From positions 924,001-988,000 of the forward strand of contig NZ_CP136520.1 of the NCBI RefSeq assembly GCF_032813545.1: a DNA stretch of 64,000 bases. Direction: 5' to 3'. The notes beneath the pieces were generated by a model. The model was not told the DNA's origin. It made no database searches and saw only the letters and a program-made list of their open reading frames with translations. Made by a program: the position numbers and the translations under genes. Source of the stretch: Nodosilinea sp. E11 (GTDB lineage: Bacteria > Cyanobacteriota > Cyanobacteriia > Phormidesmidales > Phormidesmidaceae). Below are positions 1 through 64,000 of the stretch, one piece after another (within the stretch, counting starts at the first letter, position 1; each line of letters opens with the position of its first letter).

Positions 1-19
1 TTTCACAGAGTAACCTTTC

Positions 20-1999
20 CTACCGCTCGGTGAGCTTAGTCAGCAGCGTGTTCGATCGCTCCACGTAGGCCTTCATGCCATTGGCATCAAAGCCCTTTTG
101 AGCCATCAGCGCCGTGTCATAGACCTGGTTGCAGATCATCGTCGCCATATCGCCCGCCGGAGAGCTGCCGCCGTCGGCCCCAATGATCGTGCTCTGGCTC
201 AGGCCCAGTAGGTTTTGAATCAGCGGGTGAGCCGTGTTCACCATCAGCACGTGGTCATCGGGGAACTGCATCTCCTGCTGCTGAATCATCGCCATGGTTT
301 CCTGCATACGGCGAGCTTCTTCGGGCAGCAGCACCATGGCCGGGGGCGCACCTTCGCCCTTCAGCGCCTGGGGTTTGACATTGACGCGGGGGCGGTTGAT
401 CGCCTGCTCAAACATCTCCTTGATCTGGTCGTCGCGGGTTTTGTTGGTGGCGGGGTCAACGATTTCGCTCTGCTGGTCTTTGTCGAGCAGCGTGTCATCG
501 AGGTCAGAATCCACCCGAACAAACTTAACGTCGGAATATTCCCGCTCCAGGGTCGGAATGAAATGAGTGTCAATGAACGAATCCATCGACAGCACTTCGA
601 GACCCTGGCTCTTAAACAGCTCGATATAGGTAGCCTGGGAGACTTCGTCGGTGGCGTAGAAGACGCGGTTTTCGTGCTTGTCTTTGTTGCGCTCCAGGTA
701 TTCGCTCAAGGTGGTGTAGAAGTTGCCCTTGGCGTCGGTAGCGGGCTTGGCGGCCTCAGAAACTTCGGCCCAGGCGTCACCCTCGTCGGTTTGCACTTCT
801 ACTTTGGGGGCTTCCTCCGCCTCGCCCAGCTTAGCGGTGGTGCGGAAGATCAAGATGTCTTTGACCTGCTCCTTGAACTTGTCATCATTGAGGGAACCAA
901 ACTTGACGAAGTTGCCCAGATCTTGCCAACTGGCGATGTACTTGGCGGGGTCGTCGCGGTAGAGGGCTTTGAGGCTATCGCCGACTTTTTTGGCGATGTA
1001 GTCGGCGATGCGGCGCACGGTGCGATCGCCCTGCAAGAAGCTCCGGCTGACGTTGAGCGGAATGTCGGTGCTGTCAATCACGCCGCGCAGGGGCAGCAGA
1101 AAGCGGGGCACGACTTCTTCGCAGTTGTCGGTGACGAACACCTGGTTGCAGTAGAGCTTAATGCTGCTCTTAGTGATGTCGATATCGGGCTTGAGCTTAG
1201 GAAAGTAGAGAATGCCGTTGACCACAAAGGGGTAGTCGGTGTTGAGGTGAATCCACAGCAGTGGGTCTTCCTGGAAGGGGTACAGGTAGCGGTAGAACTC
1301 CAGGTAGTCTTCGTCGGTGAGGCTGCTGGGCGACTGCTTCCAGGGGGCTTCGTGCTTGTTGGCCACTTCGCCGTCGATTTTGATCGGCACCGGCATAAAG
1401 TCGCAGTAGGTTTTAATCAACTGCCGAATCCGAGCCGGTTCCAGGTATTCTTCTTCGCCCTCCATCAGGGTCAGGGTGATGGTGGTGCCCACGGTGCTAC
1501 GCTCCGAGGCGCTGAGTTCAAACTGGGTCGAGCCGTCGCAGCTCCAGTGCACCGCTTCGGCCCCCTCTTTGTAGGAGAGGGTGTCGATCTCGACGGTGGA
1601 AGCCACCATAAACGAGGAGTAAAAGCCCAGGCCAAAGTGGCCGATAATTGGGTCGGCGGCGGCGCTGTCTTTGTACTTGGTGATAAACTCTTCGGCGCTG
1701 GAGAAGGCCACCTGGTTGATGTACTGCTTCACCTCGTCGGCGGTCATGCCGATGCCGGTGTCGGAAATGCTGAGGGTTTTCTTGTCTTTGTCAAATTTGA
1801 TTTCGATTTCGGGGCTGCCGATATCGCCGGAGTATTCGCCGGAGCGGGCCACCATGGAGAGCTTTTTAATAGCGTCAACGGCGTTGGAGACCAGCTCCCG
1901 CAAGAAAATTTCATGCTCAGAGTAGAGCGCTTTTTTGATAATCGGAAAAATATTCTCGGTATGGATCGAGATATTGCCCTGTTCCAGAATCGTCGTCAT
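20..1999 (-). CDS. htpG: Molecular chaperone HtpG (Hsp90 family)
   Basis: Cytosolic ATP-dependent chaperone of the Hsp90 family, 659 aa, the usual length for bacterial HtpG. The N-terminal GHKL ATPase is clear: ELVSNAVDAI near residue 36, DTGIGMT near 80 and GHFGLGFYSS near 120. The middle domain carries the conserved PLNVSRSFLQ segment near residue 317, and the C-terminal dimerisation region is complete. The ATG at 1997-1999 directly precedes the conserved N-terminus. It is transcribed alone, divergently from the symporter gene that begins at 2278. In cyanobacteria HtpG is known to support heat, light and oxidative-stress tolerance and to interact with phycobilisome linker proteins; nothing in the sequence here tests that role. 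Confidence 0.97.
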   Translation of the reverse strand: MTTILEQGNISIHTENIFPIIKKALYSEHEIFLRELVSNAVDAIKKLSMVARSGEYSGDIGSPEIEIKFDKDKKTLSISDTGIGMTADEVKQYINQVAFSSAEEFITKYKDSAAADPIIGHFGLGFYSSFMVASTVEIDTLSYKEGAEAVHWSCDGSTQFELSASERSTVGTTITLTLMEGEEEYLEPARIRQLIKTYCDFMPVPIKIDGEVANKHEAPWKQSPSSLTDEDYLEFYRYLYPFQEDPLLWIHLNTDYPFVVNGILYFPKLKPDIDITKSSIKLYCNQVFVTDNCEEVVPRFLLPLRGVIDSTDIPLNVSRSFLQGDRTVRRIADYIAKKVGDSLKALYRDDPAKYIASWQDLGNFVKFGSLNDDKFKEQVKDILIFRTTAKLGEAEEAPKVEVQTDEGDAWAEVSEAAKPATDAKGNFYTTLSEYLERNKDKHENRVFYATDEVSQATYIELFKSQGLEVLSMDSFIDTHFIPTLEREYSDVKFVRVDSDLDDTLLDKDQQSEIVDPATNKTRDDQIKEMFEQAINRPRVNVKPQALKGEGAPPAMVLLPEEARRMQETMAMIQQQEMQFPDDHVLMVNTAHPLIQNLLGLSQSTIIGADGGSSPAGDMATMICNQVYDTALMAQKGFDANGMKAYVERSNTLLTKLTER

Positions 2000-2277
2000 G
2001 GCGGTTCGGTAGTGATTCAGATAGTGGTTCGTTAAGGCAATTTTTGACCCAGATAGCGAAATTCACAAGCGGCGATTTCTCCCAAGGGAGGTTCGGTTGA
2101 CCCTACCGTTGGCCCCAGGGCCGACTGGCAGAGGGTGTCTGAAGTAACAGTACGGTAATAAAAAACTTGTTATCTGTACCTGGGAAAGATTAGATATTTA
2201 TGCGCTGCCTGCTGCGATCGCCCACCGGTCACCAGCATTGATGGCCCAATCCCCCCGTTCTCTACCGAAAACAGTCT

Positions 2278-3879
2278 ATGAACCCTACCAAGCGAATGCC
2301 GCCTGCTATCCCGCTGCTGGCAGCCAGAGGCATGACCCTATGGCGATCGCTCAATCAGCGTCGCCTAGGGATGATCTTGGAGCTGGGGTTGCTGGCCCTC
2401 TTTGCCCTGGCTCCCCCGGCCTGGGCTCAGGAAGGGGGCACCGGGGTAGACGCCATTTTTGAGCCCATCGTCAACGTGATGGCGCTGCTGCTGTTTTTTC
2501 CCATTGGGGGCGAGAACGGCTTCCCGTTTATTGTGCTGTGGCTGTTTGTGGCAGCGGTGTTTTTTACCTTTCGCATGGGGTTCATCAACCTGCGGGGCTT
2601 TAAGCACGCCATCGATGTCGTGCAAGGCAAGTACGACGACCCCCACGACGCTGGGGAGGTGTCGCACTTTCAGGCGCTGGCTACGGCGGTGTCGGGTACC
2701 GTGGGGCTGGGCAATATTGCCGGGGTGGCGATCGCCATTCAGCTGGGCGGCCCTGGGGCGATGGTGTGGCTTACCCTGGCGGGCTTCCTCGGCATGGTGA
2801 CCAAGTTTGTCGAGTGCTCTTTGGCGGTGAAGTATCGCCGCATCGACCCCGACGGCACGGTGCTGGGCGGCCCCATGTACTACTTGACGCGGGGGCTGAC
2901 CCCCAAGGGCATGCAGCCTCTGGGCCAGGGTTTGGCGGTGCTGTTCTGCATTCTCTGTCTGGGCGGCAGCCTCGGCGGGGCGAATATGTTCCAGTCAAAT
3001 CAGGCCTACGCGGCCATCTCTAGCCTGGTGCCGGGGCTGCCCGCCTGGCTGTTTGGCCTGATTCTCGCGTCGCTGGCGGGGTTTGTAATCATCGGCGGCA
3101 TTCGCCGCATTGGGGCGGTGGCCGAGAAACTGGTGCCCGCTATGGCAATCATCTACGCCCTGGCCTGTCTGTTTGTGATCGGGGTGAATATTGGCCAGGT
3201 GCCCGCCGCCATTGGCACCATCTTTAGCCAGGCCTTTGCCCCCACCGCCGCAGTGGGGGGCATTGTCGGGGTGATGGTGCAGGGCATTCGCCGCAGCTCG
3301 TTCTCTAATGAAGCGGGGGTGGGGTCGGCCCCGATCGCCCACGCCGCCGCCCGCACCGATGAGCACATCCGCGAGGGCATTGTCGCGCTGCTAGAGCCCT
3401 TCATCGACACCATTGTGATCTGCAATATGACAGCGATCGCGATCGTGCTCACTGGCGTCTACCAAGATACCGGGACCGAACTCAGCGGCGTCGCCATGAC
3501 CGCCAGCGCCTTCGAGTCGGTGATTGGCTGGTTCCCCATCGTGCTCAGCGTTGCGGTGTGCCTGTTCGCCTTCTCTACGATCATCTCCTGGAGCTACTAC
3601 GGCATTCAGGCCTGGGCCTATCTGTTTGGCGAGCGCACCACCATCGTGTTCAAAATCATCTACGTGGTCTGCACCTTTTTGGGCACCCTCACCAGCCTGG
3701 GGCTAATCATCGACTTCAGCGACCTGATGCTGCTGGGCATGGCCTTCCCCAACCTGATCGGCTGCTACATTCTCTCCAACGAAGTGGCCAAAGACCTCAA
3801 AGACTACTGGCAGCGGCTGAGCAGTGGCGAAATGCAGGCCTATGCCCAGGTGCCGGTGAGTGTTTCTGACGAACCCTAA
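2278..3879 (+). CDS. Alanine/glycine:cation symporter family protein
   Basis: Predicted inner-membrane sodium-coupled amino acid symporter of the AGCS family (AgcS/AlsT type), 533 aa. The family signature is present in GNIAGVAIAI near residue 145 and in FSNEAGVGSAPIAHAAAR near 340, and about ten hydrophobic segments run through the protein. A roughly 50-residue leader with a signal-peptide-like stretch ending PPAWAQ precedes the transporter core; this extension is often seen in cyanobacterial members. In-frame ATGs at 2296 and 2332 are alternative starts. Substrate is inferred from the family (alanine, glycine or related small neutral amino acids) and cannot be fixed from sequence. Confidence 0.93.
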   Translation: MNPTKRMPPAIPLLAARGMTLWRSLNQRRLGMILELGLLALFALAPPAWAQEGGTGVDAIFEPIVNVMALLLFFPIGGENGFPFIVLWLFVAAVFFTFRMGFINLRGFKHAIDVVQGKYDDPHDAGEVSHFQALATAVSGTVGLGNIAGVAIAIQLGGPGAMVWLTLAGFLGMVTKFVECSLAVKYRRIDPDGTVLGGPMYYLTRGLTPKGMQPLGQGLAVLFCILCLGGSLGGANMFQSNQAYAAISSLVPGLPAWLFGLILASLAGFVIIGGIRRIGAVAEKLVPAMAIIYALACLFVIGVNIGQVPAAIGTIFSQAFAPTAAVGGIVGVMVQGIRRSSFSNEAGVGSAPIAHAAARTDEHIREGIVALLEPFIDTIVICNMTAIAIVLTGVYQDTGTELSGVAMTASAFESVIGWFPIVLSVAVCLFAFSTIISWSYYGIQAWAYLFGERTTIVFKIIYVVCTFLGTLTSLGLIIDFSDLMLLGMAFPNLIGCYILSNEVAKDLKDYWQRLSSGEMQAYAQVPVSVSDEP

Positions 3880-3910
3880 CCTGCATGATTCATAACGCTC
3901 AGGCAATGCC

Positions 3911-4043
3911 AGTCATTCCCGCCTTCGCGGAAATCCACCCTGGAGTAACGTATCCACAATTGCTTCCCACTGCCGTGGGAATGACAGATTGTACTGAATC
4001 CGACCTGGCTAGCCCAGTTGGGCTGGGCAAACACCGTTTGCCC
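3911..4043. repeat. Intergenic inverted repeats downstream of the symporter gene
   Basis: Two structured elements fill the 291-base gap after the symporter gene. The arms GTCATTCCC (3912-3920) and GGGAATGAC (3977-3985) form a long inverted repeat. A second, tighter hairpin is GGGCAAAC (4025-4032), loop ACC, GTTTGCCC (4036-4043). The composition resembles short interspersed repeats common in cyanobacterial intergenic DNA. The second hairpin could also reduce readthrough from the symporter gene, although no T-run follows it. I see no gene in this gap. Confidence 0.5.
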
Positions 4044-4170
4044 CTACACAACCCGCCTGTCTGGAATCAGGGTTATGCGATGCGAATTCGGTATTAGAAC
4101 TACTTAAGCGAACCTGATCTAAGCCACGCTGGCCACCATCCCCTGGGAGGTCGCGCACAGCCTCACCAAT

Positions 4171-4383
4171 TCACCGCTCATCAATGAATGAGCCAGCCTT
4201 GCCTGAGCTGCCTGCCTGCTCCCGGTCGATGAGGAATTGACGCCGCAAGCTCGGCGGGGTGGCTTGGTAGTCGCCATATAGTCGGCAAAACTGCCACAAT
4301 GCCATCACCCTAGACCAAGGACGATGGGGGGCGATCAGGGGGTCTAGCGCCCCTGAGGTCTGAGCGATAGAGAGCCAAAGCAT
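4171..4383 (-). CDS. Small conserved-looking hypothetical protein
   Basis: A 70-aa ORF with no recognised domain. It is kept as a gene because a very strong Shine-Dalgarno sequence (AGGAGG) lies five bases before the ATG, and because a perfect inverted repeat at 4409-4438 sits just upstream where an operator would be. The protein starts with a short hydrophobic stretch (MLWLSIAQ), has aromatic residues (PHRPWSRVMALWQFCRLYGDY) in the middle, and ends in a charged tail. It does not look like a transmembrane protein. Function unknown. Confidence 0.65.
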   Translation of the reverse strand: MLWLSIAQTSGALDPLIAPHRPWSRVMALWQFCRLYGDYQATPPSLRRQFLIDREQAGSSGKAGSFIDER

Positions 4384-4408
4384 AGCTGCCTCCTAACCGG
4401 CAATTGTT

Positions 4409-4438
4409 GTTTTCTAAGTTGTGCTTATCTTAGAAAAC
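4409..4438. promoter_or_regulatory. Perfect 10-10-10 inverted repeat, candidate operator
   Basis: Left arm GTTTTCTAAG (4409-4418) and right arm CTTAGAAAAC (4429-4438) are exact reverse complements separated by ten bases. The repeat ends 26 bases upstream of the start codon of the small minus-strand gene at 4171-4383. Two arms about 20 bp apart centre to centre match two helical turns, as expected for a dimeric DNA-binding protein. The regulator is not identifiable. Confidence 0.5.
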
Positions 4439-4480
4439 CCAACCTCAAGCTACAAAAGGCAGGCTCGATACCATCTATGC

Positions 4481-4542
4481 AAAAAAGCGATAGCTCTAGC
4501 GTCTAGGCAGTCGGTTTGGATGGGTAAAGCCATCGCTTTTTT
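4481..4542. terminator. Terminator-like hairpin downstream of the universal stress protein gene
   Basis: The arms AAAAAAGCGATAGCT (4481-4495) and AGCCATCGCTTTTTT (4528-4542) pair with one mismatch and are flanked by an A-run and a T-run, so the structure can act in both directions. It lies just past the stop of the minus-strand universal stress protein gene (4567) and insulates it from the small gene beyond. Confidence 0.6.
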
Positions 4543-4566
4543 GGGTATTGGCTTCAGGTTCACAGC

Positions 4567-4995
4567 CTAGCGACGCAGCACTAAAACCGGGCAGGGCGCA
4601 AATCGAACTACCCGTTCTGCCACAGAACCCAGCAAAAATCTCGACAGGCCCGTGCGCCCGTGGGACGAAATCACAATCAAATTGATGGCATGGCTACCGG
4701 CATAGTCAATAATTTCAGAGCTAGGATTGCCCATCAGCACCGAAAATTTGATGTGCTGATAAGCGTCACCGGCAAATTTTTCGTGAAACAGGGTTTGAAT
4801 ATGGTCGATGCGCGATCGCTCATCGATCGTTTGCCAGACCATACCCGGTTGGGTGGGCTCTAAGGGCGACAAAACATGAATGACGTGTATTTTAGTGGTG
4901 TCGCCAAAAAATGTCAGGGCTTGGTCTAACGCTCGGTTAGCCTCCTCAGAGAAATCAATCGGTACTAGAACGTTATCGCTGGCAAATAAAGTCAT
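4567..4995 (-). CDS. Universal stress protein (UspA family)
   Basis: A 142-aa single-domain protein of the UspA superfamily. The Rossmann-like fold starts with VLVPIDFSEEANRAL. The C-terminal ATP-binding signature G-2x-G-9x-G(S/T) is present as SSHGRTGLSRFLLGS, which suggests the nucleotide-binding subclass. Members are cytosolic dimers linked to stress survival; a specific role cannot be read from sequence. It is monocistronic, with a terminator-like hairpin immediately downstream. Confidence 0.92.
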   Translation of the reverse strand: MTLFASDNVLVPIDFSEEANRALDQALTFFGDTTKIHVIHVLSPLEPTQPGMVWQTIDERSRIDHIQTLFHEKFAGDAYQHIKFSVLMGNPSSEIIDYAGSHAINLIVISSHGRTGLSRFLLGSVAERVVRFAPCPVLVLRR

Positions 4996-5209
4996 CGGAT
5001 AAGCCTCTTAAAGCCACAGAAAACAGGCCATCTAGGGTTTTAACCTCCTTGGGCTCGACTCGGCGATCGCGGCCCAACCCCGTTCCAAGGCGATAGACAA
5101 TCACCCATGGCCCTAGTCTAAAGCGAACCGCAGCCTGAGCCTGTGTCATCTGTTTCGATTTGCCTACCAATTGCTCTAGATTTGTGGCGGGGCGATCAGA
5201 CCGATTTGG

Positions 5210-5911
5210 CTACCACAGACAAATTTTAGTGACGGCAATGTTGCCCCCAAAGCAGACCGCTACATCAGAATCGGGGTCGTGGCGGCGGCGGCTGTAGTCG
5301 CCTGTGTAGTAAAACTGGCCTTGGTCAACCTTAAAATCTGTGGGCAACGGCTGGGTGCAGGTAGCGCAAAACACCAGCTCCGGGTCGCGATCGCCGGGCT
5401 GTAAATGGGGCAGGTTCACATTCCAAAAGCAACCAGGGGGTAGGGGTTCGCCCATTAGCCTAGCGATCACCTGGGTAGCCAGACGGCTGGCCCAGGCCCA
5501 GTCGATTGGGCGGCGATTTTGAATGTAGTGAGACAGCGCAATGCCCGGTATGCGCAGCATTGCCGCCTCCCGTACGGCAGCCACGGTGCCCGACAGGTGA
5601 ATATCGGCTCCCAAATTGCCACCAGCGTTGATGCCCGAGAGCACCCAGGTGGCCTCGGGGCACAGGTGGCCGAGGGCAACGCGGGTGCAGTCGGCAGGGG
5701 TGCCGCCGATCGCAAAGGCGCGATCGCCCTGAGGGGTAATGGCAATCGGTCCACCCCGATTCATCTGGTGACTACAGCCTGACAGGTGGCGATCGGGGGC
5801 CACCACCCAGGGTGAATGCTCGGCCAATGCCTCACTTAGTGCTCGAATACCAGGGGCGTCAATGCCATCGTCATTGGTCAGCACCAGAGTCATTGGAGGG
5901 TTGGCAGCCAT
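5210..5911 (-). CDS. surE: 5'/3'-nucleotidase SurE
   Basis: Metal-dependent phosphatase acting on nucleoside 5'- and 3'-monophosphates, 233 aa. The N-terminal LTNDDGIDAPGI motif supplies the two metal-binding aspartates, SGCSHQMN lies in the active-site loop, and GGTPADCTRVAL and LSGINAGGNLG are diagnostic of SurE. It starts 12 bases after the stop codon of the FecR-domain gene on the same strand, so the two are probably co-transcribed. The second in-frame ATG (residue 7) is an alternative start. The protein is slightly shorter at the C-terminus than some SurE proteins, but the core is complete. Confidence 0.95.
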   Translation of the reverse strand: MAANPPMTLVLTNDDGIDAPGIRALSEALAEHSPWVVAPDRHLSGCSHQMNRGGPIAITPQGDRAFAIGGTPADCTRVALGHLCPEATWVLSGINAGGNLGADIHLSGTVAAVREAAMLRIPGIALSHYIQNRRPIDWAWASRLATQVIARLMGEPLPPGCFWNVNLPHLQPGDRDPELVFCATCTQPLPTDFKVDQGQFYYTGDYSRRRHDPDSDVAVCFGGNIAVTKICLW

Positions 5912-5923
5912 TAACTATGTTCC

Positions 5924-6880
5924 CTATGGGGCAAACTGGACCGGCATCGCAGCGGGCTCAGCCGGTATCGATTGTATCGGTGACTGAGCCGGCTCAACCA
6001 GGGTAGTCGGTAGGGGGGTAACCACGCCAGGGGGGGCATCGTTGTAGCGTCGGAGTTCTTCCGGCGGAGTACTCAACCCTGCGGGAGAACCGTCGTTGCC
6101 TTGGAAGTTGGTCTCTGGTGCCAGGTCACTAATGAGACTGGGATCGAGAATAGCCTCCTCCCCACCAAAGGCCGGTTGCTGATTCAGCGCCTGCAATAGG
6201 TCATCGCGCAGGGCCGCCAGGGGCTCGTTGACGGCGGGACGGTAGTTGGGGTTGGCCAGCTGTAGGCCCGCCATCAAATCGCTAGTCTGGTAAAACTCCA
6301 GCAGGTCAAATTCAACCACTTGCAGGTTGCTAGGGTTGACAAAGGCCATCTGCCCCGCGTAAAGAGTAAACTCCTGACCGGTGGCAGCGGTTGTTATAGA
6401 CACCGGGCCAGTCTCTGAGTTAGCCAAAGCCATTACCAGAGTCAACTGTCGGGAGGGCACATAGCGCACCACCACCCCAGAGCTGTTTAGCCCCACGGTG
6501 GCATTAGGCGTTTGCACCGTGGTACGGCCCTGGCCAGGGGGCACAAACAGAGCAGCTGTGCCCTGGTTGAGCAACAACTGGCGAGCATTGGGCCAAAACC
6601 GTAGGTTGGCCTGCTCACCCACCCGGAGCAGGGAACCGTCATTAAACAGTATCTCAGCTCTCGATTGAGCCCGAGTGCTCAAGGTGTCGCCAGGACAGAA
6701 ACAGTCGGCTACTAGGGCCGGGCGCAATGCCCCCGCGACATTCACCAGATTGACCTGGTTGGTGCTGGCTCTGACATTAGCCCGGGTTAGAGGCACCCCT
6801 GCATCTGCCGGAGTCGCGATCGCGATTCCGCTGAGCACCGCCAGTAGCACCGCCGAGAAGCCATGGGTACGAAAAAACAT
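5924..6880 (-). CDS. FecR-domain secreted protein
   Basis: A 318-aa exported protein with a cleavable signal peptide (hydrophobic core AVLLAVLSGIAIA, likely cleavage after PADA). Residues 40-150 fit the FecR fold: DTLSTRAQSRAEILFNDGSLLRVGEQANLRF is split by the typical pattern of DGS-x-LR and is followed by PNATVGLNSSGVVV. The C-terminal 120 residues are low-complexity and rich in Pro, Ala and Glu. No TonB receptor or sigma-factor partner is adjacent, so this is a stand-alone periplasmic FecR domain rather than a classical FecIR pair. It is the promoter-proximal gene of a likely operon with surE. Confidence 0.85.
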   Translation of the reverse strand: MFFRTHGFSAVLLAVLSGIAIATPADAGVPLTRANVRASTNQVNLVNVAGALRPALVADCFCPGDTLSTRAQSRAEILFNDGSLLRVGEQANLRFWPNARQLLLNQGTAALFVPPGQGRTTVQTPNATVGLNSSGVVVRYVPSRQLTLVMALANSETGPVSITTAATGQEFTLYAGQMAFVNPSNLQVVEFDLLEFYQTSDLMAGLQLANPNYRPAVNEPLAALRDDLLQALNQQPAFGGEEAILDPSLISDLAPETNFQGNDGSPAGLSTPPEELRRYNDAPPGVVTPLPTTLVEPAQSPIQSIPAEPAAMPVQFAP

Positions 6881-7247
6881 AGTTCAGTAAGTGGTGACCA
6901 CGAATGACAACAGGGACAAAGGCCTCGGTGTAGATGCGGCTAGCGTTCCCAGCATTGGGTGCAATTGCAAGATGTGCCCTTTAAGCTAATCTAGCTGTGG
7001 CTTTTCACCACCAGGGGCAACACCCAACGCTTTGGTCAAAGCGTTACGTCCTGGTAATCACGTCCGTTTGGGGAACATAGCTCCATGGTAGGGGGCAAGC
7101 CAGTTGGGTGCCGTTACTAATTCGTGAATCTTCTACCCCTGGGGGCTTAAATATTTAATGAACTTGAGTTTAACTTTCAGGAATCACTGGCAAAACCAGT
7201 GATTCTGCTGGTGACAGTAGAATAGTGTTTCATCCAGGCAGGCTCCC
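6881..7247. promoter_or_regulatory. Divergent intergenic region with two perfect palindromes
   Basis: This 367-base gap lies between the divergent FecR-surE unit and the outer-membrane-like gene. It contains AACGCTTTG (7026-7034), GT, CAAAGCGTT (7037-7045), a compact palindrome fit for a dimeric regulator. It also contains GAATCACTGG (7181-7190), loop CAAAA, CCAGTGATTC (7196-7205), a perfect ten-base-pair hairpin. The second lies 43 bases before the start of the downstream gene and is probably in its leader mRNA. No gene is seen. Confidence 0.5.
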
Positions 7248-8534
7248 TTGTTTAAGCGGCAACACCACCTCCCATTGGCTCTAGTAGGCCTTAGTTGGCT
7301 TGGCTGCCCCCTTCACAGCCAGGCTAATCCAGCGCCATCTCCCCCAACAGAGACTACCGTTAGGGCTGAGTTGAGCGATGCTGTCCAAGGATTAGCGTTC
7401 CAGTCGGCTCTACCCTTCCAGAGCCCTGCTCTGTCCGCCATCGACCTGGGTTCCCAGCCTGTCGCCAGCATTCTAGACAGCCCTGACCTCAGCCTTCAGT
7501 TTTCCGCCTTAGCGCCTGCCGCTGATCTATCCTTGGCATCGGGTACCTACCTGACTACAGCAGCGTCATTAGCCGTGTCGCCAAGGGCGGCGCAGGTAAG
7601 TCTACCCGCCCAAGGCGAGATTACCCCCAGCGTTCCCTTGGCCCAGAGCAACAACGACGATGGATTGGCCGATGATCCTGAATTGGGCAGTATTCAGATA
7701 CGCAGTTTGGCAGAAGACAACGACCTGGGTATTTTACGGATTCGCGAGCAGCCTGAAATTCCAGCGCAGATGGCTCAGCCTCGGCCCCAAATCGGCTTTT
7801 TGACGGCGCGCCTGGCGATCGCTAACAGCGACAATATTTTGTTAGCTGTCAATGACGTCGGCGGCCTGACTGGCGATACCTTTTTGCGTCCCTCCCTGGC
7901 CTTTTCCCTATACCCCTACCTAGGCCCGCAGACCGTATTTATCGGCACTGCCGACCTGGGGCTACAGCGCTACGGTAGTCAGTCGAGTCTCAACTATGAC
8001 GACCTGCGGTTTCGGGTAGGGTTACGTCAGGGGCTCACACCCCGCAGCTATGGCCAGCTAGTTTTGACCTACCAAGAGTTGTTTCGGCCCGGCGGCGATC
8101 GCGGTCGATTCTTTAAAAATACGTCCCTTGGCCTCACCCTGGGTCGCCGTGATGCCTTTACCCCCAAGCTAGCCCTCGACTCTTACTACCTGATTCAGTT
8201 CAACGGTGCCCAGTCACGCACCGAAACCTTCAACGGGCCTATATCCACCGACTTTAGCCGTCTAATGCAGTCAGCGGGCGGATACCTCAGCTACGACATT
8301 ACGCCCCAACTACAGACGGGCATTAGCTACCAACTCAACTTGATCGATTACACAGCCCAAGACCGCTACGACGCCTTTCAACAGGTGCTGGGCCAGGTGG
8401 TCTATCGGCTTAGCCCAGCAGTTCGGCTCAGCCTCTACGGCGGCGTCAGTTTTGGCCGCTCGTCTGAACCGCGCGTGCGGTTTAATGACACCTTTTTTGG
8501 CGCTGCGATCGATGCCACGATACCCTTGTTTTAG
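7248..8534 (+). CDS. Putative outer-membrane beta-barrel protein
   Basis: A 428-aa exported protein starting at TTG; the signal peptide follows directly (LPLALVGLSWLGCPLHSQA). Residues 30-180 are a low-complexity Ala/Ser/Pro-rich region. The C-terminal half (about 185-428) alternates polar and aromatic residues in amphipathic strands (FLRPSLAFSLYPYLG, RFRVGLRQGLTPRSYGQL, GGYLSYDITPQLQTGISYQL, YRLSPAVRLSLYGGVSFG) and ends in IPLF, a C-terminal Phe typical of barrel proteins. I do not recognise a specific family. The next gene starts 20 bases downstream and encodes a solute-binding lipoprotein, which suggests a joint envelope role, but that is inference. Confidence 0.7.
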   Translation: MFKRQHHLPLALVGLSWLGCPLHSQANPAPSPPTETTVRAELSDAVQGLAFQSALPFQSPALSAIDLGSQPVASILDSPDLSLQFSALAPAADLSLASGTYLTTAASLAVSPRAAQVSLPAQGEITPSVPLAQSNNDDGLADDPELGSIQIRSLAEDNDLGILRIREQPEIPAQMAQPRPQIGFLTARLAIANSDNILLAVNDVGGLTGDTFLRPSLAFSLYPYLGPQTVFIGTADLGLQRYGSQSSLNYDDLRFRVGLRQGLTPRSYGQLVLTYQELFRPGGDRGRFFKNTSLGLTLGRRDAFTPKLALDSYYLIQFNGAQSRTETFNGPISTDFSRLMQSAGGYLSYDITPQLQTGISYQLNLIDYTAQDRYDAFQQVLGQVVYRLSPAVRLSLYGGVSFGRSSEPRVRFNDTFFGAAIDATIPLF

Positions 8535-8554
8535 AGATAGCTGGGTCAGGGGCA

Positions 8555-9391
8555 ATGGTTCATGGGCATTTGCCAATCAAGGCTGGTTTGCTGGGGTTGA
8601 GCTTACTGCTAGCCACGGCCTGTAGCGCACCGCCCGTCTCGCTGAGACCGATCGCCGCCCGCAGCTATGTGGGCGACCCCAAGGTTCTGGTAGTGTCCAC
8701 AGAACCAGCCTTTCCACCCTTTGTGTATCTCACGGAGGCCGGAGACTTGGTCGGCTTTGATGTGGATTTAATTACCGAAGTAGCACGGCGGCTGGGCCTA
8801 GAGGTTTATTTTGCCTACATTCCGTTTGATGGACTGATGGCCACCCTAGAGGCTGAAACCGCCGATGCCTCAGTCGATGCTATGACTATCACCGCCCGGC
8901 GCGATGAATCGATCGATTTTTCGCGTCCCTATTTTAAATCTGGTCTGGCGATCGCCGTACACCGCGATGCCGTAGGCATTCAAACCCTCGCCGATTTAGC
9001 GGGCAAAAAAATTGCCGTCAAACTGGGCACCACCGGAGCCGAACTGGCGGCTTCGGTGCCCAATACCCAGCTTGTCACCTTTGATTCGGCAGAAAAAGCC
9101 CTGCTAGACCTAGCCAAGGGCAATGTGGATGCGGTGATTAAAGACAAGCCCACCACCCTGGGCATGCTGACCTTGGCCAAGATTCAACATGTGCGCTTGC
9201 TCGATCAGCTGCTCACGGAAGAATACTACGGCATTGCCCTGCCCCCCGGCTCGCCCAACCGGCCCCTAATCGACGCCACCTTAGAGGACATGCTGGCCGA
9301 CGGCACGATCGCCGAGCTACACCGCAAGTGGTTTGGCTACGACCCCGAGCCTGTGCCGCTAAAGGCTATTGACCCAATTCCTGTCCCGTAG
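8555..9391 (+). CDS. Amino-acid-type ABC transporter substrate-binding lipoprotein (SBP family 3)
   Basis: Periplasmic solute-binding protein of family 3, 278 aa, anchored as a lipoprotein: the signal peptide ends in a lipobox LATAC with Cys23. The fold is marked by FPPFVYLTEAGDLVGFDVDL, then MTITARRDESIDFSRPY, which carries the conserved ligand-contact Arg and the family signature. The C-terminal lobe includes GKKIAVKLGTTGAEL and ends with the typical LHRKWFG. Family members bind polar amino acids or opines. No permease or ATPase gene is adjacent, so it either serves a transporter encoded elsewhere or works with the preceding barrel-like protein. Confidence 0.9.
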   Translation: MVHGHLPIKAGLLGLSLLLATACSAPPVSLRPIAARSYVGDPKVLVVSTEPAFPPFVYLTEAGDLVGFDVDLITEVARRLGLEVYFAYIPFDGLMATLEAETADASVDAMTITARRDESIDFSRPYFKSGLAIAVHRDAVGIQTLADLAGKKIAVKLGTTGAELAASVPNTQLVTFDSAEKALLDLAKGNVDAVIKDKPTTLGMLTLAKIQHVRLLDQLLTEEYYGIALPPGSPNRPLIDATLEDMLADGTIAELHRKWFGYDPEPVPLKAIDPIPVP

Positions 9392-9432
9392 CCCGTAGCC
9401 CACCCACCCGATAGGGGTGAGTTGACAATACC

Positions 9433-10011
9433 CTAATCGTCAATTTCGGCTAGTTCAATCACCTGGTTGTCGTAGTCTTTGACCAAAAAATTGAGCGGCT
9501 TTTCGCGGCGAATTTTGTGTTGTACGCCCTCCAACTGCACCCGCATGAGAATGTACTCCAGGCAGCTGTGGTCAAAGCAGACATGGCGCTGCTGGTTGCG
9601 ATCGCCTAAACTGGCCCCACCGACCACATGCAGCTGAGTATTTTTACGCAACTGATACCACAATCCCTCGGGGCTAGCCATGGTGCCCTGGTTCGCAAAA
9701 CTGGTAGCCCCACCCAAATACATTGGATCCAGCCCAGCGGTGCCGAGGGTTTGCTCGTAGTTGTAATAATAGTGCAGCGGCACCTCCGCCGCCGGCAGCG
9801 TCAGCATGCCCTCGTAGAAGCGACGGGCCACCTCCAGATCAGACACCATGACGGTGTAGACCTTAGGCGCGCTTTTGAGAAACATCCACATTGCCCCGGC
9901 GTAGGCCACCAGCAGCATCACCATAATCCCCTGGGTTGACATAATGCTGTCGAGGGGTAGCCCTAATAGGGCTATTGGGGCAGGGTAGATCAGCGATTGG
10001 TCAAATAACAT
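9433..10011 (-). CDS. Glyoxalase-like (VOC) domain membrane-anchored protein
   Basis: A 192-aa protein with one N-terminal membrane segment (about residues 27-45, GIMVMLLVAYAGAMWMFL) followed by a VOC-type domain opening VYTVMVSDLEVARRFYEGML, the usual first strand and helix of glyoxalase/bleomycin-resistance folds. The domain ends with LVKDYDNQVIELAEI, matching the last VOC strand. A tyrosine-rich insert (HYYYNYEQ) is conspicuous. Enzyme activity is not predictable; the family covers lyases, dioxygenases and binding proteins. It is divergent from the sigma-like gene at 10404. Confidence 0.75.
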   Translation of the reverse strand: MLFDQSLIYPAPIALLGLPLDSIMSTQGIMVMLLVAYAGAMWMFLKSAPKVYTVMVSDLEVARRFYEGMLTLPAAEVPLHYYYNYEQTLGTAGLDPMYLGGATSFANQGTMASPEGLWYQLRKNTQLHVVGGASLGDRNQQRHVCFDHSCLEYILMRVQLEGVQHKIRREKPLNFLVKDYDNQVIELAEIDD

Positions 10012-10403
10012 AGGCCCCCACAGAAATAATAAAGACGGCTATAGGCGGTTATATAAGCGGGCAGAGAAACCAGCGGAGAAAACAGACCTTACCCCTGATA
10101 ACTTGCCCCTGACAAAACGTTGCTTTTTCCAGTGTATCAACTCTGCAATGAACTCCCGATGAACGGGTTAACCCAAATCTGTCCCTAGCCTCAGCCAAAC
10201 TGGGCTCTCTCAGCCCCAGGGCTTGCCCTACGGCAAAGACAAGATCCTTGAAGTTCCCAAAAAATAAGTCGCTAAACCCGTCACGGTAGGTATATTAAAG
10301 GCTGATTTACCCGAAGACTAGGCCGATAGTGGTCTTGGCCCCACGGGCGGCAGAGTTGCCCCAGCCGGGCCAGCTTTAGTCGATGTTCTCCACGGCTTAA
10401 CCC
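10012..10403. other. Divergent intergenic region without recognised features
   Basis: About 390 bases separate the glyoxalase-like gene (minus) from the sigma-like gene (plus). It must hold both promoters, but I see no strong palindrome, RNA gene or credible ORF. The minus-strand ORF overlapping 10281-10646 runs antisense into the sigma-like gene and is not credible. Confidence 0.4.
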
Positions 10404-11168
10404 ATGTCTAGCACAGCGCATATCCCCAACTTTCCTGAGTGTGACCACCGACTGATGCAGTCGCTCCACCCTTTGAGCGATCGCGAGCTGGTGCAGCTCT
10501 TTCAGCGTCACGGTGATGCAGGGCGATACTTTACCGCCATTTTCTGCCGCTACAGCCCCATGGTCTATAGCCTGATTCGCCACTCGGCGCGATCGCCCGT
10601 GCAGGCCGAATACCTGTTTGCCCTCACCTGGCGACACATTCTTCACGAACTGGGCGGCGTTGAGTGCCCGGCGGCGGTAGCGGGCGAAGAACCCGGCACG
10701 TTTACGCTACAAAATTGGCTCATCAATATCACTGCCCTGTGTATTAACCAAGCGGTGGTGCCCGAGGTGGAAGCCATCCACTACTCTTTGGCCCAGGCGA
10801 CACCTCCCTTCTGGTGCTACGTCGAGCAGGCCCTCGATCGCTTGCCCGCCGTTGAGCGTTTAGTAGCGGTCATGGCACTCACCTTCCGCTGGAGCGAAAA
10901 CCGGATTGCCGCCTACCTCCAAGCCGAAGGTGAAACCCTGTCAGCAGCCGATGTGCGCCACAAGCTAGCTCTAGCCTTCCAACATCTAGAATCAGCCTTG
11001 CCCGAAGATATTCGCGAAATTTACCTAGGGGGCGGCTCGTTGCGACCTGAACCGCTGTCCGATGATTTAGATGGTCTGCTCAACGTGCCCGACTTGGAGG
11101 AGCCTAGCTTGACGACCGCTCGCCTAGTGGGTGCCACGGGCGATCTGAACGGCGAATGGGCCAACTAA
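10404..11168 (+). CDS. Sigma-70-like (ECF-type) regulatory protein
   Basis: A 254-aa protein whose first 80 residues resemble sigma region 2: LSDRELVQLFQRHGDAGRYF, then FCRYSPMVYSLI. Residues 145-195 (LDRLPAVERLVAVMALTFRWSENRIAAYLQAEGE) resemble region 4, with a helix-turn-helix-like pattern. A 50-residue acidic tail (SDDLDGLLNVPDLEEP) follows. It may be a true ECF sigma factor or a degenerate sigma-like regulator, since the region 2 core-binding sequence is not textbook. A G+C hairpin (11177-11192) and a TPR protein gene follow on the same strand. Confidence 0.7.
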   Translation: MSSTAHIPNFPECDHRLMQSLHPLSDRELVQLFQRHGDAGRYFTAIFCRYSPMVYSLIRHSARSPVQAEYLFALTWRHILHELGGVECPAAVAGEEPGTFTLQNWLINITALCINQAVVPEVEAIHYSLAQATPPFWCYVEQALDRLPAVERLVAVMALTFRWSENRIAAYLQAEGETLSAADVRHKLALAFQHLESALPEDIREIYLGGGSLRPEPLSDDLDGLLNVPDLEEPSLTTARLVGATGDLNGEWAN

Positions 11169-11176
11169 GCAAGCTA

Positions 11177-11192
11177 CCCCCCAGCGGGGGGG
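11177..11192 (+). promoter_or_regulatory. G+C-rich hairpin between the sigma-like and TPR genes
   Basis: Six C residues, the loop AGC and a run of G residues form a very stable short stem eight bases after the stop codon of the sigma-like gene and about 27 bases before the start of the TPR gene. Without a U-run it is not a standard terminator; it may stabilise the upstream mRNA or lower translation of the second gene. Confidence 0.4.
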
Positions 11193-11218
11193 CACACACC
11201 TGGGGAAGGGGAATGGCA

Positions 11219-12241
11219 ATGACGCGTATGGGTAATTGGGGTTTAGCAACGCTGGCCTTACTGTTGTTGGCGGGGGCGATCGCCCCGGTTCAAGCCATTA
11301 ACTTAGAAGAACAACTCGATATTCGCCCCAACAACGCCACCCGAGGAGAGTCACGGAATGTGGCCGATGGGTGGATGCAGTTGGGAAATCAGCAGCTGAG
11401 CACCGGTGACCTCACCCAAGCCGTAGACTCCTGGGCCGAGGCCGCCGAGATCTACCGCCTACTGGGCGATACCCAAGCGGCGGGGCGGGCCTACGGCTCG
11501 ATGGGAGCCGCCTTTGCCACCCTAGGGCGCTACCCCGAAGCCGAACGAGCCCTAGTGCTGCGAATTGGTACCGCTAGCGATGACAATGACCTGCTGGGCC
11601 AAGTCTACGGTCTCAACAACCTCGGCAGTATCTATGTCATTCAGGGGCGTTTACTGGAGGGCCAGGCCCACTTTGAGCAAGCCCTGCAACTCGCTCGCAC
11701 CACCGGCGACTCCCGCGCCATTGGTCTGTCGCTCAGCAACCTGGGTCAAGTGGCAACTCAGCGAGGCGACCTAGACGTGGCGGTGCGCCTGCTAGAGGCT
11801 GCCGCTAATTACCGAATTTTGGCCAGTGACTACCTCGGCGAAGCCCATTCCTCTAACAGTTTGGGAGATGTGTATGTGGCGTTGGGCCGAGAGTCTAACG
11901 CTATTGGGGCCTATCGCGTGGGGCTGAGAGCCGGGGTCGAGGCGGGCGATGGCCCATTGCAAATTCGCGCCCTAGATGGCCTGCTGGGCATCTACCTAGA
12001 CCGCGGTGATTTAGCCCGGGTGCGAGAATACCTCGACCAGCGTGCCGCCCTCACCCTAGGGAGCACCCCAGCCGACCGGCAAACAGCGCTGACCTACCGC
12101 TGGCTAGGCGACTACTACCGACAAACTGGCGATATCGACCTAGCCAATCGGGCCTTTAGCCAAGGGTTGGCGATCGCCCGCAAGCTTCAGCAAAAAACTC
12201 TGGAAGCCGAATTTGTGAACCGGCTGCTGGCCATTCGATAG
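11219..12241 (+). CDS. Exported tetratricopeptide-repeat protein
   Basis: The ORF can be read from 11156, overlapping the sigma-like gene, but the ATG at 11219 is preferred: a purine-rich AAGGGGA lies just upstream and a signal peptide (LATLALLLLAGAIAPVQA) follows at once. The mature protein of about 315 residues is nearly all TPR units, recognisable by repeated W/G-A-Y-P spacing such as AAGRAYGSMGAAFATLGRYPEA, GLNNLGSIYVIQGRLLE and SNSLGDVYVALGRES. TPRs are protein-binding scaffolds. Position directly behind a sigma-like gene suggests a partner in the same pathway, perhaps an envelope sensor, which is inference. Confidence 0.82.
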   Translation: MTRMGNWGLATLALLLLAGAIAPVQAINLEEQLDIRPNNATRGESRNVADGWMQLGNQQLSTGDLTQAVDSWAEAAEIYRLLGDTQAAGRAYGSMGAAFATLGRYPEAERALVLRIGTASDDNDLLGQVYGLNNLGSIYVIQGRLLEGQAHFEQALQLARTTGDSRAIGLSLSNLGQVATQRGDLDVAVRLLEAAANYRILASDYLGEAHSSNSLGDVYVALGRESNAIGAYRVGLRAGVEAGDGPLQIRALDGLLGIYLDRGDLARVREYLDQRAALTLGSTPADRQTALTYRWLGDYYRQTGDIDLANRAFSQGLAIARKLQQKTLEAEFVNRLLAIR

Positions 12242-12256
12242 CACCTAGGGCTGCAC

Positions 12257-12396
12257 GACAAGCGCCTGCTGGTGACGAGCCTCAACCGGTTGCGCTTGTC
12301 CCAGTCGCGCCTAGTAATAGTTACCGAGACGGTCTTCTAACGCTCGGTCAAAGGAGCTAAAGCCAACAGTATTGAAGGCTTCAGCCCCTTTGACCG
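12257..12396. terminator. Hairpins between convergent TPR and cphA genes
   Basis: Two inverted repeats occupy the gap between convergent genes. The first pairs GACAAGCGC (12257-12265) with GCGCTTGTC (12292-12300). The second pairs CGGTCAAAGG (12345-12354) with CCTTTGACCG (12387-12396), extended inside by AAAGCC/GGCTT. Both can act as bidirectional terminators, although neither has a long T-run. Confidence 0.5.
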
Positions 12397-12406
12397 AATC
12401 AACCAC

Positions 12407-15097
12407 CTAGGGGTGCACCTCAGCCAACTGATCTGTGGGCTGAGCGGCGGCCTCAGCGGCACCGTTAAGCCCCGCATTGATCTGAGGGAGAGGGTTACGT
12501 GCGTTAATCAAGGCAATGGCGCGGGTCACACTTTCGGGCAAAATCACCACCAGACTGTCGTCGGGGGCCTCATCTAAGGCCGTGTTAATGGCCTCAGTTT
12601 CTGCCAGGATAGTGCGGTAGCTAGCCGTGCCCGTACCCTCTTCAATACCGTGAACGATCCACTTTGCCGCGTCGCCCCGGGGGCGGCCCCGAGTGTCATC
12701 GTCTTCTTTGACCACAATCTCGTCAAACATCTGAGACGCTAACTTGCCGAGAGTAATAAAGTCATTGTCACGGCGATCGCCCGGCCCACCAACCACACCA
12801 ATCCGCTTACCAGGCCAATTTTTCACAAAGCCCCCCAGGGCTTCATAGCTAGCGGGGTTGTGGGCATAGTCTACCAGGGCGTGAAATCGGCCCAGGTTAA
12901 ACAAATTCATCCGACCTGGAGTCTGGTCGGTGGAAGCCTCAAAGGTGTGCAGGGCCTGGCGAATCAGATCGATATCGACTCCCTGGGCAAAGGCCGCTAG
13001 GCTAGCAGCCAGGGCATTGGCAATCTGAAAAGGAGCCAGACCACCCATGGTGATGGGCACTTTTTCCGCTTGCTCAATGCGCAGCAGCCAGTCACCTTTC
13101 AGAATTGACAAATAGCCCTGCTCGTAGATGGCAGCCAATCCCCCCTGCTGAGCATGTTTCCGCACCAGCTCATTATGAGGATCCATTGAAAAGTAGGCTA
13201 CCTGGCTTTTCACCTTTTGGGCCATGGCCGCCACCAATGGGTCGTCGGCATTGAGCACTGCGTAGCCGCTGGGGCGAACGGTTTCGGCCACTACGCTCTT
13301 AAGGTGGGCCATATCTTCGAGGGTTTCAATATCGCCCAGCCCCATGTGGTCGGCGGCAACGTTGAGCACCACGCCAATGTCACAGTCTTTAAAGGCCAGG
13401 CCCGATCGCAGAATGCCGCCCCGGGCCGTCTCTAGCACCGCCACCTCAACGGTAGGATCCTGCAAAATCACCTGGGCGCTTTGGGGACCGGTGGTATCGC
13501 CCGGCTCAACCATGTTGTCGCCGATGTAAATGCCGTCGGTGGTGGTATAGCCCACCATCTTCCCCGTTTGCTTAAAGATGTGGGCAGTCAGGCGGGTGGT
13601 GGTGGTTTTGCCGTTGGTACCGGTAATGGCCACTACCGGAATGCGGGCTGGCGTGCCGGGCGGAAACAGCATTGACAAAATGGGCTCAGCCACGTTGCGG
13701 GCAATGCCGACGCTGGGACAGACGTGCATGCGTAGCCCTGGAGCCGCGTTGACCTCGACGATCACCCCATCGACCTCCCGCAGGGGCTTAGAGATATCGG
13801 TGGTGACAATGTCAATGCCCGCGATGTCGAGGCCGATGGTCTTGGCAATGCGCTGGGCTACCCAGACGTTGTCGGGGTGAATGTCGTCGGTGCGATCGAT
13901 GGCGATGCCGCCTGTGCTCAGGTTGGCCGTAGCCCGCAAGTAGCACATTTCGCCCTTGGGCAGCACCGTATCAAGGGTATAGCCCTTGCGATCGAGCAGT
14001 TGCCAGGTGGTGCGATCGACTTCAATGCGGGTAAGCAGATTGTCGTGGCCAACGCCCCGCCGAGGATCTTGGTTTGTGACCTCAATCAGCTGCTCAATCG
14101 TAGACTTGCCATCACCTACCACGTGGGCCGGCACCCGCTCCGCCACCGCAATCACCCGTCCGTTGATCACCAGTACCCGGTGGTCGCGACCTTGGTAAAA
14201 CCGCTCAACGATAATGCCACTCGACACCTCTCGGGCAGCTTCGTAGGCTTCTTCGGCGGCGGCGTAGGAGTCGATGTCGATGGTAATGCCGCGTCCGTGA
14301 TTGCCGTCGAGGGGCTTGATCACGATCGGGTAGCCGCCTACGTCTTCGATGGCGTTTTCCAACTCATCGAGGTAGTAAATTACGGTGCCCCGTGGTACTG
14401 GCACCCCAGCACTGCGCAAAATTTGTTTGGTTCCCTCTTTGTCAGAGGCCAGCTCTACAGCCAAAATACTGGTTTTACTGCTGAGGGTGGCCTGTACTCG
14501 CTGCTGATAGCGACCGTAGCCAAACTGAATCATCGCCCGAGTCGAGAGTTGCATCCAGGGAATGTCCTGGATTTCGGCCCCGCGCACAATGGCCTCGGTA
14601 CTAGGGCCGAGGGCAGCGTCAAGTCGAAACTCGGTGAGGTCAGCCAAGTCTTGATCGAGTTCGGCCTTAGAATAGTGACCCGTTTCAATCAGGCTGTTGC
14701 ACAACCGCACTGCCGCTCGGGCTGCGTAGCGACCGGCCTGCTCATTTTGGTATTCGAACACCACTTGGTACACCCCTGGCTCGGCGGCGCTGCGGGTGCG
14801 ACCAAAGCCCACGGGCATGCCAGCCATGGTTTGAAGCTCCAGGGCAATATGCTCAACGATGTGACCCATGTAGGTGCCCTGGCGCACCCGACTGAGAAAG
14901 CCGCCTCGATGTCCCGGTGAGCAAAAGTGCTCAATAAGACTGGGGAGGGTCTCCACCAGTGCTTCGTAAAACCCAGGGATTTGGTCAGAGGGGCGATCGG
15001 CTAAGTCTTCTAGATCTAGCCGCATCAAGATTAAGTTGGGATACCGGATACTCCAGTAGTTTGGCCCTCGTAGAGTCTGAGTTTTAAGAATACGCAT
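12407..15097 (-). CDS. cphA: Cyanophycin synthetase
   Basis: Makes cyanophycin, the Asp-Arg nitrogen storage polymer, from aspartate, arginine and ATP; 896 aa, close to the usual 870-900. The N-terminal domain and ATP-grasp domain (IVIKPLDGNHGRGI near residue 250, adding Asp) are followed by a Mur-ligase-like domain with the P-loop GTNGKTTTTR near residue 490 (adding Arg). DYAHNPASYEAL in the last third matches Mur-ligase folds. The start MRILKTQTLRGPNYWS is the conserved CphA beginning. In many cyanobacteria cyanophycinase cphB lies beside cphA; here the neighbours are a TPR gene and a DUF1995 gene, so cphB must be elsewhere or absent. Confidence 0.97.
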   Translation of the reverse strand: MRILKTQTLRGPNYWSIRYPNLILMRLDLEDLADRPSDQIPGFYEALVETLPSLIEHFCSPGHRGGFLSRVRQGTYMGHIVEHIALELQTMAGMPVGFGRTRSAAEPGVYQVVFEYQNEQAGRYAARAAVRLCNSLIETGHYSKAELDQDLADLTEFRLDAALGPSTEAIVRGAEIQDIPWMQLSTRAMIQFGYGRYQQRVQATLSSKTSILAVELASDKEGTKQILRSAGVPVPRGTVIYYLDELENAIEDVGGYPIVIKPLDGNHGRGITIDIDSYAAAEEAYEAAREVSSGIIVERFYQGRDHRVLVINGRVIAVAERVPAHVVGDGKSTIEQLIEVTNQDPRRGVGHDNLLTRIEVDRTTWQLLDRKGYTLDTVLPKGEMCYLRATANLSTGGIAIDRTDDIHPDNVWVAQRIAKTIGLDIAGIDIVTTDISKPLREVDGVIVEVNAAPGLRMHVCPSVGIARNVAEPILSMLFPPGTPARIPVVAITGTNGKTTTTRLTAHIFKQTGKMVGYTTTDGIYIGDNMVEPGDTTGPQSAQVILQDPTVEVAVLETARGGILRSGLAFKDCDIGVVLNVAADHMGLGDIETLEDMAHLKSVVAETVRPSGYAVLNADDPLVAAMAQKVKSQVAYFSMDPHNELVRKHAQQGGLAAIYEQGYLSILKGDWLLRIEQAEKVPITMGGLAPFQIANALAASLAAFAQGVDIDLIRQALHTFEASTDQTPGRMNLFNLGRFHALVDYAHNPASYEALGGFVKNWPGKRIGVVGGPGDRRDNDFITLGKLASQMFDEIVVKEDDDTRGRPRGDAAKWIVHGIEEGTGTASYRTILAETEAINTALDEAPDDSLVVILPESVTRAIALINARNPLPQINAGLNGAAEAAAQPTDQLAEVHP

Positions 15098-15491
15098 AGG
15101 CTGTGATAACTCACCAGTCGTAAAACAACGTCAGCTTAGGGTGCTAAATGACTAGCCAGGGTACTAGCTGGATACCCAGCAGAAGAAGGGCTGCTACAGC
15201 AAACCTACGGGCAGCGGCCCCCGAGCCTAGCAAAAATCGCTTAGCAGTCTAAGCGGGGTAAGCCCAGTTTAGAGGGCACTCCCGACCGTTTTAACCTGGA
15301 CGCATCAGGTTTGTGAGGGAATCTAGACATTTGCCTAGAGCACAGCCTGCTATCGGTCTAAAAGTGGCCTAGATGAAACCAGACGATGCAGGCAGTATAA
15401 CTCTAGCTTAGAGCTCAAGACAGTATCTTATGAGGGTTAATTAGTGCGACTTGACCGGGGATATAACCGATCACCTTGGCTTGTTCTCTAC
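15098..15491. promoter_or_regulatory. Upstream region of cphA
   Basis: A 394-base gap that must contain the cphA promoter. The only obvious symmetry is GGGTA-N9-TACCC around 15159-15177. It resembles an NtcA site (GTA-N8-TAC) but has nine spacer bases instead of eight, so I do not call it one. No ORF or RNA gene is seen. Confidence 0.3.
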
Positions 15492-16241
15492 CTATTGGGT
15501 GAGAGCCCGAATAAAACCCTGAAGCTCACTTAAAAATCCACCTCGTTTGCCTTTAGTTGGGCCACCCCCTGGAGCCGCTGAGTCAGCGGTTTCACCGGAC
15601 AAAATGCGATCGAGGGCTTCCCCAGAGGGTTTTTGGGGCACCTCAGCGAGAAGCTGATAGCCGGTTTCGGTGTCTTGCCACACCTGCCAGGGACTGGGGT
15701 AAGCGCGCAGCAGCACGGCTCCATCTAGAGGGCGCAGGTAGTAAACCGGCTCTAAGGTACTGAGAAAGCGATCGCGCAGCTGCCGCCCAGCATAGCCGAT
15801 GCCAATGGTGGCTACATCTTCGAGCTTGGGATTGAGCATAATCACAAAGGCGTCGCCTGCCTGGGCGCACATCTCTTCAACCTGATTGACCTCAATGGAG
15901 GAGGGTTCAACAAACAGGTAGGCTTGATCGCCCGGTTCCATCTCGCTGTGGAGTTCGCCAATGCCCCGCACTACAAAATCGGGGTTGCCCCAGTCGCGAC
16001 GAGCCAGGGCAGCCGATCCCGCATCGGGAAAGTAGATCTTGAAAGTGAGGCCGAGGTCTTGCAGCGCTGGGTAAAATTGCTGGGCTACCGGCAGCCCCTT
16101 GAGTTCTGAATACACCAACTCCACCATCATGCGGGGAATTCCCGCCTGAATAGCAGCTTGGGTAGCCGATCTGGCCTGGACAATGGCCTCTTCGAGGCTG
16201 GCGGGAACAGCGGTCGCAGCAGAATCCATAGCACCATTCAT
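15492..16241 (-). CDS. DUF1995 family protein
   Basis: A 249-aa protein of the DUF1995 family, found in cyanobacteria and plastids; the plant relative LPA3 is linked to photosystem II assembly. The family pattern appears as SLEEAIVQARSATQAAI, PRMMVELVYSELKGLPVAQQF and FKIYFPDAGSAALARRDWG, followed by FVEPSSIEVNQVEEM and RPLDGAVLLRAYPSPWQVW. The last 40 residues are Gly/Lys-rich and less conserved. It ends just upstream of cphA and starts eight bases after the end of the cysteine desulfurase gene, so these two are likely co-transcribed. A biochemical function is not established for cyanobacterial members. Confidence 0.85.
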   Translation of the reverse strand: MNGAMDSAATAVPASLEEAIVQARSATQAAIQAGIPRMMVELVYSELKGLPVAQQFYPALQDLGLTFKIYFPDAGSAALARRDWGNPDFVVRGIGELHSEMEPGDQAYLFVEPSSIEVNQVEEMCAQAGDAFVIMLNPKLEDVATIGIGYAGRQLRDRFLSTLEPVYYLRPLDGAVLLRAYPSPWQVWQDTETGYQLLAEVPQKPSGEALDRILSGETADSAAPGGGPTKGKRGGFLSELQGFIRALTQ

Positions 16242-16249
16242 AGCAACAG

Positions 16250-17416
16250 TTAGGCGGGAGATAGGGTAAGAGGAGAGAGGGCACGGTGTAACACCTGGCG
16301 CAGCACCATCGCCGTCCAGTCGATGTCGGCAGCGGTGGTATGCCGCCCTAGGGTCAGACGAATGCCACAGCGGGCGGCGCGATCGCCATAGCCCATGGCC
16401 TTAAGCACCGGGCTGGGGCTGGGTTTGCCGCTATGGCAGGCCGAGCCAGCACTGATGCCAATGCCCGCCAGGTTCATCTCGCGCACCAGGGTACGGCCAT
16501 TGACCCGATCGCCATCGGCGGCAGTGACGCAAAAACTGACATGGTGCGGTAAGCGATCGCGGCGATCGCCCGAAGGAACCAGTTCCGTCACGTCAGCGAG
16601 CTGAGCAAATAGGCGATCGCGCAGGCTCATCAGCCGCAGGGTCTCATGGGGCATTTCGGTGGCCGCTAGGGCCGCTGCCATCCCAAACCCTGCCAGAGCA
16701 GGTAAACCCTGAGTACCCGATCGCAGGCCAAACTCCTGTCCCCCACCGCCCAGTAGGGGCAACAATTCTACCCCAGGTCGTACGTAGAGAGCCCCCGCCC
16801 CCTGAGGCCCATAGAGTTTGTGGCTAGAGATCGACAGCAGATCAACCGGCAGCGTTTGCACATCGAGGGGTAAGCGCCCCGCCACTTGCACAGCATCGGT
16901 GTGAAACAGCGCGCCGTGGTCACGGGCGATTTGCCCCAGCACCTCAATCGGCTGAAGCGTGCCGACCTCGCTCTGGCCGTAGATGATCGATACCAGGGCC
17001 GTATTATCGCGCAGAGCAAGGCGCAGGTCGGTGGGGCTAACGCGCCCCTGGGCATCTACCGGCAGCCGGGTCACCTGCCAGCCCATCTGCTCTAACTGCT
17101 GGGCCGGTTGCTCAACTGCCGAATGTTCAACCGCTGAAATAATTAGGTGCTGGGGCAATCGGTAGCGGCGGGCCGCCCCGATCACCGCTAGGTTGTCGGC
17201 CTCCGTCCCCCCCGCCGTAAACACAATTGCATCGAGAGGGGCATTGACGAGACTGGCCACCTGCGATCGCGCCTGTTCTAGCACCGTAGCCGCCCGACTA
17301 CCCCACTGGTGAAGACTAGAGGGATTGCCCCACTGCTCGGCCATCGCCGCCTGCATGGCTGCGATCGCCTCCGAGCGAGGAGGCGTAGTAGCGCTGTAGT
17401 CTAAATAAATTTGCAT
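16250..17416 (-). CDS. Cysteine desulfurase (class V aminotransferase, NifS/IscS family)
   Basis: PLP enzyme that takes sulfur from cysteine for Fe-S clusters and thiolated cofactors, 388 aa from the ATG at 17416. Frame extends upstream to 17521, but the conserved N-terminus MQIYLDYSATTPP starts at this ATG and the extra 35 residues are unlike the family. The PLP-binding Lys lies in SISSHKLYGPQGAGAL, the His in HTDAVQ, and the sulfur-accepting Cys in GISAGSACHSG, which places it in the NifS/IscS group I class. It is followed by the DUF1995 gene eight bases later. An inverted repeat at 17530-17562 lies upstream. Confidence 0.93.
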   Translation of the reverse strand: MQIYLDYSATTPPRSEAIAAMQAAMAEQWGNPSSLHQWGSRAATVLEQARSQVASLVNAPLDAIVFTAGGTEADNLAVIGAARRYRLPQHLIISAVEHSAVEQPAQQLEQMGWQVTRLPVDAQGRVSPTDLRLALRDNTALVSIIYGQSEVGTLQPIEVLGQIARDHGALFHTDAVQVAGRLPLDVQTLPVDLLSISSHKLYGPQGAGALYVRPGVELLPLLGGGGQEFGLRSGTQGLPALAGFGMAAALAATEMPHETLRLMSLRDRLFAQLADVTELVPSGDRRDRLPHHVSFCVTAADGDRVNGRTLVREMNLAGIGISAGSACHSGKPSPSPVLKAMGYGDRAARCGIRLTLGRHTTAADIDWTAMVLRQVLHRALSPLTLSPA

Positions 17417-17529
17417 AGTCTGCGTCGACGAGAGAACAGCGCGCCCCAGCGGCACAAATTTTATCCTAGCAGGCAGGGTGATTCTAATTATTAGAGCAGC
17501 TAAGCCAGACCTGTCAGCCACCAGATAGT

Positions 17530-17562
17530 AGAGATATCTGTGTATTTACAGTAGATATCTCT
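17530..17562. promoter_or_regulatory. Inverted and direct repeat upstream of the cysteine desulfurase gene
   Basis: AGAGATATCT (17530-17539) and AGATATCTCT (17553-17562) are exact reverse complements with a 13-base spacer. The stretch also contains two near-identical direct copies of the pattern AGATATCT-x-TGTATTTA/GCGTATTTA. It lies about 115 bases upstream of the preferred desulfurase start and downstream of the DUF309 gene, so it could be an operator or part of a terminator. Confidence 0.4.
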
Positions 17563-17694
17563 GCGTATTTAAGGAACAGTGAATATAGGGATGAGGCCCG
17601 TCGCCGCTGCTGACAGGGCCAAATAGTCCCCTCCTCGCTCGGCGGTCAATCAGCCAGGCTGATCTGGAGAAAGTTTTGCGGCGTTTTTGTGGCG

Positions 17695-18168
17695 TTATGG
17701 ATCGGCGTTGTAAATATGTGGAGTCGGCAATATGAGTCGTTCGCCATTCACCGTGAGGGATATGGTTGAGGACGAGGCTGAGGGCAGGGGGGCCGGTGCT
17801 GAGGCGATCGCTGCGGCCACCGCGATCACCTGCTCCCGCCCGGTCTGGTGCAGTGTGGTGAGCCAGGCCCAACCACAGTCAACCAGGCGTTCTACATTGA
17901 CTCCTTCGTAGGCGGGTTCAAAGGGGCGCAGACGGTTGACTCCTTCTCCTAGGAGAATGCTGGCCCCTTGCCAGTTGTGGTTGCTCAGATGGTACAGGCC
18001 TACCGCAATCTGCAAAATACCCTGGTAAAAAGGTTTGTCAGTGGTGTTTGCTTCCATCCAGATCGCTTCCAATACATCGTGGCAGGCGTAGTAATCACCT
18101 TGGTTAAACAGGGTAATTCCCTCCTTTAGACGGGGATCAACACTTTCGGTAGAGCTATTTAAGGCCAT
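17695..18168 (-). CDS. DUF309 domain-containing protein
   Basis: A 157-aa protein from the ATG at 18168; an ORF extension to 18204 adds twelve residues without family similarity. DUF309 is shown by FNQGDYYACHDVLEAIWME followed by FYQGILQIAVGLYHL, the conserved helical core containing two His residues and a Glu. The C-terminus (from residue 105) is Ala/Ser/Pro-rich. Family function is unknown. It sits upstream of, and on the same strand as, the cysteine desulfurase, with about 280 bases between, and is divergent from glmM. Confidence 0.85.
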   Translation of the reverse strand: MALNSSTESVDPRLKEGITLFNQGDYYACHDVLEAIWMEANTTDKPFYQGILQIAVGLYHLSNHNWQGASILLGEGVNRLRPFEPAYEGVNVERLVDCGWAWLTTLHQTGREQVIAVAAAIASAPAPLPSASSSTISLTVNGERLILPTPHIYNADP

Positions 18169-18259
18169 GACAATGGTGTAACTGATCCAGAGGGATGGTT
18201 CCATCCTAAGGCAGAGGTGTTATCCTCCACTGTGAGTGTGAGGTGTGAGGAAAATTAAC

Positions 18260-19735
18260 ATGGTAAGTTCTCCAGTCAGACCGCCGGGCATTGTACCTGC
18301 TGACAAACCGAGCAAAGGTACAGAGACCACCGCAGAGCTATCGGCTTTGGGACTAGGTAGATTGCAACTCCCCTCTGGCCCACTATTTGGTACCGACGGT
18401 ATTCGCGGCAAAGCCGGGGATCTTTTGACGGCTCCTTTGGCTATGGAAATTGGCTATTGGGCTGGGCTGGTTATGCAGGCTGAGGGATTAGCCGAGGGGC
18501 CAGTGATTTTAGGCCAAGACTCCCGCACCTCGGGGCCAATGCTGGCTTCGGCACTGTCCGCTGGGCTGACCTCTGCTGGTTTAGATGTATGGCACATTGG
18601 GCTGTGCCCGACCCCAGCCGTAGCCTACCTAGCCGAGTCCTGCCAGGCTTTAGGAGGAATCATGATTTCGGCCAGCCACAACCCACCTGCCGACAATGGC
18701 ATTAAGTTTTTTGGGGGCGATGGTACCAAGCTAGGCAGTACTGTACAGGCCGCTATTGAAGCCGCCTTGCGGGGCCAAGCCAATGGGGTCGCTGCTGTGA
18801 CCTTGCCCTGGGGACAGTGCTACTACCGGCCTGAGTTGGTCAATCGCTACGCCAGCTTTCTGCATGAACCCCTTCAGCCTGGCCTCGATCTAGCAGGCAT
18901 GAAGGTGGTGCTCGATATGGCCTGGGGATCAGCCACTCGCCTAGCAGAGCAGGTGTTTTTGGAAGCTGGCGCTGAAGTCATTGCTCTGCATGGTGCTCCC
19001 GATGGCGATCGCATTAATGTTGATTGCGGATCGACTCACCTTGAGCCGATCAAAGCGGCGATCGCAGCCCACGGAGCCGATTTGGGCTTTGCCTTTGATG
19101 GCGATGCCGACCGGGTAATGGCGGTAGATTCCCAAGGTCGGGTAGTCGATGGCGACTATATTCTCTATCTCTGGGGTCAGCACCTACAAGATCAGGGGCG
19201 ACTGCCCAATCACACTTTGATCTCTACGGTAATGGCTAATCTGGGCTTTGAGCGCGCCTGGGAAAAGCTGGGAGGCACCCTGGTGCGGACCCAGGTGGGC
19301 GACCAAAATGTCTACAGCGAAATGGTTAACCGAGGGGCCAAGCTCGGAGGCGAACAGTCAGGTCATATCCTCTGCCATCACTACAGTCTGACAGGCGACG
19401 GCATTCTCACCGCGTTGCATCTGGCGACGTTGGTACAGAGCTTAGGCGGGTCGTTGGCGGCCTTAGTCGATAACAGCTTTCAGACCTACCCGCAGAAACT
19501 TCAGAATGTGGCCGTAGTCGATCGCGATCGCCGCCTTAACTGGCAAGACTGCACCCCGGTTTGCCAAGCCGTGGAAGCCGCCGAGCAAGCCATGGGCAAC
19601 GAGGGTCGGGTGCTAGTGCGCCCCTCCGGCACCGAGCCAGTAATTCGAGTGATGGTCGAAGCCATTGATGCAGACCTAGTCGATCGCTGGACGCAGCATA
19701 TTGTGCAGTCAGTCAGCCAGCACCTGGCAGTGTAA
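18260..19735 (+). CDS. glmM: Phosphoglucosamine mutase
   Basis: Converts glucosamine-6-phosphate to glucosamine-1-phosphate for peptidoglycan and lipopolysaccharide precursors; 491 aa from the ATG at 18260, which has a GAGG ribosome site nine bases upstream. A GTG at 18245 is an alternative start. The alpha-D-phosphohexomutase signature is complete: [11 protein letters not shown] near the start, the phosphoserine loop [15 protein letters not shown], the metal loop [12 protein letters not shown], the sugar loop GGEQSGH, and the phosphate loop [12 protein letters not shown] at the end. The N-terminal 45 residues before FGTDGIRG are a cyanobacterial-type extension. Confidence 0.95.
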
Positions 19736-19773
19736 ATCGTTTCCCATACTAACGTTGAGGAACCGCTAAAAAA

Positions 19774-19877
19774 TCGGCGTTGCTGAATAAGGGTATGAAT
19801 CGAAAATACAATGTCTTCCGTAAAGGTGATGGCCATTCACCTCTACCTAAATTCATGCCTCGATTCAGCAACACCGA
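19774..19877. mobile_element. MITE-like element with IS5-type inverted ends
   Basis: Two ends of about 27 bases face each other: GGCGTTGCTGAATAAGGG and the reverse complement of the right end, GGTGTTGCTGAATCGAGG, with about five mismatches over the whole arm. GGCnTTGnTGAATAA is the style of end found in the IS903/IS5 group. Only about 50 bases lie between the arms, including a hairpin (AGGTGA / TCACCT at 19823-19842), and there is no transposase. This fits a non-autonomous miniature element or a deletion remnant. No clear target-site duplication is visible. Confidence 0.6.
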
Positions 19878-19901
19878 CTAAAGCGATACAGAAAGCGGCT
19901 T

Positions 19902-19953
19902 ATACCAAATCCTACTTGGCTAGCCCCCCATGCCACTGGGCGAACGGCGGTAA
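19902..19953 (+). repeat. Interspersed repeat, copy 1
   Basis: Begins ATACCAAATCCTACTTGG and continues to a CACTGGGCGAAC motif. A closely matching copy lies on the opposite strand at 28439-28490, and a shorter diverged copy at 38004-38033. It is adjacent to the MITE-like element. Confidence 0.6.
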
Positions 19954-20060
19954 GGCCTCAGGCCAAGCCAATGCCCTTACAGGTTGACCGGTTGGGAATC
20001 CATTGTTGAGTTCCTTGACGCTGGGCTAACGACTCGACCGGTCTAATGAAAGTTTCTAAT

Positions 20061-21035
20061 TTATTTAAACCAAGTTGGCGGGAGGAGAAAAATTGGACCC
20101 GCAGGGTGTACTCGAATAGAATTTCCAAAGATGTTTAACCATTCCTCAAAGATCTTTTCAAAATGAGGCGCTTGTAATAAATTTATTGCTGTCATGCCCA
20201 AGCAATTGGTCAAGTGAATTCTGGCCCGACGCCCATCAAAGTTGCTGTAAGCACCATCTAGAATGGTGTAAAAGTCAACAGTCATAACGGAATTCGATGA
20301 TCCTGAAGTTTGCAAAGATGAGGTGGTTTTCCTGTGTTTCCAGATTCCTGAGTAGGCACAAAACTTTGATGGGGCAAACTTGCGAGAGTAAGGATCAAAC
20401 ACAAAATAGGTGATGGTACGTTGTCCCCATTTGTCTTGAGCAGTAGGATCATGGAGAATTTCGTAGTTCCATTGCCTAAGATTTAGGAAAACTTCAAGAA
20501 AATCTCCAGCGAAGTGAAGTCGTCTATCCTGAAGATCAAGAACAAACTCGGATACTGAAATTGCACGAAATATCTCGGCCTTAATGTCAAGTGACTCAAC
20601 AAGAATGAGTTCTTGAGGTAGATGATTTATTCTTTTGATCTCCCTGGGTGAAAATTGGGGTAGCAGAACAGTTTGAAAGGCATTCATCCCAACCTCTCTC
20701 ATCAGGGAAATGGAGTTGGCTGCCAAGTTGCGTCTCCCCCTGGTTACATGAGAGCTAACCATGCTAATAAAGGCATCATTTGAGTGCTGCGGCTTAAACA
20801 AGTGGGACGTCGCAAACTTGGCATGGTTGGCGACCGGATCAGCCCTGCTAATTTCAAACTCAATCCAAAGCTTTTTGCTATCTTGCTCTCTTTCTAGAAG
20901 TATATCCACTCTAGATGAATAGCCCAATACATTAACCAATTCTTTCGGCAATACTTGAACTTCTGAGCGGCACGACCAACCATGAGGAAGTTGTCTAGCG
21001 AACTCAGCTTGTAGAAAGGCAGTCAAGTAGCCCAT
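20061..21035 (-). CDS. Putative PD-(D/E)xK nuclease-like accessory protein
   Basis: A 324-aa soluble protein that I do not recognise as a known family. Residues 20-68 show the order expected of a restriction-like core: a Glu at 25, then RVDILLERE with Asp44 ending a hydrophobic strand, then LWIEFEISRADP with Glu59-x-Glu61 in a second strand. The canonical Lys is replaced by Glu, a variation known in some members of this superfamily. The C-terminal half has another mixed domain with RARIHLTNCLGMTAINLL. The gene is visibly A+T-richer than its neighbours and lies alone between a MITE-like element and a tRNA gene, which points to horizontal gain. Nuclease activity and a defence role are inference. 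Confidence 0.55.
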   Translation of the reverse strand: MGYLTAFLQAEFARQLPHGWSCRSEVQVLPKELVNVLGYSSRVDILLEREQDSKKLWIEFEISRADPVANHAKFATSHLFKPQHSNDAFISMVSSHVTRGRRNLAANSISLMREVGMNAFQTVLLPQFSPREIKRINHLPQELILVESLDIKAEIFRAISVSEFVLDLQDRRLHFAGDFLEVFLNLRQWNYEILHDPTAQDKWGQRTITYFVFDPYSRKFAPSKFCAYSGIWKHRKTTSSLQTSGSSNSVMTVDFYTILDGAYSNFDGRRARIHLTNCLGMTAINLLQAPHFEKIFEEWLNIFGNSIRVHPAGPIFLLPPTWFK

Positions 21036-21361
21036 TATCGTTTTATGGCTGCAAACAGGCTAAGCCGGGTCGTTTCGCTAGAATTTGGGCACTTGCAGCT
21101 TTAACCCGACACAGGCAAAGCTCAATCCCAGCTTCCATGATAGACCCACCGATTCAAGCGGTTCTGTTCCTATAACTAACTGGGACAGTAGAAGGGCCAC
21201 GAGTCTCCAGAAAGTATCTAATTGCAACGCTTTGGCAAGATTCATAGATCCTGTCGAGGCGGCGGACAATCGTCGCGATCGCCCAATCTATAGCCGAGAC
21301 GAACCATAAATGATACTCAGTCAGATGATTATCGTGGCTTGTGCTAGCCTAGTGTATCCTC
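21036..21361. other. Intergenic region upstream of the nuclease-like gene
   Basis: Holds the promoter side of the minus-strand gene at 20061-21035. Short ORFs on both strands overlap each other here, have atypical composition and no supporting signals, so I do not call a gene. Confidence 0.3.
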
Positions 21362-21409
21362 AAAAGCACTGATGCATAAGGGCTGGAACCTTTACGCATC
21401 AGTGCTTTT
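21362..21409. terminator. Strong terminator-like hairpin after tRNA-Val
   Basis: AAAAGCACTGATGC (21362-21375) and GCATCAGTGCTTTT (21396-21409) are perfectly complementary over 14 bases, with a T-run at the 3' side in either direction. It starts seven bases beyond the 3' end of the minus-strand tRNA gene and is its probable transcription terminator. Confidence 0.75.
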
Positions 21410-21416
21410 GCTGTAT

Positions 21417-21487
21417 GGGCGATACTGGTTTCGAACCAGTGACCTCTTCCGTGTGAAGGAAGCGCGCTACCACTGTGCTAATCGCCC
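21417..21487 (-). tRNA. tRNA-Val (anticodon CAC)
   Basis: The minus strand folds into a complete cloverleaf: acceptor stem GGGCGAT with ATCGCCC, a D-arm containing AGTGGTAGC, an anticodon stem CTTCC/GGAAG around the loop TTCACAC (anticodon CAC, reading GUG), and a T-arm ACTGG-TTCGAAA-CCAGT. The 3' CCA is not encoded. tRNA genes are frequent integration sites, and the accessory patch at 19.7-21 kb lies on its 3' side. Confidence 0.95.
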
Positions 21488-21541
21488 TTGGGCTTTATAA
21501 GATAGCACATCGTCTGTACAGGTTTAGCAAAAATTTTGTGG

Positions 21542-22021
21542 TTAAGCCATATTGGGCGGAATAGGGCTAGTTTGCTGGGCTTGTTGCAGCTGAGCTTGAA
21601 TCAAAGCCTGTACATCTTGGCGACGAATTTCGACACCGTGGCCAATTTTGCCGGGGGTTTCAAAAAAGATCAGGCTGTCGATAGGCTGCATAGCCAGCAG
21701 TTGAAAGAGGATGTGCACGACTGGCACCGGCAGTGCCATCACCTGGGGATCGTTGGCGGATTGGCCAGTAGCCGCATCTTGCAGGGTGGGATAGGCATAA
21801 ACGATATTTTTTTGGCTGTCGGGCTGGGTGCGGTTGCTGAGAGTAGTCATCATCCACCCCTGCTCTAGGGTTTGTAGCACGTAGTACTGCTCGTGCTTGA
21901 GCTGGCCTGCGATCGCCTTTAAAGTCGGTGCAATGGTGGTAATGGCGTTAGCGGTTACTCCATCGTCAGGGGCATTTTGTTGGAGAGAGGCGACTTGAGC
22001 GTCGAGATCCATTGCGATCAC
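21542..22021 (-). CDS. Conserved hypothetical cyanobacterial-type protein
   Basis: A 159-aa soluble protein with no domain I can name. It has a helical N-terminus, then LKHEQYYVLQTLEQGWMMTTLSNR, a strand-rich middle, the hydrophobic MALPVPVVHILFQLLAMQPIDSLIFFETPG, and a Gln-rich tail. Codon use and composition match neighbouring genes, supporting it as real. An ATG three codons in (22012) is an alternative start. It stands alone, divergent from the hetZ-like gene. Confidence 0.7.
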   Translation of the reverse strand: MIAMDLDAQVASLQQNAPDDGVTANAITTIAPTLKAIAGQLKHEQYYVLQTLEQGWMMTTLSNRTQPDSQKNIVYAYPTLQDAATGQSANDPQVMALPVPVVHILFQLLAMQPIDSLIFFETPGKIGHGVEIRRQDVQALIQAQLQQAQQTSPIPPNMA

Positions 22022-22328
22022 CGGGTATTGAGCAGAAAGGTAGCAGTGCTAGCGACAGATATCCCTAGGTCAATCGGCTGAATTCTCACATCGCCCTTAG
22101 ACGATTTGTCCATATATTTACGGACAGATGCTAGGATGTTGGACAACTTACAACCTGGGTTATTCTACCGATACGGCTGCTATTTATCTTTCAACTTACC
22201 CGAGGCTGGCGTTTTCGACCAGTCTAGCTGAGGTAAGCCTGCTGCCAGGTTGTAGGGGGCTGCATCCACCGCGTCACATACCTGAATATCGCTTCACTGT
22301 TTTGTGTAGCTTTTTGAGGATAGCCAGA
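22022..22328. promoter_or_regulatory. Upstream region of the hetZ-like gene
   Basis: About 300 bases between divergent genes. The translation in the hetZ frame continues upstream but is unlike coding sequence, so I treat it as leader DNA. A modest inverted repeat TGTCC-N10-GGACA (22108-22127) is present. Confidence 0.3.
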
Positions 22329-23462
22329 TTGAGTCAGGGTATCTGTACGTTGAGCGTGGATTCGCTTAGCCAGCTTTTCTACCAAGAATTAAAAACCGGC
22401 ACTGCGGCCCCCGAAACAGGATGTCGGCAGCTTGCCCAGCGTTTGGCCACAGAGGTACAGCGCATCTGTAGCGAGAGCGATCGCATTCAGGCATCGGGCG
22501 ATGTCGAATCCTGGGCCAAGTCTTTAGGCAAGCATCGTCTAGAGCAGTGTTTTAAGTACTACAACTTAGGATCACGTCAGGGGCGCGTTGAACTGCACAG
22601 CACCCTCAGCGCCATTGTCTATCGCTACATCACACCGCCCCAGGTGCAAACCAGCTATCAGGCGCGGTTAGCCCTGATCGAAGACTTCTTACAGATTTTC
22701 TACGTCGAAGCGCTCAATGCCTTTCGACGAGAGAATCAGCTAGCCGATCGCTACCAGCCCCGCACCCTGCTAGAACTCGCCGAGTTCATGGCCTTTTCAG
22801 AGCGCTACGGCAAGCGCCGCATTCCCCTACCGGGTCGTCGCAGCCAGCAGCTAATCATTCTGCGGGCCCAGACATTCTCTAAGCAGCAGCCCCCAGAGCT
22901 CGCGATTGATATTGAGCAAGCCACTGATTACGGCGGTGACGGCGATGATGTGCGCCCGGCGGCCTCCCACCAGCGGGTGCGCGAAGAGATGATCGCCCAG
23001 ACCGATGATCTACCCGAAAATTCTCTACGGGGCCGGGTGGTCGAAGAGCTGCTGGCGTACCTCAAAGAGCGCAACCAGGACGAATGTGCCGACTATTTCA
23101 CCCTGCGACTGCTCGACCTACCCACTCAAGAGATAGAGTCGCTGCTCAACCTCACCCCTCGCCAGCGCGACTATCTACAGCAACGGTTTAAGTATCATTT
23201 GTTGCGCTTTGCCCTGTCACACCATTGGGAACTGGTGCATGAGTGGCTGGAGGCGGGTCTAGAGACCAACTTAGGCCTGACCCTTCAGCAGTGGCAGCAG
23301 TTGCAAGATACGATCAGCGTCAAGCAAACTAAGTTACTAACCCTTAAACAGCAGGGCGTATCCGATGGCGAAGCAGCTAAGATCTTGGCCATGACCCCTA
23401 CCCAGTTTCAAAAACAGTGGACTAAGCTGCTGGAGCAGGCTTGGGAAATTCGTAACGTTTAA
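22329..23462 (+). CDS. hetZ: HetZ-related protein
   Basis: Homologue of HetZ, a DNA-binding protein needed early in heterocyst differentiation in Anabaena. The conserved core is easy to see: RVELHSTLSAIVYRYITPPQ, ALNAFRRENQL, LLELAEFMAFSERYGKRRIPLPGRRSQQL when read in sections, and a C-terminal pair of helix-turn-helix-like segments (LTPRQRDYLQQRF and VSDGEAAKILAMTPTQFQKQW). The frame is open from 22128, but the first 67 codons are not family-like. The TTG at 22329 is preferred because GAGGA lies eight bases upstream, giving 377 aa. GTG at 22356 is another option. The patU-like gene follows 39 bases later, the same order as in Anabaena. Confidence 0.78.
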   Translation: MSQGICTLSVDSLSQLFYQELKTGTAAPETGCRQLAQRLATEVQRICSESDRIQASGDVESWAKSLGKHRLEQCFKYYNLGSRQGRVELHSTLSAIVYRYITPPQVQTSYQARLALIEDFLQIFYVEALNAFRRENQLADRYQPRTLLELAEFMAFSERYGKRRIPLPGRRSQQLIILRAQTFSKQQPPELAIDIEQATDYGGDGDDVRPAASHQRVREEMIAQTDDLPENSLRGRVVEELLAYLKERNQDECADYFTLRLLDLPTQEIESLLNLTPRQRDYLQQRFKYHLLRFALSHHWELVHEWLEAGLETNLGLTLQQWQQLQDTISVKQTKLLTLKQQGVSDGEAAKILAMTPTQFQKQWTKLLEQAWEIRNV

Positions 23463-23501
23463 GATCTCTCAAACATCCATCCGGACAGACCGTGCCAGGC
23501 C

Positions 23502-24506
23502 ATGAATAGAGACTCAGATATCCCCGAAGACATCCTTCTAAGGCTTTTACTAGAGCCCCTTTCGACGGATGACTCGCCATCAGGAACGCACTTTTTTCCG
23601 GCGGTTGATGCTGAGACGGCTGAGCTGGAGGGGCTAGATACTGCACCTACCTCTCAGGTCTACCCTGGCTTTGAGACATCTACTCCAGCATCAGCAACGC
23701 CAGGTAACGCCGCGATCGATAGTAACGACACCCCTGTTTTTGACTCTGGAGACCTATCCACTGTGCAACCTCATTTCGAAGCCCTTTTGAAGCGCCGCCT
23801 GCGGCAAGAGATTACCCAACGCCCGCCTCTGTTTCCTTGGGAAAAAGGATTGCAAGAGTATCCTGACACCCTAAAGTCTGGCACAGCGTCTATTTGGTTA
23901 GACCACCTCAAAAATCTTTCGGTTCCCAGCAGGCTGCCCGAAGAGGTCTTGAGCGATCTATTCAACCAGTGCCAGCAAGCAGTACACGAAATTCGCCAAA
24001 CCGGACGACGGCTAGTGGTCGCGGTAGAAGAGTTGTTTCCCGACCAGCCCCAAACCCTAGAATATATTGCAGGACTAGTGGCTCGGCCTGCCTATCGCTC
24101 GGCCCAGACGCAAACCCTGGCTCAGGTCGATTACGCCACTGCATCCACCCCGCAGCAGGTGGCCCTGGCTATGCTGGCTGCCCAGGGTATTTTTGAAGCC
24201 CTGTCGCTAACGGTATCGGCGACCAACCCCACCCAAACGCAAACTTGGCTGGCCACAGCGGGTGCGCTGACAGTGCAGGCTACCTATCAGGCAGCTCCAG
24301 ATTGTCAGCTTGAGGTGAGGGTGCTGCTGCCGACTAGCGGCAGTTTGGTGCTCACTGCGCTGGGCGATACCCTAGGATCTGAGCGCACAACCCCCGGTGA
24401 GTTGGTGTTGCGCTTGGTAGCCGCACCCGGTGCGGTACATCGTTTGGATGTCAGTCTGGAAGGGGAGACTCCGTTAAGCTTTCAGATTGTAGTGGCCGAT
24501 GATTAA
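23502..24506 (+). CDS. patU: PatU-like protein
   Basis: A 334-aa protein with an acidic, Thr/Ser-rich N-terminus (MNRDSDIPEDILLRLLLEPL), a linker, then a helical region beginning LKRRLRQEITQRPPLFPWEKG followed by WLDHLKNLSVPSRLPEEVLSDL. The PPLFPWE segment and the position directly behind hetZ are characteristic of PatU. In Anabaena the gene is split into patU5 and patU3; here it is a single ORF, as reported for filamentous cyanobacteria without heterocysts. The C-terminal 100 residues form a strand-rich domain. Its molecular function is not established. Confidence 0.72.
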   Translation: MNRDSDIPEDILLRLLLEPLSTDDSPSGTHFFPAVDAETAELEGLDTAPTSQVYPGFETSTPASATPGNAAIDSNDTPVFDSGDLSTVQPHFEALLKRRLRQEITQRPPLFPWEKGLQEYPDTLKSGTASIWLDHLKNLSVPSRLPEEVLSDLFNQCQQAVHEIRQTGRRLVVAVEELFPDQPQTLEYIAGLVARPAYRSAQTQTLAQVDYATASTPQQVALAMLAAQGIFEALSLTVSATNPTQTQTWLATAGALTVQATYQAAPDCQLEVRVLLPTSGSLVLTALGDTLGSERTTPGELVLRLVAAPGAVHRLDVSLEGETPLSFQIVVADD

Positions 24507-24601
24507 CCCTCCCGATTGAGGCAGGTGCAGGCCTCTGCCTTAATCTGGGCAGAGGCTAGTTCAGCGGTTAGCATGGAGGCGACCCTCACCCCGTTGCCGC
24601 C

Positions 24602-26899
24602 ATGGTTGCTTCGCGCTGGATAGCCTCGTCTCCTTTGGCTAGGCCGATTCCGCCCCAGGAAATTGAAGATTCTTTGTTACTGCGGGTGCTAGTGCAGGTG
24701 CTGGTGACCCTGGGCATTTGCTCGGTGGTAGTGGCGGCGGCGGGGGTCACTCAGGCGTCTTGGTGGAATTTGCTGGCAGTGCCCTTGAGCGCTGTGGGAG
24801 CAGCCTTTAGCTGGCAACGCCGCCGCGATCGCAACGTGGCGGTTAAATTCTTTATTGCCATTGGCATGCTGATGGCCTTGGCAGCTTTTTTCTCCCGGTT
24901 GATTGAGCAGCCGGGCGATACCCGAATTGTGCTGGCGGAGCTGCTGGTGCAATTGCAGGTGCTACACAGCTTTGACTTACCCCGGCGCAAAGACCTAGGC
25001 TACTCGATGATGATTGGCCTAATTTTGCTAGGGGTGGCCGCCACCATTAGCCAGACCTTGGCCTTTGCCCCGCTACTCCTGCTGTTTTTGGCGGTAGCGG
25101 TGCCAGTGCTGGGGCTAGATTATCAGTCGCGCCTGGGCTTGGGTGGTGGAGCCTGGGGCAACGTCAAACTGCGACCGACCCTGGGACGATTTCTTGGTCT
25201 AGTGGCACTAATCGTGAGTCTGGGCCTGCTGATCTTTTTATTTTTGCCGCGACTGCCGGGATACCAGATTCAGAATTTTCCGGTGAGCTCGGTGATCGAC
25301 ACCCCCGACGACTTTTCGGGCGAAAGCATTATTAACCCGGCCTACCAGCGCAACGGTAACGAAGCTGGCGAGGGGTTTGAGGACGGCGAGGGCGGCACCA
25401 TTCAGGGCAGCGGCAGCAGCCGAGCCAGCGGTCCCGGTGTGATCGATCTGACGTCTTACTACGGCTTTAACCAGCGCATGAATCAAAATCTGCGGGGCAT
25501 TATGACCCCCCAGGTGGTGATGCGGGTCAGGTCGCAGGCTCCGGGCTTTTGGCGAGTGCTCGCCTTTGACACATACACCGGTCAGGGGTGGGATATCTCG
25601 CGCAATGACGACCCCCAGCGGGTGCGGCGCTGGCGATTTTCCAGCCAGATGTTCTTGCCCATTACCCCCACCTTGGCCCGCTACCGAGAGGTGGTGCAAA
25701 CCTACACCCTAGTCAGCGAACTGCCCAACCTGATTCCGGCCATGTATCAGCCTAGGGAACTGTACTTTCCTACCCGGGAGGTAGCGATCGATGCCGAGGG
25801 CAGTCTGAGGTCGCCAGTTCTCCTGCAAGAGGGTATGACCTATTCAGTCGTGTCGCGGGTGCCCTACCGCGATCGCACCCAGCTGCGCGAGGCCGGTACC
25901 AACTATCCGCCCGGCATGCGATCGCACTACCTGCAAGTACCTGACGCTATTCTCGAGCCGGTGCGGGCCAAAACCGAGGAATTGCTGGCCACCTCTCCCA
26001 CCCCCCTAAGCGATCCCTACGAAAAAGCGCTCTACCTGGCTCAGGCCCTCAAGCAGCGCTACACCATCCAGCCTGAGCTGCCCTTTTTCACCGCTGACCA
26101 AGACCTAGTCGAGAGTTTTCTATTTACAACCGAAGGGGGTTACCCCGACCACTTCTCCACCGTGCTGACCGTCATGCTGCGCTCCATCGACATTCCAGCG
26201 CGGCTGGTGGCCGGGTTTGGCGAAGGCGACTTCAACCCCTTAACGGGGTTTTACGTAGTGCGCAACACCGATGCCTACGCCATCACCGAGGTTTACTTTC
26301 CCCAATACGGCTGGTTTGGCTTTGACCCCATTCCGGGGCACGAACTAATTCCTCCCAGCCTGAGAGAGTACGAAGCCTTTAGCCTAGTGCGGCGGTTTTG
26401 GAACTGGCTAGCCGGTTGGTTACCCTCCCCATTAGTGGGCCTTGTCGAAGGCTTGATCACCCTACTCAGTGAGGGATTAGCTTACTTAATCCGCACCTTT
26501 AACGCCCTGCTGACCCTAGGCTGGGTTGGCATTATGGTAGGCATTGCCGCCGCCACTGGCCTGGGCTTTGCTAGCTGGCTGGCCTTTTTGGGCCTGCGGC
26601 GCGGCTGGCGCTACCAACAACTGCGCCGCATGGCTCCCACCGAACGCCTATATCAACAAATGCTGACCTGTTTTGACCAGCGGGGGCTAGGCAAAACCCC
26701 CACCGAAACCCCCCTCGAACACAGCCAACGCCTGTACCAGCAAACCCAACCCCAGCCGGCCCAGGCCGCCAACGAAATTGCCCATGCCTACGTACGCTGG
26801 CGCTACGGCGGCGAGCCTCAAAACTTAACGTACCTGGGCGAGAAATTGCGGATCATTCGGCAAAATCGCCCCGAACGTCAGCGGGCAATCCAGCGCTAA
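24602..26899 (+). CDS. Transglutaminase-fold membrane protein with lost catalytic residues
   Basis: A 765-aa protein of the TgpA-like DUF3488-transglutaminase-DUF4129 architecture. Residues 20-230 hold several membrane segments, residues 250-620 an extracytoplasmic part with the transglutaminase core, residues 635-665 a further membrane segment, and the C-terminus a DUF4129-type cytoplasmic tail. In active enzymes the core reads GYCEHF, then DAHAW, then DP. Here it reads GYPDHF (Pro515 instead of Cys), DAYAI (Tyr559 instead of His) and FDP (Asp575 kept). Two of three triad residues are therefore absent, so protease or transglutaminase activity is unlikely. A binding or scaffold role in the envelope is inference. 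It follows hetZ-patU on the same strand, 95 bases after patU. Confidence 0.88.
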   Translation: MVASRWIASSPLARPIPPQEIEDSLLLRVLVQVLVTLGICSVVVAAAGVTQASWWNLLAVPLSAVGAAFSWQRRRDRNVAVKFFIAIGMLMALAAFFSRLIEQPGDTRIVLAELLVQLQVLHSFDLPRRKDLGYSMMIGLILLGVAATISQTLAFAPLLLLFLAVAVPVLGLDYQSRLGLGGGAWGNVKLRPTLGRFLGLVALIVSLGLLIFLFLPRLPGYQIQNFPVSSVIDTPDDFSGESIINPAYQRNGNEAGEGFEDGEGGTIQGSGSSRASGPGVIDLTSYYGFNQRMNQNLRGIMTPQVVMRVRSQAPGFWRVLAFDTYTGQGWDISRNDDPQRVRRWRFSSQMFLPITPTLARYREVVQTYTLVSELPNLIPAMYQPRELYFPTREVAIDAEGSLRSPVLLQEGMTYSVVSRVPYRDRTQLREAGTNYPPGMRSHYLQVPDAILEPVRAKTEELLATSPTPLSDPYEKALYLAQALKQRYTIQPELPFFTADQDLVESFLFTTEGGYPDHFSTVLTVMLRSIDIPARLVAGFGEGDFNPLTGFYVVRNTDAYAITEVYFPQYGWFGFDPIPGHELIPPSLREYEAFSLVRRFWNWLAGWLPSPLVGLVEGLITLLSEGLAYLIRTFNALLTLGWVGIMVGIAAATGLGFASWLAFLGLRRGWRYQQLRRMAPTERLYQQMLTCFDQRGLGKTPTETPLEHSQRLYQQTQPQPAQAANEIAHAYVRWRYGGEPQNLTYLGEKLRIIRQNRPERQRAIQR

Positions 26900-27009
26900 T
26901 CGCGGCCGATCGCTCCAGAGCACCATTGATTTTCCTGGGGTTTCCGCTATGCTCGATCCAAGTTAGAGGTTAGGTATTTAGGTGCCAGAGATCGGCAAAG
27001 CCGCTGAGC

Positions 27010-28353
27010 GTGAACCGTATACCCAAACCCAAAACCTGCTATCCACCTACTCCCCCTCCCCCAACCGTGAGCCTAAAAACCCTCGTCCAAAACTCCCTTA
27101 AGTCGCTGAGCGTGACCTCAAACGGCAGCGTGGCCTTCTCCCCCACCCAGTTTGATGCCGATGTCATGACCACCTACGGGCGCTTTCCCATTGCGCTCAC
27201 TAAGGGCCGAGGCTGTTTTGTGTGGGATAACGAGGGCCGTCGCTACCTCGATTTTGTCGCAGGCATTGCCACCTGCACCCTGGGCCACGCCCACCCAGCC
27301 ATGGTCGAAGCCGTAACCCGGCAAATTCAGACCCTGCACCACGTCTCAAACCTCTACTACGTGCCCGAACAGGGAGCGCTAGCCCACTGGCTAGTCGAGC
27401 ATTCTTGCGCCGATAAAGTCTTTTTCTGCAACTCGGGGGCCGAGGCCAACGAAGGGGCGATTAAACTAGCCCGCAAGTATGCCCACACCCAACGAGGCAT
27501 TGCCAACCCGTTGATTATCACCGCCCAGGCTAGCTTCCATGGCCGCACCCTGGCCACCGTCACCGCCACAGGGCAACCCAAATACCAAAAAAACTTTGAC
27601 CCGCTGATGCCGGGCTTCGCCTACGTACCCTACAACGATATTGCCGCTCTAGAGGCGCTAGTGGATGAGCTTGACGCCGAAACCCCCCAGGTGGCAGCGA
27701 TCATGCTTGAAGCCTTACAAGGGGAGGGGGGCGTCTGCCCCGGCGATGTGGCCTATTTCCAACGACTGCGTCAGTTGTGCGATCAGAAAGGCATTCTGCT
27801 GATCCTTGACGAGGTGCAGGTGGGTATGGGCCGCACCGGTACCCTGTGGGGCTTTGAGAATCTGGGCATTGAACCCGATATCTTCACCTCTGCCAAAGGA
27901 TTGGGGGGCGGCATTCCGATTGGGGCGCTGCTGTGCAAAGCAGCCTGCGCGGTGTTTGAACCGGGCGACCACGCCAGCACCTTTGGCGGCAACCCCTTTG
28001 CCTGCCGGGTCGGGCTGACGGTATGCGAAACCCTAGAGGCTGAAAATCTACTGAGCAACGTCAAACAGCGCGGAGAGCAGCTAAGAGTTGGCCTACAACG
28101 GTTGGTGCAGCAGTATCCAACCCTGCTGGCCCAGGTGCGGGGCTGGGGGCTGATCAATGGCCTCGTGCTTCAGCCGGAGACGGCGATTAAGTCGGTGGAT
28201 ATTGTCAAAGCAGCCATGGGCGAGGGGCTGCTGCTGGTGCCCGCCGGACCACAGGTGGTGCGGTTTGTACCGCCGCTCAATGTCAGCGCCGATGAAGTAC
28301 AGCAAGCCTTGAACGGTGTGGAGAAGGCGTTAGCAGTCGTGAGCCAAGCTTAG
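27010..28353 (+). CDS. argD: Acetylornithine aminotransferase
   Basis: PLP-dependent class III aminotransferase of arginine biosynthesis, transferring the amino group between N-acetylornithine and 2-oxoglutarate. Motifs are complete: FVAGIATCTLGHAHP, NSGAEANEGAIKLARKY, LILDEVQVGMGRTG, and TSAKGLGGGIPIGAL with the PLP Lys. The reported GTG start gives 447 aa, about 40 more than the core. The first 20 residues are Pro-rich and doubtful, and GTG at 27067 is a reasonable alternative. Arginine made here would feed cyanophycin synthesis by CphA. Closely related ornithine or GABA aminotransferases cannot be fully excluded. Confidence 0.9.
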   Translation: MNRIPKPKTCYPPTPPPPTVSLKTLVQNSLKSLSVTSNGSVAFSPTQFDADVMTTYGRFPIALTKGRGCFVWDNEGRRYLDFVAGIATCTLGHAHPAMVEAVTRQIQTLHHVSNLYYVPEQGALAHWLVEHSCADKVFFCNSGAEANEGAIKLARKYAHTQRGIANPLIITAQASFHGRTLATVTATGQPKYQKNFDPLMPGFAYVPYNDIAALEALVDELDAETPQVAAIMLEALQGEGGVCPGDVAYFQRLRQLCDQKGILLILDEVQVGMGRTGTLWGFENLGIEPDIFTSAKGLGGGIPIGALLCKAACAVFEPGDHASTFGGNPFACRVGLTVCETLEAENLLSNVKQRGEQLRVGLQRLVQQYPTLLAQVRGWGLINGLVLQPETAIKSVDIVKAAMGEGLLLVPAGPQVVRFVPPLNVSADEVQQALNGVEKALAVVSQA

Positions 28354-28438
28354 CCTACCTAGTTCGTCGGCTTCATCCTATCCGCATTTATAGTGGCAGG
28401 CAAGCCGTTCTCTGTTGGTTAATTGATCGGACTTCATA

Positions 28439-28490
28439 TTACGGCGGTTCGCCCAGTGGTATCGGGGGTAGCCCAGTAGGATTTGGTATC
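28439..28490 (-). repeat. Interspersed repeat, copy 2
   Basis: Reverse-strand copy of the repeat at 19902-19953: ATACCAAATCCTACTGGG, then a CCCCC tract and CACTGGGCGAAC. It lies in the gap between the convergent argD and GAF-domain genes, which otherwise shows no gene. Confidence 0.6.
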
Positions 28491-28541
28491 AGCTGTCATC
28501 GTAGAACCGCCCTCACAGATGCGGGGGACGCATTGCCCCTA

Positions 28542-29327
28542 TCAGCCGACCAAGGCATCTCCTTGGTCGGCGTCATAGCTTAGATTTGCTCGGTCAGATT
28601 GGGGTAGCAAAACGTTGGCGACATCAGGAAAGTGATGACGCATACAGCCATCACAAACCCCATGGGTAAACTCTACGGCAGAATGCTGTTCAATAAATTT
28701 CTCGACCGTAGACCAGTAGCCCTGATCATTGCGAATGCCCTTGCAGTACGAGCAAATAGGAACCAACCCGGCCATCAGATCAATCTTGTCTAGCGCCGCT
28801 GCCAAGTGAGCCGACACCCGCTGAAGCTCCATTTGAATGACAACTTGACGGGCGAGGGCAGCAAGGGTTTTCTGCTGCACCTCTGACAAAGCTCTGGGTT
28901 GATGATCAATCACGCATAGCGTGCCTAGCTGATAGCCCCTGGGGGTAGTTAGCGGCACACCGGCATAAAAGCGAATGCCGGGTTCAGAGGTCACCAATGG
29001 ATTATTAACAAAGCGCTCATCATCTAGAGCATCATTAACAATCATTATGCTTTGATTCAAAATGGCATGGTCACAAAATGAGATATTGCGCGGGGTTTCT
29101 TGAGTATTTAGCCCTACTTTTGACTTAAACCACTGGCGATCGGCATCAATTAAGCTGATTAAGGCAATCGGCACATCACAGATAAACGCAGCTAGAGTTG
29201 TAATATCGTCGTATATTTGCTCTGAAGGAGTATCGAGAATATGATATTCTCGGAGCGCTTCTAGTCGATCTATTTCGTGAACAGAGATATTTGTTTTCAT
29301 CTCCCGAGCAATCCCACTAGCCCCCAT
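28542..29327 (-). CDS. GAF-domain sensor protein with C-terminal cysteine module
   Basis: A 261-aa soluble protein. Residues 18-165 form a GAF domain (REYHILDTPSEQIYDDI, ISLIDADRQWFKSKVGL, FYAGVPLTTPRGYQLGTLCV). After a short helix comes a compact module with two Cys pairs, PICSYCKGIRNDQGYW and CDGCMRHHFPD, which is often found at the C-terminus of bacterial GAF and PAS signalling proteins and may bind metal. No kinase or cyclase domain is present, so it would act as a stand-alone sensor or partner. ATG at 29300 is an alternative start. Confidence 0.8.
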   Translation of the reverse strand: MGASGIAREMKTNISVHEIDRLEALREYHILDTPSEQIYDDITTLAAFICDVPIALISLIDADRQWFKSKVGLNTQETPRNISFCDHAILNQSIMIVNDALDDERFVNNPLVTSEPGIRFYAGVPLTTPRGYQLGTLCVIDHQPRALSEVQQKTLAALARQVVIQMELQRVSAHLAAALDKIDLMAGLVPICSYCKGIRNDQGYWSTVEKFIEQHSAVEFTHGVCDGCMRHHFPDVANVLLPQSDRANLSYDADQGDALVG

Positions 29328-29469
29328 ACCAGTTTAAAGATTCAGCTGGGAAAGGTTCAGCAAGCAGCGAAAGATTTGACAGCACTTAACATACTAAAAC
29401 GATAAAATCTGGCCCGGACACAGGGCAGGAATAACGCTATGCTGAAGCTGGTTTTGCAGTAGGACAGCG

Positions 29470-29967
29470 ATGGCACGGCAGCGGGTCTTTTCGGGCACCC
29501 CTTGGGAAGAGCAGGTCGGCTACTGCCGAGCTTTGCGGGTAGGACAGCAGATTTTTGTCTCGGGCACTGCTCCCAGCGATGGCCAGGGCGGCACCTTTGC
29601 CCCGGGCGATGCCTATGCCCAGACCCAGCGCTGCTTTGAGATTATTCAGCAAGCCCTTGAAGAGCTAGGAGCCGACCTCAGGGATGTGGTGAGAACCCGC
29701 ATCTACGTCACCGACATGACGCGCTGGGAAGAGATTGCCGCTGCCCACCAGGAGCTTTTTGCCGACCATCCGCCAGTCAACACCACCGTCGAAATTCCAG
29801 CGTTAATTAACCCCGATATGCTGGTCGAGATTGAGGTAGAGGCCCTTTGCGAGGGCAGCTCAAGGCCCGCTCCTCGTTCCATGAATACTGTGCTAGGGCG
29901 TCCTATTCAGCCGGGGGCGTTTCCGCCAGTGATGGCCGCCGACCTAGACGAGGGCTGTCTAGACTGA
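29470..29967 (+). CDS. RidA/YjgF family protein
   Basis: A 165-aa member of the Rid family, whose best-known member deaminates reactive enamine/imine intermediates from amino acid metabolism. The N-terminus (PWEEQVGYCRALRVGQQIFVSGTAP) and the block VVRTRIYVTDMTRWEEIAAAH match the fold, and the Arg in the VVRTRIYVTD strand is in the usual active-site neighbourhood. The last 35 residues (Arg/Pro-rich) are an extension beyond the fold. It belongs to a subgroup different from classic RidA, so the substrate is unknown. Confidence 0.85.
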   Translation: MARQRVFSGTPWEEQVGYCRALRVGQQIFVSGTAPSDGQGGTFAPGDAYAQTQRCFEIIQQALEELGADLRDVVRTRIYVTDMTRWEEIAAAHQELFADHPPVNTTVEIPALINPDMLVEIEVEALCEGSSRPAPRSMNTVLGRPIQPGAFPPVMAADLDEGCLD

Positions 29968-29974
29968 ACTCGGG

Positions 29975-31405
29975 CTAAGCGTCGCGCTCGACGGCAATGC
30001 GCCCCCGGGCGGCGGCGGACACTAGACGTTCGTAGTCACGCTCGTTTTGGTCGGCGTAGGCTTCGGCAAACCCTATCAAGGTCTCGCCTAGGGCATTGCC
30101 TTTGCCCAGGTAACCCGACAACATAGCCGCATCACCCGACTTGGCATGGGCCAGGGCCAGAGCCCAACCGCAGAGGGCACAGTAGCTGGGCAGGTTTGAC
30201 ACCTGAAATTTTTCGGGTTCCAGCTTAAAGCCGCCTTTCATATCGCGCAGCTGGCGCAGGTAATAGTGAACGCCATCACGCTCACCCCAGCCGAGAAAAA
30301 TATCGGGGGAACCTTGGATGAGTTTTTGACCAATGACTACCCGCCGTCCCTGGTGATCGTCGGGCAAGCGATAGTTGCAGGGCGCTTGGGAGTAGGGAGC
30401 TAGCACCGAAGGCTGGGCTTCTTTAACCTGTAGAAAGAGGGGATCGCTGGCGTCTTTGCCCTCTAGGTAAAGCACCCAGCAGCGGGTACCAACGCTACCT
30501 ACCCCAACGACCTGCCGAGCCACATCTAGCAGTCGGTAGCGCGACAGCAGAAACCGGCGATCGCCGCTCAGAGACCCATAGTAGCCCTGCATCAAAGACT
30601 CTAGGGCGGCCACTACCGCAGAGGCATTGCCTAGGGTTTCAGCCCGTACCACCAAGGGCGGAACCTCCACAATATGGTGGCGATCGTCGACCAGGTCAGT
30701 CATGCGGTCGAGCACTTGTAGGTGGTTGCGATCGCGGGCCTTGGCTAGCATGCGCTGGGTATATTTCTCAGCGCTATCGGGCAGCTTTTGCAGCAGCTCA
30801 GTCTCGGTAATAGTGTCGTACCAGAGGTCGAGGTAACCGAAATCAGCATAGGTTTGCAAATGTTCGGCGTAGGACTCAACGGTGGCCATGACCGCCTCCT
30901 GGCAGAGGGGGCGATCGCCCCCTAGATAGCGGCCTGCCACCACAGCGCTGGTCACTAAGCGCTTGAGATCCCACTCCCAAGGACCGGGGTAGGTTTCGTC
31001 AAAATCATTGATGGCAAATGTCAGGTTGCGCTCAGCGGAGGCAAACACCCCAAAATTGGAGACATGCATGTCACCGCAGGCCTGCACATAAATCTCGGTG
31101 GTGGGCGCGGTAGCAATATCGGCGATCATCACCGCTGCAGAACCCCGCAAAAACGCAAACGGAGAAGCTAGCATACGCCCGTAGCGCAGGGGCACCAGGC
31201 TGGGCACCCGACTGGCCGCCTGAGCCTCTAGAATATCAACGGGGTCAAGCCGGTTTTCAGCAGGCCGATATACCCCGTGCTCCGAACGATTTAGGGTTTG
31301 ACGCAGCGCTTTGCCTGCCGCCTTGCGATCGGCGACAGAGAATCTGCTTTGGCTAGAGACGTCGATTAAATGCCGAGGGGCCGAGGCGTCGTTGGAAGTT
31401 GTCAT
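29975..31405 (-). CDS. DUF2252 family protein
   Basis: A 476-aa protein of the DUF2252 family, which has a kinase-like phosphotransferase fold. The family landmarks are RYGRMLASPFAFLRGSAAVM, CGDMHVSNFGVFASAERNLTFAINDFDET in separate parts, where HVSNFG and DFDE resemble the catalytic and metal-binding loops of aminoglycoside-kinase-like enzymes, and a C-terminal YCALCGWALALAHAKSGD. The substrate is unknown. It lies 33 bases downstream of, and on the same strand as, the SGNH hydrolase gene. Confidence 0.85.
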   Translation of the reverse strand: MTTSNDASAPRHLIDVSSQSRFSVADRKAAGKALRQTLNRSEHGVYRPAENRLDPVDILEAQAASRVPSLVPLRYGRMLASPFAFLRGSAAVMIADIATAPTTEIYVQACGDMHVSNFGVFASAERNLTFAINDFDETYPGPWEWDLKRLVTSAVVAGRYLGGDRPLCQEAVMATVESYAEHLQTYADFGYLDLWYDTITETELLQKLPDSAEKYTQRMLAKARDRNHLQVLDRMTDLVDDRHHIVEVPPLVVRAETLGNASAVVAALESLMQGYYGSLSGDRRFLLSRYRLLDVARQVVGVGSVGTRCWVLYLEGKDASDPLFLQVKEAQPSVLAPYSQAPCNYRLPDDHQGRRVVIGQKLIQGSPDIFLGWGERDGVHYYLRQLRDMKGGFKLEPEKFQVSNLPSYCALCGWALALAHAKSGDAAMLSGYLGKGNALGETLIGFAEAYADQNERDYERLVSAAARGRIAVERDA

Positions 31406-31438
31406 AGGCGGGCGGGGTGGTGAGTGCGATCGCGAGCC

Positions 31439-32149
31439 CTAAACCGGGCCAGCAGGGACATCTACGGCAGCCTGAAAAGCATCCCAGGTCAAAATGTCGT
31501 GCAGCAGCGCCCGATAACCCGCCACATTAGGGTGCAGACCATCTGCCGAAATTAGCGGTTGCCACCAGGCCTCACCCCGACTCATCCACAGATTGAGCAC
31601 ATCGAGGTAGGGAATGTTGTGGCTAGAGCAGGCTAGGCGGGTGGCCTCCCGATAGCGCCACTGGTCGCTGTGGGTATAGTAAAGCACCTCTGAGAAAGGC
31701 ATCGCCTGCTCGTTAACCGGCGTCATGCCCACAAACAGCACCGGACACAACTGCCGCGCTTGGGACAACAGGTCTTCGATGTGCCCCTCAAAGTCATCAA
31801 AGTCAGTGCGGTTACGCCCTAAGGGGTTGCCCACCCGAGCCGAATCGTTCATACCCACCGACAGCACAATGAGATCGGGCAGCCGATTGCGCAGTTCGCC
31901 GCGATAGCGAAACTCATGGGCAAGGCGCTGCTGTACCTGGTTTACGCCGTCGCCTCGCACCCCCAGGTTATAAAACACCGCTCCGGGACGGCCCGGTTCC
32001 ATCGTCAGACGGCGCAGTCGCTCGACCCAGCCGCCCCCTTCAGGATCACCAAAGCCATACACCAGGCTGTCGCCCAGCACTAACACCTTTTGGGGATGGG
32101 GTTGCTTAAGGGTAATCCCTTGGGTAGGTCTGGGTTGATGGGCGAGCAT
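31439..32149 (-). CDS. SGNH/GDSL hydrolase family protein
   Basis: A 236-aa serine hydrolase of the SGNH superfamily. Block I is VLVLGDSLVYGFGD with the nucleophilic Ser, block II a Gly in NLGVRGDGV, block III the Asn in LSVGMNDSAR, and block V the Asp and His in SADGLHPNVAGY. All four catalytic positions are present, so it should be an active esterase or lipase. No signal peptide is visible, so a cytosolic location is likely. It is likely co-transcribed with the DUF2252 gene. Confidence 0.9.
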   Translation of the reverse strand: MLAHQPRPTQGITLKQPHPQKVLVLGDSLVYGFGDPEGGGWVERLRRLTMEPGRPGAVFYNLGVRGDGVNQVQQRLAHEFRYRGELRNRLPDLIVLSVGMNDSARVGNPLGRNRTDFDDFEGHIEDLLSQARQLCPVLFVGMTPVNEQAMPFSEVLYYTHSDQWRYREATRLACSSHNIPYLDVLNLWMSRGEAWWQPLISADGLHPNVAGYRALLHDILTWDAFQAAVDVPAGPV

Positions 32150-32364
32150 AGGCTAGGCAAACTAAGAATAGAGCTAAGATATCTCAGCATTTGTTTTAAA
32201 TTGTTTACATATTACCCTCTGGGGTGCCTAGTGCTAAACGACAACCTATACCTCGGCCACAAAAAAAGCGATCGCCCAAGGTGGAAACCCATTGCTTTGC
32301 CGTAGGCTGTAAGTGGCTGCTAAGGCCACAGCAATACCGACCTAGCCAGGATTGAGCAGAGAGT

Positions 32365-33537
32365 ATGGAGTACGGTGCAGCGCCCAGCGATGAACCCATC
32401 ACGACCAGTTGGCTAGCCCGCTGGTGGGATGGCCTCAGTCCCATGGCCCAGTCAACCCTGGTGCTGTTGGCCACCCCCCTGCTGTTGCTGAACGTGTGGG
32501 CGGCGTCAATTATTTTTGGCTACTTTCGCTCTATTTTAGTGACCGTGTTAATTGCGGCCCTGCTGGCGTTTTTGCTCAGCTATCCCATGGCTAGGCTAGA
32601 ACGGCTGGGGCTCAAGCGCGGCCAGGCGGCCATTCTCGTCTTGGCGCTGGCGCTGGTGAGTTTTTCGGCCTTAGCCATTACCGTCCTGCCCTTCGTGATT
32701 GATCAGGGACAGCAGCTGGTGGTGCGCCTGCCCGACTGGTTTGACTCGGGCAAAACTCAGCTGATCGTACTCGACGGCAAATTAACCGAATGGGGCTGGC
32801 CGATCAATCTAGATGGGCTCATCAGTCAAACTAGCGATCGCCTCAAGCGCGAAATTCAGTCAATTGCGGGCGAGGCCCTCAACCTCACCCTCAACGTAGC
32901 GGTCTTTACCGCGAACAAATTGCTCGATGTGGTGCTCACCATTGTGCTCACCTTTTACCTTCTCCAGCACGGCGAAGAAGTGTGGGGTGGGGTAGTGGGC
33001 CTGCTGCCCCACCGCATTCAGCGGCCCTTCTCAGATACCCTGCGGCAAAGCTTTCGCAATTACTTTTTAGGTCAGTTTATTGTTGCCAGCTGCTTTGGCA
33101 CAGCCTTAACCATTATCTTTGGGCTGCTCAATGTGCCCTTTGGTTCACTGTTTGGTCTCACCGTGGGCTTACTAGCCCTGGTACCCTTTGGCGGCACCGT
33201 GGGGGTAATTATTGTCACGCTGCTAGTAGCCCTGCGAGACATCAAAATTGCTATTCCGATGCTGGTTGCCGCTGTGGTTGTGCAACAGCTGGTAGAAACC
33301 GGCATTGCCCCGCGCGTGTTGGGCAGCGTCACCGGGCTGAATCCCTTTTGGGTGTTTATTGCCATTTTGTCGGGGGCAAGGGTCGGGGGGTTGTTGGGCG
33401 TCATTGTGGCTGTACCGGCAGCCGTGATCATCAAAGAAGCTCTAGTTGCCCTACGCAACGCGCGTCAACTGCCGCCAGCTCCCGAGGCCACCGTTACCAC
33501 TGAGCCTACCCAGAGTAAGGCGGCGGCCCTGCCCTAG
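32365..33537 (+). CDS. AI-2E family transporter (permease)
   Basis: A 390-aa inner-membrane protein of the AI-2E/PerM family with about seven to eight hydrophobic segments. It has the typical layout: paired N-terminal segments, an extra-membrane loop (residues 110-190), and the conserved C-terminal block PFGGTVGVIIVTLLVALRD and then GLNPFWVFIAILSGARVGGLLGVIVAVPAAV when read in parts. Family substrates range from autoinducer-2 to ions, and the substrate here is not predictable. It converges on the SpkB-like kinase gene with a 16-base gap. Confidence 0.9.
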   Translation: MEYGAAPSDEPITTSWLARWWDGLSPMAQSTLVLLATPLLLLNVWAASIIFGYFRSILVTVLIAALLAFLLSYPMARLERLGLKRGQAAILVLALALVSFSALAITVLPFVIDQGQQLVVRLPDWFDSGKTQLIVLDGKLTEWGWPINLDGLISQTSDRLKREIQSIAGEALNLTLNVAVFTANKLLDVVLTIVLTFYLLQHGEEVWGGVVGLLPHRIQRPFSDTLRQSFRNYFLGQFIVASCFGTALTIIFGLLNVPFGSLFGLTVGLLALVPFGGTVGVIIVTLLVALRDIKIAIPMLVAAVVVQQLVETGIAPRVLGSVTGLNPFWVFIAILSGARVGGLLGVIVAVPAAVIIKEALVALRNARQLPPAPEATVTTEPTQSKAAALP

Positions 33538-33553
33538 ATCAAGCCAAGGCGAC

Positions 33554-35143
33554 CTACAGAACACCGCGATGGCCGTTGGGCATAATCGTAGACCAGTTAG
33601 TGCGGGCCGAGGCCAGTTGGTCATCGGAAACCAGCGCACCGGTGAGGTCTGCCCCGCACAGGTTGGCCCCCCGCAGGTTGGCATTAGACAAACAGGCGCG
33701 GGCCAGGTTAGCCCCCCGTAGGTCAGCCCCCTCCAGGTTGGCGTAGTGGAAGTAGGCCTTGACCAGCTTGGCATTGCGCAGGGTAGCCCGACTCAAATTG
33801 GCACGGCCAAAATTAGCGTTACTGAGGTCAGATCCTTGGAAGTTGGCGCTAGGCAGTTTCGACTGATTAAAGTTGGCTTCTGCCAGCAAGGTGCGCTGAA
33901 GATCGAGGTTTTTGAACGTCTGTAGCGAAAAGTCGCGTCGCCCTTTGGTGTACTTTTGTTTGACATCTTCTGAGGAGAGCACGGTCGCCGAAGGAGTTAC
34001 CCGACGAGGTGGGGGCGCACCATTGCGGCCCAGCCCTGGGGAGGTAGCGCTCTTGGAATCGGAGTGCGATCGCTCGCGACGGGCGCGAATCGCTGCGGCC
34101 ATACGCGACGATGGCGACCCTCCCGAAGGAGTCATACCTGGCTGAGTAGATGGACCGCTGACCAGACCATAGCTATTACTATACCCACTGGCGGCTGAGC
34201 TGCCTGATGAGGGGAAGGCCATGTTCTGGGCCAAACTTTCCATGTAGGGTTCGAGATCTAAGTCGCGGTGAATCGCCTCTACGCTCTGATAGCGATGTTT
34301 CACCGAAACTTCGAGCATTTTTTGCAGCACGCCAGCAAAGTGATCGCTAATGTGAATCTGCTCACGCCACATGAGCTCGCCAGTATTGGGATCATAGTTA
34401 AGATCCTTGGGAGCTTTGCCGGAAAGCAGGTAGATGCAGGTGACTCCTAAAGCATAGATGTCGCTGGCATACACGGGGCGCATGGCCATTTGCTCAGGCG
34501 GTGCGTAGCCAGGAGTCCCAATGGCGTAGGCGGTGAGTGCTGTCTGGTCAGAGCTAGCTGCCTGGGCAGGGTTGACCTTATCTTTTACGGCTCCAAAGTC
34601 AATCAGCACCAGTTTTTTATCCTGGTCGCGGCGAATGATATTGGCGGGCTTAATATCGCGGTGAATAACGTGGTTGTCGTGGACGTACTGCACCATCGAC
34701 AAAATTTCGCTGAGAAATTGCTTTACCCCCGCTTCGGTAAAGGGGCCACCCCGCTTGACCTCCTGCTGGAGGGTAAAGCCGTTGATATACTCTTGGACCA
34801 GAAAAAATTCTTGACCACTCTCAAAATAGTCGAGCAGACGGGGCAGTTGGGGATGGTTGCCAATCATCCCTAAAATTTTGGCCTCCCGTTTAAACAGATC
34901 CCGAGCCATATCAAGGATATGGGGAGCTTCAGCCGAGGGGCGCAGTTGTTTGATAACACAGGGAGGCTTGCCCGGCAGTAGTTCGTCGCGGGCTAAAAAC
35001 GTAGCCCCAAAACCGCCTCGCCCCAGCGCCCGGATCATCCGATAGCGGCCTCGCAGCAACAGCTCTGCCCCACAGCATTGACAATGACTGACTGTGGGAG
35101 GGTTCTTAGGCTTTGAACAATCGGGTTGGATGCAGTAGCTCAT
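33554..35143 (-). CDS. spkB: Serine/threonine protein kinase with pentapeptide repeats (SpkB-like)
   Basis: A 529-aa Hanks-type kinase. The N-terminus carries a Cys pattern (CIQPDCSKP ... CQCCGAELL) like the SpkB group, in which it is redox-sensitive. The kinase domain follows: glycine loop GRGGFGATF, ATP-binding Lys in CVIKQL, HRDIKPANII catalytic loop and DFG, so it should be active. After a Ser/Gly/Pro-rich linker the C-terminus has about ten pentapeptide repeats (A(D/N)LxG), e.g. SNANFGRANLSRATL and ANLEGADLRGANL. The ATG at 35143 is preferred over the TTG at 35152. It is divergent from pheT. Confidence 0.9.
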   Translation of the reverse strand: MSYCIQPDCSKPKNPPTVSHCQCCGAELLLRGRYRMIRALGRGGFGATFLARDELLPGKPPCVIKQLRPSAEAPHILDMARDLFKREAKILGMIGNHPQLPRLLDYFESGQEFFLVQEYINGFTLQQEVKRGGPFTEAGVKQFLSEILSMVQYVHDNHVIHRDIKPANIIRRDQDKKLVLIDFGAVKDKVNPAQAASSDQTALTAYAIGTPGYAPPEQMAMRPVYASDIYALGVTCIYLLSGKAPKDLNYDPNTGELMWREQIHISDHFAGVLQKMLEVSVKHRYQSVEAIHRDLDLEPYMESLAQNMAFPSSGSSAASGYSNSYGLVSGPSTQPGMTPSGGSPSSRMAAAIRARRERSHSDSKSATSPGLGRNGAPPPRRVTPSATVLSSEDVKQKYTKGRRDFSLQTFKNLDLQRTLLAEANFNQSKLPSANFQGSDLSNANFGRANLSRATLRNAKLVKAYFHYANLEGADLRGANLARACLSNANLRGANLCGADLTGALVSDDQLASARTNWSTIMPNGHRGVL

Positions 35144-35531
35144 GCGGCCCAAGGTGGTGGATGTCTAAACGAGGCTCAAAGGCCTCATCTGGGATTGAGT
35201 TGCCAGCAGCGGAGGCCGTCAACAGGGAGCCACAACACCGCGAATGCGGGGGTTATGAGGGCCGACCCCATGCGGTACTGCCACATTACCCCAATTGTTC
35301 CCTCTTTCCGAGGGGGGTTATAGCATTCATCCCAAGGGATATATACTTCTGCGCGAAATTGAGGCGAAATGTGAAAAGTCGATGAAATTTCGATCCCCCT
35401 TTGTTAAGTGACCTAGGGGAGATGTGGTCAATCGGCGGCTGTCCTTTGGGTAGATGCAATGGCCGCAGGGTAGAATGTTTGGGCAATAAACCACAGCGTT
35501 CTAGACGTTTTAGCGGTCTCCTAGCCCTACC
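35144..35531. other. Divergent promoter region between the kinase and pheT
   Basis: About 390 bases with several short G/C tracts (for example GAGGGGGGTTA) and no convincing ORF. Promoters for both flanking genes must lie here. I see no T-box-like leader for pheT. Confidence 0.35.
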
Positions 35532-37970
35532 ATGCGCATATCTCTGAACTGGCTCAACGAATACGTCAATGTCCAGCTTTCTCCAGGGGAGCTGGCTGAT
35601 GCCCTGACCATGGCCGGCTTTGAGGTCGAAGATATTGAGGACAGACGCACCTGGGCTGATGGCGTGGTGGTCGGGCGAGTGGTAGAGCGCACCCCGCACC
35701 CCGATGCCGATAAACTCAGCGTTTGTGTGGTCGATATTGGTGAAGCCAATACGTCAACTATAGTGTGCGGCGCTGCCAATGTGCAGGCCAACATCTACGT
35801 GGCCGTCGCCACCGTCGAGACCTATCTGCCCGTAGTTGATTTGACCATTAAGCCCCGTAAATTGCGGGGGGTACCCTCGGCAGGCATGATCTGCTCTCTA
35901 GCCGAGCTGGGGTTGGCTAAAGAGTCTGAAGGAATTCATATCTTTGAGGCGGAAGCCCTAGAGCTGGGCCAGGACGTGCGCCCCCTACTAGGGCTAAATG
36001 ACGTGATTTTGGACGTGACCTCCACCGCTAACCGGGCCGATGCGCTCAGCATGGTGGGTATTGCCCGAGAGGTGGCGGCGATTACGGGGGCAGCGCTGCA
36101 TTTACCAGTCACTAAGTCCGTTGCCGTCCCCAGCAGTTCAGGGGCTCCGGCAATTTCGCTGCCCGATGCCAAAGCCTGCCCCATCTACATTGGTACGGTG
36201 CTTGAAAATATTGCTCTTGGTCCGTCACCCCAGTGGTTGCAGCAGCGACTCCAGGCGGCGGGCACCCGCCCCATTAACAATGTGGTAGACATCACTAACT
36301 ACGTGCTGCTGGAGTGGGGCCAACCGCTCCACGCCTTTGACCGCGATCGCCTGGTGACGACCGGGGACAGCCTCAGTCTCGGCGTGCGCTACGCCCATGC
36401 TGGCGAAACCCTGGTTACTCTTGACAGTCAAAAGCGCCAGCTAGCCCCCGAGACGCTATTGATTACCGCCAATGACCAACCCGTGGCCCTGGCTGGGGTG
36501 ATGGGCGGCGAAGCCACTGAGGTCCACGACGGTACTGTAGCCGTCATGCTAGAGGCCGCTTTTTTTGATGCGGCGGCCATTCGCAAGTCGGCCCGCAGCC
36601 AGGGGTTGCGCACCGAGGCCTCGGCCCGCTACGAGCGAGGGGTAAACCCGGCGGAGTTGGTACTCGCCTGCGATCGCGCCCTCCAGCTCCTGCAAGAGGT
36701 AGCCGGAGCGACCGTGGTGGCCCAAACCACCGGCACCACTGCCCTAGGAGCCACCATTCCCAGCCGGGTGCTCACGCTGCGGCTGAGTCGGGTCACCCAA
36801 CTGCTCGGCCAGGTCACCAACTTGGGTGACCACCCCCAAGACCTACCTCCCGAAACGATTCAAACCCTTTTAGAAACCCTGGGCTGCCAGGTTGTGGCGA
36901 CCGAGGCTGCGGGCGTGTGGGCGGTGACGGTGCCTCCCTACCGCTACCGCGATCTAGAGCGCGAAATTGATTTGATTGAAGAGGTAGCTCGCCTCTACGG
37001 CTACAACCACTTTGCCGATACCCTGCCCCAAAAGGCGATCGGCGGCTCGCTCTCGGTAGAAGCGGCCCTGCACCGTCGGCTGCGCGAGTCCTTTCGCGCC
37101 GCTGGGCTAACGGAGCTGCTGCACTACTCGTTGACTAAACCGATTAGCGATCGCCAGGTTACCCTCGCCAACCCCCTCTTTCCTGAATACTCTGCCCTGC
37201 GCCAGGATCTAGTCGATGGTCTGATTGAGGCCTACGCCTTTAACCTCAACCAGGGCAACGGCCCGCTGAACGGGTTTGAGGTTGGCCATATTTTCTGGCA
37301 AGACGAGGCGGGTATTCACGAGGCGGAAGCGATCGGTGGCATTGTGGGAGGCGACGGGCGATCGAGCCAGTGGGTTACCAGTGGTCAGGCTCAACCGCTC
37401 ACCTGGTACGAGGCCAAAGGCGTGCTTGACGGCGTGTTTAGTCGCCTGGGGCTAGCGGTTGACTACCGCGCCGACAGCACCGATCCTCGGTTTCACCCCG
37501 GTCGCACCGCATCGCTGTGGGTGCGGGGGCGGCTAGAGCTGGGACGCTTTGGCCAGCTACACCCCCAACTGCGCCAGCAGCGGCAGTTGCCCGCCGAAGT
37601 CTATGTGTTTCAGCTCAACTGGTCGGCGCTGGAGACCTGCCTGGTGCCGGTACTGCAAAAGTCAGTTAAGTTCGCGGCGTATTCGACCTTCCCGGTGAGC
37701 GATCGCGACCTGGCCTTCTACGCTCCCCTAGAGGTCACCGTCGCCCACCTAACGACTGCCATGACCAAAGCCGGGGGCAAATTGCTAGAGTCGGTCGCCC
37801 TCTTCGACGAGTACCGGGGTGAAAGCGTCCCCCAAGGACAGCGCAGCCTAGCCTTTCGATTGGTTTACCGCTCCCCCGATCAGACTCTTACTGACGATGC
37901 CGTAGACCCTGTTCACCAAAAGGTGCGTGCCACCCTAGAGAAACAGTTCGGCGTAACGCTGCGCAGCTAA
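35532..37970 (+). CDS. pheT: Phenylalanine--tRNA ligase beta subunit
   Basis: Beta subunit of the heterotetrameric phenylalanyl-tRNA synthetase, 812 aa, normal length. Domain order is standard: N-terminal [12 protein letters not shown], tRNA-binding (EMAP-II-like) domain with [12 protein letters not shown] near residue 57, B3/B4 editing domain around 215-400 with [17 protein letters not shown]5, the catalytic-like core with [22 protein letters not shown] split across strands, and the C-terminal FDX anticodon-binding domain with [12 protein letters not shown]. The alpha subunit pheS is not nearby, as is common in cyanobacteria. Confidence 0.97.
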
Positions 37971-38003
37971 GCGCTCCAAAATCCGCGTTCCCAAGTCGGC
38001 ATC

Positions 38004-38033
38004 TGATACTAAATCCTATCTGTCTACCCCCGA
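38004..38033 (+). repeat. Interspersed repeat, diverged copy 3
   Basis: GATACTAAATCCTAT-x-TGTCTACCCCCGA resembles the left half of the repeats at 19902 and 28439, followed by a different right half. It lies between convergent pheT and the DUF4349 gene. Confidence 0.4.
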
Positions 38034-38150
38034 TTTGTCGGGGCATTGCAGTGCAATGCTCCTACGAGGTATCAATTTCGAATCGGGGTTTTGTAGGTCA
38101 GATTCGGTATGAGCAAACGTCACCAGGGAAAGCGGGCTGGGCCAGAGCGC

Positions 38151-39125
38151 TTAGCTGTTGTCAGCTTCCGCAGTCGCAGGCGGCTGCGAATGACTCTGCC
38201 AAAGCCGATAGCCGCCGTAGCCAAGCGCCGCCAGCAGCACCCAGTAGGGGCTAAAGGCTAGCAGCCACAGCCCTAGCTTTAGACCGCTAACGGTGAATGT
38301 TTTGACCGACTGGGTAGCCGATTTCCAGGTGTTGCCAAGGGTTTCGCCCACGGGCCGCAACGGTGGCACTGAGGTAACAGGGCTTTGCAGGGTCAGGTCA
38401 ATTTGGGAGAAGGCGACTTGACGCCGGAGATTTTGCTGCTGAGCCGCCATTCGCTCAATACCCTCGCGCACGGTGCTGAGTTCCCGCGCCACCTCCAGCA
38501 CGTGGGAAATTTCCCCCGATCGCGCCATGATTTCTAGCAGGGCCGCCTCAGCCTGGCGCAGATTCTTCAACCGCGCCTCCAGATCGACCAGCTGACTGGA
38601 GACGTCTTCTGCGGTCAACGACTGCTGCTGCACCGTTCCTAACGGCCTCAGGGCTTCTAGCACCGAGTCTAGCTCCGCCTGGGGCACCCGCAGCGTTAGC
38701 GAAACCTGCTGGGCGGTGCCCTCGGGAGAACGATGATCTTGCAGGCTTAGCACATCGCCCTGAGCCTGCTGAATGATGGTCTGTACCTGAGTAACGGCTG
38801 TATCGATATCGGTGAGCACCAGCACCAAGCTGGCCTGCTTGACCAGCTGAGGCGTAGGCTGGCCAATATCGCTCGGGGTTGGCTCAGGCATGCCGCTCCG
38901 TTTCGCCATATCCGCAGCTCCCGGTTCTGCTGCTGGAGCGATCGCCTGATTTTCAGCTGTGGGCGCAGCCCCACCCAGCGCCATATCAGCCTCCGTAGAC
39001 AGGGCCTCTTGTCTGAACACAATTTCAGGTACCTCGGCACAGCCACCAACCAGGGTCGCCCCCAGGACGATCGCTAACAGGGCAACACGATGGGTACACA
39101 GTCGGGGGAATGCAGAGCGGGTCAT
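38151..39125 (-). CDS. DUF4349 domain lipoprotein
   Basis: A 324-aa envelope lipoprotein. The signal peptide ends in a lipobox (LVGGC, Cys29). The DUF4349 domain spans about residues 85-310, including LVLTDIDTAVTQVQTIIQQAQGDVLSL, a Leu/Gln-rich coiled-coil (LVDLEARLKNLRQAEAALLEIM) and a C-terminal membrane segment (LLAFSPYWVLLAALGYGGYRLW). The conserved segment RVPQAELDSVLEALRPLG is typical of the family. Members are membrane-linked and of unknown function. Confidence 0.85.
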   Translation of the reverse strand: MTRSAFPRLCTHRVALLAIVLGATLVGGCAEVPEIVFRQEALSTEADMALGGAAPTAENQAIAPAAEPGAADMAKRSGMPEPTPSDIGQPTPQLVKQASLVLVLTDIDTAVTQVQTIIQQAQGDVLSLQDHRSPEGTAQQVSLTLRVPQAELDSVLEALRPLGTVQQQSLTAEDVSSQLVDLEARLKNLRQAEAALLEIMARSGEISHVLEVARELSTVREGIERMAAQQQNLRRQVAFSQIDLTLQSPVTSVPPLRPVGETLGNTWKSATQSVKTFTVSGLKLGLWLLAFSPYWVLLAALGYGGYRLWQSHSQPPATAEADNS

Positions 39126-39286
39126 GGGGTTGCCTCAGCCAAACTCGGATGGTTTTACTATGGCCCGAGCACAGCAGGGCTCTATGGGACGTTACCAATA
39201 CTGAAACCGAGCTGGGAACGCTAGGCGATCGCGTTCTCTGTGCGCCAGGAAGGCTTTGGCCTAGAATTGGAACCATAGGAGTGCTT

Positions 39287-39697
39287 ATGACCACAACCCC
39301 TGATCGAGAACCCACTCTGACCGACGTTGTTGAGCAAATTATTGCGCTGAGAAGCGACTTGGGACAGAGCCGTCAAGAGCTGAATGACAAACTAGAGCAG
39401 AGCCGTCAAGAGCTGAATGACAAACTAGAGCAGAGCCGTCAAGAGCTGAATGACAAACTAGAGCAGAGTCGTCAAGAGCTGAATGACAAACTAGAGCAGA
39501 GTCGTCAGGAGCTGAAGTCGGAGGTAGAGCGCTGGGATGAGCGTTTCTTCCAGTTTCAGCGGGATAACTTGACCACGGCGCGTACCATCATCATTACGGC
39601 AGGGAGTGTGGTAATTTTGTCGCCGGTACTTCAGGCGCTTGCGCCAGCGATTCAAACGGTGGTATCTCGGCTGGTTGGGATAGATGTCGCCCAGTAG
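39287..39697 (+). CDS. Hendecad-repeat coiled-coil membrane protein
   Basis: A 136-aa protein from the ATG at 39287, which has AGGAG six bases upstream; the longer frame from 39110 lacks support. Residues 27-77 consist of four nearly identical 11-residue units QSRQELNDKLE and a partial fifth, predicting a long right-handed coiled coil. Then come ERWDERFFQFQRDN and one hydrophobic segment (TIIITAGSVVILSPVLQAL) near the C-terminus. Similar small coiled-coil plus membrane-anchor proteins are common in cyanobacteria. Function unknown. Confidence 0.72.
   Translation: MTTTPDREPTLTDVVEQIIALRSDLGQSRQELNDKLEQSRQELNDKLEQSRQELNDKLEQSRQELNDKLEQSRQELKSEVERWDERFFQFQRDNLTTARTIIITAGSVVILSPVLQALAPAIQTVVSRLVGIDVAQ
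39365..39517 (+). repeat. 33-bp tandem repeat inside the coiled-coil gene
   Basis: Four full 33-base units (39365-39397, 39398-39430, 39431-39463, 39464-39496) and one partial (39497-39517). The first three units are identical and the fourth differs by C to T near its start. Near-identity at DNA level suggests recent expansion by slippage or unequal recombination. The length is a multiple of three, so copy-number changes keep the frame. Confidence 0.9.
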
Positions 39698-39736
39698 GAC
39701 CGCGAAGAACATCAAGAGATAGGAGCGATCGCCTCA

Positions 39737-39994
39737 GTGTCAGACCCGATTACCGTCACCGTCAAACTCTTTGCCATTTACCAGGAGGCCTACGGCAGTC
39801 CTGAGGCACAGTGGCAGTTTCCCGCTGGGGCAACGGTGGGCAATGTGCGCGATCGCGCTCTGGCTGAGCATCCAACACTAGAACCGTGGCGCGATCGCAC
39901 CCGCTTGGGCCTCAACCTCCAGTTTGTCGCCGACGATACTCCGCTCCAGGACGGCGACGAGGTGGTGCTGATTCCTCCGGTGAGCGGCGGCTAG
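39737..39994 (+). CDS. moaD: MoaD/ThiS family sulfur-carrier protein
   Basis: An 85-aa beta-grasp protein that starts at GTG and ends in PPVSGG. The C-terminal Gly-Gly is the site of thiocarboxylation in MoaD and ThiS. Strands VTVKLFAIYQEAYG and FVADDTPLQDGDEVVLIPPV match MoaD, the small subunit of molybdopterin synthase, better than ThiS because of the length and the LFAIYQEA opening. The large subunit MoaE is not adjacent, so assignment within the family is probable rather than certain. Confidence 0.85.
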   Translation: MSDPITVTVKLFAIYQEAYGSPEAQWQFPAGATVGNVRDRALAEHPTLEPWRDRTRLGLNLQFVADDTPLQDGDEVVLIPPVSGG

Positions 39995-40041
39995 CGCTAG
40001 TACAATTGCCCTAAGATGACGAATTCACCCAGGGGCTTTGC

Positions 40042-41858
40042 TTAGCTCACCAATTCGCCGGTTTCTTGCAGCACGTGCAGGCGGTGGTAGATACCGCCGT
40101 GGGCCAGCAGCTCCTCGTGGTTACCCACTTCGGCAATGCGGCCCTCATCCAGCACCACAATCTTGTCGGCCTCCCGCACCGTGCTGAGCCGGTGGGCAAT
40201 GATAATCGTGGTGCGCGTGCCGAGAATCGAGCGCATGGCCAGCTGGATCGATCGCTCCGACTCGTAGTCGAGGCTAGAGGTGGCCTCGTCAAACACCAGC
40301 ACATCGGGGTTGACTAGCAAGGCGCGGGCAATGCCCAGTCGCTGCCGCTGACCACCCGAGAGCCGCACCCCCGTTCACCCACCACCGTGTAATAGCCCTT
40401 GGGCAGTCGATGAATGAACTCATCTACCCGAGCGATGCGGCAGGCTTCGTTGACCTGCTCCATAGTAGCGGTGGGGTTGCCGTACTTGAGGTTGTCAAGC
40501 AGGGTGCCGTTAAACACGTCCACCTCTTGGTGCACGATCGCCAGCCGCTTCCGGTAACCCGTCACATCTAACCGGCGAATGTCTTCGCCATCGATCAGAA
40601 TGCGGCCGCCGTGGGGGTCGAAGTAGCGAAACAGCAGTTTCACCAGAGTCGATTTGCCCGAACCGGAGCGGCCCACCAGCGCTACCGTTTGGTAGGGCTC
40701 GATCAGCAGATCGATGGCTTGCAGCACGGGCTTTTGGTCATCGTAGCCAAAGCTCACCTGGTCGAAGTGCACCTTGCCGGTGAACTGATAGGTGGGCAGG
40801 CTCTCGGGGGCGTCGGTCAGGTTTACCACGTCGGTGCCCAGGGGCTCTTCCATAAATTCGTGGAAGTGCAGCATGGAGGCGTAGCGGCGGGCAAAAATTT
40901 CCGCCAAGTTGCTAATCGGTTCTAGCTCGGAGTAGGCCATACTCGACACCGTCAGGGTGGTGACAAAGTGCCCTAGCGAGATGTGTCCCTGCAGGGTGGC
41001 CAGCAGCGTCATCACCAAAACGCCGAACACGCAGCTCTGGATGATGAAATTCTGCCAGGTGGACAGAATGACGTAGCCCTTGTGAATAACGTGAAGCACC
41101 ATCGTGAACTCTCGTTCCAGGCGTTGCTGCTGCCGCTGTAGCTCTTGGGTTTCGGTGGCAAAGGCCTTCACGGTTTTAATGTTGGTGATAATCTCCGAGG
41201 TACGACTTTCAGTGTTTTCGATGTGGCTGTCAAGGATTTGCTCTTTCTGGTTGAGACGAATTAGATCTTTACAGCTAAAGCTCAAAATCAAGATAAACGA
41301 CACCAAGAAGGCTAGAGCAATCCGCCAGTCGATCCAGGCAATCAGCAGAAAGATACCGGTAATGCGAAACAGTTGAGGGATCAGCTGACCGGCAATTTCA
41401 GGATAGGTCCAGGTGTGGTTAGACAGCCCCCGCGCCACTCGGCCAGAAATCCGACCAGGGTTATTTTCGTCGTAGAAGCCTAGGGGCAGGGTAAGCAGTT
41501 TGCGCGCCACCGATAGCGAGTGATCGCGTCGGGTACGCAGGGCAATATCCCAGTGAAACCAGGTGCCTAGCCAGGGCTGAATGGGGGCGCGTACTACAGT
41601 AACGACAAAGATAACGAACAGAAAAAGGGCAATAGCTAGACCCGCCCCGGCTGGGTAGCCCACGGCGGCACCCACCCGATTGATAATTCCTTGACTAAGG
41701 GGGTCAACCGACTGGTTTGAAAGGACGTTGAGAATTTGCCCAATGCAGTAGGGCACCGCTAAATCGACAATCTGAAACAGACTGCTGGCGGCAATGCTAA
41801 AGACGGCCGCTCGGCGGTAGCGGCTGTAGTAGCGAATAACGTGATGAAAGGAAGCCAT
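40042..41858 (-). pseudogene. ABC exporter (membrane plus ATPase fusion) with a one-base frameshift
   Basis: A fused ABC transporter half-molecule of about 605 residues if the frame is restored. The membrane domain occupies about residues 1-330, starting MASFHHVIRYYSRYRRAAV with the usual six segments. The ATPase has Walker A GRSGSGKST and Q-loop VHQE in the first frame. At about 40368-40372 a run of five C (G on the coding strand) is one base short, and the sequence drops out of frame in place of [13 protein letters not shown]. The second frame (40042-40368) carries the signature [10 protein letters not shown], Walker [14 protein letters not shown] and the H-loop AHRLSTV intact. This is either a real inactivating deletion or an error in a homopolymer. 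A perfect palindrome at 41886-41907 lies just upstream. Confidence 0.8.
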
Positions 41859-41885
41859 GACGGTAACCGTCCTGCGATCGAGTAC

Positions 41886-41907
41886 GTTGTAGTATACATA
41901 CTACAAC
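41886..41907. promoter_or_regulatory. Perfect palindrome, candidate operator of the ABC exporter
   Basis: GTTGTAGTAT (41886-41895), AC, ATACTACAAC (41898-41907) is perfectly symmetrical. It begins 28 bases upstream of the exporter start codon, where it would overlap the promoter. The arms contain TAGTAT/ATACTA, reminiscent of operators for BlaI/MecI or PadR/TetR-type repressors that control drug exporters. No repressor gene is adjacent. Confidence 0.6.
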
Positions 41908-42103
41908 ACAGGATTATGGATTCTGCAAGGCCCTTGTGATTAGCAGATTGGGTTAACTAATTGGTTCAGCCCTTTGCTTTAGGCTGGCTAACCAGGTCAC
42001 CAGCGAGGTGTTGGGGGTGCTCTGCAGCATGCCCTTGCTCAGCTAGGCATAGCCGTAGTCACCTGGGTTAGGACATCTAGAAACTTTAGAAACGTTCGAA
42101 CGC

Positions 42104-42226
42104 TTAAACGTTCTTAGGGAAAAAGACATCTTGGCCACCGGCATCGGGCCGAATAAACCCAAAGCCGCGATCATCTTTCCATGTTGCCAGTTTGCCGCTG
42201 CAAAGCTCAGGTTTCTCAGATTTCAT
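42104..42226 (-). pseudogene. Truncated cold-shock domain protein
   Basis: A 40-residue ORF, too short for most gene callers, starting six bases after the stop of the hybrid kinase on the same strand. It begins MKSEKPELCSGKLATWKDD and continues GFGFIRPDAGGQDVFF, an excellent match to the first half of a cold-shock domain with RNP-1 (RGFGFI) and the beginning of RNP-2 (DVFF). It then ends KNV-stop where VFLHIS and the rest of the barrel should follow. In cyanobacteria this N-terminus usually belongs to a cold-shock/DUF1294 protein. It is probably a gene remnant. Confidence 0.75.
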
Positions 42227-42232
42227 CGTCAG

Positions 42233-45200
42233 TTACTCAGGCCGGGGGTGCACGAGCGATGAAACTGCCTCGACTAGCTGGGCTAGATCCATCGGTTTGG
42301 GCAGATGTTTTTGAAAGCCCGCTAAAATCATTTTTTCTTGATCGGTGGCGGTGGTATAAGAGGTCAACGCAATAGCCGGAATTTGATGGGTGTGGCCCAT
42401 AGCACGAACTTTTTGCATCAGCATGTAGCCGTCCATGCCGGGCATGCCAATGTCACTAACCAAGATGTCGGGCTGAATGTGGGAAAGCGCCGCGATCGCA
42501 TCATTGGCCGAGGGTAGGGCTGTGACCTTGGCCCCAAACTGTTGCAGCGTCGCTGTAATTAAATGACGACTATCGCCATTGTCTTCAACCACCATCACGT
42601 GAACGTTGTGAAGGTCAGTGATGTGGGTTGAATGAGTCCCCTGCTTTAATGAAGCTACTGCCGTTGAGGTCACCGGCAACCGCACCGTAAAGGTGGCCCC
42701 TTGGCCCTCGCCTGGACTCTCAACCTGAATGGTACCGTGGTGCAATTCGACAATTTGATGGGCGATCGCCAGCCCCAACCCCAGCCCGCCAAAGTCTCGG
42801 GTGGTGGTGCTGTCGGCCTGTCTGAAGCGATCGAACACATGGGGCAAAAAGTCAAGATCAATACCCTTACCAGTGTCGCTTACCCGAATATGAGCCCAGG
42901 AGCCTAAGCAGTCTAACTGCACCGTTACCCGCCCTCCAGAAGGGGTAAACTTTACCGCGTTAGACAACAGGTTCCACACCACTTGTTGAAGCCGGTTAGC
43001 ATCGCCATAGACTCTAACAGGAGCTGAATCTAGCTGAATCTGAAGGTCGATGCCTTTAGTTTCGACCAGGGAATAGACGGTTTCTAGTGCCGCTTGAATA
43101 ACGCCATTGAGAGTAGTAGGCAAATGGTTGAGCACCAGCTTGCCGCGCAAAATACGGGATACATCCAGCAGGTCATCAATGAGTTGGGCTTGCAATCGGG
43201 CATTGCGCTCAATGGTTTCGAGAGCCTGTTCAGTCTTGGCCGCAGTAAGTTTGGTGGTGCGCAGCAGCTTTGCCCAGCCCAAAATTGGGTTGAGGGGCGA
43301 TCGCAGTTCGTGGGAGAGAATGGCTAAAAATTCGTCCTTGATTTGGTTGGCATTTTCGGCGGCTTCACGGGCCACACGCTCTTGATCGAGGAGGCGGGCG
43401 CGCTCATTTTCGAGCTGTTTTTTGTCGTCTACATCCGTGATCGTACCCACCCAGCGGGTGATTTCGCCGCTGCTGTCTTGCACCGGCAAACCACGGTTAA
43501 TAAACCAGCGATACACGCCGTCGTAACGGCGAATGCGCTGCTCAATTTCAAATCCTTTGCCCTGGTCTATGGCCTGCTGCCACAGTTCCAGGGTGCGTTC
43601 CTGTTCCTCAGGATGTACCAGCTGAGTGCCGCCCACCCCAACCGCAGCATCTTTTGAAATACCTGTGTAGTCATACCAGCGTTGGTTCCAGTATTGAACG
43701 CCGCTGCGATCGGCCATCCACACCATTTGAGGCATGGCCTCAGCCAAAAACCGATAGCGCTCTTCACTCTCGCGCAGGGCAATCTCGGCCTGTTTGAGAG
43801 CAGAAATATCTAACGCCACTCCCGCCATGCGGTAGGGTTGCCCGTGGCCGTCCTCATACACTCGCCCAATAGAGCGCACCCATCGCCCGGTACCATCGGG
43901 CCAAAGGGTACGCATTTCAATGTCGTAATCTCGGTGGTCAGCGATCGCGGCCACCACTGCCTGCTGGACGCGATCGCGATCGTCGGGGTGAAGGGCCTGG
44001 GCAAACACCTCAAAACTCATCTCTGTATCGAGATCAATGCCGAACATCACTTTGCATCGATCAGACCAGATCAGCGCTTGACTAATCAAGTCATAGTCCC
44101 AGGTGCCACAGTCAGCCCCCTGCAAAGCGACCTGTAACCGCTCTTTACTCTCCTGCAAAATGACTTCAGTCTGCTTGCGCTGCGTGATATCCAAACAGGT
44201 GCCCATGAGCTTGACCACCTGGCCTTGAGCGTCAACCATCGGCTCACAGCGAGAATGTAAATAGCGGATTGCCCCATTGGGCAATAGCACCCGTAAATCA
44301 AAGGCGTAGGGCTGCTTTTTAAGTACAGCCTGGTCTACATAGTGCTCAAGCAGGGGCCGGTCGTCAGCATGGACCCGCTGCATGAGTTCGCTGTAGCTGG
44401 GTTCAGTTTGGGCGGGGTCAAAGCCAAATTGGTCAAACATCGCCTTCGACCAAACGCTCTGCTGACTAGTGGGGTAAAACTCCCAACTGCCAAACTGAGC
44501 CACCCGCTGAGCCATCGCCAGGTGAGCTTCGCTGTAGCGCAGGGCATCTTCTGCCTGTTTGCGGGCGGTGATGTCTATGCCCACCATAGTCACAATCCAG
44601 CAGTTTTGAGCCTGATCGCGGCGCGAGGTCAGGCTGTCTGAAACCCAGCGTACGGAGCCATCTTTATGCCGAAAGCGATACTCCACCGTAACGGGCCGTT
44701 GCTCAAACACCGCATTAAACATGGCGTCAGCGATCGCGGCTTGATCTTCGGCAAAGGTGCACATTTCCCAAAGATCGGGCGTAATCTCCTCTAGGGAGTA
44801 GCCCGTCAGCACCTCACAGCCCACCGAGCGATAGTCAAGACTGTAGGTACGGTCAGCAAAGAAGCGGCCACGGGCGATCGAAGCGGGGGCCGTATTGAGC
44901 AGATCATTTAGTTGCTCCTGGGACTGCTGGAGAGCCTGCTCCAAATGTTTGCGATCGGTAATGTCAACCCGCAGCAGCGACACCCCATTTTCAAAGGGGT
45001 ACACCCGGTTTTCAAACCAGCGCCCTTTATCGGCGCAAAACAGCTCAAAGGTGGTGGCCGTTTGCGCCGCCACGGCCTCATGCAAGCCCCGATAAAACGG
45101 CGTAGCGATCGCCTCTGGAAACACCGCCCAAATAGACTGCTCCAGCAAATCTTGCCGAGGCCTTTGCAGGGAGGCCACAGCGCGATCGTTAACGTAGGTA

Positions 45201-45796
45201 AAGCGCCAGTGGGAGTCAAACATCATAAACTCATCACTGATGCTGGTTAAAACGTTCTCTAAGTTTGCGGCAGCAATCTGAGCTTTAGCCCTCAAGGCCC
45301 GCTCCCGCCGCTCGCCTAAGATTTTTTGGGTCGTCTCATTAACCGCAATAAAGATGCCCCCCACCTGACCCAACTCATCCCAGATCGGCGTGTAGGAGAA
45401 GGTAAAGTAGCCCTCTTCCGCCTCACCATTGCGGTTCAAGACCAGGGGCTGATCCTCTGACCAAGTCGCTTCCCCAGTCGCCATCACCTGATCCAGCAGT
45501 GCTCCAGAGAAATCCCAGATCTCCTGCCAGCACTCCTCAGCCCGTTGCCCTAACCCTTGAGGATGCTTGCTGCCCGCGATCGGGATGTAGGCATCGTTAT
45601 AGAACTGAATGTAGTCAGACCCCCATAAAATCTGCATGGGAAATCTGGAAGACAGCAAAATTTGAAGAGCAACGCTAAGACTCTGCGACCAGGTTTCGAT
45701 TGGCCCCAGAGGGGTCTCTGCCCAGTTAAACGCCCGAATGAGAGACCCAGTTTCTCCCCCATTGCTTAGGAAGTTTAACCCATTGGATGGTGTCAT
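42233..45796 (-). CDS. PAS-rich hybrid sensor histidine kinase
   Basis: A soluble hybrid kinase of 1187 aa from the ATG at 45796 (the frame extends 13 codons further). It has about six PAS-type domains in series over residues 30-800, several ending with the PAC-type ITxRKQAE pattern (DITDRKHLE, DITARKQAE, DITQRKQTE). The dimerisation/phospho-acceptor domain reads FLAILSHELRSPLNPI with His829. The ATPase follows (NLLSNAVKF, DTGKGI, GGLGLGLAI), then a receiver domain with phospho-acceptor Asp1115 in VSDIGMPGMDG and the conserved Lys in PKPMD. No membrane segments are seen, so it should sense a cytoplasmic signal. The cold-shock remnant follows directly. Confidence 0.95.
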   Translation of the reverse strand: MTPSNGLNFLSNGGETGSLIRAFNWAETPLGPIETWSQSLSVALQILLSSRFPMQILWGSDYIQFYNDAYIPIAGSKHPQGLGQRAEECWQEIWDFSGALLDQVMATGEATWSEDQPLVLNRNGEAEEGYFTFSYTPIWDELGQVGGIFIAVNETTQKILGERRERALRAKAQIAAANLENVLTSISDEFMMFDSHWRFTYVNDRAVASLQRPRQDLLEQSIWAVFPEAIATPFYRGLHEAVAAQTATTFELFCADKGRWFENRVYPFENGVSLLRVDITDRKHLEQALQQSQEQLNDLLNTAPASIARGRFFADRTYSLDYRSVGCEVLTGYSLEEITPDLWEMCTFAEDQAAIADAMFNAVFEQRPVTVEYRFRHKDGSVRWVSDSLTSRRDQAQNCWIVTMVGIDITARKQAEDALRYSEAHLAMAQRVAQFGSWEFYPTSQQSVWSKAMFDQFGFDPAQTEPSYSELMQRVHADDRPLLEHYVDQAVLKKQPYAFDLRVLLPNGAIRYLHSRCEPMVDAQGQVVKLMGTCLDITQRKQTEVILQESKERLQVALQGADCGTWDYDLISQALIWSDRCKVMFGIDLDTEMSFEVFAQALHPDDRDRVQQAVVAAIADHRDYDIEMRTLWPDGTGRWVRSIGRVYEDGHGQPYRMAGVALDISALKQAEIALRESEERYRFLAEAMPQMVWMADRSGVQYWNQRWYDYTGISKDAAVGVGGTQLVHPEEQERTLELWQQAIDQGKGFEIEQRIRRYDGVYRWFINRGLPVQDSSGEITRWVGTITDVDDKKQLENERARLLDQERVAREAAENANQIKDEFLAILSHELRSPLNPILGWAKLLRTTKLTAAKTEQALETIERNARLQAQLIDDLLDVSRILRGKLVLNHLPTTLNGVIQAALETVYSLVETKGIDLQIQLDSAPVRVYGDANRLQQVVWNLLSNAVKFTPSGGRVTVQLDCLGSWAHIRVSDTGKGIDLDFLPHVFDRFRQADSTTTRDFGGLGLGLAIAHQIVELHHGTIQVESPGEGQGATFTVRLPVTSTAVASLKQGTHSTHITDLHNVHVMVVEDNGDSRHLITATLQQFGAKVTALPSANDAIAALSHIQPDILVSDIGMPGMDGYMLMQKVRAMGHTHQIPAIALTSYTTATDQEKMILAGFQKHLPKPMDLAQLVEAVSSLVHPRPE

Positions 45797-46546
45797 CGTT
45801 GTACTGCATACGTGATGAAATGTGCAGGCTCGCAAACTAGCAGGCGACAGCCATACTTAGCCTACAGAGTTTTCATTGTAGAGATTTTATTGTAGAAAAT
45901 TTGCAGCCCCCATAGGACTCAGATAGGGCCTAACCGCTTGTAGCAAACCATTTTCAGAATGCCCTGAGCGGTTTAAAACACCCAACTAAAACATAGGTTT
46001 AATTATTGTTTTCATTACAAAAGAATTGCAACAAATCAATAAAATCAGAGCTAAGGCCAGTTGGTCTAGGTTAACTATCGCCACCCAGACCAGTCGCACT
46101 GTCACCGACAAGCGCGATCCCCCTGGGGCTAGTGCATGAGACTGGCTGTCTGGGTATCTCCACTGAGTCAGCAAAGGGATGTCCGAAGAGGCACTGACTG
46201 ACCTAGGGGAATTCATTCCAAAAGAGCGGTAGCAATGCAGCCGTGACCGTCAACCCAGCGAGGTACCGCCTTGGCTCAAACCGTAGTCAGCCCCAACTTC
46301 CTACAGCCCTGAGGAAAATACGTAACTCCGTGAACAAGCGTTAACAAAGGCTCTATAAAGGGAAAATTTAGTACGGGCCAGTTGCGGTAGATGGGGCCAC
46401 AACCCTGAGTAAAGGAGTTGATCAATACCCATAATTTTGATTTTCTGTCAACCGATTCCATGCCCAAAGTCTCTTTTCAAATCGTCACCTTATCTATGGC
46501 CATCTAGCTGAGATGTCGCCATATAGCGCTTAGGGAGTCCTGCTTA
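45797..46546. other. Long intergenic region before the chemosensory locus
   Basis: About 750 bases, A+T-richer than average around 45985-46050. Two short minus-strand ORFs (about 46 kb and 46.4 kb) have no ribosome-site or composition support. The promoter of the pentapeptide-cheR unit should be within the last few hundred bases. I see no RNA gene or clear palindrome. Confidence 0.35.
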
Positions 46547-47386
46547 ATGGCCAATACTGAACACCTGAATATTCTCTACAAAGGAGTTGAGACTTGGAAT
46601 GCATGGCGAATTCAGCACCCAAGCATTAAACCTGATTTTCAAGGTGCAGATCTTGGCAAGCTAAATCTGTCGGCTGTTGACTTTCGCCACGCCAACTTCT
46701 ACGAAGCCAACCTAAGAGAAAGCGTATTCACCAGAGCTAACTTTGAGTCGTCAACGTTGTACCGTTGTGACCTATGCATGGCCGACCTAAGCAGCGCCAA
46801 TCTGAGTATGGTTGACTTCTATAAAACTAATTTATATACAGCTAATTTATCCAGCGCCAATCTGCGGCATTCACATTTTTACAAGGCAGATATGCAAGAA
46901 ACACTATTGACAGATGCCGACCTAGGCGAGTCTAATTTTTACGAAGTTGACATGCGAGAGGCTATTTTGCAGTCAGCCAACTTAGTCAGAACAACCTTTT
47001 ACTACTCTAACCTGTGTAATGCCAATCTGTGTCAAGCCAATTTAAGCTGTGCCAGCATGATGGGAGCCAACATGGCTAAGGCTAACCTCCGACGGGCTAG
47101 TTGTGTGGGCACTAATTTATTTCGGGCGGTGCTCACTGGTGCCGATTTAACGGAAGCAGACCTGCGCGAAGCGGTGCTGCGATTAGCTGACTTGAGCAAT
47201 GCCTCCTTAGAAAATGCCAACCTGTTTCGAGCCAATTTGTCTGAGGCCTGCCTAGACTATGCTCAGCTAGCAGGGGCTAACTTTAAAAAGACAAATCTGT
47301 GGCGCGTCAATTTAGGTCAACTCATTTTGACCCATCCTGGCCACGATCGAGACGCTATCACAATTGACTCCAGCGCTTTAAACTGA
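46547..47386 (+). CDS. Pentapeptide-repeat protein coupled to cheR
   Basis: A 279-aa protein made almost wholly of pentapeptide repeats, (A/S/C)(D/N)(L/F)xx, which fold as a right-handed quadrilateral beta helix. Repeats run from about residue 28 (DFQGADLGKLNLSAVDF) to 260 (NFKKTNLWRVNL), with roughly 45 units and unusually many aromatic residues (NFYEAN, TFYYSN, HFYKAD) at the variable positions. It ends with a short non-repeat tail. The stop codon is three bases before the ATG of cheR, strongly suggesting co-translation. The role is probably as a scaffold or protein-binding surface in the chemosensory system, which is inference from position. Confidence 0.9.
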   Translation: MANTEHLNILYKGVETWNAWRIQHPSIKPDFQGADLGKLNLSAVDFRHANFYEANLRESVFTRANFESSTLYRCDLCMADLSSANLSMVDFYKTNLYTANLSSANLRHSHFYKADMQETLLTDADLGESNFYEVDMREAILQSANLVRTTFYYSNLCNANLCQANLSCASMMGANMAKANLRRASCVGTNLFRAVLTGADLTEADLREAVLRLADLSNASLENANLFRANLSEACLDYAQLAGANFKKTNLWRVNLGQLILTHPGHDRDAITIDSSALN

Positions 47387-47389
47387 TCC

Positions 47390-48913
47390 ATGGAAGACCC
47401 CGTTCTCAAACGCATTGTCCGTCTGATCAGCCATCAGTCTGGTATCTCTATTCGTGAACAGGACTATGCCTCGCTATTAGAAAAGCTTTGGCAACGGGCT
47501 AATCATCTAGGACTGAAATCCTTAGTTGCTTATCATAATTACTTACTTCAAGAGTTAGCACGCATTGACAACAGATTAGCTCAAGTAGCTTGTGTTTTAG
47601 ATCAGCATACTTCACCATCTGAGTGGCAAACTCTATACTCCCTACTAACCATTAATGAGAGCTATTTCTTTCGAGATAGCAATCAATTCAGACTGTTGAC
47701 AGAGCACTTATTGCCTGAAATTATTAGTTGCAAACTCGACCAGGCTAAAGGGAAGCTGACACCTAAGCCTCGATTGCGGATCTGGAGTGCTGGTTGCTCT
47801 ACAGGGGAAGAACTGTATTCGCTCGCGATCGCCCTAGATGAACTTCATTTTGATTGGGATCAATGGGATGCCCTGCTCATAGGTACTGACATTAGCCAGA
47901 TAGCGGTCAACAGTGCTCGTCAAGGGCTCTACGGGGCCTGGTCATTTCGTCAGACACCAACCCCAATTCAGCAGCAATACTTTCAAGTTCAGCCACAGGG
48001 GTATCAAATTTGCGATCGCCTGCGTCAGCGGGTGGTTTTTCAGTGGGGTAATTTGCTCGACGGGCTATGCTCTCCCTTATCTCCTTTGGCCGATCTGGAT
48101 TTGATCCTCTGTCGTAACGTGTTCATTTACCTAGACAGCACGGCTATTGGCCAAATTTTGCAAACCTTCTATGGGGCACTAGGATCTCAGGGCTACCTGA
48201 TAACTGGCCACAATGAACTCTACCGTCAAGATACCAGCCACTTCCAAGTGACTATTTTCCCCGAGTCGCTGGTTTACAAAAAGCAGATTGGGCCGCGCCC
48301 CTCACTACCCAAACCTGCTCCAGCAGATTTGCCCCAGTGTGCCAGCCCCCACCGACCCAGTCCCGCTAGCCTCCGTCAGCCCACAACGGTCTCTGAGCAG
48401 GTTGTCTCCCCCCTCTCGGGAGACAACACCCTTCAACAAGCCCTGCAAGAAGCTAAAACTTCCCTTAGGCAAAAATCCTACGCCAGAGCTATTCAGCAGA
48501 CTGAAGAGCTACTCTCGCAGTATCCCCAATGCGATGTCGCTGGCAAAATTGCGGCTCAGGCCTACGCCAATACCGGTCGTTACGACCAGGCCCAGCGGGT
48601 TTGCCATCAGGTACTTAGTCGTCATCCCTTGAGGATTGACATGATTTATTTGCTGGCTCAAATTGCCGAAGATCAAAATGATCTAGCCACTGCCAAGAAA
48701 CATCTGCAAAAAATTATTTACCTAGACAGTAGCTTTGTCAATGCTTACCTGGGTTTAGCAAGCATTTATGAACGAGAAAATCAAATTGATAAAGCTCAAA
48801 AAATGCGAAATCAAGGTCTTACCTTGCTAGCCAAACTGCCACCCGACGCAGTTCTAGACGATCATAGCCCTATTACCATTTCCCAGTGGCAAGAGCATCT
48901 AGGAAGAAAATAG
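47390..48913 (+). CDS. cheR: CheR-type chemotaxis methyltransferase with TPR tail
   Basis: S-adenosylmethionine-dependent methyltransferase for glutamates of chemoreceptors, 507 aa. The N-terminal helical domain is residues 1-90. The catalytic domain runs to about 280, with SYFFRDSNQF, the SAM-binding RIWSAGCSTGEELYSLAIAL, and LILCRNVFIYL. Beyond a Pro/Ser-rich linker, residues 350-490 carry TPR units (SYARAIQQTEELLSQYP, ANTGRYDQAQRVCHQVLSRHP). CheR-TPR fusions are typical of Frz, Wsp and similar systems in which the TPR part modulates receptor methylation. It overlaps functionally with the pentapeptide gene three bases upstream. Confidence 0.95.
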   Translation: MEDPVLKRIVRLISHQSGISIREQDYASLLEKLWQRANHLGLKSLVAYHNYLLQELARIDNRLAQVACVLDQHTSPSEWQTLYSLLTINESYFFRDSNQFRLLTEHLLPEIISCKLDQAKGKLTPKPRLRIWSAGCSTGEELYSLAIALDELHFDWDQWDALLIGTDISQIAVNSARQGLYGAWSFRQTPTPIQQQYFQVQPQGYQICDRLRQRVVFQWGNLLDGLCSPLSPLADLDLILCRNVFIYLDSTAIGQILQTFYGALGSQGYLITGHNELYRQDTSHFQVTIFPESLVYKKQIGPRPSLPKPAPADLPQCASPHRPSPASLRQPTTVSEQVVSPLSGDNTLQQALQEAKTSLRQKSYARAIQQTEELLSQYPQCDVAGKIAAQAYANTGRYDQAQRVCHQVLSRHPLRIDMIYLLAQIAEDQNDLATAKKHLQKIIYLDSSFVNAYLGLASIYERENQIDKAQKMRNQGLTLLAKLPPDAVLDDHSPITISQWQEHLGRK

Positions 48914-49274
48914 GAAGCTATCTTAACACCCAGCTAATCTGAAAGCAGGACATCACTCGTTAAAGATATAAACCCCTCATATATAGCGGATTTCACTCGG
49001 GTGAAGTATATCGCGAAGATCCCCCCTGCCCCCCTTACAAAGGGGGGTACGGAGTGAAACTTAGACAGCCAGGAACTGGGGGGATATAGGACTCATCAAT
49101 TGGGTACCTCACTCAATCGAGAACCCTATAAGCCCCTCTATGCTGAAGTATTTTATTTAAGATTGCTGCTGATTAGGATCTGGCGGGAATGCTAAGGGCG
49201 ATCGCTTTTTTAGACCTGCAGCGGAGCCAATTAGGCCGGTCTACACTGCCACATTTGCCTACGGGTAATCTGTT
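48914..49274. other. Intergenic region between cheR and the CheW gene
   Basis: About 360 bases. Contains the hairpin TTCAC-TCGG-GTGAA near 48991 and a stronger hairpin of six C (49029-49034), loop TTACAAA, six G (49042-49047), part of a G/C-tract repeat often seen in cyanobacterial intergenic DNA. These could terminate the first transcript. The later genes then probably use a promoter in the last 200 bases. Confidence 0.45.
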
Positions 49275-50282
49275 ATGAACGACACCGCTTACCTATTGTT
49301 TACCCTCGGTGACAACATCTATGGTTTGGCCGCTGAACGGGTAGAGGAAATTTTCTTGCTACCGGCCCTAGTCTCAGTCCCTGAAGCAGGGCCAGAAGTA
49401 GCTGGGGTGCTAAATTTGCGCGGTCAGCTATTGACGGTGCTTAATCTTGGGGTTCATTTGGGCTACGCTTCACGGCCCAACACGCTCAGCCAGGCCGTGA
49501 TTTTAGCAAAATGCGGCAGCCAGCGACTGGGACTGGTAGTAGACGATATTCAAAGCGTGACAGCGATCGCCGCTAGCCAAAGGTCTACGGCCCTAGAAAC
49601 CCCTTATTTAGCTCATACAGAGCAGTCCCTCACCGTTGGAGTAGCCCAACACCACGACACCATCATTGTCCTGCTCAATCCTGATGCCCTGGAGCAGCGC
49701 TCGCTGAACCGACCCCAGACGGTTGCCCAGGGCGGCGGCAACCGATTTATGGCCCAGTTTTGCGCCGCCGATCAGCAGGTGCTGCAAGCTCGAGCCGCTG
49801 GTTTAGCGCAGCGAGTGATTGAGGAGAATGCCTCAGACGGTTCAGCGTTGGCGGTAGTGAGCTTAGAAGGGGAGCACTTTGCCCTGGAATTAAAGACGGT
49901 ACACGAGTTTACTGAGGTACCCCACATTACCCCCATCCCCTGTTGCCCGCCGCATATTGTGGGCAACATGAATTTGCGCGGCGAAATTTTAACCCTGGTA
50001 GATGTGCGGCGCTTTTTTAATCTACGTACCAGTACTGGCCCCAACCCTCAAAAAGCTGTGGTCATGCGGTTAGGGTCGCTGGTGGCAGGAGTAATCGTTG
50101 ACGATGTCTTTGATGTGGTCTATCTACAAGCTTCAGAGATTACAGCCATGCCTACAGCCCTTCACTCTGCTGACAACCCTTACCTCAGAGGAGTGACCCG
50201 CTTTGACGACAGGCTGATCAGCATTTTAGATCTGCCCAAGTTGTTGACTCAGGGCGAACTTGTGGTCGATCAAGCCAGTTGA
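49275..50282 (+). CDS. cheW: Double CheW-domain coupling protein
   Basis: A 335-aa protein with two consecutive CheW domains. The first (about residues 4-145) shows YLLFTLGDNIYGLAAERVEEI, PEVAGVLNLRGQLLTVLNLGVHLG and LGLVVDDIQSV. The second (about 190-325) shows FALELKTVHEFTEV, HIVGNMNLRGEILTLVDVRRFF and AGVIVDDVFDVV. CheW links receptors to CheA in the array. Tandem CheW proteins are known but less common than single-domain ones, and could bridge more neighbours in the lattice. It is followed by the receptor gene 13 bases later. Confidence 0.93.
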   Translation: MNDTAYLLFTLGDNIYGLAAERVEEIFLLPALVSVPEAGPEVAGVLNLRGQLLTVLNLGVHLGYASRPNTLSQAVILAKCGSQRLGLVVDDIQSVTAIAASQRSTALETPYLAHTEQSLTVGVAQHHDTIIVLLNPDALEQRSLNRPQTVAQGGGNRFMAQFCAADQQVLQARAAGLAQRVIEENASDGSALAVVSLEGEHFALELKTVHEFTEVPHITPIPCCPPHIVGNMNLRGEILTLVDVRRFFNLRTSTGPNPQKAVVMRLGSLVAGVIVDDVFDVVYLQASEITAMPTALHSADNPYLRGVTRFDDRLISILDLPKLLTQGELVVDQAS

Positions 50283-50295
50283 TAAGAGATAAAAC

Positions 50296-51822
50296 ATGAA
50301 CTTCAAACCAATGACTTCTCCGGCTAAATCCTTCCGAATTTCCCATCCTACAAAGAGACATCCTGTGGAAAATCGTGGCTTTTGGAAGCTACGTCACTGG
50401 ATCATGCTAGGCTACTCGGTGCCGGTGATCGCTCTGATTCTTTCCGCTGGCATAACGGTCATTGACGTACGCCAACTTGCCAAAGTCTCTGAAGAATTAA
50501 AGCAGGCTTCGAGCACCAAAGAGAAAGTTGATCATATCAACCTGACTGTTGAAATCATGGCCCGTTCTACCCGTGGCTATTTACTACAAAGAAATCCTAC
50601 TTCTCTGCTCGACTTTAACAAGGCCAGAACAGACTATTTAGACTTAGCAGAAAATCTCAGCACCCAGCGTCAAAACAGAGAACAGCTCCAAAACCTGGCT
50701 CGGGTAGACGCGCTGATCAATCAGTTTATCTCAGTCAACCAGAGCTTTATTGATTTAGTCAATCAAAACCAAGGTGAGGCTGGCATTCAGGCCTGGAGAG
50801 AAAGCGATGGGCGTGCCTTAAATAGCGAGATTTCCACGTTAATTCAGGCTATGGAAGACCTGGAAAATCAGATTGTTGCTCAGGATGAGGCGATTCAGGC
50901 GGCGGCTTTACGGCGACTGCAATTTACATTGCTAACGGCAGCCACTTTGTCACTCTTGTTGTCGGGCTTGATCGGGGCCTGGATTGTGATCAAGGCCTCA
51001 CAAATTATGGACCAGGCGGCGGGTGATATTGTCAGTTCGGCGAGTGAAATTGCGGCCAGTGTAGAACAACAGGAGCGTACTAGCAGCCAGCAGGCGGCCT
51101 CGGTGAGTGAGACCAGTACCACGATGGATGAACTGGGTGCATCCTCACGGCAGTCGGCGGAACAAGCCGAAGCGGCAGCCGCTGGCGCACAGCAGGTGTT
51201 GGCCCTGGCAGAAGGGGGTACCCGCGCCGTCGAACGCAGCCTAGAGGGCATGACCGACCTACGGGAGAAGGTGGATGCGATCGCCGGTCAGATTCTGCGC
51301 CTGAGTGAACAGACCAGCCAAATCGGTGGCATTTCTGGCCTGGTGAGTGACCTGGCCAACCAAACCAACATGCTGGCCCTCAACGCGGCTGTAGAGGCGG
51401 TGCGAGCGGGAGAGCACGGCAGGGGATTTGCGGTCGTCTCGGGCGAAATTCGCAAACTAGCTGACCAAAGTAAGCAGTCGGCGCAGAAAATCAATGCCCT
51501 GGTGGCCGATATTCAAACCGCCATTAATTCTACGGTTATGGTCACCGACGAGGGCACCAAAACCGTAGAAGAGGGGGTAAAAATTGCGGCAGAAACCGCT
51601 AACGCCTTTGCTGGGGTAACCGACGCTGTCAATGACGTCGTGCTCAATAGCCAACAAATTTCGCTCAATGTGAAGCAGCAGGCGGTGGCCATTCAGCAAG
51701 TGGTAAGCGCCATGAACAGCCTCAACACCGGAGCCCGCGAAAATGCCAATGGCATTAGCCAAATCAAAGTGGGTACCCACCAGCTCAACGAGAGCGCCAT
51801 GCGGCTCAAAAAGGCAATTTGA
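50296..51822 (+). CDS. Methyl-accepting chemotaxis protein without HAMP domain
   Basis: A 508-aa receptor. A first membrane segment lies near residues 34-55 (WIMLGYSVPVIALILSAGITV), then a helical periplasmic sensor of about 150 residues like a four-helix bundle (residues 60-205), then a second segment near 213-235 (LLTAATLSLLLSGLIGAWIVI). The cytoplasmic signalling domain begins at once, with no HAMP module in between. The highly conserved hairpin tip is present: LANQTNMLALNAAVEAVRAGEHGRGFAVV in its expected order, followed by GEIRKLADQS. The C-terminus lacks a CheR/CheB tether pentapeptide, consistent with the TPR-bearing CheR here. Confidence 0.93.
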   Translation: MNFKPMTSPAKSFRISHPTKRHPVENRGFWKLRHWIMLGYSVPVIALILSAGITVIDVRQLAKVSEELKQASSTKEKVDHINLTVEIMARSTRGYLLQRNPTSLLDFNKARTDYLDLAENLSTQRQNREQLQNLARVDALINQFISVNQSFIDLVNQNQGEAGIQAWRESDGRALNSEISTLIQAMEDLENQIVAQDEAIQAAALRRLQFTLLTAATLSLLLSGLIGAWIVIKASQIMDQAAGDIVSSASEIAASVEQQERTSSQQAASVSETSTTMDELGASSRQSAEQAEAAAAGAQQVLALAEGGTRAVERSLEGMTDLREKVDAIAGQILRLSEQTSQIGGISGLVSDLANQTNMLALNAAVEAVRAGEHGRGFAVVSGEIRKLADQSKQSAQKINALVADIQTAINSTVMVTDEGTKTVEEGVKIAAETANAFAGVTDAVNDVVLNSQQISLNVKQQAVAIQQVVSAMNSLNTGARENANGISQIKVGTHQLNESAMRLKKAI

Positions 51823-51978
51823 GCGCTATCCAGCCCCGGTTTCCTCAAGGGGAAGGCTCATCATGCTTTAGTTCCGCTTGCCGCTAGTCACAAGCGGGAT
51901 GGGTAGGTGGGGCGCAGCCCTCCGGTGGGTGCGCCCCGCCGGGCAACCGAGACAGACCTCAGCCAGGAGCACCCTACC

Positions 51979-54510
51979 GTGATGATTGACGACACTGAAC
52001 TGCGCGAGATTTTCAAAACCTCTAGCGAGGAGCGCCTGCAGGCCCTCGATGCAGGGCTGTTGCAGCTCGAAAAGAATCCTGACGATCGCGAAACCATCGC
52101 GGCCCTGATGCGCGAAGCCCACTCGCTCAAGGGCGACGGCAACATGCTGGGGGTAACCGACCTAGGCAAAGTCGCTCACCAGATTGAGTCTATGCTGGGG
52201 GCCATTGAGCGGGGAGGTCAGGCCCTGTCTGCCAATCTGTTCGATCGCCTGGCCCACGGCGTGGCGGCGATGCGGCAGATGGTCCACGAGGCGGTGACGG
52301 GAGAACCGGCTCAAGTCAAGGTGTTTTACGTACTGGCCGACCTCATGGCCGCAGAACTGCCTGAGACATCGCCTGCCCCACCCCCAGGGATAGAGGATAT
52401 CCTATTTGCACCCCTGCCCAAGGCCCCGACGGCTGAGGTAGCTCCAGCCTTAGACCAGCACACGGTGGCGGCCGAGAGCCCTGCCAACGACCGTCAGTTG
52501 GCCGATCAGCCCGCTGCCCAACCGGCACAGGTTAGCGATCGCTACATGGCCGATGCTGAACTGCGCCACATCTTCAAAACCGCTAGCGAAGAGCGGCTGC
52601 AAACTTTCGATGCCGGCCTACTGCATCTAGAAAAACAGCCTACCGATGCAGCCACCCTCGACGCGCTCCTGCGAGCAGCCCATTCCTTACCCGTCCCCGC
52701 TGCCCTGCCCGCTCAAGACCCTGCCATCACCCTCACCCAAACCCCCGATTACCGCATCGAAACCATTCGGGTGCCAACCCAGAGTCTCGATGACCTGATG
52801 ACCCAGAGTGGCGAATTGACGGTGACCAAAACTCGCGTGGCCCATCGGCTAGCCGAGATTGATGCCATTGCCAATCTGTGGGAAGAGTGGAACCGCGATT
52901 TGTCTATGCATCGGTTCCTGTTCCATGAGGGGCAGCAGGGCAAACCGGTCTTGTCGCAGCTAGAAAACTTCCACAACCGGGGCGAACAGCACCTAGAGCA
53001 GCTCGGGGCCTTGGTCAAACGGCTGAGCAGTGCGCTGCACGAAGACACCACCCGCCTAGAAATGATTACCGATCGCTTAGAGGAGGGCATTCGTACCCTG
53101 CGGCTGATGCCCTTATCAACTATTTTTAATCTGTTTCCCCGGCTAGTACGCGACTTGGCCCGCCAGGAAGGCAAGCAAGTAGAGCTGGTGATTGAAGGGG
53201 GCGACACCCCCGCCGACAAACGCATTCTCGAAGAGATGAAAGACCCGCTGCTGCACATGATTTACAATGCCATCGACCACGGCATTGAATCGCCCACCGA
53301 GCGGCAGCGGCAGGGCAAATCACCGGGGGCCACGATTACCCTGCGCGGCTACCAAACCGCCAGCAGCATTGTGATCGAGGTGAGCGACGATGGCCGTGGC
53401 CTAGATCTAGAGTCGATTAAGCAGGCAGCAATCCGCCGGGGGCTGTATGGGGCTGAAGACCTAGAACGGCTCACCCCAGCCCAGATTCAAGCACTCATTC
53501 TCAGCCCTGGCTTCTCTAGCCGCACTTTGGTAACCGAAATTTCAGGCCGGGGGGTAGGGCTAGACGTACTGCGCACTAACGTAGAACGGCTCAAAGGCAC
53601 CATTGACGTGCAATCTACACCAGGCCAGGGCTGCACTCTACGGATTCAGCTGAGTAAAACCCTGTCTACAGCCCACGTGCTGCTGGTCAAAACCGGTGGT
53701 CAAACCTATGCCCTGCCCGTAGAGTGTGTTCAGACGGCCTGCCTGGTGCAGACCAGCGATATCTTTACCCTAGAGGGCCACAGTGCGATCGTCCATGGGG
53801 ACGGCCCGGTTTCGGTGGTGTGGCTGGCTGACCTGCTCAACCTCGCAAAGACAGGACATGAGGATAAAGTACGTGAACCGCGCCTGCCTTGCATTATTTT
53901 GCAGGTAGGGACAGAGCGCCTGGGTATCGTTGTCGATGCGCTGATCGATGAGCAAAATGTGGTGCTGAAGCCCCAAAGCCAGCTGCTCAAGCGGGTTCGC
54001 TATATTTCTGGTGCGACTATTTTGGCCACTGGAAACGTGTGCATGGTGCTAAATCCGCAGGATCTAGTGGCGGCGGTGCGCCACCAAGGCAGTTCCCAGA
54101 CTAAGCCTGAGCTAGGGTTTACCCCAATCATTGAGACCGAAAAACGACCTCGGCGCATTTTGCTGGTAGAAGACTCGATCGCAACCCGCACCCAAGAAAA
54201 GCGCATTCTAGAGTCCGCGGGCTATGAGGTGGTTACGGCGGTAGATGGCCTAGACGGGTTTAACAAGCTCCAGGCGAGGGAATTCGATGCCGTGATTTCA
54301 GATGTGCAAATGCCGAACCTTGATGGGTTGGAGCTAACCCAGCGGATTCGGCAGCACCGAGAGTACAGTGATTTGCCCGTAGTGCTGGTGACAACCCTGG
54401 CCAGCGAAGCCGATCGCCGCCGGGGAGCCGAGGCCGGGGCCAACGCCTATATTACCAAGGGCAGCTTTACCCAAAATGTGCTGTTTGAAACGTTGGATCG
54501 ATTGATATAA
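51979..54510 (+). CDS. cheA: CheA-CheY hybrid histidine kinase with a truncated second Hpt copy
   Basis: An 843-aa CheA-type kinase fused to a receiver. The GTG at 51979 is preferred over the frame opening at 51907 because AGGAG lies nine bases upstream and the Hpt domain follows at once. Hpt 1 has the phospho-acceptor His48 in REAHSLKGDG. At residues 190-237 a second copy of the first half of that domain occurs (ELRHIFKTASEERLQ, RAAHSLP, His235) but stops after AHSL. Then come dimerisation, ATPase (NAIDHGIESP, DDGRGLD, GRGVGLD), the CheW-like domain and a receiver with Asp in ISDVQMPNLDG. Signals pass from the receptor through CheW to this kinase. Confidence 0.95.
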   Translation: MMIDDTELREIFKTSSEERLQALDAGLLQLEKNPDDRETIAALMREAHSLKGDGNMLGVTDLGKVAHQIESMLGAIERGGQALSANLFDRLAHGVAAMRQMVHEAVTGEPAQVKVFYVLADLMAAELPETSPAPPPGIEDILFAPLPKAPTAEVAPALDQHTVAAESPANDRQLADQPAAQPAQVSDRYMADAELRHIFKTASEERLQTFDAGLLHLEKQPTDAATLDALLRAAHSLPVPAALPAQDPAITLTQTPDYRIETIRVPTQSLDDLMTQSGELTVTKTRVAHRLAEIDAIANLWEEWNRDLSMHRFLFHEGQQGKPVLSQLENFHNRGEQHLEQLGALVKRLSSALHEDTTRLEMITDRLEEGIRTLRLMPLSTIFNLFPRLVRDLARQEGKQVELVIEGGDTPADKRILEEMKDPLLHMIYNAIDHGIESPTERQRQGKSPGATITLRGYQTASSIVIEVSDDGRGLDLESIKQAAIRRGLYGAEDLERLTPAQIQALILSPGFSSRTLVTEISGRGVGLDVLRTNVERLKGTIDVQSTPGQGCTLRIQLSKTLSTAHVLLVKTGGQTYALPVECVQTACLVQTSDIFTLEGHSAIVHGDGPVSVVWLADLLNLAKTGHEDKVREPRLPCIILQVGTERLGIVVDALIDEQNVVLKPQSQLLKRVRYISGATILATGNVCMVLNPQDLVAAVRHQGSSQTKPELGFTPIIETEKRPRRILLVEDSIATRTQEKRILESAGYEVVTAVDGLDGFNKLQAREFDAVISDVQMPNLDGLELTQRIRQHREYSDLPVVLVTTLASEADRRRGAEAGANAYITKGSFTQNVLFETLDRLI

Positions 54511-54616
54511 TGCCCCTCACCCTAACCCTTTCCTGAGGGGAGAGGGGACAAGCGCGGTGGTGTTTTGTCCCGTCTGCCGGGCCGAGCGCAAACAATGTTC
54601 GCTACGAGAGACCTCA

Positions 54617-55684
54617 ATGCCCTCTGGCCCTATTCGGTTACTGCTGGTAGAAGATTCGCCAGTTGCCCTAGCGCTGTTGCAGCGCATCTTTAAAGACGCC
54701 CCCGATCTTGAGGTGGTTGGCGTTGCCCGCAACGGCGAAGAAGCCCTGGCCATGATACCGACGCTCAAGCCCACCTTAATTTGCACTGACCTGCACATGC
54801 CCAAAATGAGTGGGCTTGAGCTGACGGAGGAGGTGATGAGCCGCTTTCCCTGTCCAATCTTGGTGGTGAGTGCTTCGGTGCAACCAGACGATACCCAAAC
54901 GGTATTTCGCATTTTAGAGGCCGGGGCCTTAGATATTTTTCCTAAACCTCGGGCGGGCCTCGCGGCAGAGTTTGCCAAAGCCAAGGCCGAGCTTCTAAGC
55001 AAAGTCAGAATTTTGGCGGGGGTATCGGTGTTTACCCATCGTCGCCGTAGCCCGCTACCGACACCGCCTTTAGTGCCTCTGCCTGTGGTAGCGGAGCAGC
55101 AGACCTTCAAACTTGTAGCCTTGGGCGCTTCTACCGGTGGCCCTCAGGCACTGCTGGCGATTTTGCAACAGCTGCCCAGCACTTTTCCGGTGCCGATTGT
55201 GTGCGTGCAGCATATCAGCGATGGGTTTTTACAGGGGTTAGTGGACTGGCTCAATGTCAACTGCGCCCTGCGGGTGGCGATCGCAACTCCCGGTGCCAGC
55301 CCCCAGCCGGGGATGGTGTATTTTCCCCCGGAGCGTCACCATCTAGAAGTTGACCCCCAGGGTAAGCTGGCGCTGACGCGGGGCACACCGGTCTCGGGCC
55401 ATTGCCCCTCGGTGACGGTGATGTTTAAGTCGGTCGCGACCCGCTACCCGCGATCGGCGGTAGGCGTGCTGCTGACGGGCATGGGGCGCGATGGGGCGGA
55501 GGGGCTACAAGCGATCGCCCAGGCTGGGGGCCTGACCATTGCCCAGGACGAAGCCAGTTGTGTAGTGTTTGGCATGCCCAAAGAGGCCATTGCCCTGGAA
55601 GCGGCTCAGCACGTGCTGCCCCTGAGCGCGATCGCCCCTTTTTTGCTCAAGCAGGTCTGTAGCCTCAGCCAAGGCGATCGGTAG
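54617..55684 (+). CDS. cheB: Chemotaxis response regulator protein-glutamate methylesterase
   Basis: Removes methyl groups from, or deamidates, receptor glutamates; 355 aa from the ATG at 54617. The frame runs back to a GTG at 54557, but the receiver starts at MPSGPIRLLLVEDSP. The receiver has Asp in ICTDLHMPKMSG. After a linker the methylesterase has catalytic Ser in LGASTGGPQALL, His in VCVQHISDGF and Asp in GMGRDGAEGL. It lies about 105 bases after cheA on the same strand and completes the adaptation system with CheR. Confidence 0.95.
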   Translation: MPSGPIRLLLVEDSPVALALLQRIFKDAPDLEVVGVARNGEEALAMIPTLKPTLICTDLHMPKMSGLELTEEVMSRFPCPILVVSASVQPDDTQTVFRILEAGALDIFPKPRAGLAAEFAKAKAELLSKVRILAGVSVFTHRRRSPLPTPPLVPLPVVAEQQTFKLVALGASTGGPQALLAILQQLPSTFPVPIVCVQHISDGFLQGLVDWLNVNCALRVAIATPGASPQPGMVYFPPERHHLEVDPQGKLALTRGTPVSGHCPSVTVMFKSVATRYPRSAVGVLLTGMGRDGAEGLQAIAQAGGLTIAQDEASCVVFGMPKEAIALEAAQHVLPLSAIAPFLLKQVCSLSQGDR

Positions 55685-55733
55685 CAAGGCCCCTGGGCAA
55701 CGCGGTTGCAGCCGGCGATCGCCGATCTCTAGA

Positions 55734-56132
55734 CTAATTGGTTTCAGGTAGGGGAGACAGTAGCCGCCCCATCACCGCTTTGAGGCGTTCGGGTTCGCAG
55801 GGCTTAGTCAAATAGCCTGACGCTCCGGCCATGCGAGCTTCTTGGCGGTCTGCCTCAGTATCGCGAGAGGTCACCATCACAATGGGCAGATGCTTGAACC
55901 GGGGCAGGTTGCGTACGGTGCGGCACAGCTCAAAACCATCGATGCCGGGCATAGAAATATCGAGCAGCAGCACTTCGATCGATTCTTGGGAAATCACCGT
56001 TAGGGCATCCACTGCATTGTCGGCCAGCAACACCCGATAGCGATTATCTAAAGCGCGTTTAATCAATTGCTGACTGATTAAGCTGTCGTCTACCGATAAG
56101 ACAGTTTGCTTGGGGGCAACACAGGGAGACAT
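55734..56132 (-). CDS. Single-domain response regulator (CheY/PatA-C type)
   Basis: A 132-aa receiver domain starting at the ATG at 56132; the frame extends to 56219, but the extra residues are unlike the family. Acidic pair DD in LSVDDSLISQQL, phospho-acceptor Asp in LLLDISMPGIDG, Thr in MVTSRD, and Lys in TKPCEP are all present. It is convergent with cheB and has no output domain, so it is a candidate diffusible output of the chemosensory system, although the opposite strand means separate expression. Confidence 0.92.
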   Translation of the reverse strand: MSPCVAPKQTVLSVDDSLISQQLIKRALDNRYRVLLADNAVDALTVISQESIEVLLLDISMPGIDGFELCRTVRNLPRFKHLPIVMVTSRDTEADRQEARMAGASGYLTKPCEPERLKAVMGRLLSPLPETN

Positions 56133-56326
56133 AGGTAAGCAAGTTTTGAAGGTTGATGATAGGCGCTCGTTATAGTTATGCCCAAACTCCAGGCCTTTTC
56201 CTAACGTAGTTATACCCAATAGCCCAAACTATCCAATCATTCCCTCGTTTTTGGCCAGAGTTAGCCTTTTCCAGAGGTTATGGTTTTAAAGCTCGCCTGT
56301 CTAGGTATAGTCGGGGGGCTGAGTGC

Positions 56327-57346
56327 TTGGAGGTCGCCTGGGAAATTGTGGTGAGAATCATACTGTGGGTGTTGGGCCTGGGGGCCATGATCGGGGCGAT
56401 CGCCGAGGTGTTTCTGCGGGTCAAATATGGTTTAGGCAGCCCCCTACTCTACGTAGCCGATACTCGCACCGGCTACCGTCTGGCCCCCAACCAGAGCCTA
56501 CAACGGCGAGGCAACCGCATCGAAATCAATCAGTACTCGATGCGGGGCGCAACCATCTTGCCCCAGCGCCCGGCCCATAGCCTACGAGTGCTAATGGTTG
56601 GCGACTCTATTCTTAACGGTGGCTGGTGGACCGATCAGTCCGAGCTGTTGTCTATCAAAGTGCAGCGATCGCTCGAAACGCTTCATCTTGCTGACGTGCG
56701 AGCCGTAGAAGTGCTCAACGCCTCAGCAAACTCCTGGGGGCCGCGCCATGCACTAGGCTATGTGCTGCGATTTGGCACCTTTGAGGCCCAGGTGCTGGTG
56801 CTGATGCTCAACACGGATGACCTATTTGCGATCGCCCCCAACAGCTACGACCTGGGCCGCAACCCCCAGTACCCCACCCGCCGCCCACCCTTGGCCCTAT
56901 GGGAAAGCATCGCTCGCCGCCGCCCTTACCTGCCTAGCCCCGAATTGCAAGCGCTCCACGACCAGCCAGGCGATCGAGTTGGGGTCAACCTAGAGGCCAT
57001 TCGCCAGCTTAACCAGATTGTCCAGACTGCCCACAGTCAGCTAATCGTAGCCATAACGCCTCTACGCCGCGAGCTGGCCGACGATGGCCCCCACGACTAC
57101 GAACTCGTGGCCCGCCAACGGCTCACCGACTTTGCTGCGGCCCAAAGTATTCCCTACCTCGATTTTTTGCCGCAGTTTCAGCAAACCCATTACGAACGGC
57201 TCTATATTGACGACATCCACCTCAGTGATGAGGGCAATGTCTGGGTGGGGCAAGCCCTAGCTAGCCTAATAGACCAGGTGTGGCCCCAGCCAGCCGATGA
57301 GCCTTCCCCCAGACCGATGGATGAACCCATGACCGATCTCTGGTAG
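56327..57346 (+). CDS. Membrane-anchored SGNH-hydrolase-like protein
   Basis: A 339-aa protein that starts at TTG with one N-terminal membrane segment (VVRIILWVLGLGAMIGAIAEVFL). A SGNH-like domain follows: RVLMVGDSILNGG is block I with the Ser, and DIHLSDEGNVWVGQAL near the end supplies the Asp/His block V. Between them VLNASANSWGPRHALGYVLRFG resembles block II. The spacing is like the peptidoglycan or exopolysaccharide O-acyl-esterase type of cyanobacterial proteins. The catalytic role is probable but unproven. GTG at 56348 or 56351 are other possible starts. Confidence 0.75.
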   Translation: MEVAWEIVVRIILWVLGLGAMIGAIAEVFLRVKYGLGSPLLYVADTRTGYRLAPNQSLQRRGNRIEINQYSMRGATILPQRPAHSLRVLMVGDSILNGGWWTDQSELLSIKVQRSLETLHLADVRAVEVLNASANSWGPRHALGYVLRFGTFEAQVLVLMLNTDDLFAIAPNSYDLGRNPQYPTRRPPLALWESIARRRPYLPSPELQALHDQPGDRVGVNLEAIRQLNQIVQTAHSQLIVAITPLRRELADDGPHDYELVARQRLTDFAAAQSIPYLDFLPQFQQTHYERLYIDDIHLSDEGNVWVGQALASLIDQVWPQPADEPSPRPMDEPMTDLW

Positions 57347-57457
57347 TGTCGCCGGAAAAGAGGGATACGATCATATTGCGCCTTTACACAACTTTTTTTA
57401 ATATTGTGTTACATTGTGCCAGGTCACGACGGTGCAGATGTTCAAGGAGTATGACCA

Positions 57458-57667
57458 ATGAACCCCCAATCCCCCATGACCCTAGAGCGGCGCAAGGTCG
57501 ATATTCTCCAGCTATTTTTCTTTTTGCTAGGTGCACCCCACATCTACGGGGCCTTGCGCTCCGCTGCCGATCGGCGGCGGCAGCAGCGCCTCCCTGTGCT
57601 CCAGTATGTATCGGTGGGCCTGCTGGCACTGGCGATCGCCAGTGCCGCCGAAATGTGGTTACTGTGA
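57458..57667 (+). CDS. Small membrane protein
   Basis: A 69-aa protein with a strong ribosome site (AAGGAG, ten bases before the ATG). It has two hydrophobic segments: ILQLFFFLLGAPHIYGAL near residues 16-33 and VSVGLLALAIASAAEMWLL at the C-terminus, separated by a basic stretch (ADRRRQQR). That layout predicts a two-pass membrane protein with a positive cytoplasmic loop. No family recognised. It converges on the glycosyltransferase gene with a four-base gap. Confidence 0.7.
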   Translation: MNPQSPMTLERRKVDILQLFFFLLGAPHIYGALRSAADRRRQQRLPVLQYVSVGLLALAIASAAEMWLL

Positions 57668-57671
57668 TCGG

Positions 57672-58610
57672 CTACCCCTGCTGCTGAAGCTCACCATAGG
57701 CGGCATATACCCCTTGAACGGTATACCAGTTGAGAAATATTCTGGCCAGTTCTAGAGCTAAAGAGGGTTTGCCCTGGTCAATCAGCCAGCGCAGCAGGGG
57801 GGCCATAGTGTTTTCGTTCAGCCGCCCGCCTGCGGTGAGCACCCCCCACAGCACCCGGTGAAGCGGCGTCATTTGAATCATCATCCGCACCTCACGGGTG
57901 GGATGCTTTTGATAGAAGATAGCCCCCATGCGGCCCCGCTGAATCTCTTGATCGATCATTTTGGGAATTTGATCGAGGGAAAACGGCGGGTGATAGTGGT
58001 AGCCCAGGGCCTCAGGCACCTTGACCATGGTGACCCCCAGGTTTTTTAGGCGCACGCCCAGCTCCAGATCTTCCCAGCCGTACTGGCTAAACTCGGTGTC
58101 GAAGAGTCCGGCGGTCAGTAACCAGTGCCGGGCGATCGCCAGATTGGCCGTATCAAAAAAAGCATTAGAAAAATCGGTGACCTTAGCAGGCTCTGCCATC
58201 GGCTGATCGAAGTTGCTGGTGTTGACTAAACGACCGGCGGTAAACACCCGGTCATTCCCCAGACGCTGATAGGCGTCAGCTAGGGCCTGAGCATGGGCTT
58301 GCAGAGACCCCGGTGGCATGATCACGTCGCTATCAATAAAGGCGATAGTGTCTCCCTGGGCAACCTGCACCCCATAATTGCGCGCGGCAGCAGCCCCCTG
58401 GTGGTGGCGTTCTACCAATCGCACGTGGGGAAACTCAGCCGCATTAGCTTGTAACCACTCAAGGGTGCCGTCGGTAGAGCCGTCATCGACTACGACCAGC
58501 TCATAGCCAGTAATCAGGGCAGGGTCAAAGATCTGCTGTTCTAGGGCGCGCAGACACTTTTCGAGAATGGGCTGGCGGTTGTAGGTAGGGGTGACGACGC
58601 TGAAAAACAC
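57672..58610 (-). CDS. Glycosyltransferase family 2 protein
   Basis: A 312-aa GT-A glycosyltransferase using a nucleotide sugar. The N-terminus has FSVVTPTYNRQPILEKCLRAL, then VVDDGSTDGTLEWL and the metal-binding DxD in AFIDSDVIMPP. Near residue 178 the GWEDLELGVRL motif supplies the catalytic Asp region seen in this family. The last 70 residues are helical without membrane segments, so it is a soluble or peripheral enzyme. The product, probably a surface polysaccharide or a modified protein, is unknown. Confidence 0.93.
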   Translation of the reverse strand: MFFSVVTPTYNRQPILEKCLRALEQQIFDPALITGYELVVVDDGSTDGTLEWLQANAAEFPHVRLVERHHQGAAAARNYGVQVAQGDTIAFIDSDVIMPPGSLQAHAQALADAYQRLGNDRVFTAGRLVNTSNFDQPMAEPAKVTDFSNAFFDTANLAIARHWLLTAGLFDTEFSQYGWEDLELGVRLKNLGVTMVKVPEALGYHYHPPFSLDQIPKMIDQEIQRGRMGAIFYQKHPTREVRMMIQMTPLHRVLWGVLTAGGRLNENTMAPLLRWLIDQGKPSLALELARIFLNWYTVQGVYAAYGELQQQG

Positions 58611-58915
58611 GGTGGGCCTCCAAACGGCTTTAATATCCTAGCGCCTTGACCTCACCCTAGAGCGCAGGAGCCAGCTAAGGCAGCAGTACCGTAAGGCAGA
58701 AGGATGAAAGGGGATTCCAGAACATACAAAGGTTTTCCCTTAGCCAATAGGTGAGTGACTTATGCCACAGAGTACTGGGTCGCCCGCAAAAATCCGTGGC
58801 ATAATTCAGCAGGCAAGAATCTAGTACACCCGTATTTAGTGCAATTGTATTGTGTAGGGGTAAAATTGCGCGGCGGCGGTGGGTGGTTTAAACACAAGGC
58901 AGAGGGCACACAGCG
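58611..58915. other. Divergent intergenic region with an inverted repeat
   Basis: About 300 bases between the glycosyltransferase and the lipoprotein gene. TTATGCCAC (58760-58768) and GTGGCATAA (58796-58804) are exact reverse complements around a 27-base spacer. Purpose unknown; it could be an operator for one of the two genes. No other feature is seen. Confidence 0.4.
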
Positions 58916-59404
58916 GTGAAGCACAGCAGTAAACACCATAGATGGCGGCGGGGTGGTCTAGGGCTGGTCAGTCTGGCATTGCTGAGCGGCGCAGTCGGCT
59001 GTGCTGGCTCTAGTTCTGCCCCTGGCCCCCGCAACGTTACCCTACACCAAACCTGGGTGCTCCAGCCGGGCGATCGCCTGGCAGGTTACCAGGTGCAGAG
59101 TGGCCTAGGCGATATCACCGTCAACCTCAGGGGCAATCAAGTGTTTATGCCCTTTGATGGTCTGGTGCAGCCCGCCGCCGCCAATGGCGATCTGTGCGTC
59201 ATTCTCTCTAGCCCCGATGTGCCCGCTTACCTGTTTCGGCTCTGCGGTCTGCGCCGGGTACGTTTGGGCGATCTACCCCAGGGAGACCCCATTGGCAAGG
59301 GCAATACCGTCGCCTTTGCGACGCTGCGACGGCAGGCCGACGGCACCTGGGCCATGGTAGAACCGGCGAAAGAGATGCTGGCTCAGTTTTTAGACCGCCC
59401 CTAA
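58916..59404 (+). CDS. Putative lipoprotein of unknown function
   Basis: A 162-aa exported protein that starts at GTG. The basic N-terminus (KHHRWRRGG) and hydrophobic core lead to a lipobox-like SGAVGC with Cys29. The mature part is rich in beta strands (WVLQPGDRLAGYQVQSGLGDITVNLRGNQVFMPFDG) and contains two Cys in LCVILSSPDVPAYLFRLCG. No family recognised. It converges on the UPF0182 gene. Confidence 0.75.
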   Translation: MKHSSKHHRWRRGGLGLVSLALLSGAVGCAGSSSAPGPRNVTLHQTWVLQPGDRLAGYQVQSGLGDITVNLRGNQVFMPFDGLVQPAAANGDLCVILSSPDVPAYLFRLCGLRRVRLGDLPQGDPIGKGNTVAFATLRRQADGTWAMVEPAKEMLAQFLDRP

Positions 59405-59414
59405 ACCAAAACCA

Positions 59415-62400
59415 CTATTCGCCCCCCGGCAGGCCGAGTTCTTCCTGGTTGATCGGTGCTCCGGGAGTGGGATCGAGATCGAGCAGCCCTGGCACCGGGT
59501 CGTCGTCGAGAATGCCGTTGTCGAGATCGCGCAGAATAGGGGCCGCAGGCTCGGGCTCTTCTAAAAATATGGCCGACAGCACCGATGCCAGGGTGGGAGC
59601 CATAGCGATGCGATTTTGATACACCATAATCACCCGGGTGAGGGCAGGGAGCTGGTTTTGCTCGGCCACCAGGTACAGGGGCTCGACATAGATCAGCGAT
59701 CGCTCGATCGGAATCACCAGCAGGTTGCCCTGCTGCGCCCGCGATCCCTGGGTATCCCACAGGGAAATGCGCTGGGAAATTTCGGGGTCCTGGTTGATGC
59801 GGGCCTCGATCTGCTCAGGGCCAAACACCAGTTCTTGCTTGGGGAAGCGGTAGAGTAGCCGCAGGCCGTAGCGATCGCCATCCGATCTAGCCGCTAGCCA
59901 GGCAATTAGATTGTTGCGCTGGGCCGGGGTAAACAGCCGCAGCAAGATAAACTCCTCAGTGGTTTCTTCGGGCAGCCGCATAATTAGGTAGTAGGGTTCT
60001 ACCCGCTGGGTCTCGCTGGCATAGATCTCGGTGGGGGCGCGCCACTGGTCTTCTCGGTTGTAGAACACCTGGGGGTCGGTCATGTGATAGGTCATCAGCG
60101 ACTCAGCCTGCACCGAGAACAGGTCTTGGGGGTAGCGAATGTGGTCGCGCAGGCTGGGGGGCATGGCCTCTAGGGGTTCAAACATGTTGGGCAACAGCCG
60201 ACTCCAGGTTTGAATGATTGGGTCGTTGGGTTCGGCGACAAAGAAACTAACTGACCCGTTAAAGGCATCGACCACCACCTTGACCGAATTGCGAATGTAG
60301 TTGAAATCATTTTCGCCGGGGTCGGAGTAGGGGTAGCGACCGCTGACGGTGTAGGCGTCGATAATCCAGTAGAGGTAGTTTTCGCCGGTCTGAAAGTTAA
60401 AATTTTCGTCAATGAAGTTGGGGTCGCGATCGCGAAACGTATCAAAGTCAACGCTGGTGGGAGCACGGCTGCCGTGGCGAGGGCCGGTGCCCCACTGGCT
60501 AGAGGCATCGCCAATATCGACCGTGACCAGGTAGGGGTCGGTGTCAAAGCGCAGAAAGGGTGCGATCGCCCGCACGCGATCGGCAATGTTGCGGCGATAC
60601 AGCAGCCGGGTATCGTCGGTAAAGTCTTCGGTAAACAGCATGCGCCAGTCGAACAGGTGGCGGGCAAACAGCAGCCGCCGCCAGAGGCTATCTAAACGAA
60701 TGCCGCCCCGGCCCAGATAGGTGGTGTAGATATTCTCATTGCCGCTGGGAAAGTCTAGCTCCAACACCTGGGTATTGGTCATGATATAGGTGTCGGTCAG
60801 TTCGCCAAAGTAGAGGCGCGGATCACCGATCGGAATGCTCTGGCGCACCTCCTCACTGCTGGGAATATTGTCGATACCGCGCACAAAGTAGGTGGGCAAC
60901 CCGTCTGGGCCAGCGGTATTCACCGGGCTCATGGTGAAGCCAAAGCCGTGGGTATAGACCAGATGCTCGTTCACCCAGGTTTTAGCAATCTCGGGCACCC
61001 GCTCATAGTTCAGCTCTCGAGCCGAAATCATCACCTGGCGGCGCTCCGATCGCCGCTGCTCATTCAAAATGTTGTAGCGGTCAAAGTCGGCATCTTTAAA
61101 CTCGTAGTACAGCCGAATTTGCTGAAGCTGACGGTTGGTCTCCAGCAGGGGGCGCGAGTCCCACAGGCGAATGTTCTCCAGGGTGAGGTCGTTTTCTTCT
61201 AGATCTTCAGCGCTCAGGTCACCGCTGGGGTCAAAGGGCTCCGACTCGATCGCCTCCAGGTCAAAGGCCGAGCGCGTGAGCGCAATAGAGTTGGTAATGT
61301 AGGGCCGCTCGCGCTGTAGCTCATTGGGCTGCACCACCAGCCGCTGCACCACCATCGGAGCCAGCACCAGCCCTAGCACCGTCAGCACCAGGTAGCCGCA
61401 CACCCCTTTGACCAGCAGGCTAGTGCGGCCAAACCCCGCCCACCAGCCCAGGGGTGTTCCCTGCACCTGCGCCCGCGCCGATTTTCGCATTGGGTTGATG
61501 TAGCTCGGTGTTCCCAGCCGCCCCCGCAGCAAAAAGACCAGGCCCAACACCAGGGTAAGAATGGCCAGTGCCCAGTTGGCGGGCAGCAGCACGTGAATGT
61601 GGGTATAGCCCGCCCCATACACCACCCCCTCGCGGGAGTAGAGCACTTCGTAGCGGCCCAGCCAGTGGCTAAAGCTGGTGGCCAAAAACAGCAGCCCGGC
61701 CAGGGTATAGAGATGCTGCTGCTGCTGCGACGAAAAGCCATAAAACCGACCCTGACTGAGGGTGTTGTGGGCTAAGAGGTAAACCAGATAAACACTAACC
61801 AGAGTAAAAAATAGGGTACCCACCACCCAAAACTCCAGCAGGTGCAGCACCGGCAGGCGAAAGATGTAGAAGGCAATGTCGCGGTTAAAGATCGGTTCGA
61901 CCTGGTCGTAGGGCACGGGGTTGAGGGCCAGCAGCACCGAGGGCCACTGGTTGGCCAACACCAGCCCATAGCCCAGGCTCATAAACACCGCCGCCAACCG
62001 CCCCAGCTGCCGGGGATAAATCAAAAACGCCACGGTGCTGATCCCCAGGGCCACGATCAGCCAGGGCTGGGTAATAAAAATTTGGCTGATTACCGTAAAC
62101 AGCTGGAGCTTGGGCCACAGGGGCAGCGGCGCACTGGTGTCGTAGAGGGTAGTGGACTGTTGCCAAAAGTCTCCGGCAATCTGGCCCTGGTAAATCAGCT
62201 GCACACCGACTAAAAAGCTCAGGGTAGTGCCCACCAGCAGCAGCCCACTCAGCCCCAAACTGCGCACTCGGGAAGCGCGATCGCTCGGGATCTCTAAAGG
62301 CTTGGCGCGATCGGCAAGGGTGAGGTTGCCCCAGGTAAACAGTAGAGTCGAGAAAATGGGAATTAGACCGAGCACCAGCTGCGACCCCAGCCGCACCCAG

Positions 62401-62579
62401 AACACATCTAGATAGTTAACCTCGACAAACCAGAGACGCTCGGCCTGAAGGTTAACGATCGCATCGAAAAAGAGCAGGGTGAACAGCCCCAGCCCCATGG
62501 CCAGCCACCCCCACCGGGGCACACCCCACTGAGACAGACCCCAGTGAGACAGATTCTTTGCGATCGCCTTGTTTACCAT
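59415..62579 (-). CDS. UPF0182 family membrane protein
   Basis: A large inner-membrane protein of 1054 aa in the UPF0182 (COG1615) family. The N-terminal third (residues 20-420) has about seven membrane segments, including WLAMGLGLFTLLFFDAIVN and VPYDQVEPIFNRDIAFYIFRLP, a family hallmark. The remaining two thirds are extracytoplasmic, with conserved YVNEHLVYTHGFG-like sequence (here TWVNEHLVYTHGFGF) and GRGGIRLDSLWRRLLFA. The C-terminus is acidic and Pro-rich. Family function is unknown. Confidence 0.93.
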   Translation of the reverse strand: MVNKAIAKNLSHWGLSQWGVPRWGWLAMGLGLFTLLFFDAIVNLQAERLWFVEVNYLDVFWVRLGSQLVLGLIPIFSTLLFTWGNLTLADRAKPLEIPSDRASRVRSLGLSGLLLVGTTLSFLVGVQLIYQGQIAGDFWQQSTTLYDTSAPLPLWPKLQLFTVISQIFITQPWLIVALGISTVAFLIYPRQLGRLAAVFMSLGYGLVLANQWPSVLLALNPVPYDQVEPIFNRDIAFYIFRLPVLHLLEFWVVGTLFFTLVSVYLVYLLAHNTLSQGRFYGFSSQQQQHLYTLAGLLFLATSFSHWLGRYEVLYSREGVVYGAGYTHIHVLLPANWALAILTLVLGLVFLLRGRLGTPSYINPMRKSARAQVQGTPLGWWAGFGRTSLLVKGVCGYLVLTVLGLVLAPMVVQRLVVQPNELQRERPYITNSIALTRSAFDLEAIESEPFDPSGDLSAEDLEENDLTLENIRLWDSRPLLETNRQLQQIRLYYEFKDADFDRYNILNEQRRSERRQVMISARELNYERVPEIAKTWVNEHLVYTHGFGFTMSPVNTAGPDGLPTYFVRGIDNIPSSEEVRQSIPIGDPRLYFGELTDTYIMTNTQVLELDFPSGNENIYTTYLGRGGIRLDSLWRRLLFARHLFDWRMLFTEDFTDDTRLLYRRNIADRVRAIAPFLRFDTDPYLVTVDIGDASSQWGTGPRHGSRAPTSVDFDTFRDRDPNFIDENFNFQTGENYLYWIIDAYTVSGRYPYSDPGENDFNYIRNSVKVVVDAFNGSVSFFVAEPNDPIIQTWSRLLPNMFEPLEAMPPSLRDHIRYPQDLFSVQAESLMTYHMTDPQVFYNREDQWRAPTEIYASETQRVEPYYLIMRLPEETTEEFILLRLFTPAQRNNLIAWLAARSDGDRYGLRLLYRFPKQELVFGPEQIEARINQDPEISQRISLWDTQGSRAQQGNLLVIPIERSLIYVEPLYLVAEQNQLPALTRVIMVYQNRIAMAPTLASVLSAIFLEEPEPAAPILRDLDNGILDDDPVPGLLDLDPTPGAPINQEELGLPGGE

Positions 62580-62899
62580 GGCCCTACGGCTAGACAGCTA
62601 CCCCAGCAATGCCTAGATTGTAGCGCCGCCGCGCTGAGGCACTAGGACAGGCAGTTGTGAAAGTGAGAGCAGGGTGGCAATGCCTAACGGTTCGGGTCAG
62701 TGGTTGCCAGAATCTTTGCATCCTACGCCTCTCATCAACCGAAACTCTTCCAAATCATGATGTTTTCCTCTTTAAAAACCACACCAGAGCTGATCTAAGG
62801 GAGTATGCCTATTCCTGTATAAAAAACAACTAGCAAACGATAAATGACAAGCCTCAAATAATAAATGTAAGATCCAGCTTGGGAACCAGTTTGGGATAG
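62580..62899. other. A+T-rich upstream region of the secreted-protein pair
   Basis: About 320 bases between the divergent UPF0182 and secreted-protein genes. It becomes A+T-rich after 62740 (for example GTATAAAAAAC near 62820), fitting a promoter. No palindrome or ORF stands out. Confidence 0.3.
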
Positions 62900-63628
62900 A
62901 TGATAGTTATGCGACTACCCATTGGCAAACTCATCGTCAGCCTTGGCGTTGTCCTGGCAGTCGGAACGCTACCAGCCCAGGCACAAGTTTCAGAACGTCA
63001 AGTTGCAGCATTGGTCGAGGCGCTTCGTCAAGCAGCTCCTCAAACAGGACGTGCCGATGACGGGCTCTATAGTGACTGGCAGATTATGCCAGGAAACATT
63101 CCCCGGTGGTCAAGGTCATGCATTGGTCGAGAGCTTTCACCGACCGAGTTTGAGGCTAGCCCAGACGTCGCCCGTTCGGTTGTGACCTGTGTGATGCGAG
63201 ATGTGCTGAAAGAGGAATATGGCGCTAGCAATAACAATGAAATACTAGCGGTGCGACGATCCGCTGCCTGGTGGATGCGGGGTGACCCGTCTCAGTACAA
63301 CAGTTCTGAAATCGCAGAATACATTCAGAGGGTCGTGACGGCCTATCAGGGGCAGCAAGGGACAGCAGCGGCGGCGACTGCGCCTCAATCCTCTCCGCCT
63401 TCGGTGCAACAACCGCCCCAGTCATCCGAGTTTGATCGCTATATGGCGGCAGGCTATGAGGCCACCGAGCAACGTGATTATGCAACCGCGCTGCTCTATT
63501 TTCAACGGGCATTAGACGAACGTCCTAATAATTCCTATGCCCAGCAAGCCATCCAAAATGTTGAGCAGTATCGCACGCGCACTCCTGAAGATACGTCTGT
63601 TAGTCAACCTGAGCCCAATTCCCAGTAA
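62900..63628 (+). CDS. Secreted protein with C-terminal TPR-like segment
   Basis: A 242-aa exported protein with a signal peptide (LIVSLGVVLAVGTLPAQAQ). The middle (residues 30-150) is helical, contains two Cys (SCIGREL and TCVMRD) likely to form a disulfide, and is followed by a Gln/Ala/Pro linker. Residues 175-225 form one to two TPR-like units (MAAGYEATEQRDYATALLYFQRALDERP). ATG at 62909 is an alternative start. The next gene starts four bases after the stop codon. Confidence 0.75.
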   Translation: MIVMRLPIGKLIVSLGVVLAVGTLPAQAQVSERQVAALVEALRQAAPQTGRADDGLYSDWQIMPGNIPRWSRSCIGRELSPTEFEASPDVARSVVTCVMRDVLKEEYGASNNNEILAVRRSAAWWMRGDPSQYNSSEIAEYIQRVVTAYQGQQGTAAAATAPQSSPPSVQQPPQSSEFDRYMAAGYEATEQRDYATALLYFQRALDERPNNSYAQQAIQNVEQYRTRTPEDTSVSQPEPNSQ

Positions 63629-63631
63629 CTT

Positions 63632-64000
63632 ATGAAAACTTTGCTTGTTGGTTTGGCCGCGATCGTTTCTGCTGTCAGTGCTTCTGGTGCGCTGGCTCAG
63701 TCTGCTCCAGTAGAGTGGGTTGAGGTGACGCGCAATGCTGTGGGCGATCGCTTTCTGGTAGAGCGTAACTCCATTCAATTTAGGGCTGGAGCTGTTTGGT
63801 ACTGGGAACATCGCGACTTCCCTGAACCGAACAATGCCTTTGTCGGGGTTGAGCTGGATCAACCCGTTCATAGTGCCATGCTGTATCGCTCTGTCGATTG
63901 TGCAGGCGGTGTTTCTCGGCTTAGGCAAATCATTGCTCGTGATAAAGATGGGCAGGAGATTCAGCGCATTAACTATGGGGATGCTGGTCAATTGACACAA
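63632..64000 (+). CDS. Secreted protein, cut by the window end
   Basis: The ATG at 63632 opens a frame running off the end of the window (123 codons seen). A signal peptide is clear (MKTLLVGLAAIVSAVSASGALAQ in two parts). The mature sequence (EWVEVTRNAVGDRFLV, VWYWEHRDFPEP, YRSVDCAGGVSRLRQI) resembles the surface-adhesin protein E-like fold, which has the same strand order and a Cys in the YDCA position. That match is tentative. It is coupled to the preceding secreted-protein gene. Confidence 0.7.
   Translation, partial: MKTLLVGLAAIVSAVSASGALAQSAPVEWVEVTRNAVGDRFLVERNSIQFRAGAVWYWEHRDFPEPNNAFVGVELDQPVHSAMLYRSVDCAGGVSRLRQIIARDKDGQEIQRINYGDAGQLTQ

Follow-up and report, generated by a model that had tools for sequence, protein, structure and literature searches.

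A putative pseudo-transglutaminase of the cyanobacterial membrane and its linkage to hetZ and patU

Introduction

What does a membrane protein of transglutaminase fold do once two of its three catalytic residues have been replaced, and why does its gene lie behind hetZ and patU, which regulate how cells divide and differentiate? The question is raised by a gene in the window (the whole 64,000-nucleotide stretch of Nodosilinea sp. E11 DNA that was analysed), for which the original prediction proposed a pseudoenzyme that is otherwise intact. Our leading reading, which we hold with middling confidence, is that of a periplasmic, membrane-anchored pseudo-transglutaminase, which would bind a partner without modifying it and would be joined in filamentous lineages to the control of the septal wall by HetZ and PatU. 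The gene and the parts of its product are listed below.

24602..26899, + strand: pseudo-transglutaminase membrane protein (TgpA_N + Transglut_core + DUF4129), 765 aa; open ORF, ATG start, Pfam
24719..25270, + strand: TgpA_N membrane region, residues 40-223; Pfam best stretch, model helices, hydropathy
26006..26329, + strand: transglutaminase-fold core, residues 469-576; Pfam, predicted model, structure match to TgpA
26144..26146, + strand: Pro515 codon CCC, in the place of the catalytic Cys; alignment to TgpA, orthologue columns
26177..26179, + strand: Leu526 codon, clade-specific; orthologue columns
26264..26266, + strand: Asn555 codon, clade-specific; orthologue columns
26276..26278, + strand: Tyr559 codon TAC, in the place of the catalytic His; alignment to TgpA, orthologue columns
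26324..26326, + strand: Asp575 codon GAC, catalytic Asp kept; alignment to TgpA, orthologue columns
26648..26824, + strand: DUF4129, residues 683-741, probably cytoplasmic; Pfam, model

Domain layout and predicted fold

All three domains scored above the Pfam cut-offs in the 765-aa protein (E-values of 1e-20 for TgpA_N, 6.9e-19 for Transglut_core and 2.2e-13 for DUF4129), and the same layout is found family-wide (TgpA_N in 63, Transglut_core in 63 and DUF4129 in 62 of 63 aligned members). In the sequence match to TgpA of P. aeruginosa (6g49), GYPDHF is opposite GFCAHY and DAYAI is opposite DAHAW; as first proposed, Pro515 stands in the place of the triad Cys and Tyr559 in that of the His, and Asp575 is kept.

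The predicted model has a mean pLDDT of 85.7, with values of 97-98 in 10 of the 12 ten-residue blocks over residues 461-580. Pro515 is the first residue of a predicted helix (515-528), a position where proline is well tolerated. The best solved match of the model is TgpA (6g49; VIA-align Z 24.1, 3.2 A over 262 residues, model residues 284-581; Foldseek E 1.7e-16), and the protein is predicted to share the periplasmic fold of TgpA (PA2873; 6g49/6g4h). The domains, the confident model and this match all agree with the earlier statement that fold and membrane layout are intact apart from the triad. From model helices and hydropathy, we infer an N-terminus on the cytoplasmic side with five to seven spans behind it, and one or two helices near the C-terminus; residues ~215-605 would then be periplasmic and the DUF4129 tail cytoplasmic.

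In the Nodosilinea sp. E11 genome the protein is the sole match to TgpA_N and one of six matches to Transglut_core. The TgpA_N search also hit a protein of Synechococcus elongatus, as a control. By pattern search, three short Transglut_core proteins of this genome (L194, L195 and L198) have the motif Cys and His; two more, read by eye, have GSCGEY with NHVW (L196) and GFCFA with LHGLN (L197). Plasmid records gave 24 matches, every one below 60% identity and none covering 80% of the query.

Linkage of the gene to hetZ and patU

The neighbours of the gene in the window are as follows.

21542..22021, - strand: divergent 159-aa gene next to hetZ; conserved, without Pfam or NCBIfam match
22128..23462, + strand: hetZ, ORF as called; NCBIfam equivalog NF037963, 605 bits (cut-off 550)
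23502..24506, + strand: patU, 334-aa ORF; place behind hetZ and similarity to the same-place gene elsewhere, naming after PMC7377430
27010..28353, + strand: argD-like aminotransferase, downstream neighbour; family match, certain lineages only

The gene does follow hetZ and patU on the same strand, with HetZ identified by NF037963 and PatU by place and similarity (the patU ORF has no Pfam or NCBIfam match). The HetZ family match starts at residue 81 of the ORF, so the true hetZ start may be internal. The gap between hetZ and patU is 39 bases and that between patU and the pseudo-transglutaminase gene 95 bases, which does not by itself prove an operon. A consensus scan found no promoter-like or terminator-like sites in the latter gap (24507-24601); its totals were 1 promoter-like site versus 2.9 in shuffles and 10 terminator-like sites versus 5.8 (sd 2.6). 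MoxR-DUF58, the neighbours of TgpA, were not found beside the gene, whose neighbours are hetZ, patU and argD; the genome has two DUF58 matches, both at other places. The argD-like gene was considered as a functional neighbour and dropped because it is restricted to part of the lineages (21 of 113 loci, window included).

Two other genes near the cluster may be mentioned. The type of the 159-aa gene (21542-22021) occurs in 99 of 292 genomes of the phylum; its protein model has a mean pLDDT of 87.4 and weak fold matches (all Z <8, best 7.8), of which the second and fourth are chloroplast motor-complex chains and the third and fifth are Tic22 chains (4e6z, 4ev1). Upstream of the cluster, an ORF at 18245-19735 (+ strand) was read by eye as phosphoglucosamine mutase-like (a cell-wall precursor enzyme).

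Among the 292 genomes drawn from the phylum, 119 contain a match to the protein, including 18 from other classes and nine from the same class with intact-type matches only (all nine read Cys-His-Asp); by match strength, the type without the catalytic Cys (Cys-less) is thus present in 92 (119 - 18 - 9, counted by hand). HetZ scored above its family cut-off in 62 of the 292, and 59 of these also have the Cys-less protein. The two genes are at most 8 kb apart in 49 of the 59 genomes and in 11 of 16 families, so the arrangement is not peculiar to Nodosilinea sp. E11. Among the 49 linked genomes, 48 have both genes on the same strand (including one with a fused gene, G022, see below) and one has them on opposite strands. 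Linkage is not visible in the other 10 of the 59, where the genes are far apart on one contig (2 genomes) or on different contigs (8 genomes, including G153 and G116, where genes near contig ends or a short contig make the case unjudgeable). In one genome (G149, locus L188) a local flip has turned the gene round in its place behind hetZ-patU.

With at least 2.5 kb of upstream sequence, hetZ was found upstream in 32 of 45 and 31 of 58 loci of two sets that include near copies and share some genomes; no hetZ was found in the available flank of four near relatives (L043, L045, L072 and L082). The gap from patU to the gene ranges from 13 to 3446 bases with a median of 102 (65 loci, near copies included). 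When the neighbours at 113 loci were clustered, PatU-type proteins were counted at 70, polyprenyl-synthetase-type at 23-24, glutamate-racemase-type at 16-17 and amidase-type at 13. A longer row (amidase, racemase, polyprenyl synthetase, divergent gene, hetZ, patU, pseudo-transglutaminase) occurs in 13 to 23 of the 113 loci, with Pfam checked on one of them (L092). The linkage is widespread but not obligatory.

These exceptions bear on a different explanation, namely that the protein is a general envelope pseudo-transglutaminase of cyanobacteria without any tie to HetZ or PatU, whose adjacency to them reflects inherited order, shared expression or chance. We consider this possible, if short of likely. 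As many as 33 of the 92 Cys-less genomes have no hetZ over the cut-off (30 of them, by hand tally, in families without hetZ in any drawn genome; one of the 33, G255, has hetZ in two pieces), so the basic role of the protein cannot depend on HetZ-PatU. In three genomes with hetZ and a patU-like gene (G051, G087 and G233), the pseudo-transglutaminase is absent. In the one-contig genome G022 (L093:7989-10799, + strand), patU is lost and a 936-aa in-frame protein joins HetZ (positions 1-342 of 366) to the pseudo-transglutaminase from residue 203 onward, i.e. to its periplasmic part. We rejected this fusion as evidence of a working complex, since hetZ and a patU-like gene are present in the sister genome G292 (L187), where the pseudo-transglutaminase is cut to 96 aa, and both cases look like erosion in that genus. 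Absence in three hetZ genomes, and truncation or fusion in one genus, indicate that hetZ does not need the protein. In two families where hetZ does not reach the cut-off, three loci (L100, L101 and G005 C142:14985-17119) have a divergent gene of the 21542 type directly beside the pseudo-transglutaminase gene, which fits a general role as well; this arrangement may instead be a scar of hetZ-patU loss (the tree described below supports the branches around L100 weakly and does not include L101 or G005). Against a purely general role stand the linkage in 11 of the 16 hetZ families and the PatU-type neighbour at 70 of 113 loci versus 13-24 for the other neighbours.

Catalytic positions across Cyanobacteriia

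We compared the triad positions in 118 Cyanobacteriia orthologues (distinct over residues 300-699, scoring >840 bits and with a residue at 515). Motifs were read in fetched loci, where gene calls are longest-ORF picks. The longer L071 piece is counted among the 118; the shorter L071 piece, both L079 pieces, both L101 pieces and the fragments L072 and L088 are outside (L088 and one L079 piece are likewise Pro-Tyr-Asp). Measured against the triad of TgpA, Cys is present at 515 in 0 of the 118, His at 559 in 11 and Asp at 575 in 102. Position 515 is Pro in 97, Arg in nine, Ala in eight, Glu in two, Val in one and Ile in one; position 559 is Tyr in 90, Phe in 13, His in 11 and Gln in four; and position 575 is Asp in 102 and Asn in 16. 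The question whether Pro and Tyr are fixed in homologues is thus answered in part: the two residues are common without being fixed, and the invariant feature is the lack of Cys (118/118). Seven orthologues read Arg-Tyr-Asn, so that all three triad places are altered in them. The most divergent Cys-less members, L134 and L135 (family f26), are 42-43% identical and have Glu-Gln-Asp at the three places.

Two further positions separate the Cys-less proteins from their Cys-bearing relatives. Leu526 is found in 118/118 Cys-less proteins, versus Ala or Gly in 15 of 16 Cys-bearing relatives (Leu in one), and Asn555 in 118/118, versus Thr, Ser or Gly in 16/16. Newly fixed residues of this kind are a trace expected from a changed function.

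Homologues with an intact triad were looked for in close relatives and none was found there; the nearest Cys-His-Asp proteins turned out to belong to other classes of the phylum (28-33% identity in the alignment, which holds 63 of 82 sequences, and 32-40% in local matches). All 16 long other-class relatives examined have Cys515, His559 and Asp575. PsaA/PsaB were found in none of the 18 other-class genomes and in 8 of 8 Cyanobacteriia tested; nine of the 18 are <90% complete or >5% contaminated, so single absences are weak, and it is the 18 taken as a set that points to the intact relatives belonging to classes without photosystem I.

In a tree of 104 of 188 rows, built with columns 515, 517, 559 and 575 masked, a branch with SH-aLRT of 100 separates the 70 Cys-less rows from all others, and 15 Cys-bearing other-class rows adjoin them (support of the union, 96). 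Rows <600 or >1100 aa, the G022 fusion and near copies (>78% identical) were dropped; the tree is from a quick method, with no bootstrap and a weak root. A small intact group of the same class (L132, L163) is outside both the Cys-less clade and its Cys-bearing neighbours. Mapped on this tree, Cys changes once, position 515 eleven times and position 559 nineteen times. Judged from these sequences, the catalytic Cys was apparently lost once, long ago.

Could the protein still be an active enzyme, in which a different residue replaces the Cys in some other chemistry? The pocket is well kept (Asp516 in 116/118, His517 in 107/118, Asp557 in 116/118), and we nonetheless find this very improbable. 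A substitute Cys was rejected, with no Cys in residues 226-582 (the periplasmic part) in 113/118 and some Cys in five; Ser519 is replaced by Ala, Pro or Val in 22/118; position 559 alternates among Tyr, Phe, His and Gln and 575 between Asp and Asn, down to the seven Arg-Tyr-Asn proteins; and positions 515 and 559 change repeatedly in the tree. A non-catalytic, partner-binding protein remains the reading we follow.

Conservation of the core

When five regions were compared in 70 diverse sequences, conservation was highest in the transglutaminase core, with a mean column entropy of 1.03 bits (versus 1.29-1.96 in the four others) and 32% of its columns at least 95% conserved. In eight pairs of close relatives, chosen among 12 Nodosilinea-type sequences, dN/dS is 0.042-0.128 for the whole gene and 0.020-0.079 for the core, which is the lowest of four regions in six pairs (in L037/L039 the N-terminal region is below the core, and in L037/L042 all three other regions are). 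With Cys515 absent throughout and a confident predicted fold, these values bear out the pseudoenzyme of the original prediction, and the protein probably lacks catalysis. That the gene is decaying and being lost is scarcely credible, for although it is broken in G292 and G022, absent from G051, G087 and G233, and in pieces at L071, L079 and L101, and although Mastigocladus laminosus UU774 and strain PCC 9339 are reported to have a stop at codon 13 of the gene next to patU (according to excerpts of PMC9284123), the conserved core of the 70 sequences and the low dN/dS of the eight pairs argue against decay.

Relation to known proteins

Other cyanobacterial TgpA-like proteins differ from the Cys-less family. 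The paralogues L164-L169 (675-702 aa) have a transglutaminase core with Cys-His-Asp intact and are distant in the tree, and both types occur together in at least six genomes (G030, G074, G099, G127, G231 and G255), with up to three candidates scored per genome. For L166, the one paralogue run against Pfam, MoxR-type AAA, DUF58 and transglutaminase genes are in a row and TgpA_N is unmatched.

Transglutaminase folds that do not catalyse are known elsewhere. Protein 4.2 of red cells (7uzs, 8cs9_X) matches the model at Z 9.0-9.3 and uses the fold as a binding part of a membrane complex; it is catalytically inactive, with an inactivity of separate origin, and it is eukaryotic and cytoplasmic, without membrane helices or DUF4129. 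XPC/Rad4 has an inactive transglutaminase fold too, and XPC-TFIIH entries match the model at Z about 7. Among the open-access matches listed, in the excerpts they offer, we did not meet a TgpA-type clade with one old loss, maintained throughout a bacterial class and linked to hetZ-patU.

TgpA itself has PF11992 and PF01841 like this protein (DUF4129 was compared within the present family alone), and excerpts of PMC3507681 describe it as periplasmic, with a catalytic triad and transglutaminase activity in vitro, and report the authors' proposal of a cell-wall-linked role; in the Nodosilinea protein Cys and His are gone. For HvyA, another periplasmic transglutaminase-type protein, catalytic residues are required (excerpt of PMC4241560), so non-catalytic action should not be presumed here.

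In most linked genomes the gene sits behind the same two genes of the hetZ-patU cluster, and the published cluster, as given in excerpts of PMC12288457 and PMC7377430, is hetZ-patU5-patU3, with the pseudo-transglutaminase gene not counted in. By its place in the patU cluster, BLD44_015595 of M. laminosus UU774 is probably the same gene; it is described as a transglutaminase that two strains carry in broken form and that is functional in PCC 7120, and the excerpted account makes no mention of missing catalytic residues (PMC9284123). No open-access paper was found for the possible PCC 7120 tags alr0102, all0102, asr0102 and alr0103 among the matches listed.

In a review (PMC12288457), PatU3 is credited with limiting septal peptidoglycan synthesis and binding the divisome protein ZipS; it also interacts with HetZ (PMC7377430), and hetZ and patU3 are members of a ten-gene set of filamentous species (PMC2821919). 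In PCC 7120, amiC1, amiC2 and murI are alr0092-0094, with hetZ at alr0099 and patU3 at alr0101 (PMC8472315), and septal nanopores are made by AmiC amidases (PMC5591844).

Discussion

A mechanism consistent with these observations can be sketched. An inner-membrane clade of TgpA type would have lost its catalytic Cys once and then been kept as a non-catalytic protein. Its membrane helices (N-terminal, plus one or two C-terminal) would anchor a large periplasmic domain with the transglutaminase fold, and the DUF4129 tail would be in the cytoplasm. The fold may bind, but not cross-link, a periplasmic target (an envelope protein, say, or a peptide of peptidoglycan), and the binding state could be passed to the cytoplasmic side, or instructions taken from there. 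In filamentous lineages the gene would have become the third of hetZ-patU, with PatU as the most likely partner and the protein as a membrane and periplasmic arm of the control of septal peptidoglycan. The binding role, the septal wall as target, the signalling between cytoplasm and periplasm and the co-operation with PatU are all put forward here as what the protein may do.

Bolder, and rather unlikely in our own estimate, is the idea that the protein is an overlooked, membrane-spanning third member of the hetZ-patU system that senses septal peptidoglycan in the periplasm and relays its state to PatU and HetZ. Growth of the septal wall would thereby be coupled to the choice between division and differentiation, and the origin of the protein would be an ancestral wall transglutaminase whose Cys disappeared at an early point of the oxygenic lineage.

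If the leading reading is true, the protein would be a testable candidate for the link by which HetZ and PatU, taken as cytoplasmic, reach wall synthesis across the membrane. As a statement of activity, the label 'transglutaminase' on these genes is probably wrong. For the family, the case would be a bacterial one of an enzyme fold kept class-wide after an apparently single loss of the catalytic Cys, against which the triad-bearing relatives, from classes that lack photosystem I genes, can be compared.
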